Origin: Daucus carota subsp. sativus
Taxonomy: Eukaryota; Streptophyta; Magnoliopsida; Apiales; Apiaceae
Assembly (NCBI RefSeq): GCF_001625215.2
Contig: NC_030387.2
Coordinates: 39,455,606-39,519,605 of the forward strand
Reading direction: 5' to 3'
Length of the DNA stretch: 64,000 bases
Of this stretch, positions 1 to 64,000 are shown one piece after another. A program made the position numbers and the translations under genes. Each line of letters opens with the position of its first letter. The stretch's first letter is position 1. The notes below the pieces were generated by a model. That model was not told where the DNA came from. It was given only the letters and a program-made list of their open reading frames with translations, and searched no databases.

Positions 1-2
1 GG

Positions 3-3000
3 GCTTTTAAGGATCTCATATCTAAAGATGAGAAGAGACCAGTTCTCAGGCCTCTGCAAATCCCAGCTCCATTCAGAGCAAGGCTGAATCTACCTCAGGC
101 ACCACAACCACAGCCTCAACAACCTCAACCACAACATCCAACCTCTCCCACAGTCACCAGAAAATCCAGATCATCAACTACAAAACCATCCAAATCAACA
201 AAGTCTGATGACCAACCCTCTACAACACAAACCAGAACCTCTGTTGATACACAAGTTCTAAAGACAAAGTCTGATAAACCATCAAACTCTGAAGCTCCAA
301 ACTCTGATATCCCAATAAACTCTGAAGCTGCTTCTACACCAAAGCAGAAAAGAAGGAGGAGACTTGTTGCAGCATATGAATTTGATGATCTTGAACCTGC
401 ACAAGATGTAAATTCTGAACCTATTCCTACAACAACAAATGAACCTGCTCAGCCCAGTCCAAAACCAGCTAGATTCAAAAGACGGGCACACAAGCCAAAG
501 AGGGCCAAGATTCCAGAATCTGAAATTACTGATTTCACCATCCAAGAGGAGCAAACACCATCAACTCCAGTTGCTGAAGATTCTCAACCTCTGATGGTGG
601 ACCCTCTTCAAGTTGTTCCTCTGATATCTCCTACAGTATCTCCTACAACATCTCCTAAAGCAACTTCTACAGCATCTGCAGTAGATGAAGAAATAGAGTG
701 TGATGCACAAGCTACTGATGAAGCTGGAGCAAAAACTTCTGATCCTAAATCTCCAATATCTGATCATGGCCATTCTACTCCAATTCCTCATTCTCCAATG
801 AAAATACCTGAGAATGCCATTGTTCATGATACAGCTCCAGAAAACTACAGGTCTGATGTAGTTGATGAATCAGACAAGGTAGCTGTGGAAGCTTTACAGT
901 CTCTTGCTCAGACTGGTGAAGAACCTATCAAAACACAGTCTGAAGCCCAAGGAAAATCTGCTCAAGATACTGTGGAGAAAGTTGCTAATCCTGCTCTTGA
1001 AGATGAAAAAGCAAACTCTGATACTGAGGATGATGCCAGTTCAGATACTGACAAGGATGAAAATGCTGAAGTCCCTCTGACACAACAGAAATGGGAGTCT
1101 ACTAGCCAGTTCAATGCCAGGCTACAAACTCTGAATACAGACTCTGAGCCACTCCCAAGGGATCTTCAGGTTGATCCTCCAAGTGAAGTCTGGGATAAAC
1201 TCTGGTTGAGCCACCAGCATTCCTTGGAAACACCTAAAGCTGAAGAGTTCTTAGCTATGGCAGAGAAGAAAATTACAAACTCTGATGTTATGTCAAGCCT
1301 CAAAGGCACAATTCTCTATCTAAAGACATTTCATCCTGCTCATGCCCAGACATCTAAATCAATAGATGGTCTAAGAACAGAGGTGGCAAAGGTCAAGGAG
1401 ACCAATGAACTGGAAAAGAAAAGGACAATCAATCCTATGAAGGAAAATGTACAGAAGCTGGTAACTGCAAATGAATCTCTGGACCAGAGGATGACCTTGA
1501 TTGAATCAAATCAAGAAAAGATGTCAAAGCAGCTGGAAGCTATCCAAACATCACTTTCTCTGATCACATCAATTCTGATTCCTGATGAGGATGATGCCAA
1601 AAAGGGGGAGAGAGTAGCTCAAGTCAAATGCAAGTCTACTACTCAAACTCTGAAAAGGAAGAAAAAGGATGATGATGATGATGCTGATGACTTCACAAAG
1701 CACAAGAGATTTCAGGCAGGAACTGGTGGAAGAGTTTCAAACTCTGACAGTTCAAAACCTAAGCAAAGTTCAAAGTCTGTTCCAGTCCCAACACACAATG
1801 TCACATCTGGGTCAAAGCAGAGACCAGTGGCTGGATCAGATCAACCAATGACTGATGAAGAACTTGCTAAGTTAATTTTTGAACAAGAAAATCCAGAAGC
1901 CAATTTGGACTTGGAGTTGATTGCTGCAGAAGAAGAAGAACTAAAGAAAGAACATGCTGAAGCAATAAAGTCAGGAAAAATCCAAAAGCCTGCAAAATCA
2001 ACTGCCAGACCAAAGGAAAAAGGGATACTGATCAAAGAAGCTACTGTTGCTGATCAGAGTTTACCAGTCAAAAAGGTATTCTCTGAAGATGAATATACAA
2101 CTAAAGGAAAAAGCAAAGTAGATGAAAATCTGGAGAAAGGCTGGGATAAGAAGAAGTTTACAACCTCTGACACAGCTCAAGTTGTACAGGAAAAGAAATC
2201 AGAAGCTGCAATCTCTGACAAAGCTCATGTTGCAGAATCACAACAAGGAAAATTGACCTCTGACACAGCTCAAGTCAATAAGGAAACAAAGAAAGACACA
2301 GTCTCTGACAAAGCTCAAGCTGTGTTGCAGAATCACAACAAGGAAAATTGACCTCTGACACAGCTCAAGTCAATAAGGAAACAAAGAAAGACACAGTCTC
2401 TGACAAAGCTCAAGCTGTGTTCAAACCAACAACTACTCCACTGGCTGGATTTGCAAAGCCTACTCTGATGACTGAGATTAGTTTTGAAAAAGGCTCAATT
2501 CAACCATTTTCTCATCAAAAGGCAGGAAGGGATAAAGGAGGGCTGGGATCCAAATATGAAAAATTTGATCAGAGTATAGGATCAAGACCAGATGACCCCT
2601 CATCTCTCTGTGCTCCCAAGACTGGAGTATTGCAAGATAAAATGGACAAACTTGATTCAGTCCAGTTGGTGAAGAATGACAGGGGAGATAATATTCTTAT
2701 CTACTTCATGTCTGATGGAACAGTGTTTAGAGTACTTGAAGCAGATCTCTATGCTAAACACTGGGAGGAATTGAGATATGTATCACACATATTTCAAGTG
2801 AAAAACAAGTCAGGACAACACATCTCCAACCTGCTAAAGGATCAGATCAGAAGAAAGATGGGGATTACAGGAAACAAAAATGCTGGACCTTTCATTCCTA
2901 AATACCTCAATCATAAAGGACAGCTGGTGGAGATGAAGAAAAATTCAGCAAAGATTGAAACAATAGGTGGAATCAGAACTCTTGCATTTAATGAAGAGTC

Positions 3001-3208
3001 TGATAAAGCTTACAATATCAGGCTGGATAGGGACTTGAAGAAGAACAAGATTTATGATCTCAGAGCTGCAATTTATCAAACTGGAGTTTCAGATCCAGAG
3101 CTGAGAGAGATCAAGAGACAAATGATTACAGTGCTTGAAGAAGCTGAAAAAGAACTCCTCAGAGGGTATCTAAAGACAGCAAATGGTGTCTATGCAGCTA
3201 AGGAGTAA
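3..3208 (+). pseudogene. Late ORF of a SIRE-type Ty1/copia retrotransposon, frameshifted, 5' end outside window
   Basis: The frame is open from the window edge to a TGA at 2349-2351 and resumes in another frame to a TAA at 3208. The protein is low-complexity: Ser/Pro/Thr-rich with repeated SD and NSE motifs, basic clusters, a probable coiled coil near 1380-1560, an Asp run near 1668, and repeats of the type SDKAQ. It ends in a more ordered Lys/Glu-rich C-terminus. It lies directly before a polypurine tract and LTR, the position of the extra envelope-like ORF of SIRE-clade copia elements; that identity is inferred from position, and no envelope domain was recognised. The break comes from a 95-bp tandem duplication at 2229-2418; 95 is not a multiple of three, and the two frames agree once that length is subtracted. 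Confidence 0.7.
2229..2418 (+). repeat. 95-bp tandem duplication that frameshifts the retroelement ORF
   Basis: Two adjacent copies, 2229-2323 and 2324-2418, are essentially identical. The second copy places a TGA in the original frame at 2349-2351. Confidence 0.9.
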
Positions 3209-3324
3209 AGTATCTGTAAGTCTTAAAAGTTTTCTGTTATATAGTTAAACTCTGTTGCATTTGACTTAAATGTTTTGACATCATCAATTATCTGTTAACT
3301 TGCACATAACTTATTCATGCACAA

Positions 3325-3336
3325 GTTGGGGGAGAT
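3325..3336 (+). other. Polypurine tract of the SIRE-like element
   Basis: AGTTGGGGGAGA immediately precedes the LTR start TGTTAG. This is the usual position of the plus-strand primer site in Ty1/copia elements. Confidence 0.8.
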
Positions 3337-3910
3337 TGTTAGATATAATTGATGATTACTACTAATGTTCTTAAAGTTTGTTTTAGAACAGGAATCATCA
3401 GAGTTTAAGCTAGAAGCTGATCAGAGTTAAGTAAAGTCTGACAGAGTTTAGTAAAGTCTGACAGAGTTTGATAAAGTCTGATCAGAGTTTACATAGTCAA
3501 GACTCGACAGAGTTTACACGTGGAAAGAGCTCAGAAGCGGATATACTTCAAGGAAGGATAGATGCTGAGGAGTGATTTGCTGACTATGGAAACTAAACAG
3601 AAAACTGGAGCAATCTTTGATTGATAGATTTATTAGCTGATTTATAGGATATCAAATCAGAGATTGATTTTGTAACTGTGTCTATATAAACACAGATTAG
3701 GGTTACTCTATATGAGTTGAGTTATCGAGTATATTGAAAAGAACCCTAGCAGCTCTTAGTGATACAATATAAATCACTGAGAGAGTTTTTGTAACTATTA
3801 AAGCTTTGTGAATATAAGAGTTTACTGCTTTCGATCTCTTATATTGTCTTACTGTGTTACAGATTGTGATCACTATATCATTCTATATAGTGAAAATATA
3901 GGACCTAACA
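3337..3910 (+). mobile_element. 3' LTR of a SIRE-like Ty1/copia retrotransposon
   Basis: The 574-bp LTR runs from TGTTAGATAT to GACCTAACA, with TG...CA ends and short terminal inverted repeats (TGTTAG/CTAACA). U3 holds three tandem copies of a unit of about 20 bp around AGTAAAGTCTGACAGAG (3430-3490). A TATA box, CTATATAAA, lies at about 3682-3690. The 5' LTR is outside the window, so neither target duplication nor age can be judged. Confidence 0.85.
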
Positions 3911-5161
3911 TATTATATATAATTTATAAATTTAATTAGGTGAAGCTGTGATAATTAGTTAATATTATTTTTTTAAATATTCATGAATGTTAACTTTATG
4001 AATGATATATTTTTTATTTTAACGAAAATTTCGGTTTGGTTAGTTCATGATAAAATTTTCTAGTCCGGTTTAGTCTAGAAAAAATAAATTATTGTTAGCT
4101 TGTAGAGTTTCTATTCTAATTAATTTATATTTGAGCGCTAGCGCATATATAATCATTCACGTAAGATTTTATAATTATTATTTTTTCAACTACTACGATA
4201 TATTGATATTGTTATAAGATTTTGTTATCAATAATAAATGATTAAATTTAATGTACATTGATTTAAAAATAATACTTAAAAATAATATTATATCAAATTT
4301 CTATGTAGAATTAGTAGTTTTATTAAGCTGGATATTTGTAGATTTCACAATGTATCAAACATTTTAGTGCTAATCTTAATAAACTTATGAAAATTTGATT
4401 ACTAAATATTTTAATAGAGTAACATATTAGCATTTAAAAACAAAAATAACAAATAGACAAAAGAATTGATAATGATACAAGGGCAACCAAAGAAAACTAA
4501 ATGATAATAAAAATGTCTAACTGCAATTTCTAAAATGTGTGCGCGTTGAAAAATAGAGGAAGTAATCTTATTCGTAAAAGTATCGTTTTTTACAATTTGG
4601 TGTAACTATGTACGATTTTATTGATAAGTACAATTTAGCTTGGTATACACACTAGCTACACCGTTCTTTGATTTTGAGCATTTTGCTTGGATGATTCCAT
4701 TTCGTAATCATAATTAGGTAATGCCTAGATATGATAATATAAAAATGAGCATTCATTTATGTTTTCAAATTTTTCTTTCCTTTTGGAAATGTCTCTTTTA
4801 CATTTCTATGCAATTAGCTATATAGGAATACAATTGAGTCTTCTTCGAACAATCAAGAACATATGCTAACAAATTCAACTGTCATATGATATATGATAAT
4901 TATATATTATATTATTTAGATAGTCCCTTTGATTTTTAATTATATTATCCTCTAGTGTCTCTATTGAAAACATGGATATGCAATTACACACGGGAATATC
5001 GGAGCACACGTCCTTACAAGAGAGGAGGGTGGATCAAGTACCCTGAATTGAATTTTGATGGCATATATAATAGTTTTTTTTTTTTTTTTTGCAATTTGAT
5101 GACTTTATATTAATATTAGCATTTTAATAGTTTGTATATATATATATATAGAGAGAGAGAG
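3911..5161. other. AT-rich intergenic stretch, no gene seen
   Basis: No reading frame looks coding. The stretch holds a T homopolymer near 5075-5090 and a (TA)n(GA)n microsatellite at 5138-5163 that borders the next element. Confidence 0.6.
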
Positions 5162-5562
5162 AGTAAAGTTCTATGAAGACCACTTTTATTGGAGACCGTA
5201 GAGATCATTTATGTTCTGCAAGTGAAATATTGCATAAAAACATTGCAAAACGTATAGTTTTGCACATCATGTTGTACAAAATCATTATTTCACTTTAAAA
5301 TCTTGAATATCATATAAGTTTCGCATGTAGAACATTACAGAAGGTTATATTCTACGAAATATATTTAGTTTGCAGGACATTGTTCAACTTGCTAAACATA
5401 CATTATATACTTATGAAACATAGATGATCTTCAACAATTTTAATGAATACATGATATTTGTTGAACATACTTAACAAAATAATGTATTTTATAGTGTTTT
5501 GATTGCAGAACATAAGTGGTCTTCACGGTCTCCAATAAAAGTGGTCTCCATAGAACTTTACT
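5162..5562. mobile_element. TIR element 1 (MITE, 401 bp) in a TA-rich tract
   Basis: Terminal inverted repeats of about 60 bp start AGTAAAGTTCTATG and end CATAGAACTTTACT. Further in, both arms carry ATTGGAGACCG and a TTATGTTCTGC block. It has no coding capacity and is flanked by TA repeats on both sides, so the exact target duplication cannot be read. Confidence 0.8.
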
Positions 5563-5567
5563 ATATA

Positions 5568-5979
5568 TTAAGTTCTATGGAGTACAAAAAAAATTGGAGT
5601 ATTGGAGTACAAAGTTTGATAAAATGTAATCTAGTCATCTAAATTTCAATTTTTTTTGTCCAATAATATTTGTAAATATTTGACAACCTGCACATTATGT
5701 TCAGCAACATAAACATCGTGATCAAATGGCAGAATAATTATTTTTATAAATCATAGGACTCTTATGTCCTGTAATATAACTAATAAGCAGAACAATAATC
5801 TTAATACTTGTTAAAGTTAAAAGATATTAATGATTAATTGACAATTATGTGCAAGACAACTTATAAATGATAGATTATATCAAAATTTGGATAATCAAAG
5901 ATATTATACAGGATCAAACTAAAAAATTATGATTTGTACTCCAATACTCCAATGTTTTTATGTACTCCATAGAACTTAA
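5568..5979. mobile_element. TIR element 2 (MITE, 412 bp)
   Basis: The element runs from TTAAGTTCTATGGAGTAC to GTACTCCATAGAACTTAA. A second inverted block, TTGGAGTATTGGAGTAC / GTACTCCAATACTCCAA, lies just inside. It abuts element 1 on the left and a (TA)n tract on the right. Interior similarity to element 3 shows they are the same family. Confidence 0.85.
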
Positions 5980-5996
5980 CATATATATATATATAT

Positions 5997-6413
5997 AGAG
6001 TAAAGTTCAATGGAGTACACAATATATTGGAGTATTGGAGTACAAAGTTGGATAAAATGTAATCTATTCATCTAAATTTCAATTTTTTTTGTTCAATAAT
6101 ATTCGTAAACATTTAATAACCTGCACATTATGTTCTACACAACATAAACATTGTAATCAAGAGATAGAATAATGACTTTTATAACTTACAGGACTCTATG
6201 TTCTGCAATATAACTAATAAGCAGAACAATAATGTTAATACTTGTTAAAGTTGAAAGATATTAAAGATGGATAGACAATTATGTGCAAGACAACTTATAA
6301 ATGATAGATTGTATATAAATTTGTATAATCAAATATATTATTTATGATTAAACTAAAAAATTAAGATTTGTACTCCAATACTCCAATGTTTTTTTGTACT
6401 CCATAGAACTTAA

Positions 6414-6417
<4 letters not shown>
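5997..6417. mobile_element. TIR element 3 (MITE, 421 bp), close relative of element 2
   Basis: Ends are AGAGTAAAGTTCAATGGAG and CTCCATAGAACTTAACTCT. The interior matches element 2 over most of its length with scattered substitutions. It is bounded on both sides by (TA)n. Confidence 0.85.
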
Positions 6418-6447
<30 letters not shown>

Positions 6448-6736
6448 GTGAGATCTATGGGGTGCTAGATTTTTTGACAAATTGGAGTCCTTAAGATCTA
6501 CCATTGGATTTAAAAAAGATCCTGTGGCTGAGATTAAATGAAAGTAAATACTGAGGTTACATTTTTATTAAAATTCAAACGCTAACTCGTACCCCTATCC
6601 CACATAATCCGCTCAAAACTACCGTCATTATCACGAAGGCTTGATTTTCGGTGTGATCATACCAAAGTGCGGGACTTCACAGTCTTAATTCAAGAACCCA
6701 ATCCCATTCCGCAGCACAAGACTTGGCGACGGCAGT

Positions 6737-9138
6737 ATGAGTTCAGGTACCCACAAATTGTCCAACGTTTGTTTTGATTTTTTATTTGCATGCATTTTAA
6801 TTGATCAAAAGCATTCCAGTTTTTGCGAACCGCCCCGCCGTAGATGAATTGGTCGTCCTGCAAGGCGTTTCTGAAACTAGTGGTGTGTGTTTTGTGGGGG
6901 GATTTTGTGGGTTTTGATAATGTTAGTCACTGGAAGCTAATAATAAGTGTAGTATATTTCGATCATTATCAATTGAGAATCGAGTGTTGTTAGGGCAGGA
7001 CATTGCCGAGTGGGTAATTTGGGGGATTTACTTATGAGCTACTGATTTAAAATTTTAATTACCTTTTCTTGTGGGGCTTTAGTTTTGATATGTCCTGATG
7101 GGCAAGAAAATGTGGTACAGCATTGTTTAATTTTGGATGCAAAAGATGTCATTTTGGTTGTGGGTTTGGTTATTCGAGTACAGTACTGTGAAGTACAGGT
7201 TGGGTTGATCTTATGGTGGGGTATGGAAGATGAGCAAACCTTGGTTAAGAGGTACCTAGAATTTGGAGTCCCGCTGCTTGTAAGATTACACGGACTATAT
7301 GATAGTGTCCTGTAATTATGTTTTGGTTTAGTTAACCTTAAACTTATGATGAGCCACAGTGGAGTATCCGTACTGCAGAGTAGCTTACTAAACCATATGT
7401 GTCTTAAAATTCGTGTAATTGAAATACTTGAAAGTGGTAACAGTAGCATTTGTCATCCATACTTGTAATTGAAATTTATTTAGTTTCCGTAGTATTTTTA
7501 TTTAAGGTGCAATGTAAGTAACAAAATATTCAAATTGATGTTCGTAGGTAGAAGAGTATCAAAATATTTAAAAATGTGGTTAAGAGGTACCTAGAATTTG
7601 GAGTCCCGCTGCTTGTAAGATTACACGGACTATATGCTAGTGTCCTGTAATTATGTTTTAGTTTAGTTAACCTTAAACTTATGATGAGCCACAGTGGAGT
7701 ATCCGTACTGCAGAGTAGCTAACTAAACCATAAGTGTCTTAAAATTCGTGTAATTGAAATGCTTGAAAGTGGTAACAGTAGCATTTGTCATCCATACTTG
7801 TAATTGAAATTTATTTAGTTTCCGTAGTATTTTTATTTAAGGTGCAATGTAAGTAACAAAATATTCAAATTGATGTTCGTAGGTAGAAGAAGAAGCAGTA
7901 GACTTATTCAGAGCCCATGGGTATTCAATTGGACGAAGAAGCAGCCTGAGTTTGTAACGATTGATGATGATGGGGATAGCAGCAAAAGGGGGGGGGTTGT
8001 CTCTGGGGGTACGTTACTTAAGAAGAAAGTTCGTGGTAGCGTTATTGGCAAATCTCATACAGTGGGGTACACACCTACAAGACTGGACACCCGCAGCGAG
8101 TGGATGGAACCCGAAATAGTGATGACGAGAGACCTGGCCGAAGAGGATGATGCGTTTATGACGCCTAGAGAACAGTTTAGCAACTCTGGGAGGACTGTTT
8201 CAGGGCATATTGGTAGAAAGTCGGGAACTTCGGGAATGGCAGAAAAAGCGCGGGGGCAGAGGGCTTCAAGTCGGAAGAAGATACATAGCCAGGTATTAAA
8301 TTAGGCAAAAAGCAAAAGCTATGCAGCACGTAGTGTAAAAAACTCATTGTGTTTTAATTGTGAGTACCTCATTGTTTTTGTATAAAAAACTTGCAGTTGA
8401 CAGCTGAGGGACATGATGCTGCTGCGTTGTCTAAACAGAAAAAGCTGAAAGTTGGCTCTGGGACTCCAAAAATATCTGAGGTACAAGATTCTTAAGAATT
8501 AAGTATGCTTATTCTTGTGCTTAAGAGGTACCTCATTAAAGTATGCTTCAGAGGTACCTCATTAAAGTTGCTTATCTGGGTGTGCTTCAAAGGCATATCC
8601 TGCAATCATGTATATGATCTGTTAGATTAATTACTAAGTATGTGAAGTACAAGTTGGCAGCTTAAGAATTTTGTATGACAAGACGTGAAAGACGAATTAA
8701 AATTGACATTAACTTGCGAGATAAAAAAACCGAATTGTGTAATTCAGAGAGAAAACTGTAATTCTCAAAAATCTAAATGGAGTATACACTGGAATTCAGA
8801 GGCCATGTAAATATCTTCTTGCAATACAGTAAATCATGAGAATTACTAGTGCACTTCAGGTTTAAAAAATACACTATAAACTAAAACAGGACACATACTA
8901 GAAAATATGTGCTGGAGAGTTGAGTGCTACACATCTTTTATAAGCATTCATGCGTGATGATTATAAGCATCAGCATGGAAATGTGGTTGTATTTTTTGCA
9001 TGTTTATTAGAAGCGTATATAGTCTAAATTTGATGCTTTTTTCACGTGCAGACACGTAAGCGTGCAGCGAAGGCTATTTCTAGAAGGGCTCATTTAGCAG
9101 TAAACAACTGTGGGAGATTTACTTGTACTGCATTTTAA
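6737..9138 (+). CDS. Unknown basic, probably nuclear protein inside the TIR element (four exons, inferred)
   Basis: I do not recognise this protein. The spliced model has exons 6737-6746, 7883-8292, 8397-8480 and 9052-9138. All introns are GT-AG, and the frame stays open to a TAA, giving about 196 residues. The first exon is only ATGAGTTCAG; joined to exon 2 it yields MSSGRRRSSR, a natural-looking start. The protein is rich in Arg, Lys and Ser, has an acidic patch around residues 85-100, and ends with basic stretches (KRAAKAISRR) that look like nuclear localisation signals. It faces the FAR1-like gene convergently, as mudrB faces mudrA in maize MuDR. That parallel concerns layout only; no sequence similarity to mudrB is claimed. 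Intron 1 contains a 335-bp tandem duplication. Confidence 0.55.
7243..7890 (+). repeat. 335-bp tandem duplication in intron 1 of the element gene
   Basis: Copies start at 7243 and 7578 (period 335) and differ by a few substitutions. The repeated part ends just past the exon-2 acceptor, so an intact-looking TTCGTAG acceptor plus the first bases of exon 2 also occurs at about 7541-7555. Confidence 0.9.
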
Positions 9139-9765
9139 CCTGCAGTAGCAACCTGCAGCCTTTCGGAATCTGCAGTACTGTCTAACACTGGTATATATTG
9201 AGAATGCCAAAGTGCAGGACATTGTGTTAACAACATTATGGTATAAATCATGCAGTTAGTGTACAATACCTCTCCCAACATACTATTATGCCAAATAGTA
9301 TATTCAGTAATGGTGATCAACAATGACAGAAAGACAACGAAATCAAATTTGTGTAAGAAATTGTGAAGCGCAGCCTTTTTTTCGTAGCCCCACAATTTGT
9401 GAGTTTGGAACTTAGTAGCGCACTCAGTAAATGAATCAAGTAGAAACAGCCTATAAGTGGGGAATGAAGCATTATCTAGTAAACTTCATATTTAAAAAGA
9501 ATAGGAATAAAACAGATTAGAATTTAAATTTTCAAATGTAAAAACTACACACTTTAAATATGAGTGCGCAACAAAAAGAAACTAGTTTTATTTCTGAAAA
9601 TGTATCACCGAACACAGAGAGGAAGTGATAATACTTGGTGCTAATATTAGTAGCAGTACTGGTAAACAATCATCGTGTTCTGTATCTTAAACATAACAGC
9701 CCGAACATATCATTCAAACACAAAAAACCAGGAAAGGCTACAGTAATAACTAGTGGAAAAATATA

Positions 9766-10956
9766 TTACTTGTTAGTGCGGAACGTTGGATCAAATGAAA
9801 CAATGTCGCCAAAAATCTCATAATTAGCTTGGCCAATTGCATCCGTCCAAAACAATCCTGTCAAATGCCCTTCTCGATCCGTCTTGTAATCATAATAGAA
9901 TTTATCTTTGGATGACTTCCTTCGTAGTTTAAATTTGTCGATAATCAAACTAGCATCGTTTTCTCCAATTCCAAGTTTAACATCTCGTGCAAAATTCTTG
10001 AAGTCCGAAACCGTAGCACCAACGTTCTCGTATGAGCCAACCATCTCCTTGGCTAAATTATAAGCTCGTGTTGCACCAATCTTCGCTCGAGAGCAATCCA
10101 TAATAAAATTTTGCTGACTTTTAGATACTTTACGGTTACATCTCAAAAACATATTTTCCGCTCCAACTGCTAAAGGATGATTATGCTCTTCCACAAAACT
10201 CATAATCACAAAACCCCTTAATCCTGCAGCTTTCAAAACAATGTGAGCTTCGCACTCACATCTACGGGACGTGGTTCTTCTAACTTGCGAACTATCTGCA
10301 GTCATGTCATCTTTAAGGTTTGATTTGCTAGGAGTAGGAGTACCACCACAGTTACACATAATTTTCTTGGACACCACATTACCACTTCTGTTGGATTTTT
10401 GTCCGGACTTACGAACATCAAATCCACCTTGCCGCCCATATTCCCGATAAAATATAAAGGCATCTTCTAGTGTTTGAAAGTGCTGGTTTGTTCGTGGTTT
10501 GTAGACATCGTCACAAGATGGAATCCAGACTTTATCACCACTGGGAGTAACAACTATTCTAGGGGCGGGAACTTTGGGGAATAGACATTCTCCTGCAGTA
10601 TCAATCTCATCTAGTTTGTCCTCATCAATCTCAGCAGTTTCATCATCAGAGTCTCTATATGAATGTTCGGAATCGGAACTCTCAATGTGAGGGACATCCG
10701 AAGCACCTAAGAACAATACAATAGCGAAATTACTTCCTAAACCAGTTAATGAAACAAATATCTAATCGTGCAAAACAACAAATAACGGGACTGGAAATCA
10801 AATTTATGCAGAACATAAGATTACTAATAGATAAAAAAGACAAACACCTACAAAACGCTGTTCCTGTAAGACTAAAACATTTAGGAACTGACTCCATGTA
10901 AGACATATGCCAAATTATATGCAGTACTTACCGGATTCTGTATTCTGAATAGACAT
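9766..10956 (-). pseudogene. FAR1/MULE-type transposase gene, N-terminal part only
   Basis: Two exons on the minus strand: 10956-10932 (ATG, eight codons plus one base) and 10706-9766, joined through a GT-AG intron in a consistent frame, about 321 residues. The order is an acidic Ser/Asp-rich N-terminus, then a FAR1-type DNA-binding domain. That domain shows an FYREYGRQGGFDVR-like start, Cys pairs (MCNCGG, RRCECEAH) and the terminal EEHNHPL that supplies zinc-binding His. A linker follows, then GDIVSFDPTFRTNK, where the MULE transposase domain normally begins. A stop follows at once, although AA|GTAATAT there could be a splice donor. I see no DDE catalytic exon between 9766 and 9138. FAR1-type proteins are domesticated or active Mutator-like transposases; this copy lacks the catalytic part. 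Confidence 0.75.
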
Positions 10957-11301
10957 GGTATTAGCGTCCTGCAAATGACATGTTTGATTGACCTCCAAAC
11001 ACATGAACGACAGGGTGACAACGATTTAGGCAGGGAGAGAAAGAATGCAGTACATCGTTGAAGTTTGAAATCCATAAAAACCTCATCTTGTTGTAACCGC
11101 CCCATAAGATGCGCTAGAATGTTTGTCCGCAGAGAAGATACACACATATGCATCTGTTTCGCTGCTTGTATAAAATAACAGATTAATTAGTTTTAAAAAT
11201 AAACATACCAAGTTTACTCCCAGCCGTAGGATGCTTTTTAAATTGATGGTCTGGATTTGGACTCCAAGACTCCAAAAAATTAAGGGATCCCAAATAACTT
11301 T

Positions 11302-11347
<46 letters not shown>

Positions 11348-11684
11348 TTTAAATTATTTATACAGAATTCAAGTGAGCCATATTTTTATTGTCAATTGAA
11401 TCTCTTATAACATTAATCACCCAAAACTAATATGTATTTAAGTTTCAGAAAAATATATATATGTATGTTTACTCTAGTTATTGTTAATATACATTTATGT
11501 TTCGTTTTAAAAGAATATGAGGGTTGTTGATACCAAAGATAAACAAGAAGACACAAATCACTTTAATTAGCGTTTCTCATTATTTATGTGATTGTTTTGT
11601 TATTAAAGTCAAGTTTATTATGAAAGTTAGAAATTAAATTCAATAGTATACAGAATTACATAATCTTCTAGTATTGCATATAAT

Positions 11685-11790
11685 GTTGTGAAACGGTAAA
11701 AAATTACATAATTTGAATATTAAAATTTTGTTTTCTTGTTGTGAAACGGTAAAAAATTACATAATTTGAATATTAAATTTTTGTTTTCTT
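11685..11790 (+). repeat. 53-bp tandem duplication in AT-rich spacer
   Basis: Two copies of a unit starting GTTGTGAAACGG lie head to tail, period 53. The stretch around it (11345-12096) shows no gene. Confidence 0.8.
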
Positions 11791-12096
11791 GTGTTATCAT
11801 TTTGGTATTGAACAATTTAATAAAACCCAACTGCTAACTTGGAATCACAATCCATGTGTTACAATATATACTAATTCAATTCATGAAAAAACTTTTGTGG
11901 GCATACACATGTTCTTAAAGAAGATTGTCTACGAGTACATTATGTTTAACAAGTTTCACCGAAATCCTGTGACCACTTATATAAAATAATAAAGCTAAAA
12001 ATGTTTGTATTAAACGTAATGCTTCTTTTCTAAGTAAAGATAACAATATTGTGTCTGTAAGATGTATATAATATAAATATAATCCTTCTTCCATAG

Positions 12097-13149
12097 GTAA
12101 TGATCACAACTAATGGAGATGGCTTGCCACTTGCAAAAGTGAGGGTAAGGTCTGCCAGAGCACCTGAAAAAGGGACAAATTCAATAAGAGGGCGTGGTCA
12201 GAAATCTGGTTGGGATGATTATACTCAGGAAGACCTCCCCTGGACCGTCGATATTATCATGAATCCCCATTCCTTTTCCTTATTGGGAAGGTTGCTGCAC
12301 GAGAAGGAAAGAAGTTAGCTGATGCGACACTTTCAGATGTTACCGTGAGTATTCTCTGCATTGTGTACATTTTGCATTGTGATAAGATGGAGTCATGTGT
12401 TTTTCTTAGTAGTTTCAGTTAATAAGCTCGCAAATTCTCTTTTAATTCATGAGCATAAATTTAAAAAGAAGATTATTAGCGAAATACAAGTTAGAAAGTT
12501 GATGTTGGCATAGGTAGGAGTGATAAGACAATGTTCTCTGAATTAGAGAGTGGCTTTCAACATTTCATCTCATTATGATCTTATTTTTTTCACATTGTCT
12601 ACATTTAATAAGCAAATTATTTATATGTACTCCTCATATATAATTCAAATCTTAGATCTGTAAATAGATTTATATAAACTTTCAGAATGAAAATATCAAG
12701 AAAGCACTCCATAAGTGCGGGTATCAAGATACAGCAGCGAGACTGGAAGATTATTATCTGACACATGTATTGGCCCTAAGTTCTATAGAAAGCTGACACA
12801 CATGGTTGAGGTCCTTGAGGATAAGATCCAGTCTCGTGCTTGAGTTTGTGTGCAGACCCTCACGAGACAACCTACAGCGTTCACTAGGCGGGGGAATTTG
12901 GGCGAGATGGAACGCGACTACCTCATTTCACATGGATCTGCATTACTTCTCAGAGAAAGGCTGATGGAGCTAAGTGATCTTTATGATATCTATGTTTGTC
13001 AGAGATGTGGTTACGTAACACAGACCAAATCTTATTGCAAGATTTGTCATAATAAAATCAGTGCTATTGCTCCCGTCCATGGTCCATGTTCCATATACTT
13101 GGAAACTCCTTTGCAGGAGCTCATGGCAATGTCAATTGCTCCAAAATGA
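12097..13149 (+). pseudogene. RNA polymerase second-largest subunit (RPB2-like) C-terminal pseudogene
   Basis: The parent family is the second-largest subunit of nuclear RNA polymerases. A splice acceptor at 12091-12096 leads into a segment matching the RPB2 hybrid-binding region: TTNGDGLPLAKVRVRS, then YTQEDLPWTVD and IINPH-like IIMNPH. A deletion and frameshift follow, then KLADATLSDVT in another frame. A GT-AG intron (12345-12685) is retained. The next exon gives KKALHKCGYQ and is frameshifted before a KFYRKLTHMVE-like part. It meets a TGA near 12841 where the family has Arg, and continues in frame from 12850 with LTRQP, LGEMERDYLISHG, the CxxC...CxxC zinc site (CQRCGY, CKICHN) and the terminal ELMAMSIAPK. 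The terminal motif fits RPB2 better than RPC2 or RPA2. The retained intron indicates a genomic rather than a reverse-transcribed copy. Confidence 0.85.
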
Positions 13150-13883
13150 TTTGATTTTGTATTATTTGCACCCCAGCTTTAATATATGAAAAAGGGGTCT
13201 ATTTTAGGGCCAAGGGATGACATTGAAAAGGACTATAACCAAAAGCTAGTATGTGACTTTACTGCGATACTATATCAAGTTATCAACTAATTAATTTAGG
13301 CTAGAATACCTCCAAGGTCCTAAGTTTAAATTGTCAGTGTTTGCATTTATTGACCCCATGTATGATGAGGACCTGTGCTTAAGAAACAAAAAATGAGTGC
13401 GGTCAAGCTCTTAAGCATCAAATAGTTTCGGGAAGCTGAATGATGGTACAACATTGCCTATCATACATCTCTGCTAACCACTTCATATAAAATATAACAG
13501 TATAACTTATTTTCTGTTTAGCTTTATTAGCATACTCAATATTATTAATAGCTTCTTCCATATTGTGCCTAGATTATACCAACACTTGATCATAGTTGTA
13601 ACTTAATTTGGCTCCTTTTCAATGCTAGAGTACTAAGGGAAATCTCATTCTTCATATATTCATTTTCTATACGATATTCGAGGAATTTCGAAATTCAAGT
13701 GCAACAAACAACTCAAGGTTAATACATCCAGATCCGGAACTCAAGGGTAATTAATAAAGAACCTTACAATGTTCTTGTTCAAAGGAACGGCTATATGATT
13801 TACAGGGCACAACCACGGTATCCAATACATGCATCGTTGATAAAGCTACTTGTTGATAAAGCTACTTCGGAAGATAATGAGCA

Positions 13884-14464
13884 CAGTGTTAATTAAGCCA
13901 AAAAGTGCAGCGAAGCGTGAGGTGTCTCTGTAGCTTAAATTCGAAGCACGAAGCGAAGCGTGTGCTTTTGTAAAAAAGCGCTCTATATTATGTAAAATAT
14001 TAAAATGCTTAAACACTAGACATGCAAATAATAATAACCATGTTTCGCATTAATAAGATATAATAATAAGGTGATGATAATTTAACATGTTCATCAGTTT
14101 TCGACTTCTTCCTTGCCAATATAGTCAGAATTAATTTGTTGAGAAGTATTGTACTATTTTATTGAGGATTTGTGGAGGATATGAGACGGCTGGATCTTAC
14201 GATGCTTATATGGTAATAAAATATTAATAACATGTTGTAGTGGGCTGTGGAAAAGAAGCCCAATAAAATCAAACAATGGGCTGAATCAGAGAAAAACACA
14301 TAAATACATAAAAGCGCACTTTTTGGGCTTTTTTTAAGCTTTGGGCTTCCTAAAAAAAGAGTGCTAAAGCGGAGCTTTTGTATTTGCTCACGGCTTTTAC
14401 AGGTCGAAGCCCGCTAGGTGGGCTTAAGAGGGCTTCACGCTTAAAGCGGGCTTTAATAACACTG
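13884..14464. mobile_element. Non-autonomous hAT element (581 bp)
   Basis: The termini CAGTGTTAATTAAGCC and GGCTTTAATAACACTG are inverted repeats. Flanking octamers AATGAGCA (13876-13883) and AAAGAGCA (14465-14472) match at 7 of 8 positions, as expected of an 8-bp hAT target duplication. The interior is rich in AAGCG/CGCTT motifs near both ends and has no coding capacity. Confidence 0.85.
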
Positions 14465-15084
14465 AAAGAGCATGAACTTCAACTCAATTCCCTGGACTTC
14501 TAGTTGTACTTATAAAGGGATTTGCTCAATATCTATAGGAGCTAAATTTTAGAAACTAGAAGCATTACCATAGTTATATATAGTTCCGAAAGAATCATAT
14601 CGACAATAACATCTCTAAAACTTTCAAATGCTTGAAAAGCTATTCCAGAAAAGATTTGCAAACACAATGAGAATCATTGAACTTATCAAACCATTCAAAC
14701 TACGAAGATCATGAAAATAGTAAGCATGTTGTTGTATCACTTGATTATAATTATAGAGCTAAGTTACAATAAAATTTATCACATACATGTTCAAGCCAGC
14801 TTTAAGTAATTCCTAAATAAAAGAACAAATATAAGTAACACTATATATGATGATATAATTTCAGAAACGTTTGATATTCCGTCCTCGAAAATCAAGATAC
14901 CATACCCAAGAGTAAAGACAAAGGCTTAACCATAGAAGGCACTGCTCATACTGATTCATAAACTTCACAAATAAAGAGTATACCTTTCAATTTAGGTAAG
15001 ACTTAAGAGTTTCACAAATAGTCCATTCTTTTTTCTTCTAAATGATGGTCCGCATTGCACCCACTTCATTGCTTAACTATAATG

Positions 15085-15850
15085 TTAGACCACAGATTCT
15101 TTAATGGTTCTAGTTTGCACCCGTTCCATTCCTTGAAGAAAAACCAAACTCGATGTAAAATTGAAGCACTCTTTTACATGGAAATGATCACGACTACCCA
15201 CAAAACCCTTAATTTCATCACTTTCAGGATCATAGCAGAAAATTTTGTACTTGCCTTGGAATACAATCTCATCACCAAACTTAAAACCTTGTAGTAGTGA
15301 CCAAATATTCAGGTTACATTGTGGTGATCTAATAGTGCACATCTTGTTCCAAACCCCGGATTTCTCATGCAAAACATATACTTCTACCGATGTATTTGGA
15401 GACTCTGATCTATACACCATGATGGCAAGACAATTTTTCACATTGGCAAAATTATAATTTTGTCCGCGAACTAAGGGGTAGTCAATTTCCGGTAATGACC
15501 TAAACTTTTGAGTGCTCTATTCCATTGGCAGATTCAAATACACGTGAAGGAAAAACAAAGTTTGGAATAACAAGTTTAGTCCAAGAATTTGAATTAGACG
15601 AGTAAACAACACCTTGCCTGAAAGGTTCAAAAAGATAGCAAACCACCACCTGATAATCGTTTTTACAGCAATCCCAACAAAACCCAATTAGGTATCTATA
15701 ACATTTATCAACAACATTGCGCAGGACATGCTCATGTGGAATAATGAATTCTCTATATCTACCGATCATCGGATTCCACAAAAAGAATTCTTTTCGGTTT
15801 GCATCAATGGTGTCTTATCATAGCTAAACCTAATCAGAGGGGATTCCATT
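15085..15850 (-). pseudogene. F-box-associated (FBA/kelch-type) protein pseudogene
   Basis: Minus-strand segments read in order: a degraded part (ESPLIRFSYD, near 15845-15810), then LWNPMIGRYREFIIP, GFCWDCCKNDYQVVVCYLF and VYSSNSNSWTKLVIP (15781-15500). After a frameshift come CLAIMVYRS, VEVYVLHEKSGVWNKM and IFCYDPESDEIKGF (15441-15085). This is the order of the F-box-associated interaction domain of plant SCF substrate receptors. The F-box itself is not found, and at least two frame breaks separate the parts. Confidence 0.7.
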
Positions 15851-16860
15851 TCTGAGAAAGAAATTGGAATTTTACAGTGTTTTTACAGGAATTAGGAGAG
15901 TTGTTCTCGATTTGTTTTAGGGCAACTATGACGTATTTTCGATTTTAAACTGAAAAATATTATTTATAATCTTTTTATTATTATTATTTATTTCGATTTT
16001 AAACTGAAAAATATTATTTATAATTTTTTTATTTGTATTATTTATAATTTTTTTTATTTTTATTTTTATATTTTTGGTAACTCATAAATCGTTAATAGGT
16101 CAAAATTACTCGTATTTATATTTTAAACTCCAAACTTATCACATAAATCACATTAAATCATAAATTATAAACTCAGCCAATCGATTCCCACACTCTTTTG
16201 AGGATAACTTTCTTTGTTTCTGTTGGTAGGCTTGTTAACCAAGTACTAATTACAGAAATTGGAATGAATCACGGGACATGATCTATTTTTGAATTGGCTT
16301 GGGAAGTAAAAAAGACAAGTGCATATTTTCTTAGGACTTCTGAGCATAAATTAAAATTCTGATTCTTGGAGAGTAACTAATGCAGGGCTAATATTCTTGT
16401 CGCTAATGAAGAAATTTTATCTAATGGAAGCCGACTTAAAGATTGTAATTTCACAAAATTTCATGCATATCTGATTGGCGAAATGCGTCGTTTTCTTTCT
16501 TATTCAGCAAGTTCTTGGTGCATTATAGAATACCTTGTATCTCCCTCCCACAGCGTCGTTAAGCAGTCACTTTCATGTTGACTGATAGCGAAATTCTTGT
16601 TACTGAAAACTCAGAGTAGTTGTTGACTAGTATTGCAGCTAATAATGCTGAAGATTTAACAATGTATCATGTTTAGCGTGTTATGAAATGCTGTCGTGAT
16701 ATTCTGGTCTGACACTGAAGTCTCACTGTCATTTGCATAAAAAAATCAAGTAGACAGCGTTCGCGATATTCTATTAATACATGAAACTGTCAGTGTTTAG
16801 AAGATCAAATTCTAGCGATTCTCTCCTAAACACAGATAAGTGAGACCAAAGAGAAACAGG

Positions 16861-18574
16861 ATGGAGTTTTTAAGACCACTGCAGCAAGAAGATGCAAGAA
16901 TGTTGTTAAAAGATCTTCTCTTTGCACTTCTTGTATTAATCCTTTTACTCTTTCTCGTCAAATGGCTAATCTTTAATGCCTCAGTGAGGAAGAAAAATTT
17001 GCCACCTTCACCAGCAAGACTCCCTGTACTAGGGAACTTCCATCAACTAGGACTACTTCCACACCAGAGTCTCCGAGCTATGGCACAGAAGCATGGCCCC
17101 GTCATGCTTGTTCACTTTGGTAGTGTGCCTACTATTGTGCTCTCCTCTGCTGATGCAGCCCGTGAAGTTATGAAAATTCAGGACATTGCCTTCTGTGACA
17201 GGCCTGAATCGAGTATTGGCAGACGATTGCTCTATGACATGAAGGATATATCTGTGGCGCCTTATGGAGAGTACTGGAGGCAGCTGAAAAGCATCTTTGT
17301 TCTCCAGATAGCAAGCAACAAAAGGGTGCAGTCATTTCGTAACTTAAGAGAGGAAGAAACAGGCCTTATGATGAGCAAGATTAAAGACATGTCTTCTTCG
17401 TCGTTACCTGTGGATCTGAGTGAGTTGTTTTTGACACTGACCAATGACGTATCCTGTAGGTCTGCATTCGGAAGGAAGTACAGCGAAGAGGGGAACGGAA
17501 GGGAATTCAAAAGATTATTGAGGGAGTTTCTGGAGTTACTAGGTGCTCTTAGTTTCAGGGATTTTATCCCCTGGCTTGGATGGGTTGATAGAATTAGTGG
17601 CTTGGATGCTAGACTGGACAGAGTTTTTAGGCGACTTGATGACTTTCTTCAGGACGTCGTTCAAGAACACATAAGTGATCAAGAAATACAACTTGGTGAA
17701 AGCAACCTTCATGTTGAACATAAAGAAGACTTTGTTGATATTTTGCTCAGGATTCAGAAGGAAACCACTCATGGAATATCAATCGACGATGATAGTGTCA
17801 AGGCTGTCCTCTTGGTAAGAACTCACTGAAAACACTTATTCCTTTCTTCTGTTAAATTATATATGCATGTTATAAAGGCTGAAGTTTCAAGAATAGTTGT
17901 GTGAGTGTTAAAAATTCTGAAATTGGTACTATTTCTGAAACAAATTCTAAATTATATTTTAGGATATATATTCTGCTGGAACTGATACCACAGCTACAGC
18001 CCTGGAATGGGCAATGACAGAACTATTGAGGCACCCGGTTGTCATGAATAATGTGCAAAAGGAGGTCCGGGAAATTCTTGGCTCCAAACCTGATATAAAG
18101 GATGATGATCTGGAGAAAATGAAGTATCTGAAAGCAGTGATCAAAGAAACTCTTCGTCTGCATCCACCGGTACCCTTGTTGGTTCCCAGAGCAGCGCGCG
18201 AAGATGTGAAAGTAAACGGCTATGACATTGCTGCTGGAACAATGGTTATAACTAATGCCTGGGCTATAGGAAGAGACCCCGAGACATGGGACGAGCCTGA
18301 GGAGTTTCTGCCAGAGAGATTCCTAAATTCATCGATTGATTTCAAAGGACATGACTTCCAACTGATTCCATTTGGAGCTGGCAGACGAGGCTGCCCTGGA
18401 ATTGCTTTTGCTATGGCCACCAATGAATTTGTGTTGGCAAATCTTCTGCATAAATTTGACTGGAAGCTTCCAAATGGAACAACTGAGGAGAATTTGGACA
18501 TGTGTGAAAGCACTGGTGTCACAATTCACAGAAAAGTTCCTCTTCTTGCTGTTGCAGACCCGCGGATCGTGTGA
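16861..18574 (+). CDS. Cytochrome P450, CYP71A-like, intact
   Basis: A haem-thiolate monooxygenase anchored in the ER and fed electrons by P450 reductase; the substrate is unknown. Exons 16861-17814 and 17963-18574 (GT-AG, phase 0, at the intron position typical of the CYP71 clan) encode 521 residues, normal for the family. Visible are an N-terminal membrane anchor (about 16-38), the hinge LPPSP (47-51), helix I AGTDTT (323-328), ExxR as ETLR (380-383), PERF (435-438) and the haem loop [11 protein letters not shown] with Cys462. I chose the ATG at 16861 because the anchor follows at the usual distance and the tandem copy and the cluster member at 63334 start at comparable points. A TATA-like TTGCATAAAAAAA lies near 16734. 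The next gene is its pseudogenised tandem duplicate. Specialised metabolism is likely; subfamily assignment below CYP71A is uncertain. Confidence 0.93.
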
Positions 18575-19997
18575 AATTAGTATCAATGGTCCCTTTATGT
18601 TGTTTTATCTTTGTATTAACAAGTCAAATTTACCATTCAAATCTGTAACACCATCAAATCACTGCAGCGTTCGAAGTTACTGAGCTTATACAATGTGATT
18701 GCTGCTAATAGAATTGCATATCTTTTACCAACTCTGTAGATTTCTTAAATTTTTTAAGCTGTCATCACAAGTTTTTAAACATATGTGAAATAGTGACCGA
18801 TGACTTTGTGAAACCACCAAACATACTGTTGTTGCAGCATATGTTGTCTTCAGATTCTTGTCTGACCGGGAAATCTCACTATCATGTTGTATAAAAAAAA
18901 CACCTGGGAGACAGTTTTCTTGTTATTCTACTAATAAAAAAACTATCAGCATTAGGAGTATCAAATTCTGCAGATTCTCTGTACATACAATTTGACACCA
19001 TTTGTATAGCCTACAACAATTTAAGCACACACAAGCAACGCCAAAGAAGAGATATGATAGGTTTCTTACGATTACTACAGCAAGAAGAAGCAAGAATGTT
19101 GTTAAAAGACCTTCTGCTTGCTCTTCTTCCATCACTCCTCTTACTCTTCCTTGTCAAATGGCTATTCTTCAATGCCACAGTAAGCAACAAGAAGTTACCT
19201 CCTTCGCCATCAAGACTCCCGGTACTAGGGAACTTCCTTCAACTAGGACTTGTTCCACAGCGAAACCTCTGGTCTATGGCACCAAAACATGGCCCCTTCA
19301 TGCTTCTACACTTTGGTAGTGTACCTACTCTTGTGCTCTCCTCTGCTGGTGCAGCCCGAGAAGTCATGAAAGTTCAGGACATTATGTTCTGTGACAGGCC
19401 TGAATCGAGTGTTGGCAGGCGAATGCTCTACGACAGGAAGGATATATCTGCAGCGTCTTATGGAGAGTACTGGAGGCAGCTGAAAAGCATCTTTGTTCTC
19501 CAGCTTGGAAGCAACAAAAGGGTGCAGAAGAGAGAAGAGGAAACTGGCCTTATGATGAACAAGATTAAAGAAATGTCTGTTTCCTCGTTACCCGTGGATC
19601 TAAGCGAGTTGTTTTTGACACTAAACAATGACATATCGTGTAGGTCTGCGTTTGGAAGGAAGTACAGTGAAGGGGGGAAAGGGAGGGAATTTATAAAACT
19701 ACTGAGGGAATTTTTGGAGTTACTAGGTGCTTTTAGTTTCAGGGATTTCATTCCTTGGCTTGGATGGGTTGATCGAATCACCGGTTTGGATGCTAGACTG
19801 GACAGAGTTTCTAAGCAACTCGACGAGTTCCTCCAAAATGTTGTTCAAGAACACCTACATCTTGGTGAAAGCAACATTCAGACAGAACATAAAGAAGACT
19901 TTGTGGATATCTTACTCAGGATTCAAAAGGAAACTACTCATGGTATCTCAATCGACAATGATAGTGTCAAGGCTATCCTCTTGGTAAGATTTCCCTT

Positions 19998-20238
19998 CTC
20001 CCTCCGTTTCAATTTATCTTTAAAGAAAAAATTTGTTTCAAATTAGTTGTCCACTTCAACTTTTAATGCAAAATCATATTTTCAAAGTCAATTCTACTTC
20101 ACATATCTCTTATTTATATTTTCTAGATCAACCTCATTCCACATATTATGATAATTTAATACAATTAATCTGTGAACATTCACTTTTCTTAAACTGTGTA
20201 ATTTTTTGAAAGTGGACATCTATTTGAAACGGAGGGAG
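19998..20238. mobile_element. Stowaway MITE in the P450 pseudogene intron
   Basis: A 241-bp element with termini CTCCCTCCGTTTCAA and TTGAAACGGAGGGAG. The right flank is TA; the left flank TT suggests a decayed TA target duplication. Confidence 0.88.
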
Positions 20239-20275
20239 TATGCAAGTCTTGATACTAACTAATGATTATTTTATA

Positions 20276-20277
<2 letters not shown>

Positions 20278-20314
<37 letters not shown>
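20278..20314 (+). repeat. (TA)n expansion at the start of P450 exon 2
   Basis: About 18 TA units replace the GATATATATTCT of the intact copy, just after the splice acceptor. The length leaves the following codons out of phase with exon 1. Confidence 0.9.
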
Positions 20315-20317
<3 letters not shown>

Positions 20318-20898
20318 TGGTGGACTGATACGATGGCTACAGCTCTAGAATGGGTAATGACAGAACTCTTGAGACACCCGAATGTCATTAAAACTGCGCA
20401 GAAAGAGATCGAAGTTCTTGGTTGCAGAACTGATATAACGGATAAAGATTTTGAAAAAATGCAGTATCTGAAAGCAGTGATCAAAGAAACTCTCTGTCTG
20501 CATCCACCTGTACCCCTGCTAATCTCAAGATCAGCACGCGAAGATGTGAAAGTAAACGGCTATGACATTGCAGCTAGAACAATGGTTATAACTAATGCAT
20601 GGGCTATAGGGAGAGACCCCGAGACCTGGGACGAGCCAGAGGAGTTTCTGCCAGAGAGGTTCTTGAATTCCTCTATTGATATCAAAGGACGCGATTTTTA
20701 GCTGATTCCCTTTGGAGCTGACAGAAGAGGCTGCCCCGGAATTGCTTTCGCCATGGCCACCAATGAATTTGTGTTGGCAAATCTTCTGCATAAATTTGAC
20801 TGGAAGCTTCCAGATGGAACAACTGGGGAGAATTTGGACATGAGTGAAAGCACTGGTGTCTCAGTTTATAGACAAGTTCCTCTCCTAGCTGTTGCAAC

Positions 20899-22403
20899 TA
20901 TTGCAGATAATGAAATTATGGCATATGTAGCCATTATGGATTCAGTAAAACAGCAGTACAAGTCTGATATTGCACTAGCCTTGTCAAGAGAAAGTTTAAG
21001 AATTTTAATCATAGTAGCATTATCACATGTAAGTAGAATGTCATCTACATACACAACAGCAACTGTGAACAATGAACCTTGCTTAAAAGTGAACAAGAAA
21101 TAGTCTGCCAGAGACTGAGTAAATCCATCCAGCAAAAAAGTGCAGAGCTTAAAGTTCCATTGTCTAGATGCTTGTCTAAGCCCATACAAAGATTTGACTA
21201 ACTTGCACACTAAATCAGGAGAATTGGGAGGCAAAACATATCCTAAAGGGATATTCATATAAACTTTTTCATCAAGATCTCCATGTAGGAAGACATTATT
21301 AATGTCTAGCTGAGAAACAGTCCACTGTTTAGAAGCAGCAAGAGCAAACACTGCTTTAACAGTGACACCTTTGGCCACAGGAAAAAATGTGTCATGAAAA
21401 TCTACACCAAACTCTTGTGTATAATCCTTAGCCACTAATCGTGTCTTATAACGTTCAATCTCACCATTTGCAAGATATTTGATCTTATACACCCACCAAC
21501 AGCCCACAGTTTTCTTACCAGCAGGTAAAGGGACTAGATCTCGGGTGTGATTTGCTTCTAAAGCCTGTAGTTTTTTGTTCATGGCTGTAACCTAATTTAG
21601 GTCCAAAACTGCCTGAGCAAAAGATTTAGGCTCTTGATGATGAACAATTTTGGCAAGAAAAGCAGCATGTTCAGGTGTGAAGACATTAGGAAATAAGTAA
21701 TTATTCATAGAATGTTTGACACCTATCACAGAACTTACATTAGAAGATTTGGGATTCCCAACTGAATAGTCATTCCACCAATATGAAGTTTGTCTATTTC
21801 TAGTGGATCTCCTAACATCAAGCTGTTCAGGTTTTGTAGAAACAGAATCAGGCTCCAGATTTGTCAAAGTATCATAATTTGATGGAGGACTGTCGAGAAA
21901 AACATCAGAAAAATCACCAGAATTGTTTTGTAGAGAAAGAACAACTGAAGGAACTGAATTATTTGATGGCTGATTAGGATTATCAGAAGGAGAAAGATGT
22001 GATGGTGTAGGTGATGGACTAGAAGCCAAATTTGTGGGAACAAAATAATCATTAAAGTTTGCCCAATAAGATGCAAAATAAGGATTATTTGACTGAGCTG
22101 TATGTGTATTATTGAGGAATGAGAAAACACTTTCATGAAAAACAACATGTCTAGAGATACACTGTTGTTTAGTGTTGTTGGTGTGGATAAATGTTCAAGT
22201 GAAGTAAGTTTCCACAGCACGTAAGTTTATATACAACATAACTAATCATAACAAAAAAAAATAGTTACACAAACTAATTTCACATACACTTTACTAAATT
22301 GCTATTTACTTGAGAACACAAGGCTAGTGCAATATCAGACTTATATTGCTGCTTTACTGAGTCCACAATAGCTACAGATGTCATAGTTCCATTATCTGCA
22401 ATA
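20899..22403 (-). mobile_element. 1.5-kb insertion: copia pol fragment between 82-bp inverted repeats
   Basis: The insertion interrupts the P450 pseudogene. Arms 20899-20980 and 22322-22403 are inverted repeats with 72 of 82 matching positions. GCAAC flanks both sides (20894-20898 and 22404-22408), a 5-bp target duplication. The inside is minus-strand Ty1/copia pol. Around 22200-21592 lies the integrase C-terminus and Ser/Pro linker (SRHVVFHE, RRSTRNRQTSYWW). From 21582 comes reverse transcriptase (GCWWVYKIK, RLVAKDYTQE, LDINNVFLHGDL, KSLYGLRQASRQW, YVDDILL). The polymerase is cut off after YVDD, and no LTR in direct orientation is seen. Confidence 0.85.
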
Positions 22404-22424
22404 GCAACTCCGCATTGCTTTTAA

Positions 22425-23706
22425 TGTACTTCCAATAAAAACCATAACTATCACGAGTGTATAATGATATCACCTTCACCATTAAAATCTGCAAAACCAT
22501 GAAGTCTTTAGTTTGGGAACTATTGTGCTTATATGTTTGATGCTTTTGAGCCCAAATAAAAACATGGGCCGATAACTAAATTTAACTTTATAAACTTGAA
22601 ATAGACGACAAGACATACTTGATAGTTGATATATGCTTGTATTTGAATAAATTTTAGCCCGCTGACAAAATAAATAAATAATTTTAGGCCCATGTAATAT
22701 TAGTCTTTTATGCTATTCCTGCATATTTATTTATATGTTTTTTCTTTAAATTTGATTAACCCATATTTTTTTAGAATGATGATTCAAGTGCAAATTAGTC
22801 AACCATCACTCTCTCTCTGAAATTTAAACTTTATGCCTTTTTTGAAATTTTTATAATTTTAAAAATCTGTTTTACTTTTATTGATCATGAATCATATAAA
22901 AATTTATTCATAGGACAATGAACTAATAAATCAAAAAAAATTCTTACAGGACGGGGAGCATAAACAACAATTAAAATATAGCACACAAATATTTGCATTC
23001 ATGTATCTTGCCACATAAATATTAAATATAAATTGTGGTTGAAAACTCAGCTTTAAAAAGTAAGAAATTTATATAAAAATTATAAATAATTTCATTTTGG
23101 AATAAAACAAAATTAAAATTAAATAGAGAAGAAATGAAAATAAAATATAAATTATATAAATATGCATCCGTGTCCGCGGGGACAAATCCTAGTTATATAC
23201 TTTTGCTAGTTTTGATTTGTCACCCTTTGTTTATATACAATTGTTAGAAAGAGCTATGGATAAAAGAGTTTGGAGGTGCTGAAGATTAAATTGCATTCAT
23301 TTCATTCTTGGTATAGATAAGTCACAGCTTATTTTAACTTTGTCACAACTTGTATGCTTATATTTTTGGAGTTAATCAAACATTCAAACCACAGATAGGC
23401 AATCACTCGAATCCTTTCTACAGTTGAAAAAATTTACATAATAAACATAAATTTAATTGATAATCAAGACTATCTCTTTTTTAAACACTAGAATAATATA
23501 TTAAAAAGGGAATAAAACCCTGAAGATTACATAAATGAACCAGCCCCATTGAAACCTACTGAAAACAGTCAGTCATGCAAACTGAACTAAAACTGATACG
23601 AGAACTTAACCTAGAGAGGCTGCTACAGCCATGGCTACTTGCCTTGAGGAAATCTACTCCAAGGAGATAATACTACATAAAGCTCAAGCTCCCCACACTC
23701 CATGCC
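22425..23706. other. P450 3' flank, then AT-rich spacer without genes
   Basis: About 22465-22555 resembles the 3' flank at 62950-63050, with TCACCTTCACCATT and ATTGTGCTTATATG blocks. The rest is AT-rich. A GC spike around 23165-23205 (TCCGTGTCCGCGGGGACAAA) looks like the end of an old transposon, family not identified. Confidence 0.5.
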
Positions 23707-24798
23707 TTAACTTCTACTACCTTTACCCTTACGTTTCACCTTTTCGAATCCCTCATCATCCCATCCTTTTTTCTCAGAAACTTTTCTCTCAACAGGAATA
23801 TTTTTTGTCCCAGCAGCAACATCTCTTTTCTCCTCTTCAATACATTTCTTAAGAGATTTACGATCTCTTTGAGTAAGATAATAAATGTTATGCTCTTCAT
23901 CAGGCTTTTCACAATGATCAATTCGGGTGAAAACTTCATTTGGAGCTCGATTAACTAAGTTTCCTTTTTGCCACTCAAATTTGTACCTGACTTCAATAAG
24001 CATACAATAATGTTCGGCATTACACTCACAAACCACTTGTTTTGGAATTGGTTGTTTGAGATCCGGGGGTGAAACTAACTGGGAAGACAAGCTCTCTTTT
24101 GAAAACGGATTTTTTTTTGCAAAATGTTTTTTTTCATCAATCTCACCTAAACTTTCAACTGGGTTGCAGTGGTTGAATAATATTGATGTAAAATCAATAT
24201 ATTCAGCTATAGATAAACCTACACCTGGTCCATGCTTAAGATATTCTGAAATCAAGAACTCGCACTCGTGACAAAGATAATAGGCTAAAAATTCACCTGT
24301 TTCGGTGTGAGGAGTATACGAGAGGTGCTCCATCCACTCCAACCTCACTTGATCTCTCAATCTTGGATTTTTGTTAAACAGCAATGCAAGCTCTTCGGCA
24401 ACCTTCATTTGGTTCGTTTTATGATTATAAGCACTTGTTTCTTCTTGTTCTCCAACCTTCAGTTCGGCAGCCAAAGTTGCAAATACTCCGTGTTGAACCT
24501 TTGTGAAATTACTGGCATAGAGCTCTTCGATAATCTTTTCCTTGTTTGGATCGTGTGTCTCCAAACACCTTGTTCCTAAGAGGAAGGACGAATATTCAAA
24601 ATCGGTTTTTGCAAATTGTCCATCCCTTTTTGCATTAGCCACCTTGATATCTATCTCAGTAAAATTTTCACGAGTCCATTTTGATCGTGAAGCTTTACTC
24701 TTTGTCAAAGCCGAAGAATATAATGCTTTAAGAGATTCACTAAGAGGCACTATTGTTTGTTTTCGTGAGCTTTGAGAAGAACTAGATGTGTAGGCCAT
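23707..24798 (-). CDS. Intronless gene of unknown function, 363 residues
   Basis: I do not recognise this protein. The frame is open far beyond chance for this AT-rich DNA. I prefer the ATG at 24798 (MAYTSSSSQS); the upstream extension to 24876 is hydrophobic and looks like leader DNA. The N-terminus is Ser/Thr-rich, and the middle is mixed alpha-helical in character. Two Cys-rich spots, YYLCHECEFL (near residue 180) and VVCECNAEHYC (near 260), could bind metal. The C-terminus is strongly basic (EKVKRKGKGSRS) and could be a nuclear signal. Codon use is ordinary. It could be a lineage-specific single-exon gene or the body of an uncharacterised mobile element; I see no TIR or LTR around it. Confidence 0.6.
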   Translation of the reverse strand: MAYTSSSSQSSRKQTIVPLSESLKALYSSALTKSKASRSKWTRENFTEIDIKVANAKRDGQFAKTDFEYSSFLLGTRCLETHDPNKEKIIEELYASNFTKVQHGVFATLAAELKVGEQEETSAYNHKTNQMKVAEELALLFNKNPRLRDQVRLEWMEHLSYTPHTETGEFLAYYLCHECEFLISEYLKHGPGVGLSIAEYIDFTSILFNHCNPVESLGEIDEKKHFAKKNPFSKESLSSQLVSPPDLKQPIPKQVVCECNAEHYCMLIEVRYKFEWQKGNLVNRAPNEVFTRIDHCEKPDEEHNIYYLTQRDRKSLKKCIEEEKRDVAAGTKNIPVERKVSEKKGWDDEGFEKVKRKGKGSRS

Positions 24799-24879
24799 TG
24801 TTGGAAAAGGAAGAGGAGAAAGGCAGAGGATGAAGGGAAGGAAGAGTATAAAAAGGTCGAGAGAATCAAGTGTCAAATA

Positions 24880-26660
24880 TACGCGAGTGACTATCCAAGT
24901 TGTACATACTTATACTTACAACAAATGCTATCAACTTCCTACTTTTTGTATATTCTGTGTCTTTGTTACAGATATGGTGGTGACTAGGCTCACGTGATCA
25001 GATAGATTTTAATGCTTAATCAGACAATATTTTCACATGGATTCCTTCATTTCAGCTCTATTTTCCATTCCTTTTCGGTGTTTGTGTGATTTGTAGGCCT
25101 GTAGCCTGGCTTCTTATCTCTGCTTTATCAGTTTATCTCATGCATGATGCATCTCAATTGTTTGCTTAATGAGGTAACTAAATCTTTTTTGTTAATTTAA
25201 GTTTTGAAATTTGTAGAGTCTATTTTGCTCATATTACTTGAATTCAAAGCTGAGTCTCTCCTCATCCCATTAATATTTTGTATTCTAGATTGAGTTTTAT
25301 AGCTCCTCTACCTATGAAAAAGATTGTCCTTCACCTAAAATCCACGTTTGTTTATTTTCATATTGCAAGATGGTTTTTGAGTCAAAAATGTTGTTAAAAG
25401 AAATTTGTTTTTGTAAGCTAAGAAATTTCAACTCAACGGCAGCAGAGAAAAAGAAACAAAGGTGAAAGCATCAACATCAGCAAATGTTGATAGTGTTGGA
25501 GAAATTGTGGTGTTGTACGAAATCATGTTACACAAAAATTAAAATACTTTATCACGAAAATTAAAATATATTATTTGAAAAAAGTGTACATGAATTATTC
25601 ATATTCAAAAATATGAATACTCATTAGATAATTTGAATAAATTATGGCTATTTTTTGACGTTACATAATTATGATGAAGATTTTTTTATTATTAAAATGC
25701 ATAAATTGATATAAAAAGTTAGAATATTTTATCTAACAACAAAATTGTGTATATATAATATCTCCAACAAAATCTTATTTCTTTTTTATAAATTCATATT
25801 CAAAAGTCAAGGTATCGCCATGTCCAAAAACATTAAATATAAATTATTTAATATAAATTTATTAATTATTGGGTGTCCTGATGTGTTTCTTAAGAATGGT
25901 ATTATAATGAGCAAAATCTTGGAGATACGTAATACAAAAAAAATTATCATTAGCCATAACTTTTATATAAGAAAAAGAATTTGAATTTTCAAAAGTATAA
26001 TAAAATATTCAAATTTCATTGTTACAAATGCAGACAAAGATGTTATTTTATACAGAATTATTAAAATTTTAGAATTTAACATTATCATATGTATTTATGT
26101 TGTCACGCAATTTCTTAGCAAAATATGATAATCTTGATTATTTTTTTAAAAAATTACCAATATTTATGTATTAAATATATTATTATCAAATTTTATTACC
26201 TAAGTTATATAATAGGCCGCCAACCAATGAAAGAACAAAAACTACCAATTTACTATGAAATATTATGATAAGAAGAAAAAATATATAGAAAAAATGAATT
26301 TCGCTAGAAGAGACTTTGACTCTTTGTACAGGAGAAAAAAATTAAATGTAACCAAAAAAAACATCATTTTTATAAATAAGAAACTTCTAACCATCCACAT
26401 AAACATCATTTTTATAAATAAGAAACTTTTAACCATCCACATTTGAATAAGAGATGTTTTAATCAGATCTAAATATTATTCGACAGTGATATATCTCTTA
26501 TTCTTCTTAAATATAATTATACCCATAAAATCATTATTGATCATAAATTTTTAGACAAACATTTAAATTTCCAAAACTAATTCATAAGTCATTATTATGT
26601 ATCATTAATATAGTCAAAAAAGTATCCATGCAAGTGTCATAGAAACAATGTATTACATAG
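24880..26660. other. AT-rich spacer, no gene seen
   Basis: Frames here are short and Ile/Lys/Asn-rich, as expected of AT-rich non-coding DNA. A 42-bp unit is repeated in tandem at 26360-26442. Confidence 0.6.
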
Positions 26661-27082
26661 ATGGCTTGCTGTTTATTTTCAGATAGTTCCCTCTTGATTA
26701 CCGGAGCATATGGCTTTACAGGTCTTATTCATTATTTTGCAGATAGCATGGCTTTACAGGTCCTATTCATTATTTTGCAGATAGCAGATCTCAGCTGCAG
26801 CCTAGAGATGCTTTTACTTAGACATATGATTCATGTAACATCAATACAATGAGCAGGTAGACAGCTGCATGGCTTTTCATTTGACGAATCTCTGTCCATA
26901 ATCCCATATGCAGCACAAGGGGATGAAGGGTTGTATACACCTGGCAAAACACTGAATTCAAATCAGAAAGGACTCTGTTAATCAAACTGCATTTAGATCT
27001 TATGAAAGCATCATACACCAAAGCGCTGAATTCAACTCCAGCGTGCATTACAGGCCCTTCATTTGATTTGTAAAATCTCTTA

Positions 27083-27737
27083 GACCAACTCGAATCATAA
27101 ATCCAAATTTAGAGTAGTTCTGGACCAAATCACTCCAGGACTAAAAAGTGATCCAAATTTGGATCATGATCCAAATCTTTTTAACATTAAAATAGTATTA
27201 TTTTTATTATTTGATGATTTTGTTAATGTTATTAAAGATAGATTAATTAATTTAAGAATATATTTAAAACAACGATTAATTATAAATTAAAATTTCAAAA
27301 TACATAAAATTTCAAAATATAGAAAATTTCAACAATTTATCAATCGCTACAGAAAAATCATAGATAAATATTGTCCATCTTGAACTTCGAAATGCACTAA
27401 TTGGCAATTGTGCAAAAAATATACTAATTCTAAAAATTAGTATTTTAATGTAATATTTTAATGCTTTTAATTTATTTTTATGTACCGTTTTAACTTTTTT
27501 GAATTATTTTTGTAATATTTTATCTTTATCTAGTCGTTAATTGTATTATTATAATTAATGATAAAATTAGTTAATCTTTTTTAAAATTATTTAAAATCAT
27601 AATTTATGAACATTATAAGAATGAGTGAATTTGAATCTATATTTGGATCACATCACATAATTGGAATAGGATTTAGATCTCGTCCTAAATTTGAATCATT
27701 TGATAATCTAAATTTGAATTTATAGTTGAAATTGGCC
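27083..27737. mobile_element. Tourist-like (PIF/Harbinger) MITE, 655 bp
   Basis: Imperfect TIRs, GACCAACTCGAATCATAAAT on the left and the complement of AATTGGCC-type sequence on the right, extend inward through an AAATTTAGA block. TTA flanks both ends (27080-27082, 27738-27740). The interior is very AT-rich with no coding capacity. Confidence 0.65.
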
Positions 27738-28057
27738 TTAAAACATCTGAGAGATCTCTAACGTTGTTTGCTTCCTCCACCAGTCCACCTCACCCAAAAA
27801 ATTAATACTATCTTATATGGTCTCTCATCCATCTCATTTAAACAACCTTTTCTTTAAATTCATTCCAATGCAAAACAACTTTCATAAAGTTTTTAGTATT
27901 CATACATATATACATATGATTATTACATATGATTATTTAATATATCATATTTATAACTAAAAAGTAAAAGTAATGACATTGAATTTCGGTGATAATGTAA
28001 AATTAAAAAATTGTAAACAACCGGTGCTTAAATTGAGCAACTTTCACAAACAACTTA

Positions 28058-28520
28058 GAGGGGTGTATTGGATTGGGATTTTAAAGCATTTTTTTGCATT
28101 CATGAAATCTGAGGGTATTCGATTGGGATTGTTTGAAATCCACTAAAATCTTGAGGTATTCAATTGGGATTTTAAACTATGCTACAAAATCTAATGGTAC
28201 TCAATTGAGATTTTAAATTATGCTTTAAAATCCGATGATATTCAATTGGGATTGTTTAAAATCCATTAAAATCTGATGGTATTCAAATGCTGATGGATTT
28301 TTTTTCATTTCATAAAATGATGGATTTTGTGGCATTCTTCAGTGTATTTTAAGTTTTTTGAAATCCTACCAAATTCAATGGGATTTTGAAGCATTATACC
28401 TAAATCCTATCAACTCTGCGACATTTCATCAAGAATCCGCAAAAAATCAAAATCCCATACAATCCATTAAAATCCATAGACTAAAAACAATGCATTAAAA
28501 TCTCAATCGAATACACCCCC
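28058..28520. mobile_element. Tourist-like MITE, 463 bp, with internal repeats
   Basis: Ends GAGGGGTGTATTGGATTGGG and CAATCGAATACACCCCC are inverted repeats, flanked by TTA (28055-28057, 28521-28523). The interior holds several degenerate copies of a GGTATTCAATTGGGATTTTA unit of roughly 40-60 bp. Confidence 0.8.
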
Positions 28521-28645
28521 TTAGTTCTCCAATCACAAACACTCTTGCCACGTCACCAAACAACCTCATTGTGGGTGCTCTAATAGATCACGTGTTCCTA
28601 TCAGGATAACAATATGTTTTTCATTTCTGGCTAGGGCTATACACG

Positions 28646-29561
28646 AAGAGGTGGCCAAACGGGCTGAACCGACTGAACCGGCACGCCCTGAACCGGATTT
28701 TTAACCGCCCGAAACTATTTAAACACGGGTCGGTTCGAAACCGGCACGAACCGATATTAAACACGTGCCGAATACGGGTTGAGAAATGAGGAACCGAACC
28801 GTAACCGGCCCGAAACCGCTGGAACCCGCGGAACCGGACCGGTTGGAACCGCGGAACCGCGGTTTGAACCCGCACTCTTATTATTGGCAAGACAACAACA
28901 GCTGTACTATTGGCTATTGCACTTTGCATATCACAATAGCTTGTAATACACTCGATGTTATATATTTTATTTTTTGTTTTATATAAAACATCAAAGTTCA
29001 TATTTTAAAACGAAATAAAAAGTTTGTAAAATGTTTTTCTAATATATAAAATTTATAAGAGGTATCATCCTCTTTTTACCATTTATTTTTTAGTTTACAA
29101 TTTATTATTAATTAAATTAAACAATAATATTGAACAAAAATAAATTCCAAAACTAATATGATATAAAACTTATTTTCGAATTTTTAAAATAGTTCAATTA
29201 CTAAAAGGTACACTTGTTATAAAAAAAAACAAAATGCACTTAAATTAAGTAAATCAGTTTCACACGTTTCCACTTGCACAGTTGTCCTAAAAAAACAAGA
29301 AGAAACACAATGATACTACTCACTCTAGTGTAACTCTAGTGTACTGCCTACTGGACACACGCAAGAACCGTCTGAGAACCGAACCGCCTGAACCGTGAAC
29401 CGCCTGAACCGTCAAACCCGTAAACCCGTATAACACGGTTCCGGTTTTCATTTCCACCAGTCCGGCCCGGACCGGACCGCTAAAACTGACGTGCCGGTTA
29501 CGGTTTTACAGCTGACGGTTCAGCCTGCCATCGAACCGGCCCGCCCGAATGGCCACCTCAA
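28646..29561. mobile_element. GC-rich hAT-like MITE built of GAACCG motifs (copy 1)
   Basis: Both ends (28646-28875 and 29360-29561) are dense in CCGG/GAACCG motifs and are inverted relative to each other, with GAGGTGGCCA and TGGCCACCTC at the termini. The centre (28880-29340) is AT-rich. Its termini resemble copy 2 at 35884-36566, which has a clean 8-bp target duplication; none is legible here. Confidence 0.65.
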
Positions 29562-29888
29562 CTGACGATACAGTACTTATTTTGCATGGACAATAATTAA
29601 AACTAGCTAAGACAAGGATCAAGTTCTTCTATTTACTTTTCAACAAGCTAGAAGGAGTACAGCTGTGTTGACAACTTCTGGCCATAAGGAGGAACCATTT
29701 ACTTCTATTTTTTGGGAAACTTTAATTTGACTAAAATATTCATTATCAGAACTCAGAAGCATTATATGGTGCAGTGGATGGTGACGGAGAGACTGCAAAA
29801 GATTTTGCTCGATGATGGTGATGTCTTCGTCGGGTATTAGTTCCACGAGACCACGACTAGCTACAAAGGTCTGGGTTGTAGCCTCTTG

Positions 29889-31498
29889 CAGGGACGGAGC
29901 CAAGAATCCTAACCTGGGGTGGCGAAGTAATATAAAAAGTTTGATCACAGGATCTCATTTATATATACTAAAATTTTTGGTAGTCCACAGAATAACACTA
30001 GCAAATAGGTAAAATAACCCTCTGGAGACTGGAACACGCCTGCATTCAGCAAAAATATACAAAAGTAGACATATTTTAGTGGATCACTAGTTCTGATCCT
30101 AATATGTCACAAAACAGGACTAACATATACACTATTCTAATGCCACATATTTTAGCGGATCACTAGTTCTGATGCTAATATGTCACAAAACAGGACTAAC
30201 ATATACACTATTCTAATGCCAAACGACGATTTTTCATTTTGTAAAATACATCAATGATTGAATCGTTGTCAAACTTTTCAGCAACGTCTTTTTCAATATA
30301 TGTAATCAAGTAATCATGCAAGAAATCGTCCTCCATCTTGTTGCGTAATCTATTTTTCACAAATTTCATTGCCGAAAAAAGAACTTATACCAAGTAGTCA
30401 GAAAGCGCCTACCATTGGTGAATCTAAAAGGTTTTTTTTACTGGAGGAATCGGTTGATAAGGTCCCAAGTTAATATAAGCTCGTCGAATCTCATCACACT
30501 GATTAACTGGATATTCAGACAATTGACATCTTAGTCCTGGACGCGCTCTAATGTAGAAATATCAATCTCAGGAGTTGTTTCCGCCTCAATATTTTGATGT
30601 TCAACAGGAGGCTGGACAGTAGTTATTTTGACGTCAATTATTTGAGGTTCTGATGCTTTTTTAAAGAAAGAATGAAGGGTGCGTTTTGGTTTCCCCATAT
30701 CAGGAACATGCTTATTCAGGAATAAAAGTTACAAATGCATAAATTCTAACAAACTTTAACAATCAGGCACAATAGACAGTTTAACAGCAGATTAGTATTT
30801 ACTAATACATACCTCAATGGAAGATTTGTTGTCACAAGCTCACAGCTTCTGCCTTCTGGGGTTTGGAATTTCTGTACTAATCTATTTATCAGCAACAAGC
30901 CAACAACTAGCTCTCGGCCAGAATTCAATTATCTAAGACCTGAATTCAGGAATTCATTTTCCAGCAGTGAGTTTTTTGAATGGTCAGAACTCCCAAATAT
31001 ATAACATATAATTTAAAATAAAAAAAGGATACTGAAGTGTAAATAGAAAAGATAATTAATTGATAGCTTCTTAACTGTAAATCTGCAATACCGATTACCG
31101 AATGCTTTAGTTTTTTGATTTGTTGAAGTCTTAAACACTTGAATCTGTATCACACTTTTGCTTGACAAAGTAGAGAGACAGGAGAGGTAAGAGGTGAGTA
31201 CTTAGACTTGTTGGTGGGTGAGTTCATTTTTAACTTTAAAATGCTTTATGTTTATATATCATAGTACTTTCTGTTTTTAATAGTGTTAATACACCTTTTT
31301 TATATTACACCTTCACGTGTGTGGTGCCTGCCTAACTAGTGATTGAATGCTTTCATGTGCAAGGGACTAAAGCATATCATAGGAAAAAGTTTTGGGGGAA
31401 AGCTTAGAATTTTCATAACTTAATACATAAAATTAGTATTATTTGTAGATTTTGGGGTGGCGTTTGCAGGGTCTGGCCCCGACCTGCCTCCGTCCCTG
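29889..31498 (-). mobile_element. hAT transposon, internally deleted (1.6 kb)
   Basis: The element starts CAGGGACGGAGCCA and ends TGCCTCCGTCCCTG. Flanking octamers GCCTCTTG (29881-29888) and GCCTCTCG (31499-31506) match at 7 of 8 positions. It carries the two ends of a transposase gene on the minus strand with the middle missing. A 76-bp tandem duplication lies at 30069-30220. Confidence 0.88.
30208..30698 (-). pseudogene. hAT transposase (TTF-type/ZMYM1-like) remnant: N- and C-terminal ends fused by deletion
   Basis: ATG at 30698 opens MGKPKRTLHSFFKK, then a stop and frameshift. After these comes EYPVNQCDEIRRAYINLGPYQP, which is the short motif before the TTF-type zinc finger in plant ZMYM1-like hAT transposases. 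With almost no gap the sequence jumps to the extreme C-terminus (MKFVKNRLRNKMEDDFLHDY, FYKMKNRR) and a stop at 30208-30210. The zinc finger, catalytic core and most of the dimerisation domain are missing. It cannot encode an active enzyme. Confidence 0.75.
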
Positions 31499-31775
31499 GC
31501 CTCTCGTATGTCCGCACACCTCTTAGAACTACATCAAACTCTTATTCTTCTGAACATAAGCAAGTCACTTTCAACTTTACCATGTTCTAGTAAGATATTT
31601 GTGAGGAGTTCTGGCTGGGTGGGGTGAATGGAAGGAGATACAAAGATGTGCTGAGAAGGATTCCCTGGAAATGAGGAAGCTAGCTTATATCAGATTATGT
31701 AAACGAGCAAAGATATCATTTTATAGTGTATTAAGATAGATAAATTTACACTTATCCGGTCTACGTTAATGCTTA

Positions 31776-32036
31776 GAACAACTCCAACGGGGCTCGGTAT
31801 CTCCGCTTGGACAGTTGGAGGATTTTATTACTTCTTTCTCTTCCCTCCATATCTCATACGTCACTTTCTTCAACAATCAGTCTCTCAAGTATTGTTTTTT
31901 ATACAAAAAATCATATAGCTAGTTAATTTAGCTATTGTGGTTGGAGCAAATCTTCTTTTCAACCAGTTAAAAGTTAGCTAGCCAGTATATTATAGTATTT
32001 TACCCAGTTGAATAGCTAGGAAGGTTGGAGATGCTC
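31776..32036. mobile_element. Tourist-like MITE, 261 bp
   Basis: Ends GAACAACTCCAACG and GTTGGAGATGCTC are inverted repeats flanked by TTA (31773-31775, 32037-32039). The GAGCATCTCCAAC terminus is common among plant PIF/Harbinger MITEs. Confidence 0.85.
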
Positions 32037-32488
32037 TTAGTCAGTTTTTTCTCCTAGTTACTTTTTCTTGTTAATTGCATTACTAAGAAATGCAACAAAA
32101 GCTCAAGCTATCTTAAAGGTACTAACTTTTCCATTGCACAACATTATGTAAAACATAGATACCTTACCAACATTATTTACACTTAGTTTCTTACTTCCCT
32201 GAGATAATTATAGACCACTTAAATAAATGTATGGCAACTTTCTTGATGGTAAATTTAGCTTGAGGCAATAAGGTGAAGCCTAATTAGTCGTCTCTAGTGC
32301 TAACCAAGAACATAAGACAGGTATACAGAATTACGAGAAGATTACAGTAAGTTTCTTCAATAATATATATATCAAGTTACATTTTAAAGCTTACAAAACT
32401 TACATTAATTCAAAACAACGATTTAATCATATCAAATGAAAAGTTTAACTAGTATTAGAACAGAAATCTACACACTACTGATATCTTA

Positions 32489-32855
32489 GAACATTTCCAA
32501 GAAACTCTTAAGTCACTCTTAAATATAATATAATATAAATTATTGGCTCGTAGCAATTTAGTTTGCATTCATCGTCAACAATACTCTTTATATTCACTCC
32601 TGTCTCCTCATTTTATTTTATAAAATTAAAAACAACTTGATCTCATAGAAGTACAGAAACAAGTGGATAGAGAGAGAATATGTCTTATTAATTTATGATA
32701 AAATATTACTTTAGGGGTTGATAGGAGCTCAAACAAACGAGGAGAGAGAGAGAGAGAGAGTAGGCTCTTAGAGATTTTAGGAGCCGAGAGTAGGCTCTTA
32801 GAGATTTTAGGAGCCACTAAGAGTCTCTTAGACAAATATTTGCTCTCCCTCTTCA
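32489..32855. mobile_element. Degenerate MITE with a (GA)n tract and a 30-bp tandem repeat
   Basis: The ends are related inverted sequences (AGAAACTCTTAAGTCACTC and GAGCCACTAAGAGTCTCTTA). Inside are a GA microsatellite (32741-32760) and two perfect 30-bp units at 32756-32815. The target duplication is not clear. Confidence 0.45.
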
Positions 32856-33478
32856 AATTTTAATTTAAGAACTAAGATCTTATACACGAACTCAAACTCG
32901 AACTTTGGTAATCACAATCATTAGAAATAACAATAAATAAAAGAAACTACAACTAAATACGAGTAACTTCTTCTCCTTTTCTCACTTCACAAATAAACCA
33001 TGACACATACATTAACATATATATACACACACATAAATTTTAACTTATATCCTGTACACGATAGATCCTATGTGTGTATCGACCGTGGCAAAAATAACCA
33101 TGATCGGCTACGATATTACAAGTTACCGATCTAAACAAAACATGTTTACATGAAGAAGGTTTGGCTCAGCATGTTCTATTCAATACGGGTAGGAGATGAA
33201 CTATTTACAACTATCCAATTAAGAATTCTCAGATTGACTAGTTTTAACCCTACGACATAGAAGGAACAGTGAAAGGTATCTTATTCAAGAATCAAAACTA
33301 CTTTCCTTCAATATCTCTGTTTTAATTCCCCTCCTTTTTGGTTCGAGGCCTGCTCCCCTATAGATCTATAGATCTAGAAAGGAAATAAATATCGGAGTAT
33401 CCTACTTTCACGCAATTCGCAGGGATCAACAAGCAATGTCACATGTAGTGATTTATCATTCAATGAATGATTAAAAAA

Positions 33479-33528
33479 GGTGTGTTGAGAATGCCGCCAG
33501 CATTCATCCTGAGCCAGGATCGAACTCT
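33479..33528 (-). pseudogene. Fragment of plastid-type 16S rRNA 5' end
   Basis: The minus strand begins AGAGTTCGATCCTGGCTCAG and continues GATGAATGCTGGCGGCAT, matching the first 50 or so bases of plastid (cyanobacterial-type) 16S rRNA with a few changes. Similarity fades beyond on both sides. This is probably a small nuclear insertion of plastid DNA. The plant mitochondrial 18S start differs after GGCTCAG. Confidence 0.7.
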
Positions 33529-34696
33529 CCCGATTGTAATTTCCAGTATGAATACTATGCCTAAGGATTACTTCTAGAGTATTTATTATCTTGTTATTTT
33601 TGACTTTTAATATTTGTTATCATTAATCATATGATTGCTAATACAGTATGTGTTTTTCCATTAAAAAGAAAATAAATAGTAGTAGACATTTTAAGGTAGG
33701 GTTTAGCCGGGAAAACAAATATAACAATTATAGAAAGAACAAAAATAACATTAAAGTTGTTGACATTTTTCTTTATTCTAAATACAATTCAGACACACCA
33801 TTGCCAGAACCTAACAATATAAGGACTCTAGATTTTAAAAAGTAATGGACTTCATATTTAAGCCTTATCATTGTTTTTTCTGCAGCTGCATATGAAGCTA
33901 CTATGTGCAACTATGCAAGTCTTTTGGTGATGGGTTAACAGAAGTGAAAAATCCTTGTATATACATTATTAAATTGATTTATATATATTTAGTGTAAAGA
34001 GAAATAATGTATTTATTTATATGTTTTATATGTGGGGCTAGTAGTTTACTAAATAAGTAGTTAATTTATAATAAAAGCTCAACTGTTCACGGGCCTTAGT
34101 CCATTAAGTTATGTTTTCGGGTCTTATAACCCATATAAGTCATGTAACTCCACATAATTATTAGACTTGATTACTGGAATAAATTGAAATATTATAATTG
34201 GGTCTCATTCATGGGTTGCAATCTATAGCTTTCTCTACCTTGAGTGGTTGGGAAACCCTTGGGGTGGTGGACTTTCTGCGCTTAATCCACCCAAGCTTAT
34301 CTTTTCGTGTTTTTTCTATCCATAGCATGTTTCTACAAGCTGCATCCTTTGGTACTTGGCCTATTTTCTAATAGAAAGGTCAACTTGGCTATATTACAGG
34401 CCACAGGGTTAAGTTTGCTGCAGCAAGATGTAGTTCTCGATATTACAACTACTGGACTGGAATATCTAATTGGCGGATTTCACATTATTAGCCATAGTGC
34501 AAGTAAAAACTACATTTTCATGTAATTACATTTTGTTTTTATGAAACAAAATTAGATCATCAGATACTAAAATGACTGCAGTTACAGCATCTGTTTCCAC
34601 TCTTGCAAATAACTAATATTTTGGTGTTTTTACAGCTTGGAGAATTAAAAATATGATCAAGGTGAAGGGACTTGCAACAAATACCAAGATGATAGG

Positions 34697-34876
34697 AAGG
34701 AAAAATTTCTACTACATGCAGCATTTTTAGTGTTATGGTTCCTACTATCTGGCCCAATACCTTCTGCAACTTATGGCTTTGCATATGATAAGATACACTA
34801 TATAAACCCCACACTTGTAGCAGTTGCAGCAGCCTCTTGGCTATGCATTCTAGAAATTAACAAGGTGTTATATTAA
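34697..34876 (+). pseudogene. Relic of an unidentified membrane protein exon
   Basis: The plus strand reads EKFLLHAAFLVLWFLLSGP, then TYGFAYDKIHYINPTLVAV and AAASWLCILEINK before a stop. This gives two hydrophobic segments with a short loop, coding-like for this AT-rich region. A preceding segment after a possible acceptor at 34636 is in a different frame, so it looks broken. I cannot name the family. Confidence 0.25.
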
Positions 34877-35883
34877 GACCACAATGTACCAAGTGAATAC
34901 CACAGTTATGGCATCAAGTGTTTCTTAAACAGTAGGAGACTTGATCAAAAATTCATGAAAAAGTTTTGGTTGGTTCTAGAGAGCTTCAGTACTGTATATC
35001 ATTTTGACACGGAGATGACCAAACTAGTTAAGCGGGCATCATAATGAAGAGTGTGGATAGATACTACATATAAACAGAGCTAGTTCCAGTGTGCTATATT
35101 ACATCTGCCTTGAAATCTTATTTATTGGCTCTATTTTTTCTGTAGTCTGCAATTTTGTCTACACCTCGATTTTTTATCACAGTTTTATCTGGAATTCTTA
35201 ATATAATTGCCATGCAGTCATGCACAACTAGTCAACTACAATGCTTTGGCCTATAAGCTGATACCTTGTTATAAGCGTTTTGAAGGTCTTATATCTCAAT
35301 TCAACCACTGTCTGCCCAAAGTGTTAGACATGCTTTACTATCTTGAGTTTTCAACACCCCTAGGTTGCTGCCTAAATATTATCCTAAGTTGAATTTAATT
35401 ACTCTAACTCAAGTTATTGATCACAAATTTTTTTATTATCAATTGAAAGTATCACAAGACTCCCCACAATCTAAATTCTAAAGCATCACTAGACTATTCT
35501 AATCAACTCAAATTCAGCTAACAATAATTAGACTACTGCTGCATGGCCTTCACTTGAAATTATAAAAATGTTACAGAGCTATATATCAGCAAAGGACATT
35601 TTTTAGTATTCTTTCCATTTACAGTTATAGTAAACCCAGTACCATACTTGTGTCACAATTGCATAGTACATTATATAAGAAAGTCATATGCAAGCTCACA
35701 CAAAAACGCTATAAACAAGGAAACTCTACTATCAAAATAGATAATAATTACTACCAAGTCTGACTTTTCAAGCAAGCCCAACAAAGAAGTAACAATTAGT
35801 TATGCGATGCATTCCAAATTAAACTTCTTTTTTTTTTTGACAAATATGGCTTATAGCCTTACAAAGTGAGTTGCTGTTCTAAT

Positions 35884-36566
35884 TAGAGCCGGCCATTCGG
35901 GCGGTTTGGCTCGGCACGAACCGGCCCGAACCGTCATTTGGCCCGTATTTTAACGTGCCGGGTACGAACCGGCACGAACCGTAGTTGCTGACGAGCCGGT
36001 TACGGTTCCCGTATGTTCGATTCGCAAACCGCCACGAACCGGCACGCCAAAACCGCGCTGACCCGCCTTGAACCGCGAACCCGTGAAACCGTGGAAACCC
36101 GCTTGAACCATTGTTTATAGAACTTGTAAGGATATCAGTTCTATAATCAATGTGCAATAAGAGGATGTAATTTGCAGCCAGTAACCTGAGTTTCAAGCTT
36201 GTAAGGATTAGGCAGCTGATTTTCTTCCCAGTCCTGTTTTTGAGGCCTAGATGTTAATCCCCATCCAGGACGATCAAAAGCGGCAACAGTACAGCCAACC
36301 TGCCGAGCCAACACTCCCATTACATGCCTCCATGAGAAGATCCCCCCTCCAAATCCGTGAACCGTGAACCGCAGACCCGCGTAACCCGTATAACCCGCTT
36401 AACCGCATAACCCGCTCAACACGGTTTCGGTTTCAATTTTTTCAGCCCGGACCGGACCGGACCGGACCGCCAGCCTATCCGGGCCGGTCACGGTTCCACC
36501 GGTGGCGATTCGAAAACCGGCTGAACCGGCCCGAACCGCACCGGCCCGCCCGAATGGCCGGGTCTA
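35884..36566. mobile_element. GC-rich hAT-like MITE (copy 2) carrying a captured gene fragment
   Basis: The termini TAGAGCCGGCCATTCGGGCG and CGCCCGAATGGCCGGGTCTA are inverted repeats. GTTCTAAT is repeated exactly on both sides (35876-35883, 36567-36574), the 8-bp target duplication of hAT elements, and TAGAG fits the hAT terminal consensus. Both arms are dense in GAACCG/CCGG motifs. The centre (36186-36360) is unrelated coding sequence. Confidence 0.9.
36186..36360 (-). pseudogene. Captured exon of a plant alpha/beta-hydrolase-fold protein
   Basis: Read on the minus strand, the segment starts HGFGGGIFSWRHVMGVLA, the oxyanion HGxGGG motif of alpha/beta hydrolases. It continues CTVAAFDRPGWGLTSRP and LPNPYKLETQ, an uninterrupted frame ending at a splice-donor-like GTTACT, with intron-like bases after it. 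It is enclosed on both sides by the MITE's GC-rich arms, so it was probably acquired as genomic DNA by the transposon. Confidence 0.8.
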
Positions 36567-36770
36567 GTTCTAATAATGTTATGCAAACTGACAACCATTA
36601 TTTAAGTCTACGTGTTTAGATAAATTAACTGAAACATGGTCATCTTAGACACTCAAGCTGCACTATATAGTGAGGGAGTCTAGACACAAGTATCATGCAA
36701 AGTTAATCAATACAAATACATATACAGAGATAGGTAAGAAACTTATAAAGCTCTGACATATAGTACTACA

Positions 36771-37049
36771 CTGGAGAAACTTACCAAGTATTTGTTTGTG
36801 ATTGTCATCTTTCTGGTGGCGAACCTCGGTATCACTGAAGGCGTGCGATATGTTCCGATAAAGGAAGAAGAAATTATGAATGGAAGCAAGGGTTTGTTAC
36901 CAGTACCTCCTTTGTGGTGGCATAAAGTATGGTGGCTTGCACATGGATGGTTGAAACCATTTCCTCCATTTTGGGCTCTTGGATATGTCTTTGGCCTTGC
37001 AAATATTCCTGATGTTGATGCAGAAGCAGTAGATGGAACACTACATTGA
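36771..37049 (+). CDS. Possible small secreted Trp/Pro-rich peptide (start codon questionable)
   Basis: An open frame of 92 codons starts at CTG (36771) where an ATG would make MEKLTKYLFVIVIFLVAN, a textbook signal peptide. No in-frame ATG lies upstream before a stop, so the start may be lost, non-AUG or supplied by another exon. The mature part is PPLWWHKVWWLAHGWLKP followed by FPPFWALGYVFGLANIP and an acidic tail. It is unusually rich in Trp and Pro for its length. Family unknown. Confidence 0.4.
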   Translation: MEKLTKYLFVIVIFLVANLGITEGVRYVPIKEEEIMNGSKGLLPVPPLWWHKVWWLAHGWLKPFPPFWALGYVFGLANIPDVDAEAVDGTLH

Positions 37050-37396
37050 TCCATCTGGCGGTAGCTAAATCAAAAAAAAATATATGTATAGTCCTGCAAT
37101 ATGCATTAATACTACATAAATGGCTACATTATTTTTATTATACAGTATAAAATATTTCTCCTTTTGTGAGTCGTCCTGTAATCTTATACTCACACTAGAA
37201 GTTTGCTTAGTACTTAAAGCAAGGAATTTGATCATTGAAGATTATATTTATATAATAAAAATATAACAGTTTCCTATATTGATTGGTATAGGTATAGAGA
37301 AACAAAAATCCTGCATGTGTAACATTCTTTTTCAAATAATCTATTTATTTGTAATAAGAACCTAAAGAACGAAACTTGATCATGCACATCAGCTAA

Positions 37397-37442
37397 CCCC
37401 CCCCCCCCCCCCCCCCCGGGTCCCAAAAAAAAAAAAAAAAAA
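37397..37442 (+). repeat. Poly(C) run followed by poly(A) run
   Basis: About 20 C residues, GGGTCCC, then about 18 A residues. Long C homopolymers are rare in this AT-rich DNA; the exact length may be unreliable. Confidence 0.7.
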
Positions 37443-38049
37443 CAATTTATGAATGTAAATATTTCTATGTAGCATAATGAACTCCAAGATAAACACTTCT
37501 TTCTTTTCCAAGGTAAAACAGGGTAGAAGTTAATTATCAGAACAAATACATGCCTCAAACTCTAATTCTAATGGAGAACAAACGCAACAACTTATGATTC
37601 ATTTCTGTGTTTTTTCCCCAATTTCAAAGGAAAGGATATACTGGCACATATTTATCATAGGTGTAGACTAAGATGCAGAAGTACCAACTATTTTCTAAAT
37701 CATTGTTAAGTTGGAAAACTGGACTGATCTTGGTCAAACCTAGGCAAACTTGCTAAGGTTAATGGTCAGATTCATAATCAAAACAACAGGAATGTGAATG
37801 CTTTAAGCCTGTATTTTGTAAAATAATATAAAGCACACAAGTGCTTTACAACTGAAGAAGTACATAACATGGACAAAATGCAAAAACATCTTTGCTAAAT
37901 ATCTTTTTATATTTGAATCGTTCTTGGCATATAGTCACAACAGATTGGTATTACAGAATAAGCATATTAAAACTAAAAATAAATGAATATGCATCCTGCA
38001 AAAAAAGTTAAACTAGTAAATGTTAGATGAACCTTTGCAATTTGGAACG

Positions 38050-39537
38050 ATCACAAAATATATTTTTAGCAGATGAATGAACTGCACTTTGCTGGGGCCT
38101 GGTTGGCTGCTGCTCCAAGTTGTTTCTTGTCTTCATTATGGAGGAGACTGTTAGGCTAAAGTAGTCATTACTTTTCTGAGACATAGCCCCCCTACACATT
38201 TCTTCCCAGCAGAAAACTTTTTTGTTTTTCTAGTGTTGTCCATCGAACAATTGGATTCCTCTGGACAGATGCCCCTCTACTGTAATTGACAGCTTAGGCA
38301 ACTTCCTACTTGCTGAAAATTTACGCCTCAAGGGCTTGGACTTTCAGCTGTTTCTGCAGAATACATTGTAATCTCTCCTTCGTTGCTATACCCGTCGCTG
38401 GTCGGGCATATCTGAAGCCTCAACAAGAAAGGAACTAGATTCGACCTCGCTCCCAGAGACATTTACAGAACCAGTTGAAGCAATTTCGGCATCTGCCACA
38501 GTATCAAGTCCTCGATCCGTTGAATGCTCTTCTCCAACTGCATGCCGCAAGGGAATTGCCTTGACCATATTCTCGTCTAATTTCAGATGCATATTTCGAG
38601 CGGGCTGATGCAAGAGCAAGACCGCAGGTTTGATGATCCTTGGCAGAAAATTAATATCTAAGAGCTGGATTAGGGCACTTTCATTCTTTCTGAAAGGAGC
38701 TGGAGTTAACTTAGGTGATCCGTAAATTTCAGGAGTTGGAAATCCTTGTATATGAGGAACAGTCTGTAATTCAGTGATTGGTGTGTCCTCTTGACGTGCA
38801 TTTGCCACATGGTACGAGCTTGGTCCAGGAATTGGTATTGAGGTTTGACAATGATGGAGTACCATCATCTTCAGCTTCGGTTGACTTGAAAACCTGTCAC
38901 TTTGTGAAGGAGCGCAGGATTGTTCACTTTTCGGGTAAGCGGACATCAAGCGAATCACTGGTAGTTTTGGTCTAGTGAGTTCATCAAGATTACCCTCCAA
39001 ATGTTGGTTCAACCAATCACAGATAATGGGAATCAATATACAAAATTGCATAAGAAGATTCCTTTTCCAAGATGAAGACGATGATGATGTTGAAGTGGAC
39101 TTATGGTGGGAGATGTGGCTAGTTTCATGGGATCACAGACCATAAATGCAAGATTGCCAATGCATATCATACCCAGCTGATCCAGGGCTCTATGTTACTC
39201 CATCAGTGGATATCTTTATAAGATTGTCTGTCGCTTTGACCACTTTTCCTTCCCTGACTGTCAACTCCCTTTTCTCAGCATAACCTAGTATGTAGACAAC
39301 ACTACCAAGATCCAAACTGAGTTTAGAGCAGATCTTTAAGTACCAAGGTTGCGGAACCTGCACACTTGAGTCCCTGTCCATCACATCCAGACCAACAATT
39401 GTGAGATCAATAATTGAGCTTGTGATGAAGAATCTGCACATTAATAAGAGATTTAATAAAAAAGCCATATGAAAGTAAAACACAGACCTAGATACATCAG
39501 AAAATGAAATCCTTACTAAGAAGTAAGAACTATCCAT
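38050..39537 (-). pseudogene. Pseudogene of a plant uncharacterised protein with trypsin-like peptidase fold
   Basis: The minus strand shows, after a splice-acceptor-like CAG at about 39435, DLTIVGLDVMDRD, QVPQPWYLKICSKLSLDLG, VVYILGYAEKRELTV and ATDNLIKISTDGVT. A TAG then stands where I expect Trp, and a 1-bp shift follows. Next come LAFMVCDPMKLATSP and QFCILIPIICDWLNQHLEG in further frames, then a long Ser/Pro-rich tail (39051-38386) with HIQGFPTPEIYGSPKLTPAP. Degraded C-terminal motifs MYSAETAES and TVSSIMKTRNN lie near 38370 and 38150. I recall this order from a conserved plant protein annotated with a trypsin-like serine/cysteine peptidase fold. Several stops and shifts make it non-functional. 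Confidence 0.65.
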
Positions 39538-39539
39538 AT

Positions 39540-41680
39540 ATGTTACATTAAGTCACAAGCTTTAACAAGAAGCATTGGTAGATATAGGTGGAAGAGCTAA
39601 GATATTCACATGAGAGCAGGCAACAATGACCATGTTATGAAATACAAATTAAAGGGCAAGCATGCCTTTTAAGAAATGCAGGGTTGCATGAAGTACTTGA
39701 TATGTGCAGTACAATAAAAACTTTTTTGTATCTTGTCTTGAGATTCTACCAACTTATCACCCCATCTTTCACCTTTCCTATTTCTCGAATTCTCACCTAT
39801 TCTATGTCAAAATGCAAGAGACAAGTTACGACAGAAAGCTCTTAAATATGTAGCAACCCTATTCTCTAGTCTTGTTGACATTCCAACTCTTGTTTTTCAC
39901 ATTTTTAGTAAACTGTAATAACTTATGCAAACTATGTCAGATCTAAACCATAAAACAGAACATATGCATTAATCTCCTTCACTCATAAAAACAAACACTT
40001 AAGCAAATCTTGCCGATAAAAACCAAACAAACTTCACCAAGTAATCAAAAATATTCAAAAGCTTCACCAACTTTTGCTAATTAAAACAAAATTATCCGCA
40101 TTACATTAATCAACAAAAAACAAAGGTCTAACAACAAAGATTAAAAAAATTGGAAAATGCAGCTAATTACATTAAGTTATAACAGAAACCATTGTAAACT
40201 GGTAAGCTATATCCGAAGAGAATAAATAAAGAAAAAACAAGCAAAGAGACGTCAAGGATCCAAATACATTAAGCAATTAGCTCAGAAACCAAGTATAACT
40301 CAATTGATGCCTGCAATAATCGACATCACCACCAATAATGACATAATTTTCACAATATACGATAACCTAGAACAACCCGAATATGTAGAACAAGAGCCAT
40401 ATGGGTAATGCAAACTAAAAATTTCATCACAAATTGTCAAAAATGTGAATAACCTCAGAGTTCATTTAGCTAACACAGCTAATAATGAAAATCATAAATC
40501 TAAAAACTACATATAAACATAAAGTTAAACCAATTGATCAACATAGCATATAAATATAAAATAAAATAAATGTTTTAAAGTTTAAAGAAATGAAGACTAA
40601 CCGGCGCCGGAAAACATGTGGAGATCGAGAGATGAAGATGAGTACAAAGGAGGAGAGGAGGAGCAGAATGAGTATAAAATTAGAGAAATTGAAAAAGTGA
40701 TACCAGCACTCTCAATTTATAATTCTCTTTTTTTTTTAATTAAATGATTAATTTTTGACTAATTATTAAAAAAATATTTATTTATTATTTTAAAAAATAA
40801 AAAATTATATATTAAAATAAATTAATTTAGTTTTTAATAAAAAAAAATTTTAATTTTTTTCTTATTATTTAATATTTAAAAATTTCAGTCAACGTATAGT
40901 CAATTTGACTAGTCTAAATTTAAAAAAAAATTATATATTAATAAAAAGGGAATAGTTTTTATATTTTTTTTTACGATTTCGATGTATTAAACTTTGTATC
41001 AAGCAGTATGTGTTCTAAAAACGTATGGTTCGGTTTATTAATCCTTACAATTTACATTGACCGATACCAATTTGATTATTAAAATTCGATAAATCGCTGT
41101 AAATTCTTCTAAACTCATATATTACTAATAAATTGTCGGTTTTTTTATGATATGTTCATGAACAGATGTTAAGCACTAAAATTGATAAGTTTGAATAATT
41201 TTGATTGACTTCTACTTTTTTATAATGGTGGACTCCCTGCAGATTCAACAATCACACCAATTAAAATTCACCAAATTGATATAAATTGGTGCTTAACATG
41301 TGTTCATGGGCACACACCAGACAAATTGTATTCCCTTCGTCTCATTGAATATTATACATCGGGAATCATGCGCTTGACCTGCATTTAAATTAAACCGCCG
41401 CTCATTCGCAATTCATGACGATTATGTCTCGGCATAATTTTATCTTTTCTCAAAGTAACCATTTTTATTAACATGTCCGATGGATTCTCTTCTCAATGAA
41501 TCTTGATTAATCTTAATAGTTGTTGGTTTATCACCTCACGTATTCAGTGATAGCGAATGTCGATATGTTTCATCCGGGAATGATACATTGAATTCTTACT
41601 CAAGTCTAGAGCACGCTCATTGTTACAATGTACTTCATAGTCTTCTTGATTAATACTTGGCTCTTGAAAAAATTGCTTTA
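39540..41680. other. AT-rich spacer, no gene supported
   Basis: A GC-richer patch at 40595-40670 on the minus strand reads as a leader with ATGTTTTCCGGCGCCG and a GTTAGT donor. It could be the first exon of the trypsin-fold locus, but the reading phase does not fit the exon at 39435. Otherwise nothing coding. Confidence 0.4.
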
Positions 41681-41689
41681 GCCGTAACA

Positions 41690-42960
41690 TTTTTTTGGCT
41701 TTAGCTGCTATAGTGTATCATGTCTCTATAGTGGATAGAAATCTTGATTGTCATGACACATCTTTCCTTGCAAAAGTGTAAAGAAAATATGAAGTAGATT
41801 TTCTACTATTAGTATTCTCGGTCATACCTGTACCCGTATATCCTTCCAAGACTGGGTTAGCTCCCCCGTAACATAGACACATATTATATGTACCTTTAAG
41901 ATACATGAGAATCACTTAACCTGGCTCCCAATGTTTCTTTCCAGGATTTGAAAGAAATCGACTTACCGTTCCAACTGCGTGAGCAATATTTGGCCCGTAC
42001 AAACCATAACGTACATCAAACTTCTTACTACCGAAGAATACAGCATCTTTGACATTTCCTCTATCTCTTTCTTATATGAGGGGCATGATTTCTTGATCAG
42101 TTTGAAGTGGTTTCTCAATGGAATGCTAACTGGTTTTGCTTTATCCATGTTGAACTTTTTAATCACTCATTCAACATACTTCTCCTGAGATAGTCATAGC
42201 CCTTTGATTCTTTCGATCTTGAACTATTTGCATTCCTAAGATCTGTTGAGTTGGTCCTAAATATTTTATATCAAAGTGTTTAGAGAGCTCATTCTTCAAC
42301 TATTTTTCTTTGTTGCATCTTTTCCCACAATCAACATGTCATCAATGTATAATAATAGTGCAACAAAATTACCATCTGGAAATCTTTGAAAATAAACACA
42401 CTGATCTGCATTAGTTCTTTTGTAGCCCTGTCTCTTCATGAAAGAGTCAAACTTCTTGTACCATTGTCTGGGTGCTTGTTTAAGATCCTACAGACTTTTC
42501 TCCAGTTTGTAAACAAGATTTTCTTTTCCTAAAATCTCAAAACCTTCTGGTTGTTCCATGTATATTCTTCATCTAGATCACCATGAAGAAATATTGTTTT
42601 CATATCAATCTGTTCAAGCTCGAGATTTAAACTGGCTGTTAATCCGAGATAGATACGAATTGAAGTCATTTTCACAACCGGTGAAAATATTTCGCCAAAA
42701 TCAATTCTTTTCTTCTGATGAAATTATTTTACTACCATTCTGGTTTTATGTTTCACTACCATTCCAGAGCCATCTTTCTTGATCTTGAATACCCATTTAT
42801 GTTTCAAAGTTGTCTTACCTTTGGGAAGCTTTACTAAATCATATGTATGATTTTTTCTACAGAGACTCCATTTCCTCCTGTATTGCTTGCATCCAAGCTT
42901 GCTTATTTTCAAGAGAAATTGTTTCATGAAATGTTTTTGGTTCCCCCTCTTCAATAAGTA
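41690..42960 (-). mobile_element. Degenerate TNT1-type Ty1/copia pol (RT to RNase H)
   Basis: The minus strand shows reverse transcriptase from NHTYDLVKLPKGK and KHKWVFKIKKDGSG (42870-42760). Degraded YVDD-region sequence follows at about 42340, then the connection KKFNMDKAKPVSIPL with SSVVRSLMYVMV (42166-41990). RNase H pieces LRYLKGT and GGANPVLEGYTGTDM-like sequence lie at 41900-41830. Multiple stops and shifts; LTRs not recognised. Confidence 0.85.
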
Positions 42961-43080
42961 GAAGATATTCAGATTTTGGGTATTTTCATGAAATTGCTTA
43001 TTTGTTTTGAATCTGTTTCTAGGTATTCTGTGAGGGTTCTGTTTTGTAGCGGCCTTAAGAGTATTATATAAACTCTCTAG

Positions 43081-43765
43081 TGTTAGGAATTGTCCTCCAT
43101 CGATTGTGGAAAGGGCAGATTGCTAGAATATAAGCAGCGAGTTAACTCCATTAGTTAGAGGTCTTTTGGGACATGTCCCAAAATAAATTCGTGCGGGCTC
43201 GCCCCTGATCCAAAGTGGACAATATCTTACTAATGAGGAGTTAGACCTGCTTAGCAAGCCCAACAAGTGATATAAGACCTGACCTAAAGCGGACAATATC
43301 TTACTAATGTGAAGTTATGCCTATTTAGCAAGCCCAATAAGTGATATCAGAGCTATGGTTATAGCGGTTCAGAACAATCTCGGATGGGCTCCCAGAGTGG
43401 ACCTAGGAAGCGACTGATGGGATACCCCGGGATGGGCTTGAGGGGGAGGCAGAAGAGCCTTCCAGTATGGGCCTACGGGAGCAGAGATTGCCTGATGGAT
43501 TTCCGGTATTGGTCAAGGGGGAGCCAGATCACACAATCAGGAGGCGGATTCGACTGGTGTCGAGCCCGATGTGTGAAGGGGAAGATTGTTGGGAATTGAC
43601 GGACATCGGTTGTGGGAAGGGCAAATCGCTAGAATATAACCAACCAGTTAACTCCATTATTTAGAGGCCTTTTGAGACATGCCCAAAAATAAATCCGTGT
43701 GAGGTCGGCCCCTGACCCAAAGCGGACAATATCTTAATAATTATGGAGGCTTAGCAAGCCCAACA
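43081..43765 (+). mobile_element. Complete TRIM (miniature LTR retrotransposon), 685 bp
   Basis: Direct LTRs 43081-43339 and 43587-43765 begin TGTTAGGAATT/TGTTGGGAATT and end CCCAATA/CCCAACA. TCTAG flanks both sides (43076-43080, 43766-43770). A primer-binding site TGATATCAGAGC (43342-43353), complementary in type to initiator Met tRNA, follows the 5' LTR. A purine tract GAAGGGGAAGA precedes the 3' LTR. The 247-bp internal domain has no credible protein. The 5' LTR is longer because it contains a 74-bp tandem duplication (repeat points 43217 and 43291). Confidence 0.92.
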
Positions 43766-44540
43766 TCTAGGACATAACCTAAACTCAAGATTTATTCTGT
43801 AATCTGTATCCTCGAGATCAATAAAACTTTTCTCTTTTGCCAATTCTTCATGTTTATAATGTGTAAAATTATATACCGCAAGTGCACGTTGTCTGTTGTA
43901 GTGCAGACTGACAAATGCAGGTCGTATCCTCAAGGAGACAGATGCTATCAATCTTATTCAGTTATATTCAATTGTTTCCAGATCAAAACGATTATAAAAT
44001 ATTTTAACTAACTAAATTAACCACTAACTAAAAAGACACAAAAATAATATATTAAAAATCTAGGCAATCAGGTCCACCAAGCTTACACAATGATTGGCTC
44101 TAAGCTAAAGCAATTAAAGTGGTCATGCAACTAGAGTTTGTTAATCTTTCTCAAATATCAACACTCTCGAAACATGCTTACACAAATAATCACTTTTAGT
44201 AATTCAATTAATCAGGTAATTAAAGCAATGTTAATCTCTTTCGAGTATTAGCGCTTTCAGAAATCCAATGATGCTCTCGCACTCAAATTCAATTCTGCTA
44301 ATTGTATGTATGTCTCTAGTAGTATGTCTCTCGATTATACTCCTATTTGCAGGGAATCAATTCATGATATCGACCGATTACACAAATCAATATTAAAACA
44401 TATCAACTAGAATTACCACAATCAAACAAATCACTGTAAATCATGCCAATGTCATAGTGCAAACATGACTTCCCTTTAAGCTCCAGAACACAGTCTAGTT
44501 GCATGGAAACAAATGATATAATTTAATTTATTCTCGAGGA
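43766..44540. other. AT-rich spacer with an LTR-element-like patch
   Basis: Around 43870-43950 there is ACCGCAAGTGCACG followed by GGTCGTATCCTCAAGGAGACAG, a motif pair I associate with dispersed plant retroelement sequence. Family uncertain. No gene seen. Confidence 0.35.
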
Positions 44541-44728
44541 AAATGCCAGGGATCCAAAAATTGTCCCAAATTCCCAAATGATGTGTCGAAGTTTGATTGG
44601 CTGCATTCACTCCCATAATAATGAGATCCCCTTGCAGATTCATCAATCACTCAATCATAATTTTCCACTTGTTTGTCACATCATTTGGTAAATATTTTTG
44701 GAAAAATTTTTTGGGGTACGCAGCTTTA
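44541..44728. mobile_element. Small MITE, about 190 bp
   Basis: The flanks TGCCAGGGATCCAAAAATTG...CCCAAATGATGTG and CACATCATTTGG...TTTTTTGGGGTACGCA are inverted repeats of about 45 bp. No target duplication was assigned. Confidence 0.5.
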
Positions 44729-45851
44729 CCCTTTTCTTAATATGTGTGTTTTACCTAAATGTGATAACTAATCAGGGACAAAGCAAGTATAAGTCAGGAA
44801 TAGATAATAGTGAGAGGAGATAATTAGTAGATAATAATGATAGGGTAATTAACAGGGACAACATGGTAATTACACACTAATTATAATTAGAAGGTAATTA
44901 GTAAACGATAAATGGTAATTAAATTGTCTCCTGTAATCTATATATTAAATATAGGTATAATTTGTAATTCAACATTTTAGTTATATTTTTTGTTTTGGTA
45001 CTCTCTCTGAAACTACAAGTTTACAACATGTGGAGGTCTATTACTCTTACATTGTTAAATAGTTTTAAATACTAAAAACACTCGTGACAATACATTATCA
45101 TATAATATTTTATAAAAAAATTATAATGATGTAAAAATTAAAATAATAAATATCCAATTTTGAATATTTTTTTAACAAGAACCTTCATATAACTCTTTTT
45201 AATTTTAACATGTTCTATTTCAATACAAACACGAACCATTACGTAACCCTTTCTAACTCTAATATGTTACACGACAAATATCTTTTTTCATACATATGAA
45301 GATATACGAAATATAATAAATCTGATTTAATATTAACTTAATAATAAATTTATATATTAATAACAGGAAAATATTTATAAATAGATAATAAATTATAAAA
45401 TCTGAATTTTCGTGAGAAAATATATAAATTGGTTAATATAATTTAATTAAAATTCAATTCATTAACATTAAAATATTAATAAAATGGTATTAAAATTTAG
45501 ATATAAATTATAAACTATATACAACAATAGATAAGAGCATCTGCAAGGGTGTTATGTATATTTATTAGTTTTTTTTTGTTGATAAAAATGTATATTTATT
45601 AGTTATAATATGATATATTAATAATCATTTAAAATTGTAGCTAAGAGGTTTCAGATTCACTCCAATAATATTATGTATAATTATATTATCTAAAATTATA
45701 TATAATATAGAGGTTTTACTAGTGTAGCTATCCAATTTGAATTATTTATATATTTTTGCTAAGAAATAATAATTAGAGTGTTTAACTTTTTAAATAATAT
45801 CTAAATAATTCCACCGAATGCCAACGGGATACTCGAGAGCAACAAGACAAG

Positions 45852-46379
45852 GGGGCCGTTTGGACAAGCTTTATATTCAAGAAGTGGAGTAGAAGTGAGA
45901 AGTAGAAGTAAAATTTTTAAGTTGTTAAAGTGTTTGGTAACTTTAACTTATAAATTTTTTCTTAGTGTTTGGATAATTTGATTTATAAGTTCGTGCCGTG
46001 ATATTATAAGATATTTTTTTAAAAGTTTTTATATTGATAATAGATAAAATTTGGTAAAAAAATATAATATATAAAATATAAAATAATAAAGACGGATATT
46101 TGTTTTAAATTTTTTTTGAAGTGAGTCGATATAGTGAAAAAGTAATTATTTTTTCCGTTTATTTTAGCATTGAAAATACTGAAAAGCGAAACTAGGTGCA
46201 AGGAGTGTGAGCTCATTAGATTTTTCCATCAGTGACAATAAGAAAGTGTGAAGGGAGAAGCAGAATCCTGCTTTTTCCTCCAGAAAAAGCGCTACAGCTT
46301 TTTTGTCCAAACAAGTCTTGGGCTTCTGAAGTGGGCTTCTCCTTAAAAGAAGCTAGCGCTTCTTCGATCCAAACACCCC
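45852..46379. mobile_element. MITE with GGGGYCGTTTGGA ends, about 530 bp
   Basis: The left end GGGGCCGTTTGGACAAGC and right end GATCCAAACACCCC are inverted repeats. Both arms continue with GAAGTRGAAG / CTTCTNC-type sequence. The superfamily is unclear, because the flanking bases do not give a convincing TTA or 8-bp duplication. Confidence 0.6.
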
Positions 46380-46454
46380 AAGTATCGGAAACCCCTGTAA
46401 TATAAAAGTAAAGGGACTGTAAATTAGGGTTTGGTTTTTTTATCGTCAAGGCAA

Positions 46455-48567
46455 ATGGGAGAAGTAAAAGGTAAATTAGGTTTGAAAGATGATGAGGTGA
46501 ATGTTGGCGGGAAGCAGGTGTGTGGCGAATTGTTTTATGTTGCTGATTTGTGTTCCAGTACGAAGCTTTATGAATTGTTCAATAACTTTGGTCGAGGAGT
46601 TGAATATGTTCGAGTTTGTATGGATCCAACTACAGGAAAATCACTTGGTTATGGTTATGTCAAGTACATTAAAGCTCAAGATGGTATGAACAATGTCATC
46701 AATTTCTTTATATTTATATAATAGGGTTTGTTGATCTATTCTAGTCCAGGCCTCTGAATTTAATATTATATAAGGCATGTTAGGGGGCGTTTAATTTAAT
46801 ATTTTCCCCTTTCCCCTAAAGATTCCCATGTTTCGATATAGATTTTTAAACAACATCGCACATCCATGATTCTCAGTTATAGCTAATGTCAACGTAGTCG
46901 TATTAAATTTAACAACTGAATATTAGCTTTATTATTGTTACTCATAATCACTTCTGACCGAATCAGAAATGAACTTTCACTTTTAGGTTATAGCCACCAC
47001 AACAGGTTAAGTCGGGTAAGGACATAAAAAGTAGACAAGTGTCTTGAGGGATTATCAGCTCTTGGCAGTGATTTGGTTAAGTTGAGTCTTGATAACAAGT
47101 AACATACAACTTTCATCACATGATGTCTAGGCAATGTCCTTGTAAGCCTCTGAATGATATTTAGGAAATACCATCGCTGTCTCATGCATAGCCTGCAATG
47201 ATGCCCAACAATTTGTTTGGTTTGATTTTGTAGAATTTTTCACTTGTTGGACCTAGAAGCACCATGACTTTCTGTGTTTCACATCTCAAATAAAAATACG
47301 GGTTTGAACTCAAGAGTTCCAAAGTTTTTTATGACGAGTCGCCAATTGGTGGTGATGAACATCAATTCCAAAATCTCAATACTTTATAAGCTAATAAATT
47401 TTTTTGTATTACAAGTTGTCATTCAGTACAACCCTGATTCTAAGTAATACTACCGCTTAAGTGATTGGATCCTCAACAAAGTATTTTATATTACTTTACA
47501 TATTTATAGCTACCTAATAATTACATTTGATACTCTAGCTGAACCTGAAGAAATATGGAATGAAATTTATACAGGTTTGCTTTTACACCATAAATGTATC
47601 TTATGACTCATACATGGTTTCGTGTTTTTTATTTAACGAATTTTGCGAGTTACAACACCAGTGAAGCTGAATATATATAAAAAAAAAATCATTCTACAAG
47701 GTCTTATGATTTAGTTCTACGGAAGAAGGATGTCTGCCACACCTTTGTTGTTGGTTACTATAAAATTGTTCCATCTGTTATATGCTAAAAACTAATTCTG
47801 TTCTAGGCACCTTGGGCCATCTGGAGTAAATTTAATAATTGAGATATGACATATGTTAAAAAATTAGTTGCGCCAAAGGTGTTATGAAAAATATCTGAAA
47901 TTGATCGTGTATTTGCTGTAATAATATTGTAATATATCATAATTGCACCTTATAAATATATCAATATAGATAAATTCTTAATAACTTTTAAGTGTGGTCA
48001 GCCTTAACATCAGCGTCTTTTCTTATTCCGGTACTCCCCATACCGTGCTACCTCATTTGTAAAAGTCTCCGGCAGCATTTTCTTGAAAAGTCGTATTAGA
48101 TTTTCTACCAATTAATTGCATTTGCATCTGTGCATTTCTTGCATCTGTATGGTATTACCGAAGTTTCACATGACTTGTTAATTATAATATTGAGTAGTTG
48201 CCCGGTCCCTTCAAGTATAGATAAAATGTGTAATGGTGAGCTTGATCAATTCATGACAGCTGCCAAGGCAAAGGAGATGCTAAATACACTTTTCTCAGTG
48301 GGAAAATTATTAGAGTGATGTTTTCTAATCGGGATCCTATCATGCGCGCAAGTCCTGGAAAAATATTTATCAAGGTATATATTATTCTATTCAAATTTAA
48401 GCTTTGTTGTCCCTGATCTTTGCTTTAGTACCTGATGAAGTTCAAATTTTGATACTACAGAATTTCGACAAGTCAGTTGACCACAAAGGACTAAATCACA
48501 CATTCTCTGGATATGGGAACATTCTCTCTTGCAAAATTGCTAAAGATTTTCCTGGTCAGTCAAAGCA
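46455..48567 (+). pseudogene. Poly(A)-binding-protein-like pseudogene (RRM1 and part of RRM2)
   Basis: PABPs bind poly(A) through four RRMs. Exon 46455-46683 starts MGEVKGKLG and carries RRM1: ELFYVADL (RNP2) and SLGYGYVKY (RNP1). Exon 48260-48374 continues in phase (AAKAKEML), then loses one base before GKIIRVMFSNRDP and FIK. Exon 48461 onward gives NFDKSVDHKGLNHTF and GNILSCKIAKDFPGQSK, the first half of RRM2. Homology stops abruptly at 48567, exactly where the left arm of the large inverted repeat begins; RRM2 RNP1, RRM3, RRM4 and the MLLE domain are absent. The frameshift and truncation indicate a pseudogene. Confidence 0.85.
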
Positions 48568-51500
48568 AAATTGCACAAGTCCTGGAAAATTATATATCAA
48601 GCAGGCTAAACATTATACTCCAAAAGCAACTGTGAGTCTTAATGTTAAACAACGTACCAAGTATCATTCATATGAAACTTATCTGTTGGAAATAGTGGAT
48701 GCATTAACTTGAAAGAGAATGCTTGTTATATCGTATCCAGTTGTAGTAAGGAATCAATATTATATTACTTGCATGGTTGTCACGTCGATAAGTCGAGTCA
48801 AGTCGATAGAGGTCCCGGCTTGTCGACTAGTCGGCTAGTCGTAGACTAGTCGAAAAGTTAATATTAATTAAATAAATATTATATATTAATTAATTAAATA
48901 TTATATATATTATACCACTCCAGTTCTCATATGTATATCGGTCACAAAATAGATATGCTAATTACAAACATGTGTCTTTTCCCTTTTCATGTACACACAT
49001 TAACATACTGATTGTACCTATATATAAACAATAATAAAAAAGATTATACTACATGTATATTCAGTTGTAATCAACTTATGCATACATAAAACATACACAC
49101 ATAAAGATCTATAAACTTAGATTAACATGTTGATTATTGCTGATTTTGAGCAGGTTTATAATTATTTTTTTTTCATTTTAATTTTTGATTGAATTTTGCA
49201 CTTGTCGACTGACTAGTCGACCAAGTCGACCGACTAGTCGATAAGTCGATCGATTAGTCGACCAAGTCGACTGACTAGTCGACAATTCACAAGTCGACCT
49301 CTCCGGTCGATTTTCTCAACCCGACTAGTCGACTAGTAGCGACTAGTCGAGCGCCGTGACAACAATGATTACTTGTCATTTATAGTGAATGTAAGTATTA
49401 GGATTACCATACTTATAAGTTTTAAAGTCTGTGTGGTAGGATTATGTCAGAGCCAAGTTCATGCACTGCATGCCTTTTCATTTTTCAAAAAAATAAGTAA
49501 AAAATCTTGGTTGCATCACTGAGTTCTCTTCAGTAGGAGTACAAGGTCACAAGGTTCTGCACAGTAGTGCTTGCATCTGCTTCTAAATTTCCAAGACACT
49601 TAAGTAAATAATTAGCTTTATCTTTCTGAGGTGGAGGATGTAGACCCGGAGGCCTGAATAGTATGCAATTATGCATACATACATGTAGACATATCCATGC
49701 ATTCTATACATACTATATATACGTCATATAAATAGCAAAATATGGTTTGGTGTTGTGCTAGCCATATTTTAACTTCTACAACTGTTGCTACTAGCAAAGG
49801 TTTTGGCAGTTTACCTGAAAAGTGAGGCTTATTGTAGGATTACCTGATATTCACATTATATGAACGGTCACACTTCGGGTGCAACATAGCCTTTTAAATC
49901 AGAATTATATACACAAAGCTTCATCGATATAAGCCTCTTTAATTTTAAGAATGAGAGGAATTGATGAACAGTATTATCATATTGAATATAATTACAATCG
50001 CTGAACAGTATTATTATATTGAATATAATTACAATTGTCTTTCTCCTTCGCCTTTTATTTAATTTTCAGGGTTCTGCCCTTCTTGTATCCCGAAAGTTTT
50101 CTTCTTTAATTATATATCCTATCTTCCAGATAATTTGTAATTTAAATTGCCTGAATTTGTAAGTTTCCCAATCTCAATTTAGTTTAGTTTTTTATTATAT
50201 AGGTTAATATCAGGTAATGCATACATGTATATGCATATCTAACTTCAAAGTTAAACATGGTACACAAAGGTTATATAGATAGGGATTGATACAGATGATT
50301 CATTCGTTACCCTCGAAATCATGTAGACTATGCATCGTTTATTGATTCATTTGTAATAGACTATAAATCTTGTTTAATCAGAGTAGAGATTTGAGTTTTG
50401 TACATAGAATAGACTATTAATATTGTTTAATCAAAGTGATTAGGTATTTGAGTCATTAATTCTGGTTGAATATATGTATATATTCTCTTGTTTCTTTCTT
50501 AAAGTTGTCTTACCGTAACATTTGTTTGATTGTGGGTTTGTTTTCTTATCAGAAATTTATAACGCCAGATTGTAGTTTTAAAAACATCCTCATGGGATTA
50601 ATGCCAATCACTCTCAAAGTAACCCCCGGAGATGAGGTTATTTTGGAGAACATTATTTTAGATGAGGACGAGAGAGTTGATCCTTTTATCATCAAGGTTG
50701 TACATAACTGACCCTCTCTATCTTTTATTTCCTGATTTATTCTACTTCACCTTTTCTTTTTAATTATGTTTCACCTTTTGACATTTTAATTCATTTGGAC
50801 CACCTCCATTTACAGGGTTTTCATGAAGAATTTAAAGATAAATATGTGTGCATATTTATGCTCCCCATGTCTCCTGGCCATAAGAAATCTATGATTCTTG
50901 ATACTACCAGGTTGAGGGACGTTCATGAGCAAATTAAGTCTTCTGGTGGAAATTTTAGTGTCATTTGTGTGCCTACACATATAGAGCATAATAAAAATGA
51001 TTTTGAATACTTCAATCCATACCATGAACACTTGAAGATCAAATTTTGCACTTCATTTCATCATATTCATCTCGATGATTCTGCATGCTTGAAGCAGATG
51101 GAGAATATGATTGGTATCCCGAAAGATCCGGAAGCAGCCTATGTTATCCTTGGTCCTATGAATGGTTCGTGCAGAAAGGTTGTCAGTATCCTTAATAGTG
51201 ACTTTTTCAAGTGGCATGGAGCTGATGCTTTTCCGTTCACCACAGAAAAGATAGAACAACTGACATGTGAGGATGAAGCTTTGTGGAGTTGCAAACATGA
51301 TCTTGGAACTCTTTTATCAGTGCCTGATCGTGATTATGTTATATCAAATGACTGCACAAAGGTACTTCCATCCCCTCGATGTGCCATGTGCATGAAAATT
51401 TAAAAGATCGAGGTCAGAAGCTTAACATAAAATAATATTAGGTTTAGCCTTTGCTCCAATTTAAACTTGACACGTGTAAAACTTGAATAAAAATAAGCGA

Positions 51501-51603
51501 GTTAAACTTAAGTCAGTAGAGTCAGATAATAACACTTCTTAGCAGTCATTTGTTTTCAACTTAATATAACTATATAAATAATTTTTTTTGAATATTGTTC
51601 TTA
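48568..51603 (+). repeat. Left arm of a 3-kb near-perfect inverted repeat
   Basis: The arm (3036 bp) is matched in reverse complement by 51631-54653 (3023 bp), with a 27-bp spacer at 51604-51630. It carries a TIR element, about 1.1 kb of non-coding DNA and two exons of the nucleoredoxin-like gene. The arms differ by scattered single bases and small indels; the two coding exons differ at about five amino acids, so identity is near 99 percent by eye. Confidence 0.95.
48777..49363. mobile_element. TIR element made of TCGACTAGTC motifs (left-arm copy)
   Basis: The ends GTTGTCACG and CGTGACAAC are inverted repeats. Both subterminal zones are dense in GTCGAC and ACTAGT palindromes (48785-48860, 49200-49355), and the middle is AT-rich. 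The matching copy lies at 53874-54445 in the other arm. Confidence 0.7.
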
Positions 51604-54600
51604 GATAGGATAATTGAGTCATTCTTTCTTTAAGAACAATATTCAAAAAAAATTATTTATATAATAGTTATATTAAGTTGAAAACAAATGACTGCTAAGA
51701 AGTGTTATTATCTGACTCTACTGACTTAAGTTTAACTCGCTTATTTTTATTCAAGTTTTACACGTGTCAAGTTTAAATTGGAGCAAAGGCTAAACCTAAT
51801 ATTATTTTATGTTAAGCTTCTGACCTCGATCTTTTAAATTTTCATGCACATGGCACATCGAGGGGATGGAAGTACCTTTGTGCAGTCATTTGATATAACA
51901 TAATCACGATCAGGCACTGATAAAAGAGTTCCAAGATCATGTTTGCAGCTCCACAAAGCTTCATCCTCACATGTCAGTTGTTCTATCTTTTCTGTGGTGA
52001 ACGGAAAAGCATCAGCTCCATGCCACTTGAAAAAGTCACTATTAAGGATACTGACAACCTTTCTGCACGAACCATTCATAGGACCAAGGATAACATAGGC
52101 TGCTTCCGGATCTTTCGGGATACCAATCATATTCTCCATCCGCTTCAAGCATGCAGAATCATCGAGATGAATATGATGAAATGAAGTGCAAAATTTGATC
52201 TCCAAGTGTTCATGGTATGGATTGAAGTATTCAAAATCATTTTTATTATGCTCTATATGTGGAGGCACACAAATGACACTAAAATTTCCACCAGAAGACT
52301 TAATTTGCTCATGAACGTCCCTCAACCTGGTAGTATCAAGAACCATAGATTTCTTATGGCCAGGAGACATGGGGAGCATAAATATGCACACATATTTATC
52401 TTTAAATTCTTCATGAAAACCCTGTAAATGGAGGTGGTCCAAATGAATTAAAATGTCAAAAGGTGAAACATAATTAAAAAGAAAAGGTGAAGTAGAATAA
52501 ATCAGGAAATAAAAGATAGAGAGGGTCAGTTATGTACAACCTTGATGATAGAAGGATCAACTCTCTCGTCCTCATCTAAAATAATGTTCTCCAAAATAAC
52601 CTCATCTCCGGGGGTTACTTTGAGAGTGATTGGCATTAATCCCATGAGGATGTTTTTAAAACTACAATCTGGCGTTATAAATTTCTGATAAGAAAACAAA
52701 CCCACAATCAAACAAATGTTACGGTAAGACAACTTTAAGAAAGAAACAAGAGAATATATACATATATTCAACCAGAATTAATGACTCAAATCCCTAATCA
52801 CTTTGATTAAACAATATTAATAGTCTATTCTATGTACAAAACTCAAATCTCTACTCTGATTAAACAAGATTTATAGTCTATTACAAATGAATCAATAAAC
52901 GATGCATAGTCTACATGATTTCGAGGGTAACGAATGAATCATCTGTATCAATCCCTATCTATATAACCTTTGTGTACCATGTTTAACTTTGAAGTTAGAT
53001 ATGCATATACATGTATGCATTACCTGATATTAACCTATATAATAAAAAACTAAACTAAATTGAGATTGGGAAACTTACAAATTCAGGCAATTTAAATTAC
53101 AAATTATCTGGAAGATAGGATATATAATTAAAGAAGAAAACTTTCGGGATACAAGAAGGGCAGAACCCTGAAAATTAAATAAAAGGCGAAGGAGAAAGAC
53201 AATTGTAATTATATTCAATATAATAATACTGTTCAGCGATTGTAATTATATTCAATATGATAATATTGTTCATCAATTCCTCTCATTCTTAAAATTAAAG
53301 AGGCTTATATCGATGAAGCTTTGTGTATATAATTCTGATTTAAAAGGCTATGTTGCACCCGAAGTGTGACCGTTCATATAATGTGAATATCAGGTAATCC
53401 TACAATAAGCCTCACTTTTCAGGTAAACTGCCAAAACCTTTGCTAGTAGCAACAGTTGTAGAAGTTAAAATATGGCTAGCACAACACCAAACCATATTTT
53501 GCTATTTATATGACGTATATATAGTATGTATAGAATGCATGGATATGTCTACATGTATGTATGCATAATTGCATACTATTCAGGCCTCCGGGTCTACATC
53601 CTCCACCTCAGAAAGATAAAGCTAATTATTTACTTAAGTGTCTTGGAAATTTAGAAGCAGATGCAAGCACTACTGTGCAGAACCTTGTGACCTTGTACTC
53701 CTACTGAAGAGAACTCAGTGATGCAACCAAGATTTTTTACTTATTTTTTTGAAAAATGAAAAGGCATGCAGTGCATGAACTTGGCTCTGACATAATCCTA
53801 CCACACAGACTTTAAAACTTATAAGTATGGTAATCCTAATACTTACATTCACTATAAATGACAAGTAATCATTGTTGTCACGGCGCTCGACTAGTCGCTA
53901 CTAGTCGACTAGTCGGGTTGAGAAAATCGACCGGAGAGGTCGACTTGTGAATTGTCGACTAGTCAGTCGACTAATCGATCGACTTATCGACTAGTCGGTC
54001 GACTTGGTCGACTAGTCAGTCGACAAGTGCAAAATTCAATCAAAAATTAAAATGAAAAAAAAATAATTATAAACCTGCTCAAAATCAGCAATAATCAACA
54101 TGTTAATCTAAGTTTATAGATCTTTATGTGTGTATGTTTTATGTATGCATAAGTTGATTACAACTGAATATACATGTAGTATAATCTTTTTATATATTTG
54201 TTTATATATAGGTACAATCAGTATGTTAATGTGTGTACATGAAAAGGGAAAAGACACATGTTTGTAATTAGCATATCTATTTTGTGACCGATATACATAT
54301 GAGAATTGGAGTGGTATAATATATATAATATTGAATTAATTAATATATAATATTTATTTAATTAATATTAACTTTTCGACTAGTCTCCGACTAGTCGACA
54401 AGCCGGGACCTCTATCGACTTGACTCGACTTATCGACGTGACAACCATGCAAGTAATATAATATTGATTCCTTACTACAACTGGATACGATATAACAAGC
54501 ATTCTCTTTCAAGTTAATGCATCCACTATTTCCAACAGATAAGTTTCATATGAATGATACTTGGTACGTTGTTTAACATTAAGACTCACAGTTGCTTTTG

Positions 54601-56776
54601 GAGTATAATGTTTAGCCTGCTTGATATATATTTTTCCAGGACTTGTGCAATTTCTTAGCAGTCAGATAATAACACTTCTTAGCAGTCATTTGTTTTCAAC
54701 TTAATATAACTATATAAATAATTTTTTTTGAATATTGTTCTTAAAGAAAGAATGACTCAGTTATCCTATCTAAGGGCAGGAGCCTGCCCTGATTTGCCTA
54801 GTTTCAGATTAGTTGCCCTTTATACCAACTATTCAAGTTGATTCCACTGGCGTGTCTCGACAAAGTAAAAGAACATATCTGTAGATACAGCACAACTCAT
54901 TTTTGGTTTTTCTTCCTTCTATCTGCTCTGCCATCAAGCATACTGCATACACCTATGACTTACCACATCAGTCTCACTTCCTCCCAATGTATACATACAA
55001 TTTACATATATAAACTAGATTTTATTCTTTAAGGTAAGATGTATACACAAATAACAAATTCATGATTAAATACCTAGATAAAATAAGAACCCAAGGCTGA
55101 TAGCCTTCTTGCAACGTGTGCTGAATATACTAAAGGGGGTACCATGTGTCTACACAATACGCTGCTGGGTAAAATGTATAACATCTTTAATAGTTCTCTT
55201 GCAATGACATTTCTAAGCGTATAACCTCTGAATCAGGCATCAGGGTAGAAAAAAAGAACATGTGCATATACGTTGGAGAAGCGTCTATTGGTGGTAAGCT
55301 CGTGTCAGCTGCGTGTTGCATAGGCATTTTAGTACATCAGCACTGCCACCGGGTATTTTGGCATTAAAATTTTGAAATTTGGTTATTTAGGTCATTCACT
55401 CGGTTTTAAACTTATGTATACATAACGTTTCTATATTTTTGATACTTAAAGGTAAGTATCTTTTCTTACCAAATTCTGTATTAGGTGCTCTTTTATTATA
55501 ACATTATAGAGTAATGTGATGATTAAGTTTTTTTTCATAGGCATTAATACAATAAAGAATATGTATTTGTATCATTTCTTTATTTATGCAATATTCTTTG
55601 CTAGATAATGACATTCTGGATAATATGTGTATTAATAGTATTATGCACAATAGTTTACATATTCTTTGCATATTCTGCTATCTTCATAGTTTTATTAATG
55701 GAATCAATTTAGGTCCCTGTTTCCGATCTACATCAAAGGACTGTTTGCCTCTTATTCTATGAAGATACTTTGGAGTGTAGAAATTGGACGGAGAAACTTA
55801 AGAATCTTTACGTAGTACGTAATGATTTTGAAGTGGTGGTTGTCTTCTCCATTACTTTTGGGCTTGGTCACTCGATGGAATTCAAGAATCGGAGACGCGC
55901 CTTAAAATTTTGGAAGGTGTTCAGTGACATGCCATGGTTGGCAATCCCTCTTGATGACCCCAAATGCAGGCAGCTGTGGCGCATTTTCAGTAAACAGTGC
56001 AGTGAAAAGTTGCTCATAATTTACTCTAGAGGACAATACTTTGAGGAAAATGGATTCAAAGTTCTGGTGGAGACTGGATTTAAAAAATATCCTTTTATGA
56101 GAAAGGAAGTGGTGCGGACTTCAGTTGCAGCAAAAAAAGAAAAGAACTTGTCCTCATTTTTGGGACGAAATGAACTTATTCGTGGTAGGGATTTGTATTA
56201 TGCTGGACGGGTCAGTTCTCTATATCGATCGTCATTATAATCATTTTTCTTTATGCATACTATTTGCTTGTTAACACTATGTATTTGTCCATGCAGGAGA
56301 AATTTACAGCCTCCAAACTCTTGGGATGTTCAGTTGTCCTCCTTTTTTTGGGAGTATCAGGCTTCAGAGGCTTTAGTGACTTGCTGAATGGGCTACATTT
56401 TAATCACGGAGTTACCGCCCATGGTGTTGAAAGTTTTGAGATAGTTTACATTCCAGTGACGGAATCTCCCCCTGAGATTGTCCCTGACTGTGACTGGATG
56501 CTGGTTAGCCCCAAGGAGCACTTGATTCCTGTTTTTCATCACTTTTTTGATGACGAAATTACAAAAAATCCAGGAAAACAATTCACCATGGCGATGGTTA
56601 GTTTTGGACAGTTTGGACATTATAATCATCGTGGAATCATCTATACCAACTGTTCCAAGGACGCATATAACTTATTTTTGGAGACCTTCCCGTTTAATGA
56701 CAACGATGACAAGGAAAGCTTCAAAGTTCTATATAATGCTGCAATAAACAAACCAAGAAAGAAGACGGATGATTAG
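50553..56776 (+). CDS. Nucleoredoxin-like multi-thioredoxin-fold protein (four exons, 5' end unresolved)
   Basis: Exons 50553-50696, 50816-51361, 55713-56210 and 56297-56776 join in phase 0 with GT-AG introns and give 555 residues without a stop. Upstream exons or the true start are not identified. Recognisable nucleoredoxin features are HGADAFPFTTEKIEQL and DRDYVISND closing one domain, VPVSDLHQRTV opening the next, MPWLAIP (about residue 305) and GFKKYPFMRKEVV. The redox WCxxC is absent: the aligned position reads LECRNW, with a single Cys near residue 252. It is thus unlikely to be a disulfide reductase. The last exon keeps a thioredoxin-like strand pattern (SFEIVYIPV) and also recalls sieve-element-occlusion proteins. 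Intron 3 (51362-55712) contains the whole right arm of the inverted repeat. It may be a working gene or a recently trapped one. Confidence 0.65.
51876..52684 (-). pseudogene. Inverted copy of two nucleoredoxin-like exons
   Basis: The exons correspond to 52684-52541 and 52421-51876 on the minus strand, with splice sites preserved. Reading frames are intact and differ from the sense copies by DPS/DPF, SMV/SMI, VPP/VPT, HLE/HLK and KRM/KQM at five positions. There are no downstream exons on this strand, so only a truncated protein could arise. They lie antisense in intron 3 of the sense gene. Confidence 0.85.
53874..54445. mobile_element. TIR element made of TCGACTAGTC motifs (right-arm copy)
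   Basis: Inverted counterpart of 48777-49363, duplicated together with the arm. Same GTTGTCACG/CGTGACAAC ends. It shows a few deletions within the GTCGAC-rich zone relative to the left copy. Confidence 0.7.
54657..54773 (+). repeat. Third copy of the inverted-repeat centre
   Basis: The segment repeats left-arm sequence 51519-51603 in direct orientation. It is followed by AAGAAAGAATGACTCAGTTAT, the complement of the 27-bp spacer with one change. It marks the outer junction of the right arm. Confidence 0.9.
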
Positions 56777-58071
56777 TTGAATCGCGTAGGCGTCGATTCG
56801 GTAATTTGCTATTTTCATTTGATTTTCTAAATTATGATTATACTCCTTGTAAAAAATTTTACTCCTATCAAATATATAGAATCAATGAACTAGAAATTTT
56901 AATATTCTGTGTAGTTGATTCAATTTGGCTAGTATTAACTCATATCAAGCTCTAACTGAGGTTTCTGTTTTAATATACATTCTGACTGGTTTCTTAGTTA
57001 AACTGGTAATATTTGCTTTCGGCATCCTCTTCGATAATGGTGGAGATCGGTATTTATAATTTAAGTATTTCACCAAGCAAATAGAATGCCATGAAAAAAG
57101 GGTACATAAAGTGTATATAATCACCAGTGTGTTGTAGAGAACATATACGGCTTGAGATGATACCATTGGGGTGGCTAGAAAAATCATTATTTGCAAGTTC
57201 GAGAGAATTAATAAGAAATGCTGGGACTTTAACCCTCTTATCTTCTAATACCAACTGGCTACTGCCACTGTTTATGTAGTCCCTTTCTTGCAATGCACCA
57301 ACTCTAGAACTACGAGAAACTTCACATTAAAATTTTAATGATCTATCCCTCTTCATTATTGCACATGTACTAGTCCAGTGATATATGTAGTTCATTTGTA
57401 ATAATTGTATGCGTTTGAAAATGAAGCGAATTGTTGTATCAAGTGCATTTGACTAATCACTGCAATTTCATTGTGTTTTGCTTCCCAGGGGAATATGTGG
57501 TGTATATATTATATGGAGGATTACTTTGTTTTGGAAGAACATAAGCAACGGTGAGGATTTGCTTAGGATTCGATCAATTCTTGTTACCGGTTACAAATGA
57601 GAACTCAATGTTATGTAACAAGACACTCTTTTAATGTTTTGCTAGCCATGGATATGAGAACTCAATGTCATGTAACAAGACAGGCTTTTAATGTTTTGCA
57701 AGCCATGAGTATTTAAAGTCATTTTGTCAAAATTACAGTCGAGGGCAAAGTAGTACTTCTCCGAGCGAACTTTAAATATTTAGTTTAGTTTAGTGTTCTT
57801 TGAATTTTTATTTTTTTTGTTGCTATATGCGTGTTTCGATTCAAGTGATGGTGGTGTGTTTGTTAAAGCTGTTGCATTTTGGTTAGGAGGAAAAAAAATA
57901 GTTTGTTTTGGTAAGGACAATGATGTAATGTGGGAATTTTCCGTTCCAGAAAATTCAGATGATTTTGCAAGAGTAAGTAGAATGCTAGATGCAAAATAGG
58001 TACAGCCATTGCTATAATTTGACATGAAAAAGTGATTTTTGATGCTAAAATAAAATTTGAACTACAATGCT
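56777..58071. other. Spacer downstream of the nucleoredoxin-like gene
   Basis: No convincing gene. A 68-codon plus-strand frame at 57793-57999 has a hydrophobic start and a GGVFVKAVAFWLGGKK stretch, but no context to support it. A short duplicated block (GAGAACTCAATGT.ATGTAACAAGACA) occurs at 57600-57690. Confidence 0.45.
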
Positions 58072-58545
58072 AGATAACGATTTGGAGAAAATGCAGTATC
58101 TGAAGGCAGTGATCAAAGAAACTCTTCGTCTGCACCCTCTAATACCCTTGTTGGTTCCCAGAGCAGCGCATGAAGATGTGAAATTAAACGCTATGACATT
58201 GCTGCTGGAACAATGGTTATAACTAATGCCTGGCCTATTGGAAGAGACCCTGCAACATGGAAGGAACCAGAAAAGTTTCAGCCTGCAGAGAGGTTCTTGA
58301 ATTCCTCTATCGATTTTAAAGGACAAGATTTTCAGTTGATTCCTGCCCCATAATTTCTTTTGCCATGGCTACCAATGAATTTCTTTCTGTTGGCAAATCT
58401 TTTGCATAAATTTGACTGGAAGTTGCCTGACGGAAGAAATGGGGAGGATTTAGACATGAGTGAAAGACCCCGTGCAGCGAAAAGTTCCACTTCAACTTCA
58501 TGTTGCTGCCAGTGTACCTGAAAAAATCAAGACTATTAGATGATG
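58072..58545 (+). pseudogene. CYP71A-like P450 C-terminal fragment with the haem loop deleted
   Basis: The segment starts inside exon 2 ([21 protein letters not shown], so ExxR is present). It runs through [14 protein letters not shown], loses one base, then [20 protein letters not shown] and [19 protein letters not shown]. The family's FGxGRRxCPG loop is gone; [10 protein letters not shown] follows after a short scar at about 58345. Further shifts break the end. The upstream exon and I helix are missing. Confidence 0.9.
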
Positions 58546-58857
58546 GTGTTGAATTTTTATAAAGAAGATAGCATCTTCACCATTAAAATACATGTCTTCT
58601 GAATTATTGTGCTTATCTGATATGTGTGATTTCGATAGAATGGTGTCAGCTAAGCCAAAATAAGTTCAGACTTCTAAATTGTCATCTTTTTCTTATTTCA
58701 GACTAGGAAACCATACACCTTTTTTCAAAGTCAAGGCCGCTGATTAGGAAAACAAGAGAGTAATTATGTGCCACTAATTGGTGATAAGATGTAACTTCAA
58801 ACTTCTCACTCTATTCATCCACTAACACATACAGATAACAGAAAAGAAGGAAACATA

Positions 58858-59151
58858 ATGGTTTTCATACAAGGAGAAGCAAGATTGTTGTTGCAAGACC
58901 TTATGGTTGCTCTTATACCAATAATCGCCTTCCTCTTATTCATCAAATGGGTTTTTCTTAATGCCCCATTGAGCAAAAACAAGTTGCCACCGTCACCATC
59001 AAAACTCCCAGTGCTAGGAAACTTCCATCAACTAGGACTGCCTCGAGCTTTGGCTCAAAAACATGGTCCCATTATGCTTCTTCACTTTGGCAGTGTGCCT
59101 ACTCTTGTACTTTCCTCTGCGGATGCAGCCCGTGAAGTCATGAAAGTCCCA
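58858..59151 (+). pseudogene. CYP71A-like P450 N-terminal fragment truncated by TRIM-like sequence
   Basis: ATG at 58858 begins [15 protein letters not shown], a membrane anchor, [18 protein letters not shown] (with a small deletion after it) and AAREVMKV. At 59152 the P450 sequence stops and TRIM LTR-like DNA begins. The nearest relative is the gene at 63334, which shares leader and N-terminus. The preceding spacer also resembles the spacer before 63334. Confidence 0.92.
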
Positions 59152-59208
59152 CGTCGATTGTGAGAGGGGCAGAAAATTAGAATATAAGAAGCTAGAATAA
59201 CTCCAAAA
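59152..59208 (+). mobile_element. TRIM LTR-like fragment at the P450 breakpoint
   Basis: CCACGTCGATTGTGAGAGGG and the following AGAATATAAG...AACTCCA align with the LTR of the complete TRIM at 43095-43150. The LTR terminus TGTT is not present, so the piece is truncated or rearranged. Confidence 0.6.
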
Positions 59209-59843
59209 ATTATCTTGTGGAGTTGTGAACATCTAAATTCGGGGAAATAACATTTTTTAACAATGTAAACTCAGGAAAATTTGATCCATGTTAAAATTTG
59301 GCACAATGATGGATCAGACTTTCGTTTCATGTAATACTCGGGAAAAATATTAAACATATTTTTGATGAATTTTCTTCCTTGTGGGGCCTTGGTGTTTCGT
59401 TCAATTGTTATCGAACTTGAGTTTCAATAATTCAGGAAACAAATTCCAATAAGTGGGCAACTGTTTAACTTATTTACCCACCAGCTATGAGTTGATACAA
59501 TTGGAATTAGTATGTGGTGCAGAAGTGGCCACGAATTTTCAAATATTATTTTATTATAATTTATAGTTATAATATATGTTTTAATAATTTTAAAAAAGGA
59601 TATAACATAATTGTTGAGATTTTTTATATTTATTTATAATTTTTTAAAAATATTATAGAAATAAATATTAATTTGTTGTTCATAAATATTGGAACTTGAT
59701 TTTTTTATGATTTTTTTAACTGTATATCTCATGATTTTCATCGATTGAGTTTATCAAATTAAGGTTATACAAACAATAATTATGTCCGGATACTATATTT
59801 TGATATAGATTAGAATGTCCGACAACCGCTTAGACAAAAACTA

Positions 59844-60638
59844 CTCCCTCTTGAAATGGGTTAATTATCTAGTTGGTCACTGAAATGGGCTTAATGTATC
59901 AAGTTGGTCACTGAACTGAAAACGGTATCAAGATGGTCACTAAAATCACCATAAATGTCAAACAAGTACCTTGAAATATGAGTTCAGGCAATAAAAATAT
60001 TATTTATAGAGTTTTACACATCACTTTTAAATGTTACCACAACCAACTAAAATGTTATTACTTCTAGTATTTATAATAACATATTTAGATTTTATCAAGT
60101 TTATCTATTATTTATTTTTTATTATATAGTTATTTTCTTTGTTTTAATTAAAAATAAAACATAAATAAACTTGAAAAAAAATCTAAATAGATTATCATAA
60201 ATACTAGAAGTCATAACCTTTTAGTTGGTTGTGGTAACATTTAAAAATGATGAGTAAAACTCTATAAATAATATTTTTATTGCTTGAACTCATATTTCAA
60301 GGTACTTGTTTAATATTTATGGTGACATTAGTGACCATTTTGATACCGTTTTCAGTTGAGTAATCAACTTGATACATTAAACCCACTTCAATGACCAACT
60401 TGATAATTAACCCGTTTTGAAATATAAGTCGTTTGACTTTTTGGCATACACTTCTAAGTCCCTTGACCGCATAGTTGAAATCATTATTTTTAAAATTTTC
60501 TTTTTTTTGAATAAAAATATATGATTAATATTATAATTCACACCAAGAAAATTTTAGAAATAATGATTTTTGCTATGCGGTCAAAAAAGAAAGTGTGTGC
60601 CAAAAAGTCAAGCGACTTATATCTCAAAACAGAGGGAG
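59844..60638. mobile_element. Stowaway-like MITE split by a nested insertion
   Basis: TACTCCCTC at 59842-59850 and GAGGGAGTA at 60632-60640 give Stowaway ends with TA duplication. Subterminal GTTTTGAAATATAAGTCG (60414 onward) pairs with CGACTTATATCTCAAAAC near the right end. The centre (60470-60600) is palindromic. The nested element 59859-60412 separates the left tip from the rest. Confidence 0.8.
59859..60412. mobile_element. Long-TIR foldback MITE (possibly Mutator-like) nested in the Stowaway
   Basis: The element is nearly a perfect hairpin: about 250 bp from GGTTAATTATCTAGTTGGTC pairs with the other half ending GATAATTAACC. Flanks CTTGAAATG and TTTGAAATA (or similar) suggest a 9-bp duplication, as in Mutator-like elements, but this is not exact. 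Confidence 0.75.
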
Positions 60639-60811
60639 TATTGAATTAAATCTAGCATCAAAATATGGGTTATAGCAAAGAACATTGCCCAACTTTTTTA
60701 GGAATAAAATTAACGTTATTAATATCAGCATTTGTAATCCTGAATCCCTGATAAATAATTGATACAATAATTTTGAGGGGATTTTCTGTCAAAAAAACAT
60801 GATTGGAGAAT

Positions 60812-60923
60812 CATTTTGTCAAGGATCTAAGTTCCTATTCTTTCTGCCTAACATAAGTTGGCACAAACATTTTGTCAAGGATCTAACTTCCTATTCTTTC
60901 TGCCTAACATAAGTTGGCACAAA
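60812..60923 (+). repeat. 56-bp tandem duplication upstream of the CYP71AJ-like gene
   Basis: Two copies start CATTTTGTCAAGGATCTAA at 60812 and 60868 and differ by one or two bases. They lie about 200-310 bp before the ATG at 61121. Confidence 0.9.
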
Positions 60924-61120
60924 ATTTGTCTTCACTCTTGAGGTCACTGACTTTGATTCTCTGGACACGCCGGGAATAAGTGGGCTACCAATCTCGGAAT
61001 ATGAGTTTGCAAGTATGCCCAAACTGACTCGGAATAAATATTCATCTCTCCCAGCTCTCATAGGCAATTTTATCTTCCATCTCCCATCCTTCTGAGATTT
61101 TTCTCAGCCAAGTACCAGCA

Positions 61121-62822
61121 ATGAAGATGATGGAGCAATATAGCTCAATCCCATATTTCCTTACATTTTTTTCTGTCACAATTTTTCTCTACAAATGGTT
61201 AACAAGAAAAACAGCCTCAGAAAATCTTCCACCTTGTCCACCAAAACTTCCTATAATAGGAAACCTTCATCAAATTGGTCCAGTCCTGCACATTTCACTG
61301 CGATCCTTGGCTCAAAAATGTGGTCCATTGATGCTACTTAACTTCGGAAGGGTGCCTTTTCTGGTTGTTTCTTCAGCTGATGCAGCTCGAGAGATCATGA
61401 AAACCCATGATCTGGCTTTCTCAGACAGACCTACTTCAAGCGTGTCCAGAAGAATTTTCTATAATGGTAGAGACGTGGGATTTTCGTGTTATAGTGAGTA
61501 TTGGAGACAGGTAAAGAGTACATGTGTTACTCAGCTCCTGAGTAGGAAAAGAGTTCATTTATTTCAGAATGTCAGAGACGAAGAAATAGCCATTATGATC
61601 CAAAATGTCAGAGATTCTCACTCAGAAATAGTAAATTTAAGCGAATTATTTTTTGGACTAACGGATAATGTAGTGTGCAGGGCTGCGCTAGGGAAGAAAT
61701 TTGGAAGGGGCGAAGGGGATTCTCATATTAGCCTGCTCTCGGAAATAACTGAGCTTTTAGCTCATTTCAGCAGCATAGGAGATTATATTCCATTGCTTTA
61801 TTGGGTTGATTGGCTCAGAGGTTTGAAGGGGAAGGTGAATAAAGTAGCCCTCGAGGTTGATGCTTTTCTGGAACGCGTTGTTAGAGATCATCAGAGTACT
61901 ATTGCTTCGGATAATGCTTCTACAAACAAGGACTTTGTATCCATTTTGCTTGAGATTCAGACGCAGGAAAAAGATACAGGCTTTTCTATTGATAAGGATT
62001 GTACTAAAGCTATTATCTTGGTAAGTAACAAAACTTCTCCCTTCAGAAAAACTGATCATCTGTTAGTTAATTTCTACACTCCTTTGCACATAAATGGTCA
62101 TCAGGGATTTGATGAGCTAGAATTGTAACAGATGAAAAGAAAATTAATTATTCTGTCTTTTACTCAGAAATCAGAATTGCTTCAATCATTTACCTGTTGC
62201 ATACTTCTTGCAGGATATGCTTTTCGCTGGAATTGAAACAACAGCAACAACTTTAGAGTGGACAATGGCAGCCCTGATAAAGAATCCGGATATCATGTTT
62301 AAATTGAAGAATGAGGTCCGAGAAGTAGGCAAAGGCAAAGCAGAAATAGAGGACTGTGATTTAGTCAAGATGGACTATCTGAAAGCAGTACTGAAAGAGA
62401 GCATGAGACTTCACATGACAGGTCCACTGATACTTCCTAGAGAAGCAAGGCAGGACGTAAACGTGATGGGGTATGACATTAAAGCCGGGACACGAGTACT
62501 CATCAATGCCTGGGCAATTGCAAGAGACCCTTCTGTGTGGGACAAGCCAGAAGAGTTTCGGCCTGAGAGGTTCTTGAATAGTCCTATCGACTACAAAGGC
62601 CTTCACTTCGAGTATCTTCCCTTTGGAAGTGGGCGGAGGGCTTGCCCTGGGAACCATTTTGCAACAGCCATTATTGAACTTGCAATAGCAAATATAGTTC
62701 AAAAGTTTGATTTTGAATTGCCTGATGGAGCAAGACTGGAGGATTTGGACATGACTGCTGTCACGAACATCAATATTCGAAAGAAATCTCCTCTCTTGGT
62801 GATTGCCACACCACATGTTTAA
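61121..62822 (+). CDS. CYP71AJ: Cytochrome P450, CYP71AJ subfamily-like (furanocoumarin pathway type)
   Basis: Exons 61121-62020 and 62214-62822 (GT-AG, phase 0) encode 502 residues. Features are a membrane anchor (about 11-26), the hinge [13 protein letters not shown] (36-48; PPCP instead of the usual PPSP or PPGP), helix I AGIETT (305-310), ExxR as ESMR (362-365), PERF (417-420) and the haem loop [11 protein letters not shown] with Cys444. The start [38 protein letters not shown] and the end [13 protein letters not shown] recall psoralen synthase (CYP71AJ1) and angelicin synthase (CYP71AJ4) of Apiaceae. These convert marmesin or columbianetin at the ER membrane. SRS5 reads MTGPLILP, so the substrate should not be assumed. 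It sits among CYP71A-like genes, is clearly different from them upstream, but shares 3'-flank sequence with them. The start is the first ATG of the frame. Confidence 0.88.
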
Positions 62823-63283
62823 TCACTCAAAATCTCCTGCTCAAGACTGCACAATAACAATAGGGAATGAAAATTTGGAGAAATTTTCTCTGTTTTAATG
62901 TCAAAATCAGCATCTCTTTTCTCAAAATCTATGTATTCCTCGACAAGAGATCAGATATCACCTTCACCATTCAAATCTGCAAAATCATGAACTCTGTAGT
63001 TTTGGAATTATTGTGCTTATATGATACGTTTGATGCTGATAGAATTGTTTCAGCTCAGCAAAAAAAAAAAAACTATTGTGCATAGAGTTACCAACACTAT
63101 TGCTGTCATATCAAGTATCTCCCTTCTAGATTGTCATATTTTTCTTATTTCAGACTTTGAAATTATACACTTCAAAGTTTTCAAAGTCAATGGCCCTTAT
63201 GAAAGGGAATAGAGAGTAATTCTAAGCCACCAATGCAATGATAAGATGAAACTTGAAAGCAATAGTCACTCTTCTCATCATTT

Positions 63284-63293
63284 ATTTATAAAC
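63284..63293 (+). promoter_or_regulatory. TATA box candidate of the last P450 gene
   Basis: TTATTTATAAAC lies about 45 bp before the ATG at 63334, on the leader side. The short distance would leave a very short leader. Confidence 0.35.
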
Positions 63294-63333
63294 AGACTTG
63301 CAGTAATTAACACATAAGAAAGAAAGAAATATA

Positions 63334-64000
63334 ATGGTTTTCATACAAGGAGAAGCAAGAATGTTGTTGCAAGACCTTGTGGTTGCTCTTATACCAATAA
63401 TCGCCTCGCTCTTATTCATCAAATGGTTATTTTTCAGTGCCCCAGTGAACAGAAAAAACTTGCCACCTTCACCATCAAGACTCCCAGTATTAGGAAACTT
63501 CCATCAGCTAGGACTGCTTCCTCACCGTAATCTTCAATCCTTGGCTCAGAAACATGGTCCAATGATGCTTCTTCACTTTGGAAGTGTGCCTACTCTTGTA
63601 CTTTCCTCTGCGGATGCAGCCCGTGAAGTCATGAAAGTCCAGGACCTAAAATTTTGTGACAGGCCTTCATCAAGTCTTTTGAGGCGTCTGCTGTATGACG
63701 GGAAGGATATATCCGTGGCACCTTATGGAGAGTACTGGAGGCAGCTAAAAAGCATCATCGTTCTGCAGCTTTTGAGCAACAAAAGGGTGCAGTCATTTCG
63801 TAGACTAAGAGAAGAAGAAACTGCCCTTATGGTGAACAAGATTAGAGACTTGTCCTCTTCTTCACTGTCCGTGGATTTAAGCGAGTTGTTTGTGACACTA
63901 AGTAATGATGTGTCCTGTAGGTCTGCGTTTGGGAAGAAGTATAGTGAAGACGGAAGTGGGAGGGAATTTAAGAAGCTTTTAAAGGAGTTTCTGGAGTTAT
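63334..64000 (+). CDS. Cytochrome P450, CYP71A-like, 5' part (runs off the window)
   Basis: An open frame of 222 codons runs from ATG 63334 to the window edge: [15 protein letters not shown], anchor, [49 protein letters not shown] (helix C WRxxR-type region), KRVQSFRRLREEE and [12 protein letters not shown]. No lesion is seen. It is closest to the genes at 16861, 19054 and 58858. Exon 1 should continue about 95 codons beyond the window, and the haem domain is not visible. The start is fixed by the shared leader and N-terminus of the 58858 fragment. Confidence 0.93.
   Translation, partial: MVFIQGEARMLLQDLVVALIPIIASLLFIKWLFFSAPVNRKNLPPSPSRLPVLGNFHQLGLLPHRNLQSLAQKHGPMMLLHFGSVPTLVLSSADAAREVMKVQDLKFCDRPSSSLLRRLLYDGKDISVAPYGEYWRQLKSIIVLQLLSNKRVQSFRRLREEETALMVNKIRDLSSSSLSVDLSELFVTLSNDVSCRSAFGKKYSEDGSGREFKKLLKEFLEL

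Follow-up and report, generated by a model that had tools for sequence, protein, structure and literature searches.

Near-perfect inverted repeats are thought to be the raw material of plant siRNA loci and, later, of microRNA genes, and Allen et al. (2004) reportedly traced young MIRNA genes of plants to inverted duplications. A human study is likewise said to describe inverted duplications of a fold-back or template-switch type, to which the carrot palindrome described here can be likened. Among natural inverted repeats of Arabidopsis, VIM4-VIM2 of Cvi-0 has a 50-bp separation and gives siRNAs that act in cis and trans (PMC13213937). IR71 produces dsRNA of ∼3 kb that is cut by DCL2, DCL3, and DCL4 (PMC12825306), and in hairpin transgenes methylation is found both in the repeat and in the adjacent promoter (PMC9263138).

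The carrot palindrome lay on a chromosome-scale contig of Daucus carota subsp. sativus, in the 64-kb stretch of DNA that was analyzed (hereafter the window; Table 1). Comparison of the window with its own reverse complement (blastn) matched 48568–54653 at 98.67% over 6109 columns, while a repeat search of the window returned four ungapped pieces of 96–99%. The exact ends reproduced the arm and spacer lengths of the original prediction. Between arms there were 13 substitutions in 3017 ungapped columns and four small indels (8, 1, 9, and 3 bases). A 3-kb match at such identity excludes chance, and the palindrome is a genuine, young inverted duplication, with the long near-perfect inverted repeat and short loop that characterize plant hairpin siRNA loci. 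The substitutions were seven transitions and six transversions, too few for reading a methylation footprint; two of them adjoin each other near the 1-base indel, perhaps reflecting a single event.

Table 1. Features of the carrot palindrome and its surroundings (window coordinates).
Feature	Position	Strand	Details
Poly(A)-binding-protein-like RRM gene remnant	46455..48567	+	RRM_1; cut off at left edge of palindrome
Left arm	48568..51603	+	3036 bp: outer end, hAT-like element, exons 1-2, intron start; blastn and exact ends
hAT-like small transposon, left arm	48772..49367	.	Target duplication ATTACTTG at 48764-48771 and 49368-49375
Exon 1, first recognizable coding exon	50553..50696	+	AG, GT, homologue match
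Exon 2	50816..51361	+	AG, GT; P0001 100% from 50858
Spacer	51604..51630	.	27 bp; reverse complement of 54744-54770 at 26/27
Right arm	51631..54653	-	3023 bp; inverted copy of left arm; blastn and exact ends
Exon 2, antisense copy in right arm	51876..52421	-	AG and GT intact, open reading frame
Exon 1, antisense copy in right arm	52541..52684	-	AG and GT intact
hAT-like element, right arm	53870..54449	.	Duplicated with arm; target duplication 53862-53869 and 54450-54457
Templated filler	54652..54664	+	13 bases, same letters as 51536-51548; right outer junction
84-base direct copy	54660..54743	+	Equals left arm inner end 51520-51603; 54660-54740 also found in genome search
Native continuation	54744..54774	+	After CTTA: 27 bases, then TAAG; source of spacer
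Exon 3, thioredoxin-like domain	55713..56210	+	Homologue match; PF13905 26.9 bits
Exon 4 with stop codon	56297..56776	+	Homologue match

The arms were as first described, with one addition: an 84-base stretch from the inner end of the left arm is repeated in direct orientation outside the palindrome, past the right arm. Together with the sequence from 54744 onward, this direct copy represents the old intron order, and the sequence that the spacer copies, inverted, still stands in place there between CTTA and TAAG. The inserted segment was 51604–54743 (3140 bp), implying that the intron between exons 2 and 3 was lengthened from 1211 to 4351 bp. Judged from the junction letters, the CTTA-N27-TAAG arrangement with its inverted spacer has the signature left when a strand switches or folds back at an inverted repeat of 4 bp: a short inverted repeat sits at the turn, the bases between its halves form the spacer, and templated filler occupies the exit junction. 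The filler overlaps both of its neighbors by microhomology.

In a tentative sequence of events, the 4-bp repeat would be where a broken or stalled DNA strand changed over to the complementary strand or folded back; the switched strand would then have been copied back for ∼3 kb until it reached the strand end at 48568, and the copied end may have been rejoined by microhomology end-joining. Yeast fold-back or template-switch inverted duplications likewise show a short inverted repeat at the turn, a loop of tens of bases, and templated filler at the secondary junction (PMC7467729). In contrast to the yeast and human cases, the carrot product is interstitial, 3.1 kb long, and situated in a plant intron, and its spacer orientation implies an opposite-strand switch or the capture of a finished palindrome; either fits the spacer direction better than a simple in-place fold-back.

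At the left edge, the poly(A)-binding-protein-like gene halted two bases before the left arm, with 160 of the 162 homology segments that ended past 48500 ending at 48565. One RRM-bearing relative (P0006) stopped matching earlier than the others, at 48538, and was the only protein with both RRM and PF13905 among its precomputed domains within the best 120 of 1184 protein matches to the RRM part.

Fold-back reads are a known fault of long-read sequencing, and such a read, or mis-joined haplotypes, could have produced the second arm. A fold-back read would, however, yield identical arms, whereas 13 sites and four indels differ here, and it would return to the left flank, whereas the right side here continues into exon 3, with the old intron order kept past the right arm and templated filler at the junction. 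The DH1 v3 carrot assembly represents a doubled haploid (440.7 Mb, nine chromosomes, PacBio and Nanopore; PMC10581907); if the present genome is DH1, as we infer, allelic mixing is excluded. An assembly artefact is therefore very improbable, and was rejected on the arm differences, the asymmetric flank, and the filler; the anatomy of the junctions largely answers this worry.

Long inverted repeats are also typical of fold-back elements, and each arm holds a hAT-like element, as could be expected had a transposon (MITE, Helitron, or MULE capture) made the structure rather than repair. The element has the ends CATGGTTGTCACG / CGTGACAACAATG and, in the left arm, is flanked by the 8-base target duplication; since it lies wholly inside each arm with a target duplication of its own, it predates the palindrome event. 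A search of the carrot genome with 48568–51600 gave at least 58 matches (40 of 144 candidates were scored, making the counts lower bounds), namely the two arms, the 81-base direct piece, and 55 others, all of the latter within query positions 187–830, i.e., the arm's transposon. Six of these 55 copies were inspected, and the target duplication was 8/8 in three, 7/8 in two, and lacking in one. On the evidence of these copies, the element is a dispersed carrot family. The arm minus its transposon matched nothing elsewhere in the genome among the 40 of 144 candidates scored, and the spacer is host intron sequence. A target-site duplication around the whole repeat was not found when the flanks were read by eye, and an origin as a transposon fold-back element, which we regard as scarcely credible, was rejected.

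The interrupted gene matched a Daucus carota nucleoredoxin-1-2-like protein (P0001), whose annotation was made on the window's own contig sequence. Exon 2 of the left arm was an exact match to P0001, which starts inside exon 2 and joins 51361 to 55713; the domain score of exon 3 fell just under the PF13905 cut-off (27 bits). As had been predicted, the right arm bears antisense copies of the first two recognizable exons, with splice sites intact in both arms. It also lies within an intron of the gene, by the present model the second (51362–55712) and not the third. Within the range of P0001, four residues encoded by the right arm differ from that protein.

RNA from 50910–52325 was predicted to fold as one long stem with few mismatches (-1245 kcal/mol), which bears out the expected capacity for self-folding. 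The length first proposed for the hairpin, ∼3 kb, was not supported, since it requires transcription to start left of 48568; P0001 starts inside exon 2, and a relative on a 1.9-kb contig (P0002) is a 554-residue protein without the RRM part. Judged by these two proteins, transcription more probably begins close to exon 1 or 2, with a stem of 746–1051 bp as the better estimate, and the full 3-kb transcribed hairpin was rejected as the default on the same grounds. The full-length form could still arise if transcription began in the RRM remnant, at ∼46.4 kb. Because P0001 joins exon 2 in the left arm to exon 3 past the right arm, its pre-mRNA would span the center and the right arm.

For the suggestion that siRNAs would act against paralogues, no close target was seen in the searches made. 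The protein search (7996 candidates scored) gave only one other Daucus-named match, P0085, at 26% identity, which is too distant for siRNA, among the best 120 of 133 matches. Neither that list nor the 40 of 144 candidates scored in the genome search with the arm contained a close carrot paralogue. Silencing of close paralogues was rejected, none being seen among the proteins listed. Membership in a microRNA or another described RNA family was also rejected: across all 64 kb, 0 Rfam families (a collection limited to described families) reached the gathering score. The near-perfect stem, hundreds of bp long, is unlike the short imperfect foldback of a recognized MIRNA family.

Like VIM4-VIM2 of Cvi-0, the carrot locus is a natural structural variant with near-identical gene arms, and read-through of the separation (50 and 27 bp, respectively) would give a stem-loop in both (PMC13213937). 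VIM4-VIM2 consists of two paralogues with their 5′ ends facing, and its siRNAs, methylation, and trans targets have been demonstrated, whereas in carrot a gene stands tail to tail with a partial copy of itself, inside its own intron, with no close paralogue seen. IR71 and the carrot palindrome are both long natural inverted repeats and predicted substrates of DCL2, DCL3, and DCL4; IR71 has measured siRNAs and ∼3 kb of dsRNA (PMC12825306), whereas the transcribed stem in carrot is probably ∼1 kb and its siRNAs are predicted. Going by these two precedents, siRNAs from the arms and self-silencing are likely. As in young MIRNA genes, an inverted copy of coding sequence could supply the makings of a foldback directed at the gene it came from, but the carrot arms are 3 kb long and still coding, the copy lies inside the source gene, and no miRNA-sized foldback was recognized.

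A palindrome that arose by strand switching and is real but inert, in a locus hardly transcribed or already silenced, would decay neutrally and form no hairpin RNA. Five of the six coding differences between the arms were protein-changing, which is what an absence of constraint would give (binomial p = 1.0 for 556 N and 134 S sites, although six changes are few), and, polarized by relatives, two and probably three of these five arose in the sense arm. The start of the annotated carrot product in exon 2 looks as if exon 1 were normally unused, and a protein search with the right-arm frame matched only four proteins (one named, from Apium, and three unnamed) at a best identity of 63%, so that no annotated antisense product was seen. 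Against inertness, the annotation of a carrot protein runs across the junction of exons 2 and 3, and long inverted repeats, once transcribed, are a standard target of Dicer-like enzymes in plants (PMC12825306). We consider an inert palindrome possible but doubtful. Nothing shows the arm pair in use: the coding frame remains open in each arm, and derived residues are no fewer in the sense arm than in the antisense arm. We saw no sign that a function has been selected.

Taken jointly, the observations are best explained by a young strand-switch inverted duplication whose transcripts would form a hairpin, give rise to siRNAs, and dampen the gene in cis, an account that we hold to be reasonably probable. 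Transcription from a left-arm promoter would run through the center, and a mirror-image copy of this promoter in the right arm would face it. Both transcripts could fold into a stem of ∼1 kb holding exons 1 and 2. As long as it is unspliced, this RNA may be processed by Dicer-like enzymes to siRNAs of 21-24 nt that map solely to the inner third of the arms. RNA-directed methylation could then dampen the gene in cis; where exon 2 is spliced to exon 3, the antisense arm would be discarded and some mRNA still made. A self-targeting gene with a splicing-gated switch, in which unspliced RNA feeds siRNAs against the gene's own mRNA and promoter and spliced RNA escapes, is a more speculative version that we judge rather unlikely. 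Among the matches listed, the literature on carrot inverted repeats and small RNAs held nothing on this gene.

Fresh inverted repeats with a readable birth are rarely available, and this palindrome still shows its turn point, a fossil of the former sequence, its filler, and a rough age. Should it prove inert, it would still document cleanly how strand-switch repair acted on a plant gene. If the self-targeting account is true, the gene would amount to a naturally occurring equivalent of the hairpin transgenes used for RNAi, and, given the youth of the palindrome, carrot alleles with and without the insertion may coexist. If carrot accessions of both kinds exist, the step from a DNA accident to silencing would be directly measurable.

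Comparison of the window with itself (blastn) gave a single long inverted match, 48568–54653, with 98.67% identity across 6109 columns, and an ungapped repeat finder split the palindrome into four pieces of 96–99% each. The palindrome of the original prediction was confirmed to the base, with its 27-bp spacer.

Exact extents of the palindrome at the nucleoredoxin-like gene
Feature	Positions in window	Ends
Left arm	48568–51603	exact, computed
Spacer	51604–51630	exact, computed
Right arm	51631–54653	exact, computed

Substitutions separated the arms at 13 of 3017 ungapped columns, in addition to four indels of 8, 1, 9 and 3 bases. Assuming 7e-9 mutations per site per generation in plants, the 0.43% divergence would place the palindrome at about 0.3 million generations, an estimate good only to an order of magnitude and falling if the arms convert each other. 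A fold-back read predicts identical arms and a return to the left flank, and the palindrome shows neither; an assembly artefact is therefore very improbable. Mixed alleles would be excluded if the sequence is that of DH1, a doubled haploid carrot sequenced with PacBio and Nanopore, whose v3 assembly comprises 440.7 Mb in nine chromosomes (PMC10581907).

The insertion spans 51604–54743 (3140 bp), and the intron would measure 1211 bp in its absence. Past the end of the right arm the intron still reads in its old order, with 54660–54743 equal to 51520–51603 (84 identical bases), then 27 bases, then TAAG. The central spacer, flanked by CTTA and TAAG, was the reverse complement of the 27 native bases at 26/27 positions, which points to arms joined at a CTTA-N27-TAAG inverted repeat whose loop sequence would have been kept as the spacer. 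Its direction fits a switch to the opposite strand ahead of the spacer, or a finished palindrome captured in either orientation, and argues against a plain in-place fold-back, from which the spacer would read the other way round. At the right exit, TTCTTAGCAGTCA at 54652–54664 duplicated 51536–51548, after which the sequence resumed from 51520; we read this duplicate as templated filler.

The left edge was tested with 120 query proteins, namely 119 RRM proteins and P0006, a Heracleum protein annotated as RRM domains fused to a nucleoredoxin-like part. Among the 162 homology segments extending beyond 48500, 160 ended at 48565, two bases short of the left arm, one at 48562 and one (P0006) at 48538. 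The rest of the RRM gene was absent from the arm, where the only matches of the protein search were to the nucleoredoxin part of P0006. Taken with the filler at the right exit, the shared end at 48565 makes each outer edge of the palindrome a joint, both at one arm coordinate, as though copying had continued to a strand end at 48568. Alternatively, the left joint may be older than the palindrome and the shared coordinate accidental. The RRM remnant itself (46455–48567) had an apparent frameshift near 48280, read by eye, and ended abruptly at 48565. An RRM exon block of ∼26 bases (48349–48375) was repeated at 48576–48602, just within the outer end of the left arm, and is perhaps further templated filler of an earlier step. 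The join in P0006 may be a true fusion or a merged annotation; the N-terminal start of the homologue P0003 presumably resembles an RRM tail.

The query protein was spliced from 50574–50696, 50816–51361, 55713–56210 and 56297–56776, and all three introns of the gene were GT/AG. Of 7996 candidates scored, 133 were homologues at E ≤ 0.001, headed by P0001 (‘probable nucleoredoxin 1-2 isoform X1 [Daucus carota subsp. sativus]’), with 100% identity across 90% of the query. P0001 starts at a methionine within exon 2, and its residues are those of the left arm; P0002 (78% identity, 554 residues, 1.9-kb contig) starts close to the beginning of carrot exon 1. Thioredoxin_8 (Pfam) scored 26.9 bits on the gene product, just under the cut-off of 27. 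CxxC was absent from nine of nine family members checked (window 50553–56776, P0001–P0012) and from carrot P0085, and this nucleoredoxin-like family has apparently lost its redox motif, unlike Lycium nucleoredoxin 1 (P0030) with CGPC and CPPC. Orobanche minor and O. hederae, both parasitic plants, supplied four of the 20 close relatives in the tree (P0009, P0012, P0015, P0018), and these stood at three separate places among Apiaceae rows. The starred branches forced at least three changes, and a single change occurred in 0% of 200 bootstrap trees, in a tree with two open forks and long outgroup branches; this suggests repeated host-to-parasite gene transfer, or may reflect contamination of the Orobanche assemblies.

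Repeated cytochrome P450 genes and fragments lay at 16846–20896 and 58073–63999, presumably resembling Apiaceae CYP71 enzymes of furanocoumarin synthesis; PF00067 was found in both frames tested (61064–62125 and 63307–63999), to which the other pieces were linked by DNA similarity. If the contig carrying the window is chromosome 7 of DH1 v3, the window (39455606–39519605 of that contig) lies ∼0.27–0.33 Mb from chr7_39186121, the SNP used for the carotenoid candidate EX1 (Y2) in PMC10581907, which is probably coincidence.

Five of the six coding differences between the arms change the protein, matching the no-constraint expectation (556 N and 134 S sites, p = 1.0) for only six changes. Against 22 aligned homologues, the closest (P0002, P0003) given most weight, the left arm was derived at F/S and I/V and probably at Q/R (where P0002 to P0006 have R and several more distant homologues have Q), and the right arm at T/P; K/E was assignable to neither. 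The antisense copy shows no faster decay than the sense copy.

Searching 441.1 Mb of carrot genome (11 contigs) with 48568–51600 gave at least 58 matches: the two arms, a direct piece (54660–54740) and 55 others, all confined to query positions 187–830, an element at 48772–49367. It was flanked by 8-base target duplications; six other copies, scored as the best of small shifts, had 8/8 (three), 7/8 (two) or none (one). The element belongs to a hAT-like MITE family and sat in the arm before the duplication. Beyond this MITE no second copy of the arm was found in the genome among the 40 of 144 candidates scored. The proposed reach of silencing to paralogues is trimmed. Two back-to-back stretches, 59854–60417 (569 columns at 87.5%) and 60414–60630 (224 at 80.4%), were also self-complementary and are probably MITE-like fold-backs.

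The RNA of 50910–52325 was predicted to fold as one long stem (−1245 kcal/mol), upholding the self-folding transcript originally proposed but not its length of about 3 kb, as the stem would span 1051, 907 or 746 bp for starts at 50553, 50697 or 50858. Because the hairpin extends outward no further than transcription, one of 3 kb could arise only from transcripts that read in from the truncated RRM gene. As the arms are mirror copies, any left-arm promoter recurs, opposed, in the right arm, and convergent transcription through the centre would be expected. Splicing of exon 2 to exon 3 removes the entire right arm, so dicing and splicing of the pre-mRNA would compete. The right-arm frame had four protein matches, the best at 63% identity and none named carrot, and no annotated antisense product was seen in this search (candidates 0.55–1.75× the frame length). 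That the palindrome is inert is a serious possibility, though we somewhat doubt it. Inverted repeats at Arabidopsis Cvi VIM4-VIM2 (PMC13213937) and IR71 (PMC12825306) provide plant precedents, and perfect hairpin transgenes silence themselves via methylation of the repeat and adjacent promoter (PMC9263138). Because of these precedents, siRNAs in cis and damped expression of the gene would be expected; the carrot gene palindrome belongs to a known kind, with the marks of its birth unusually legible.
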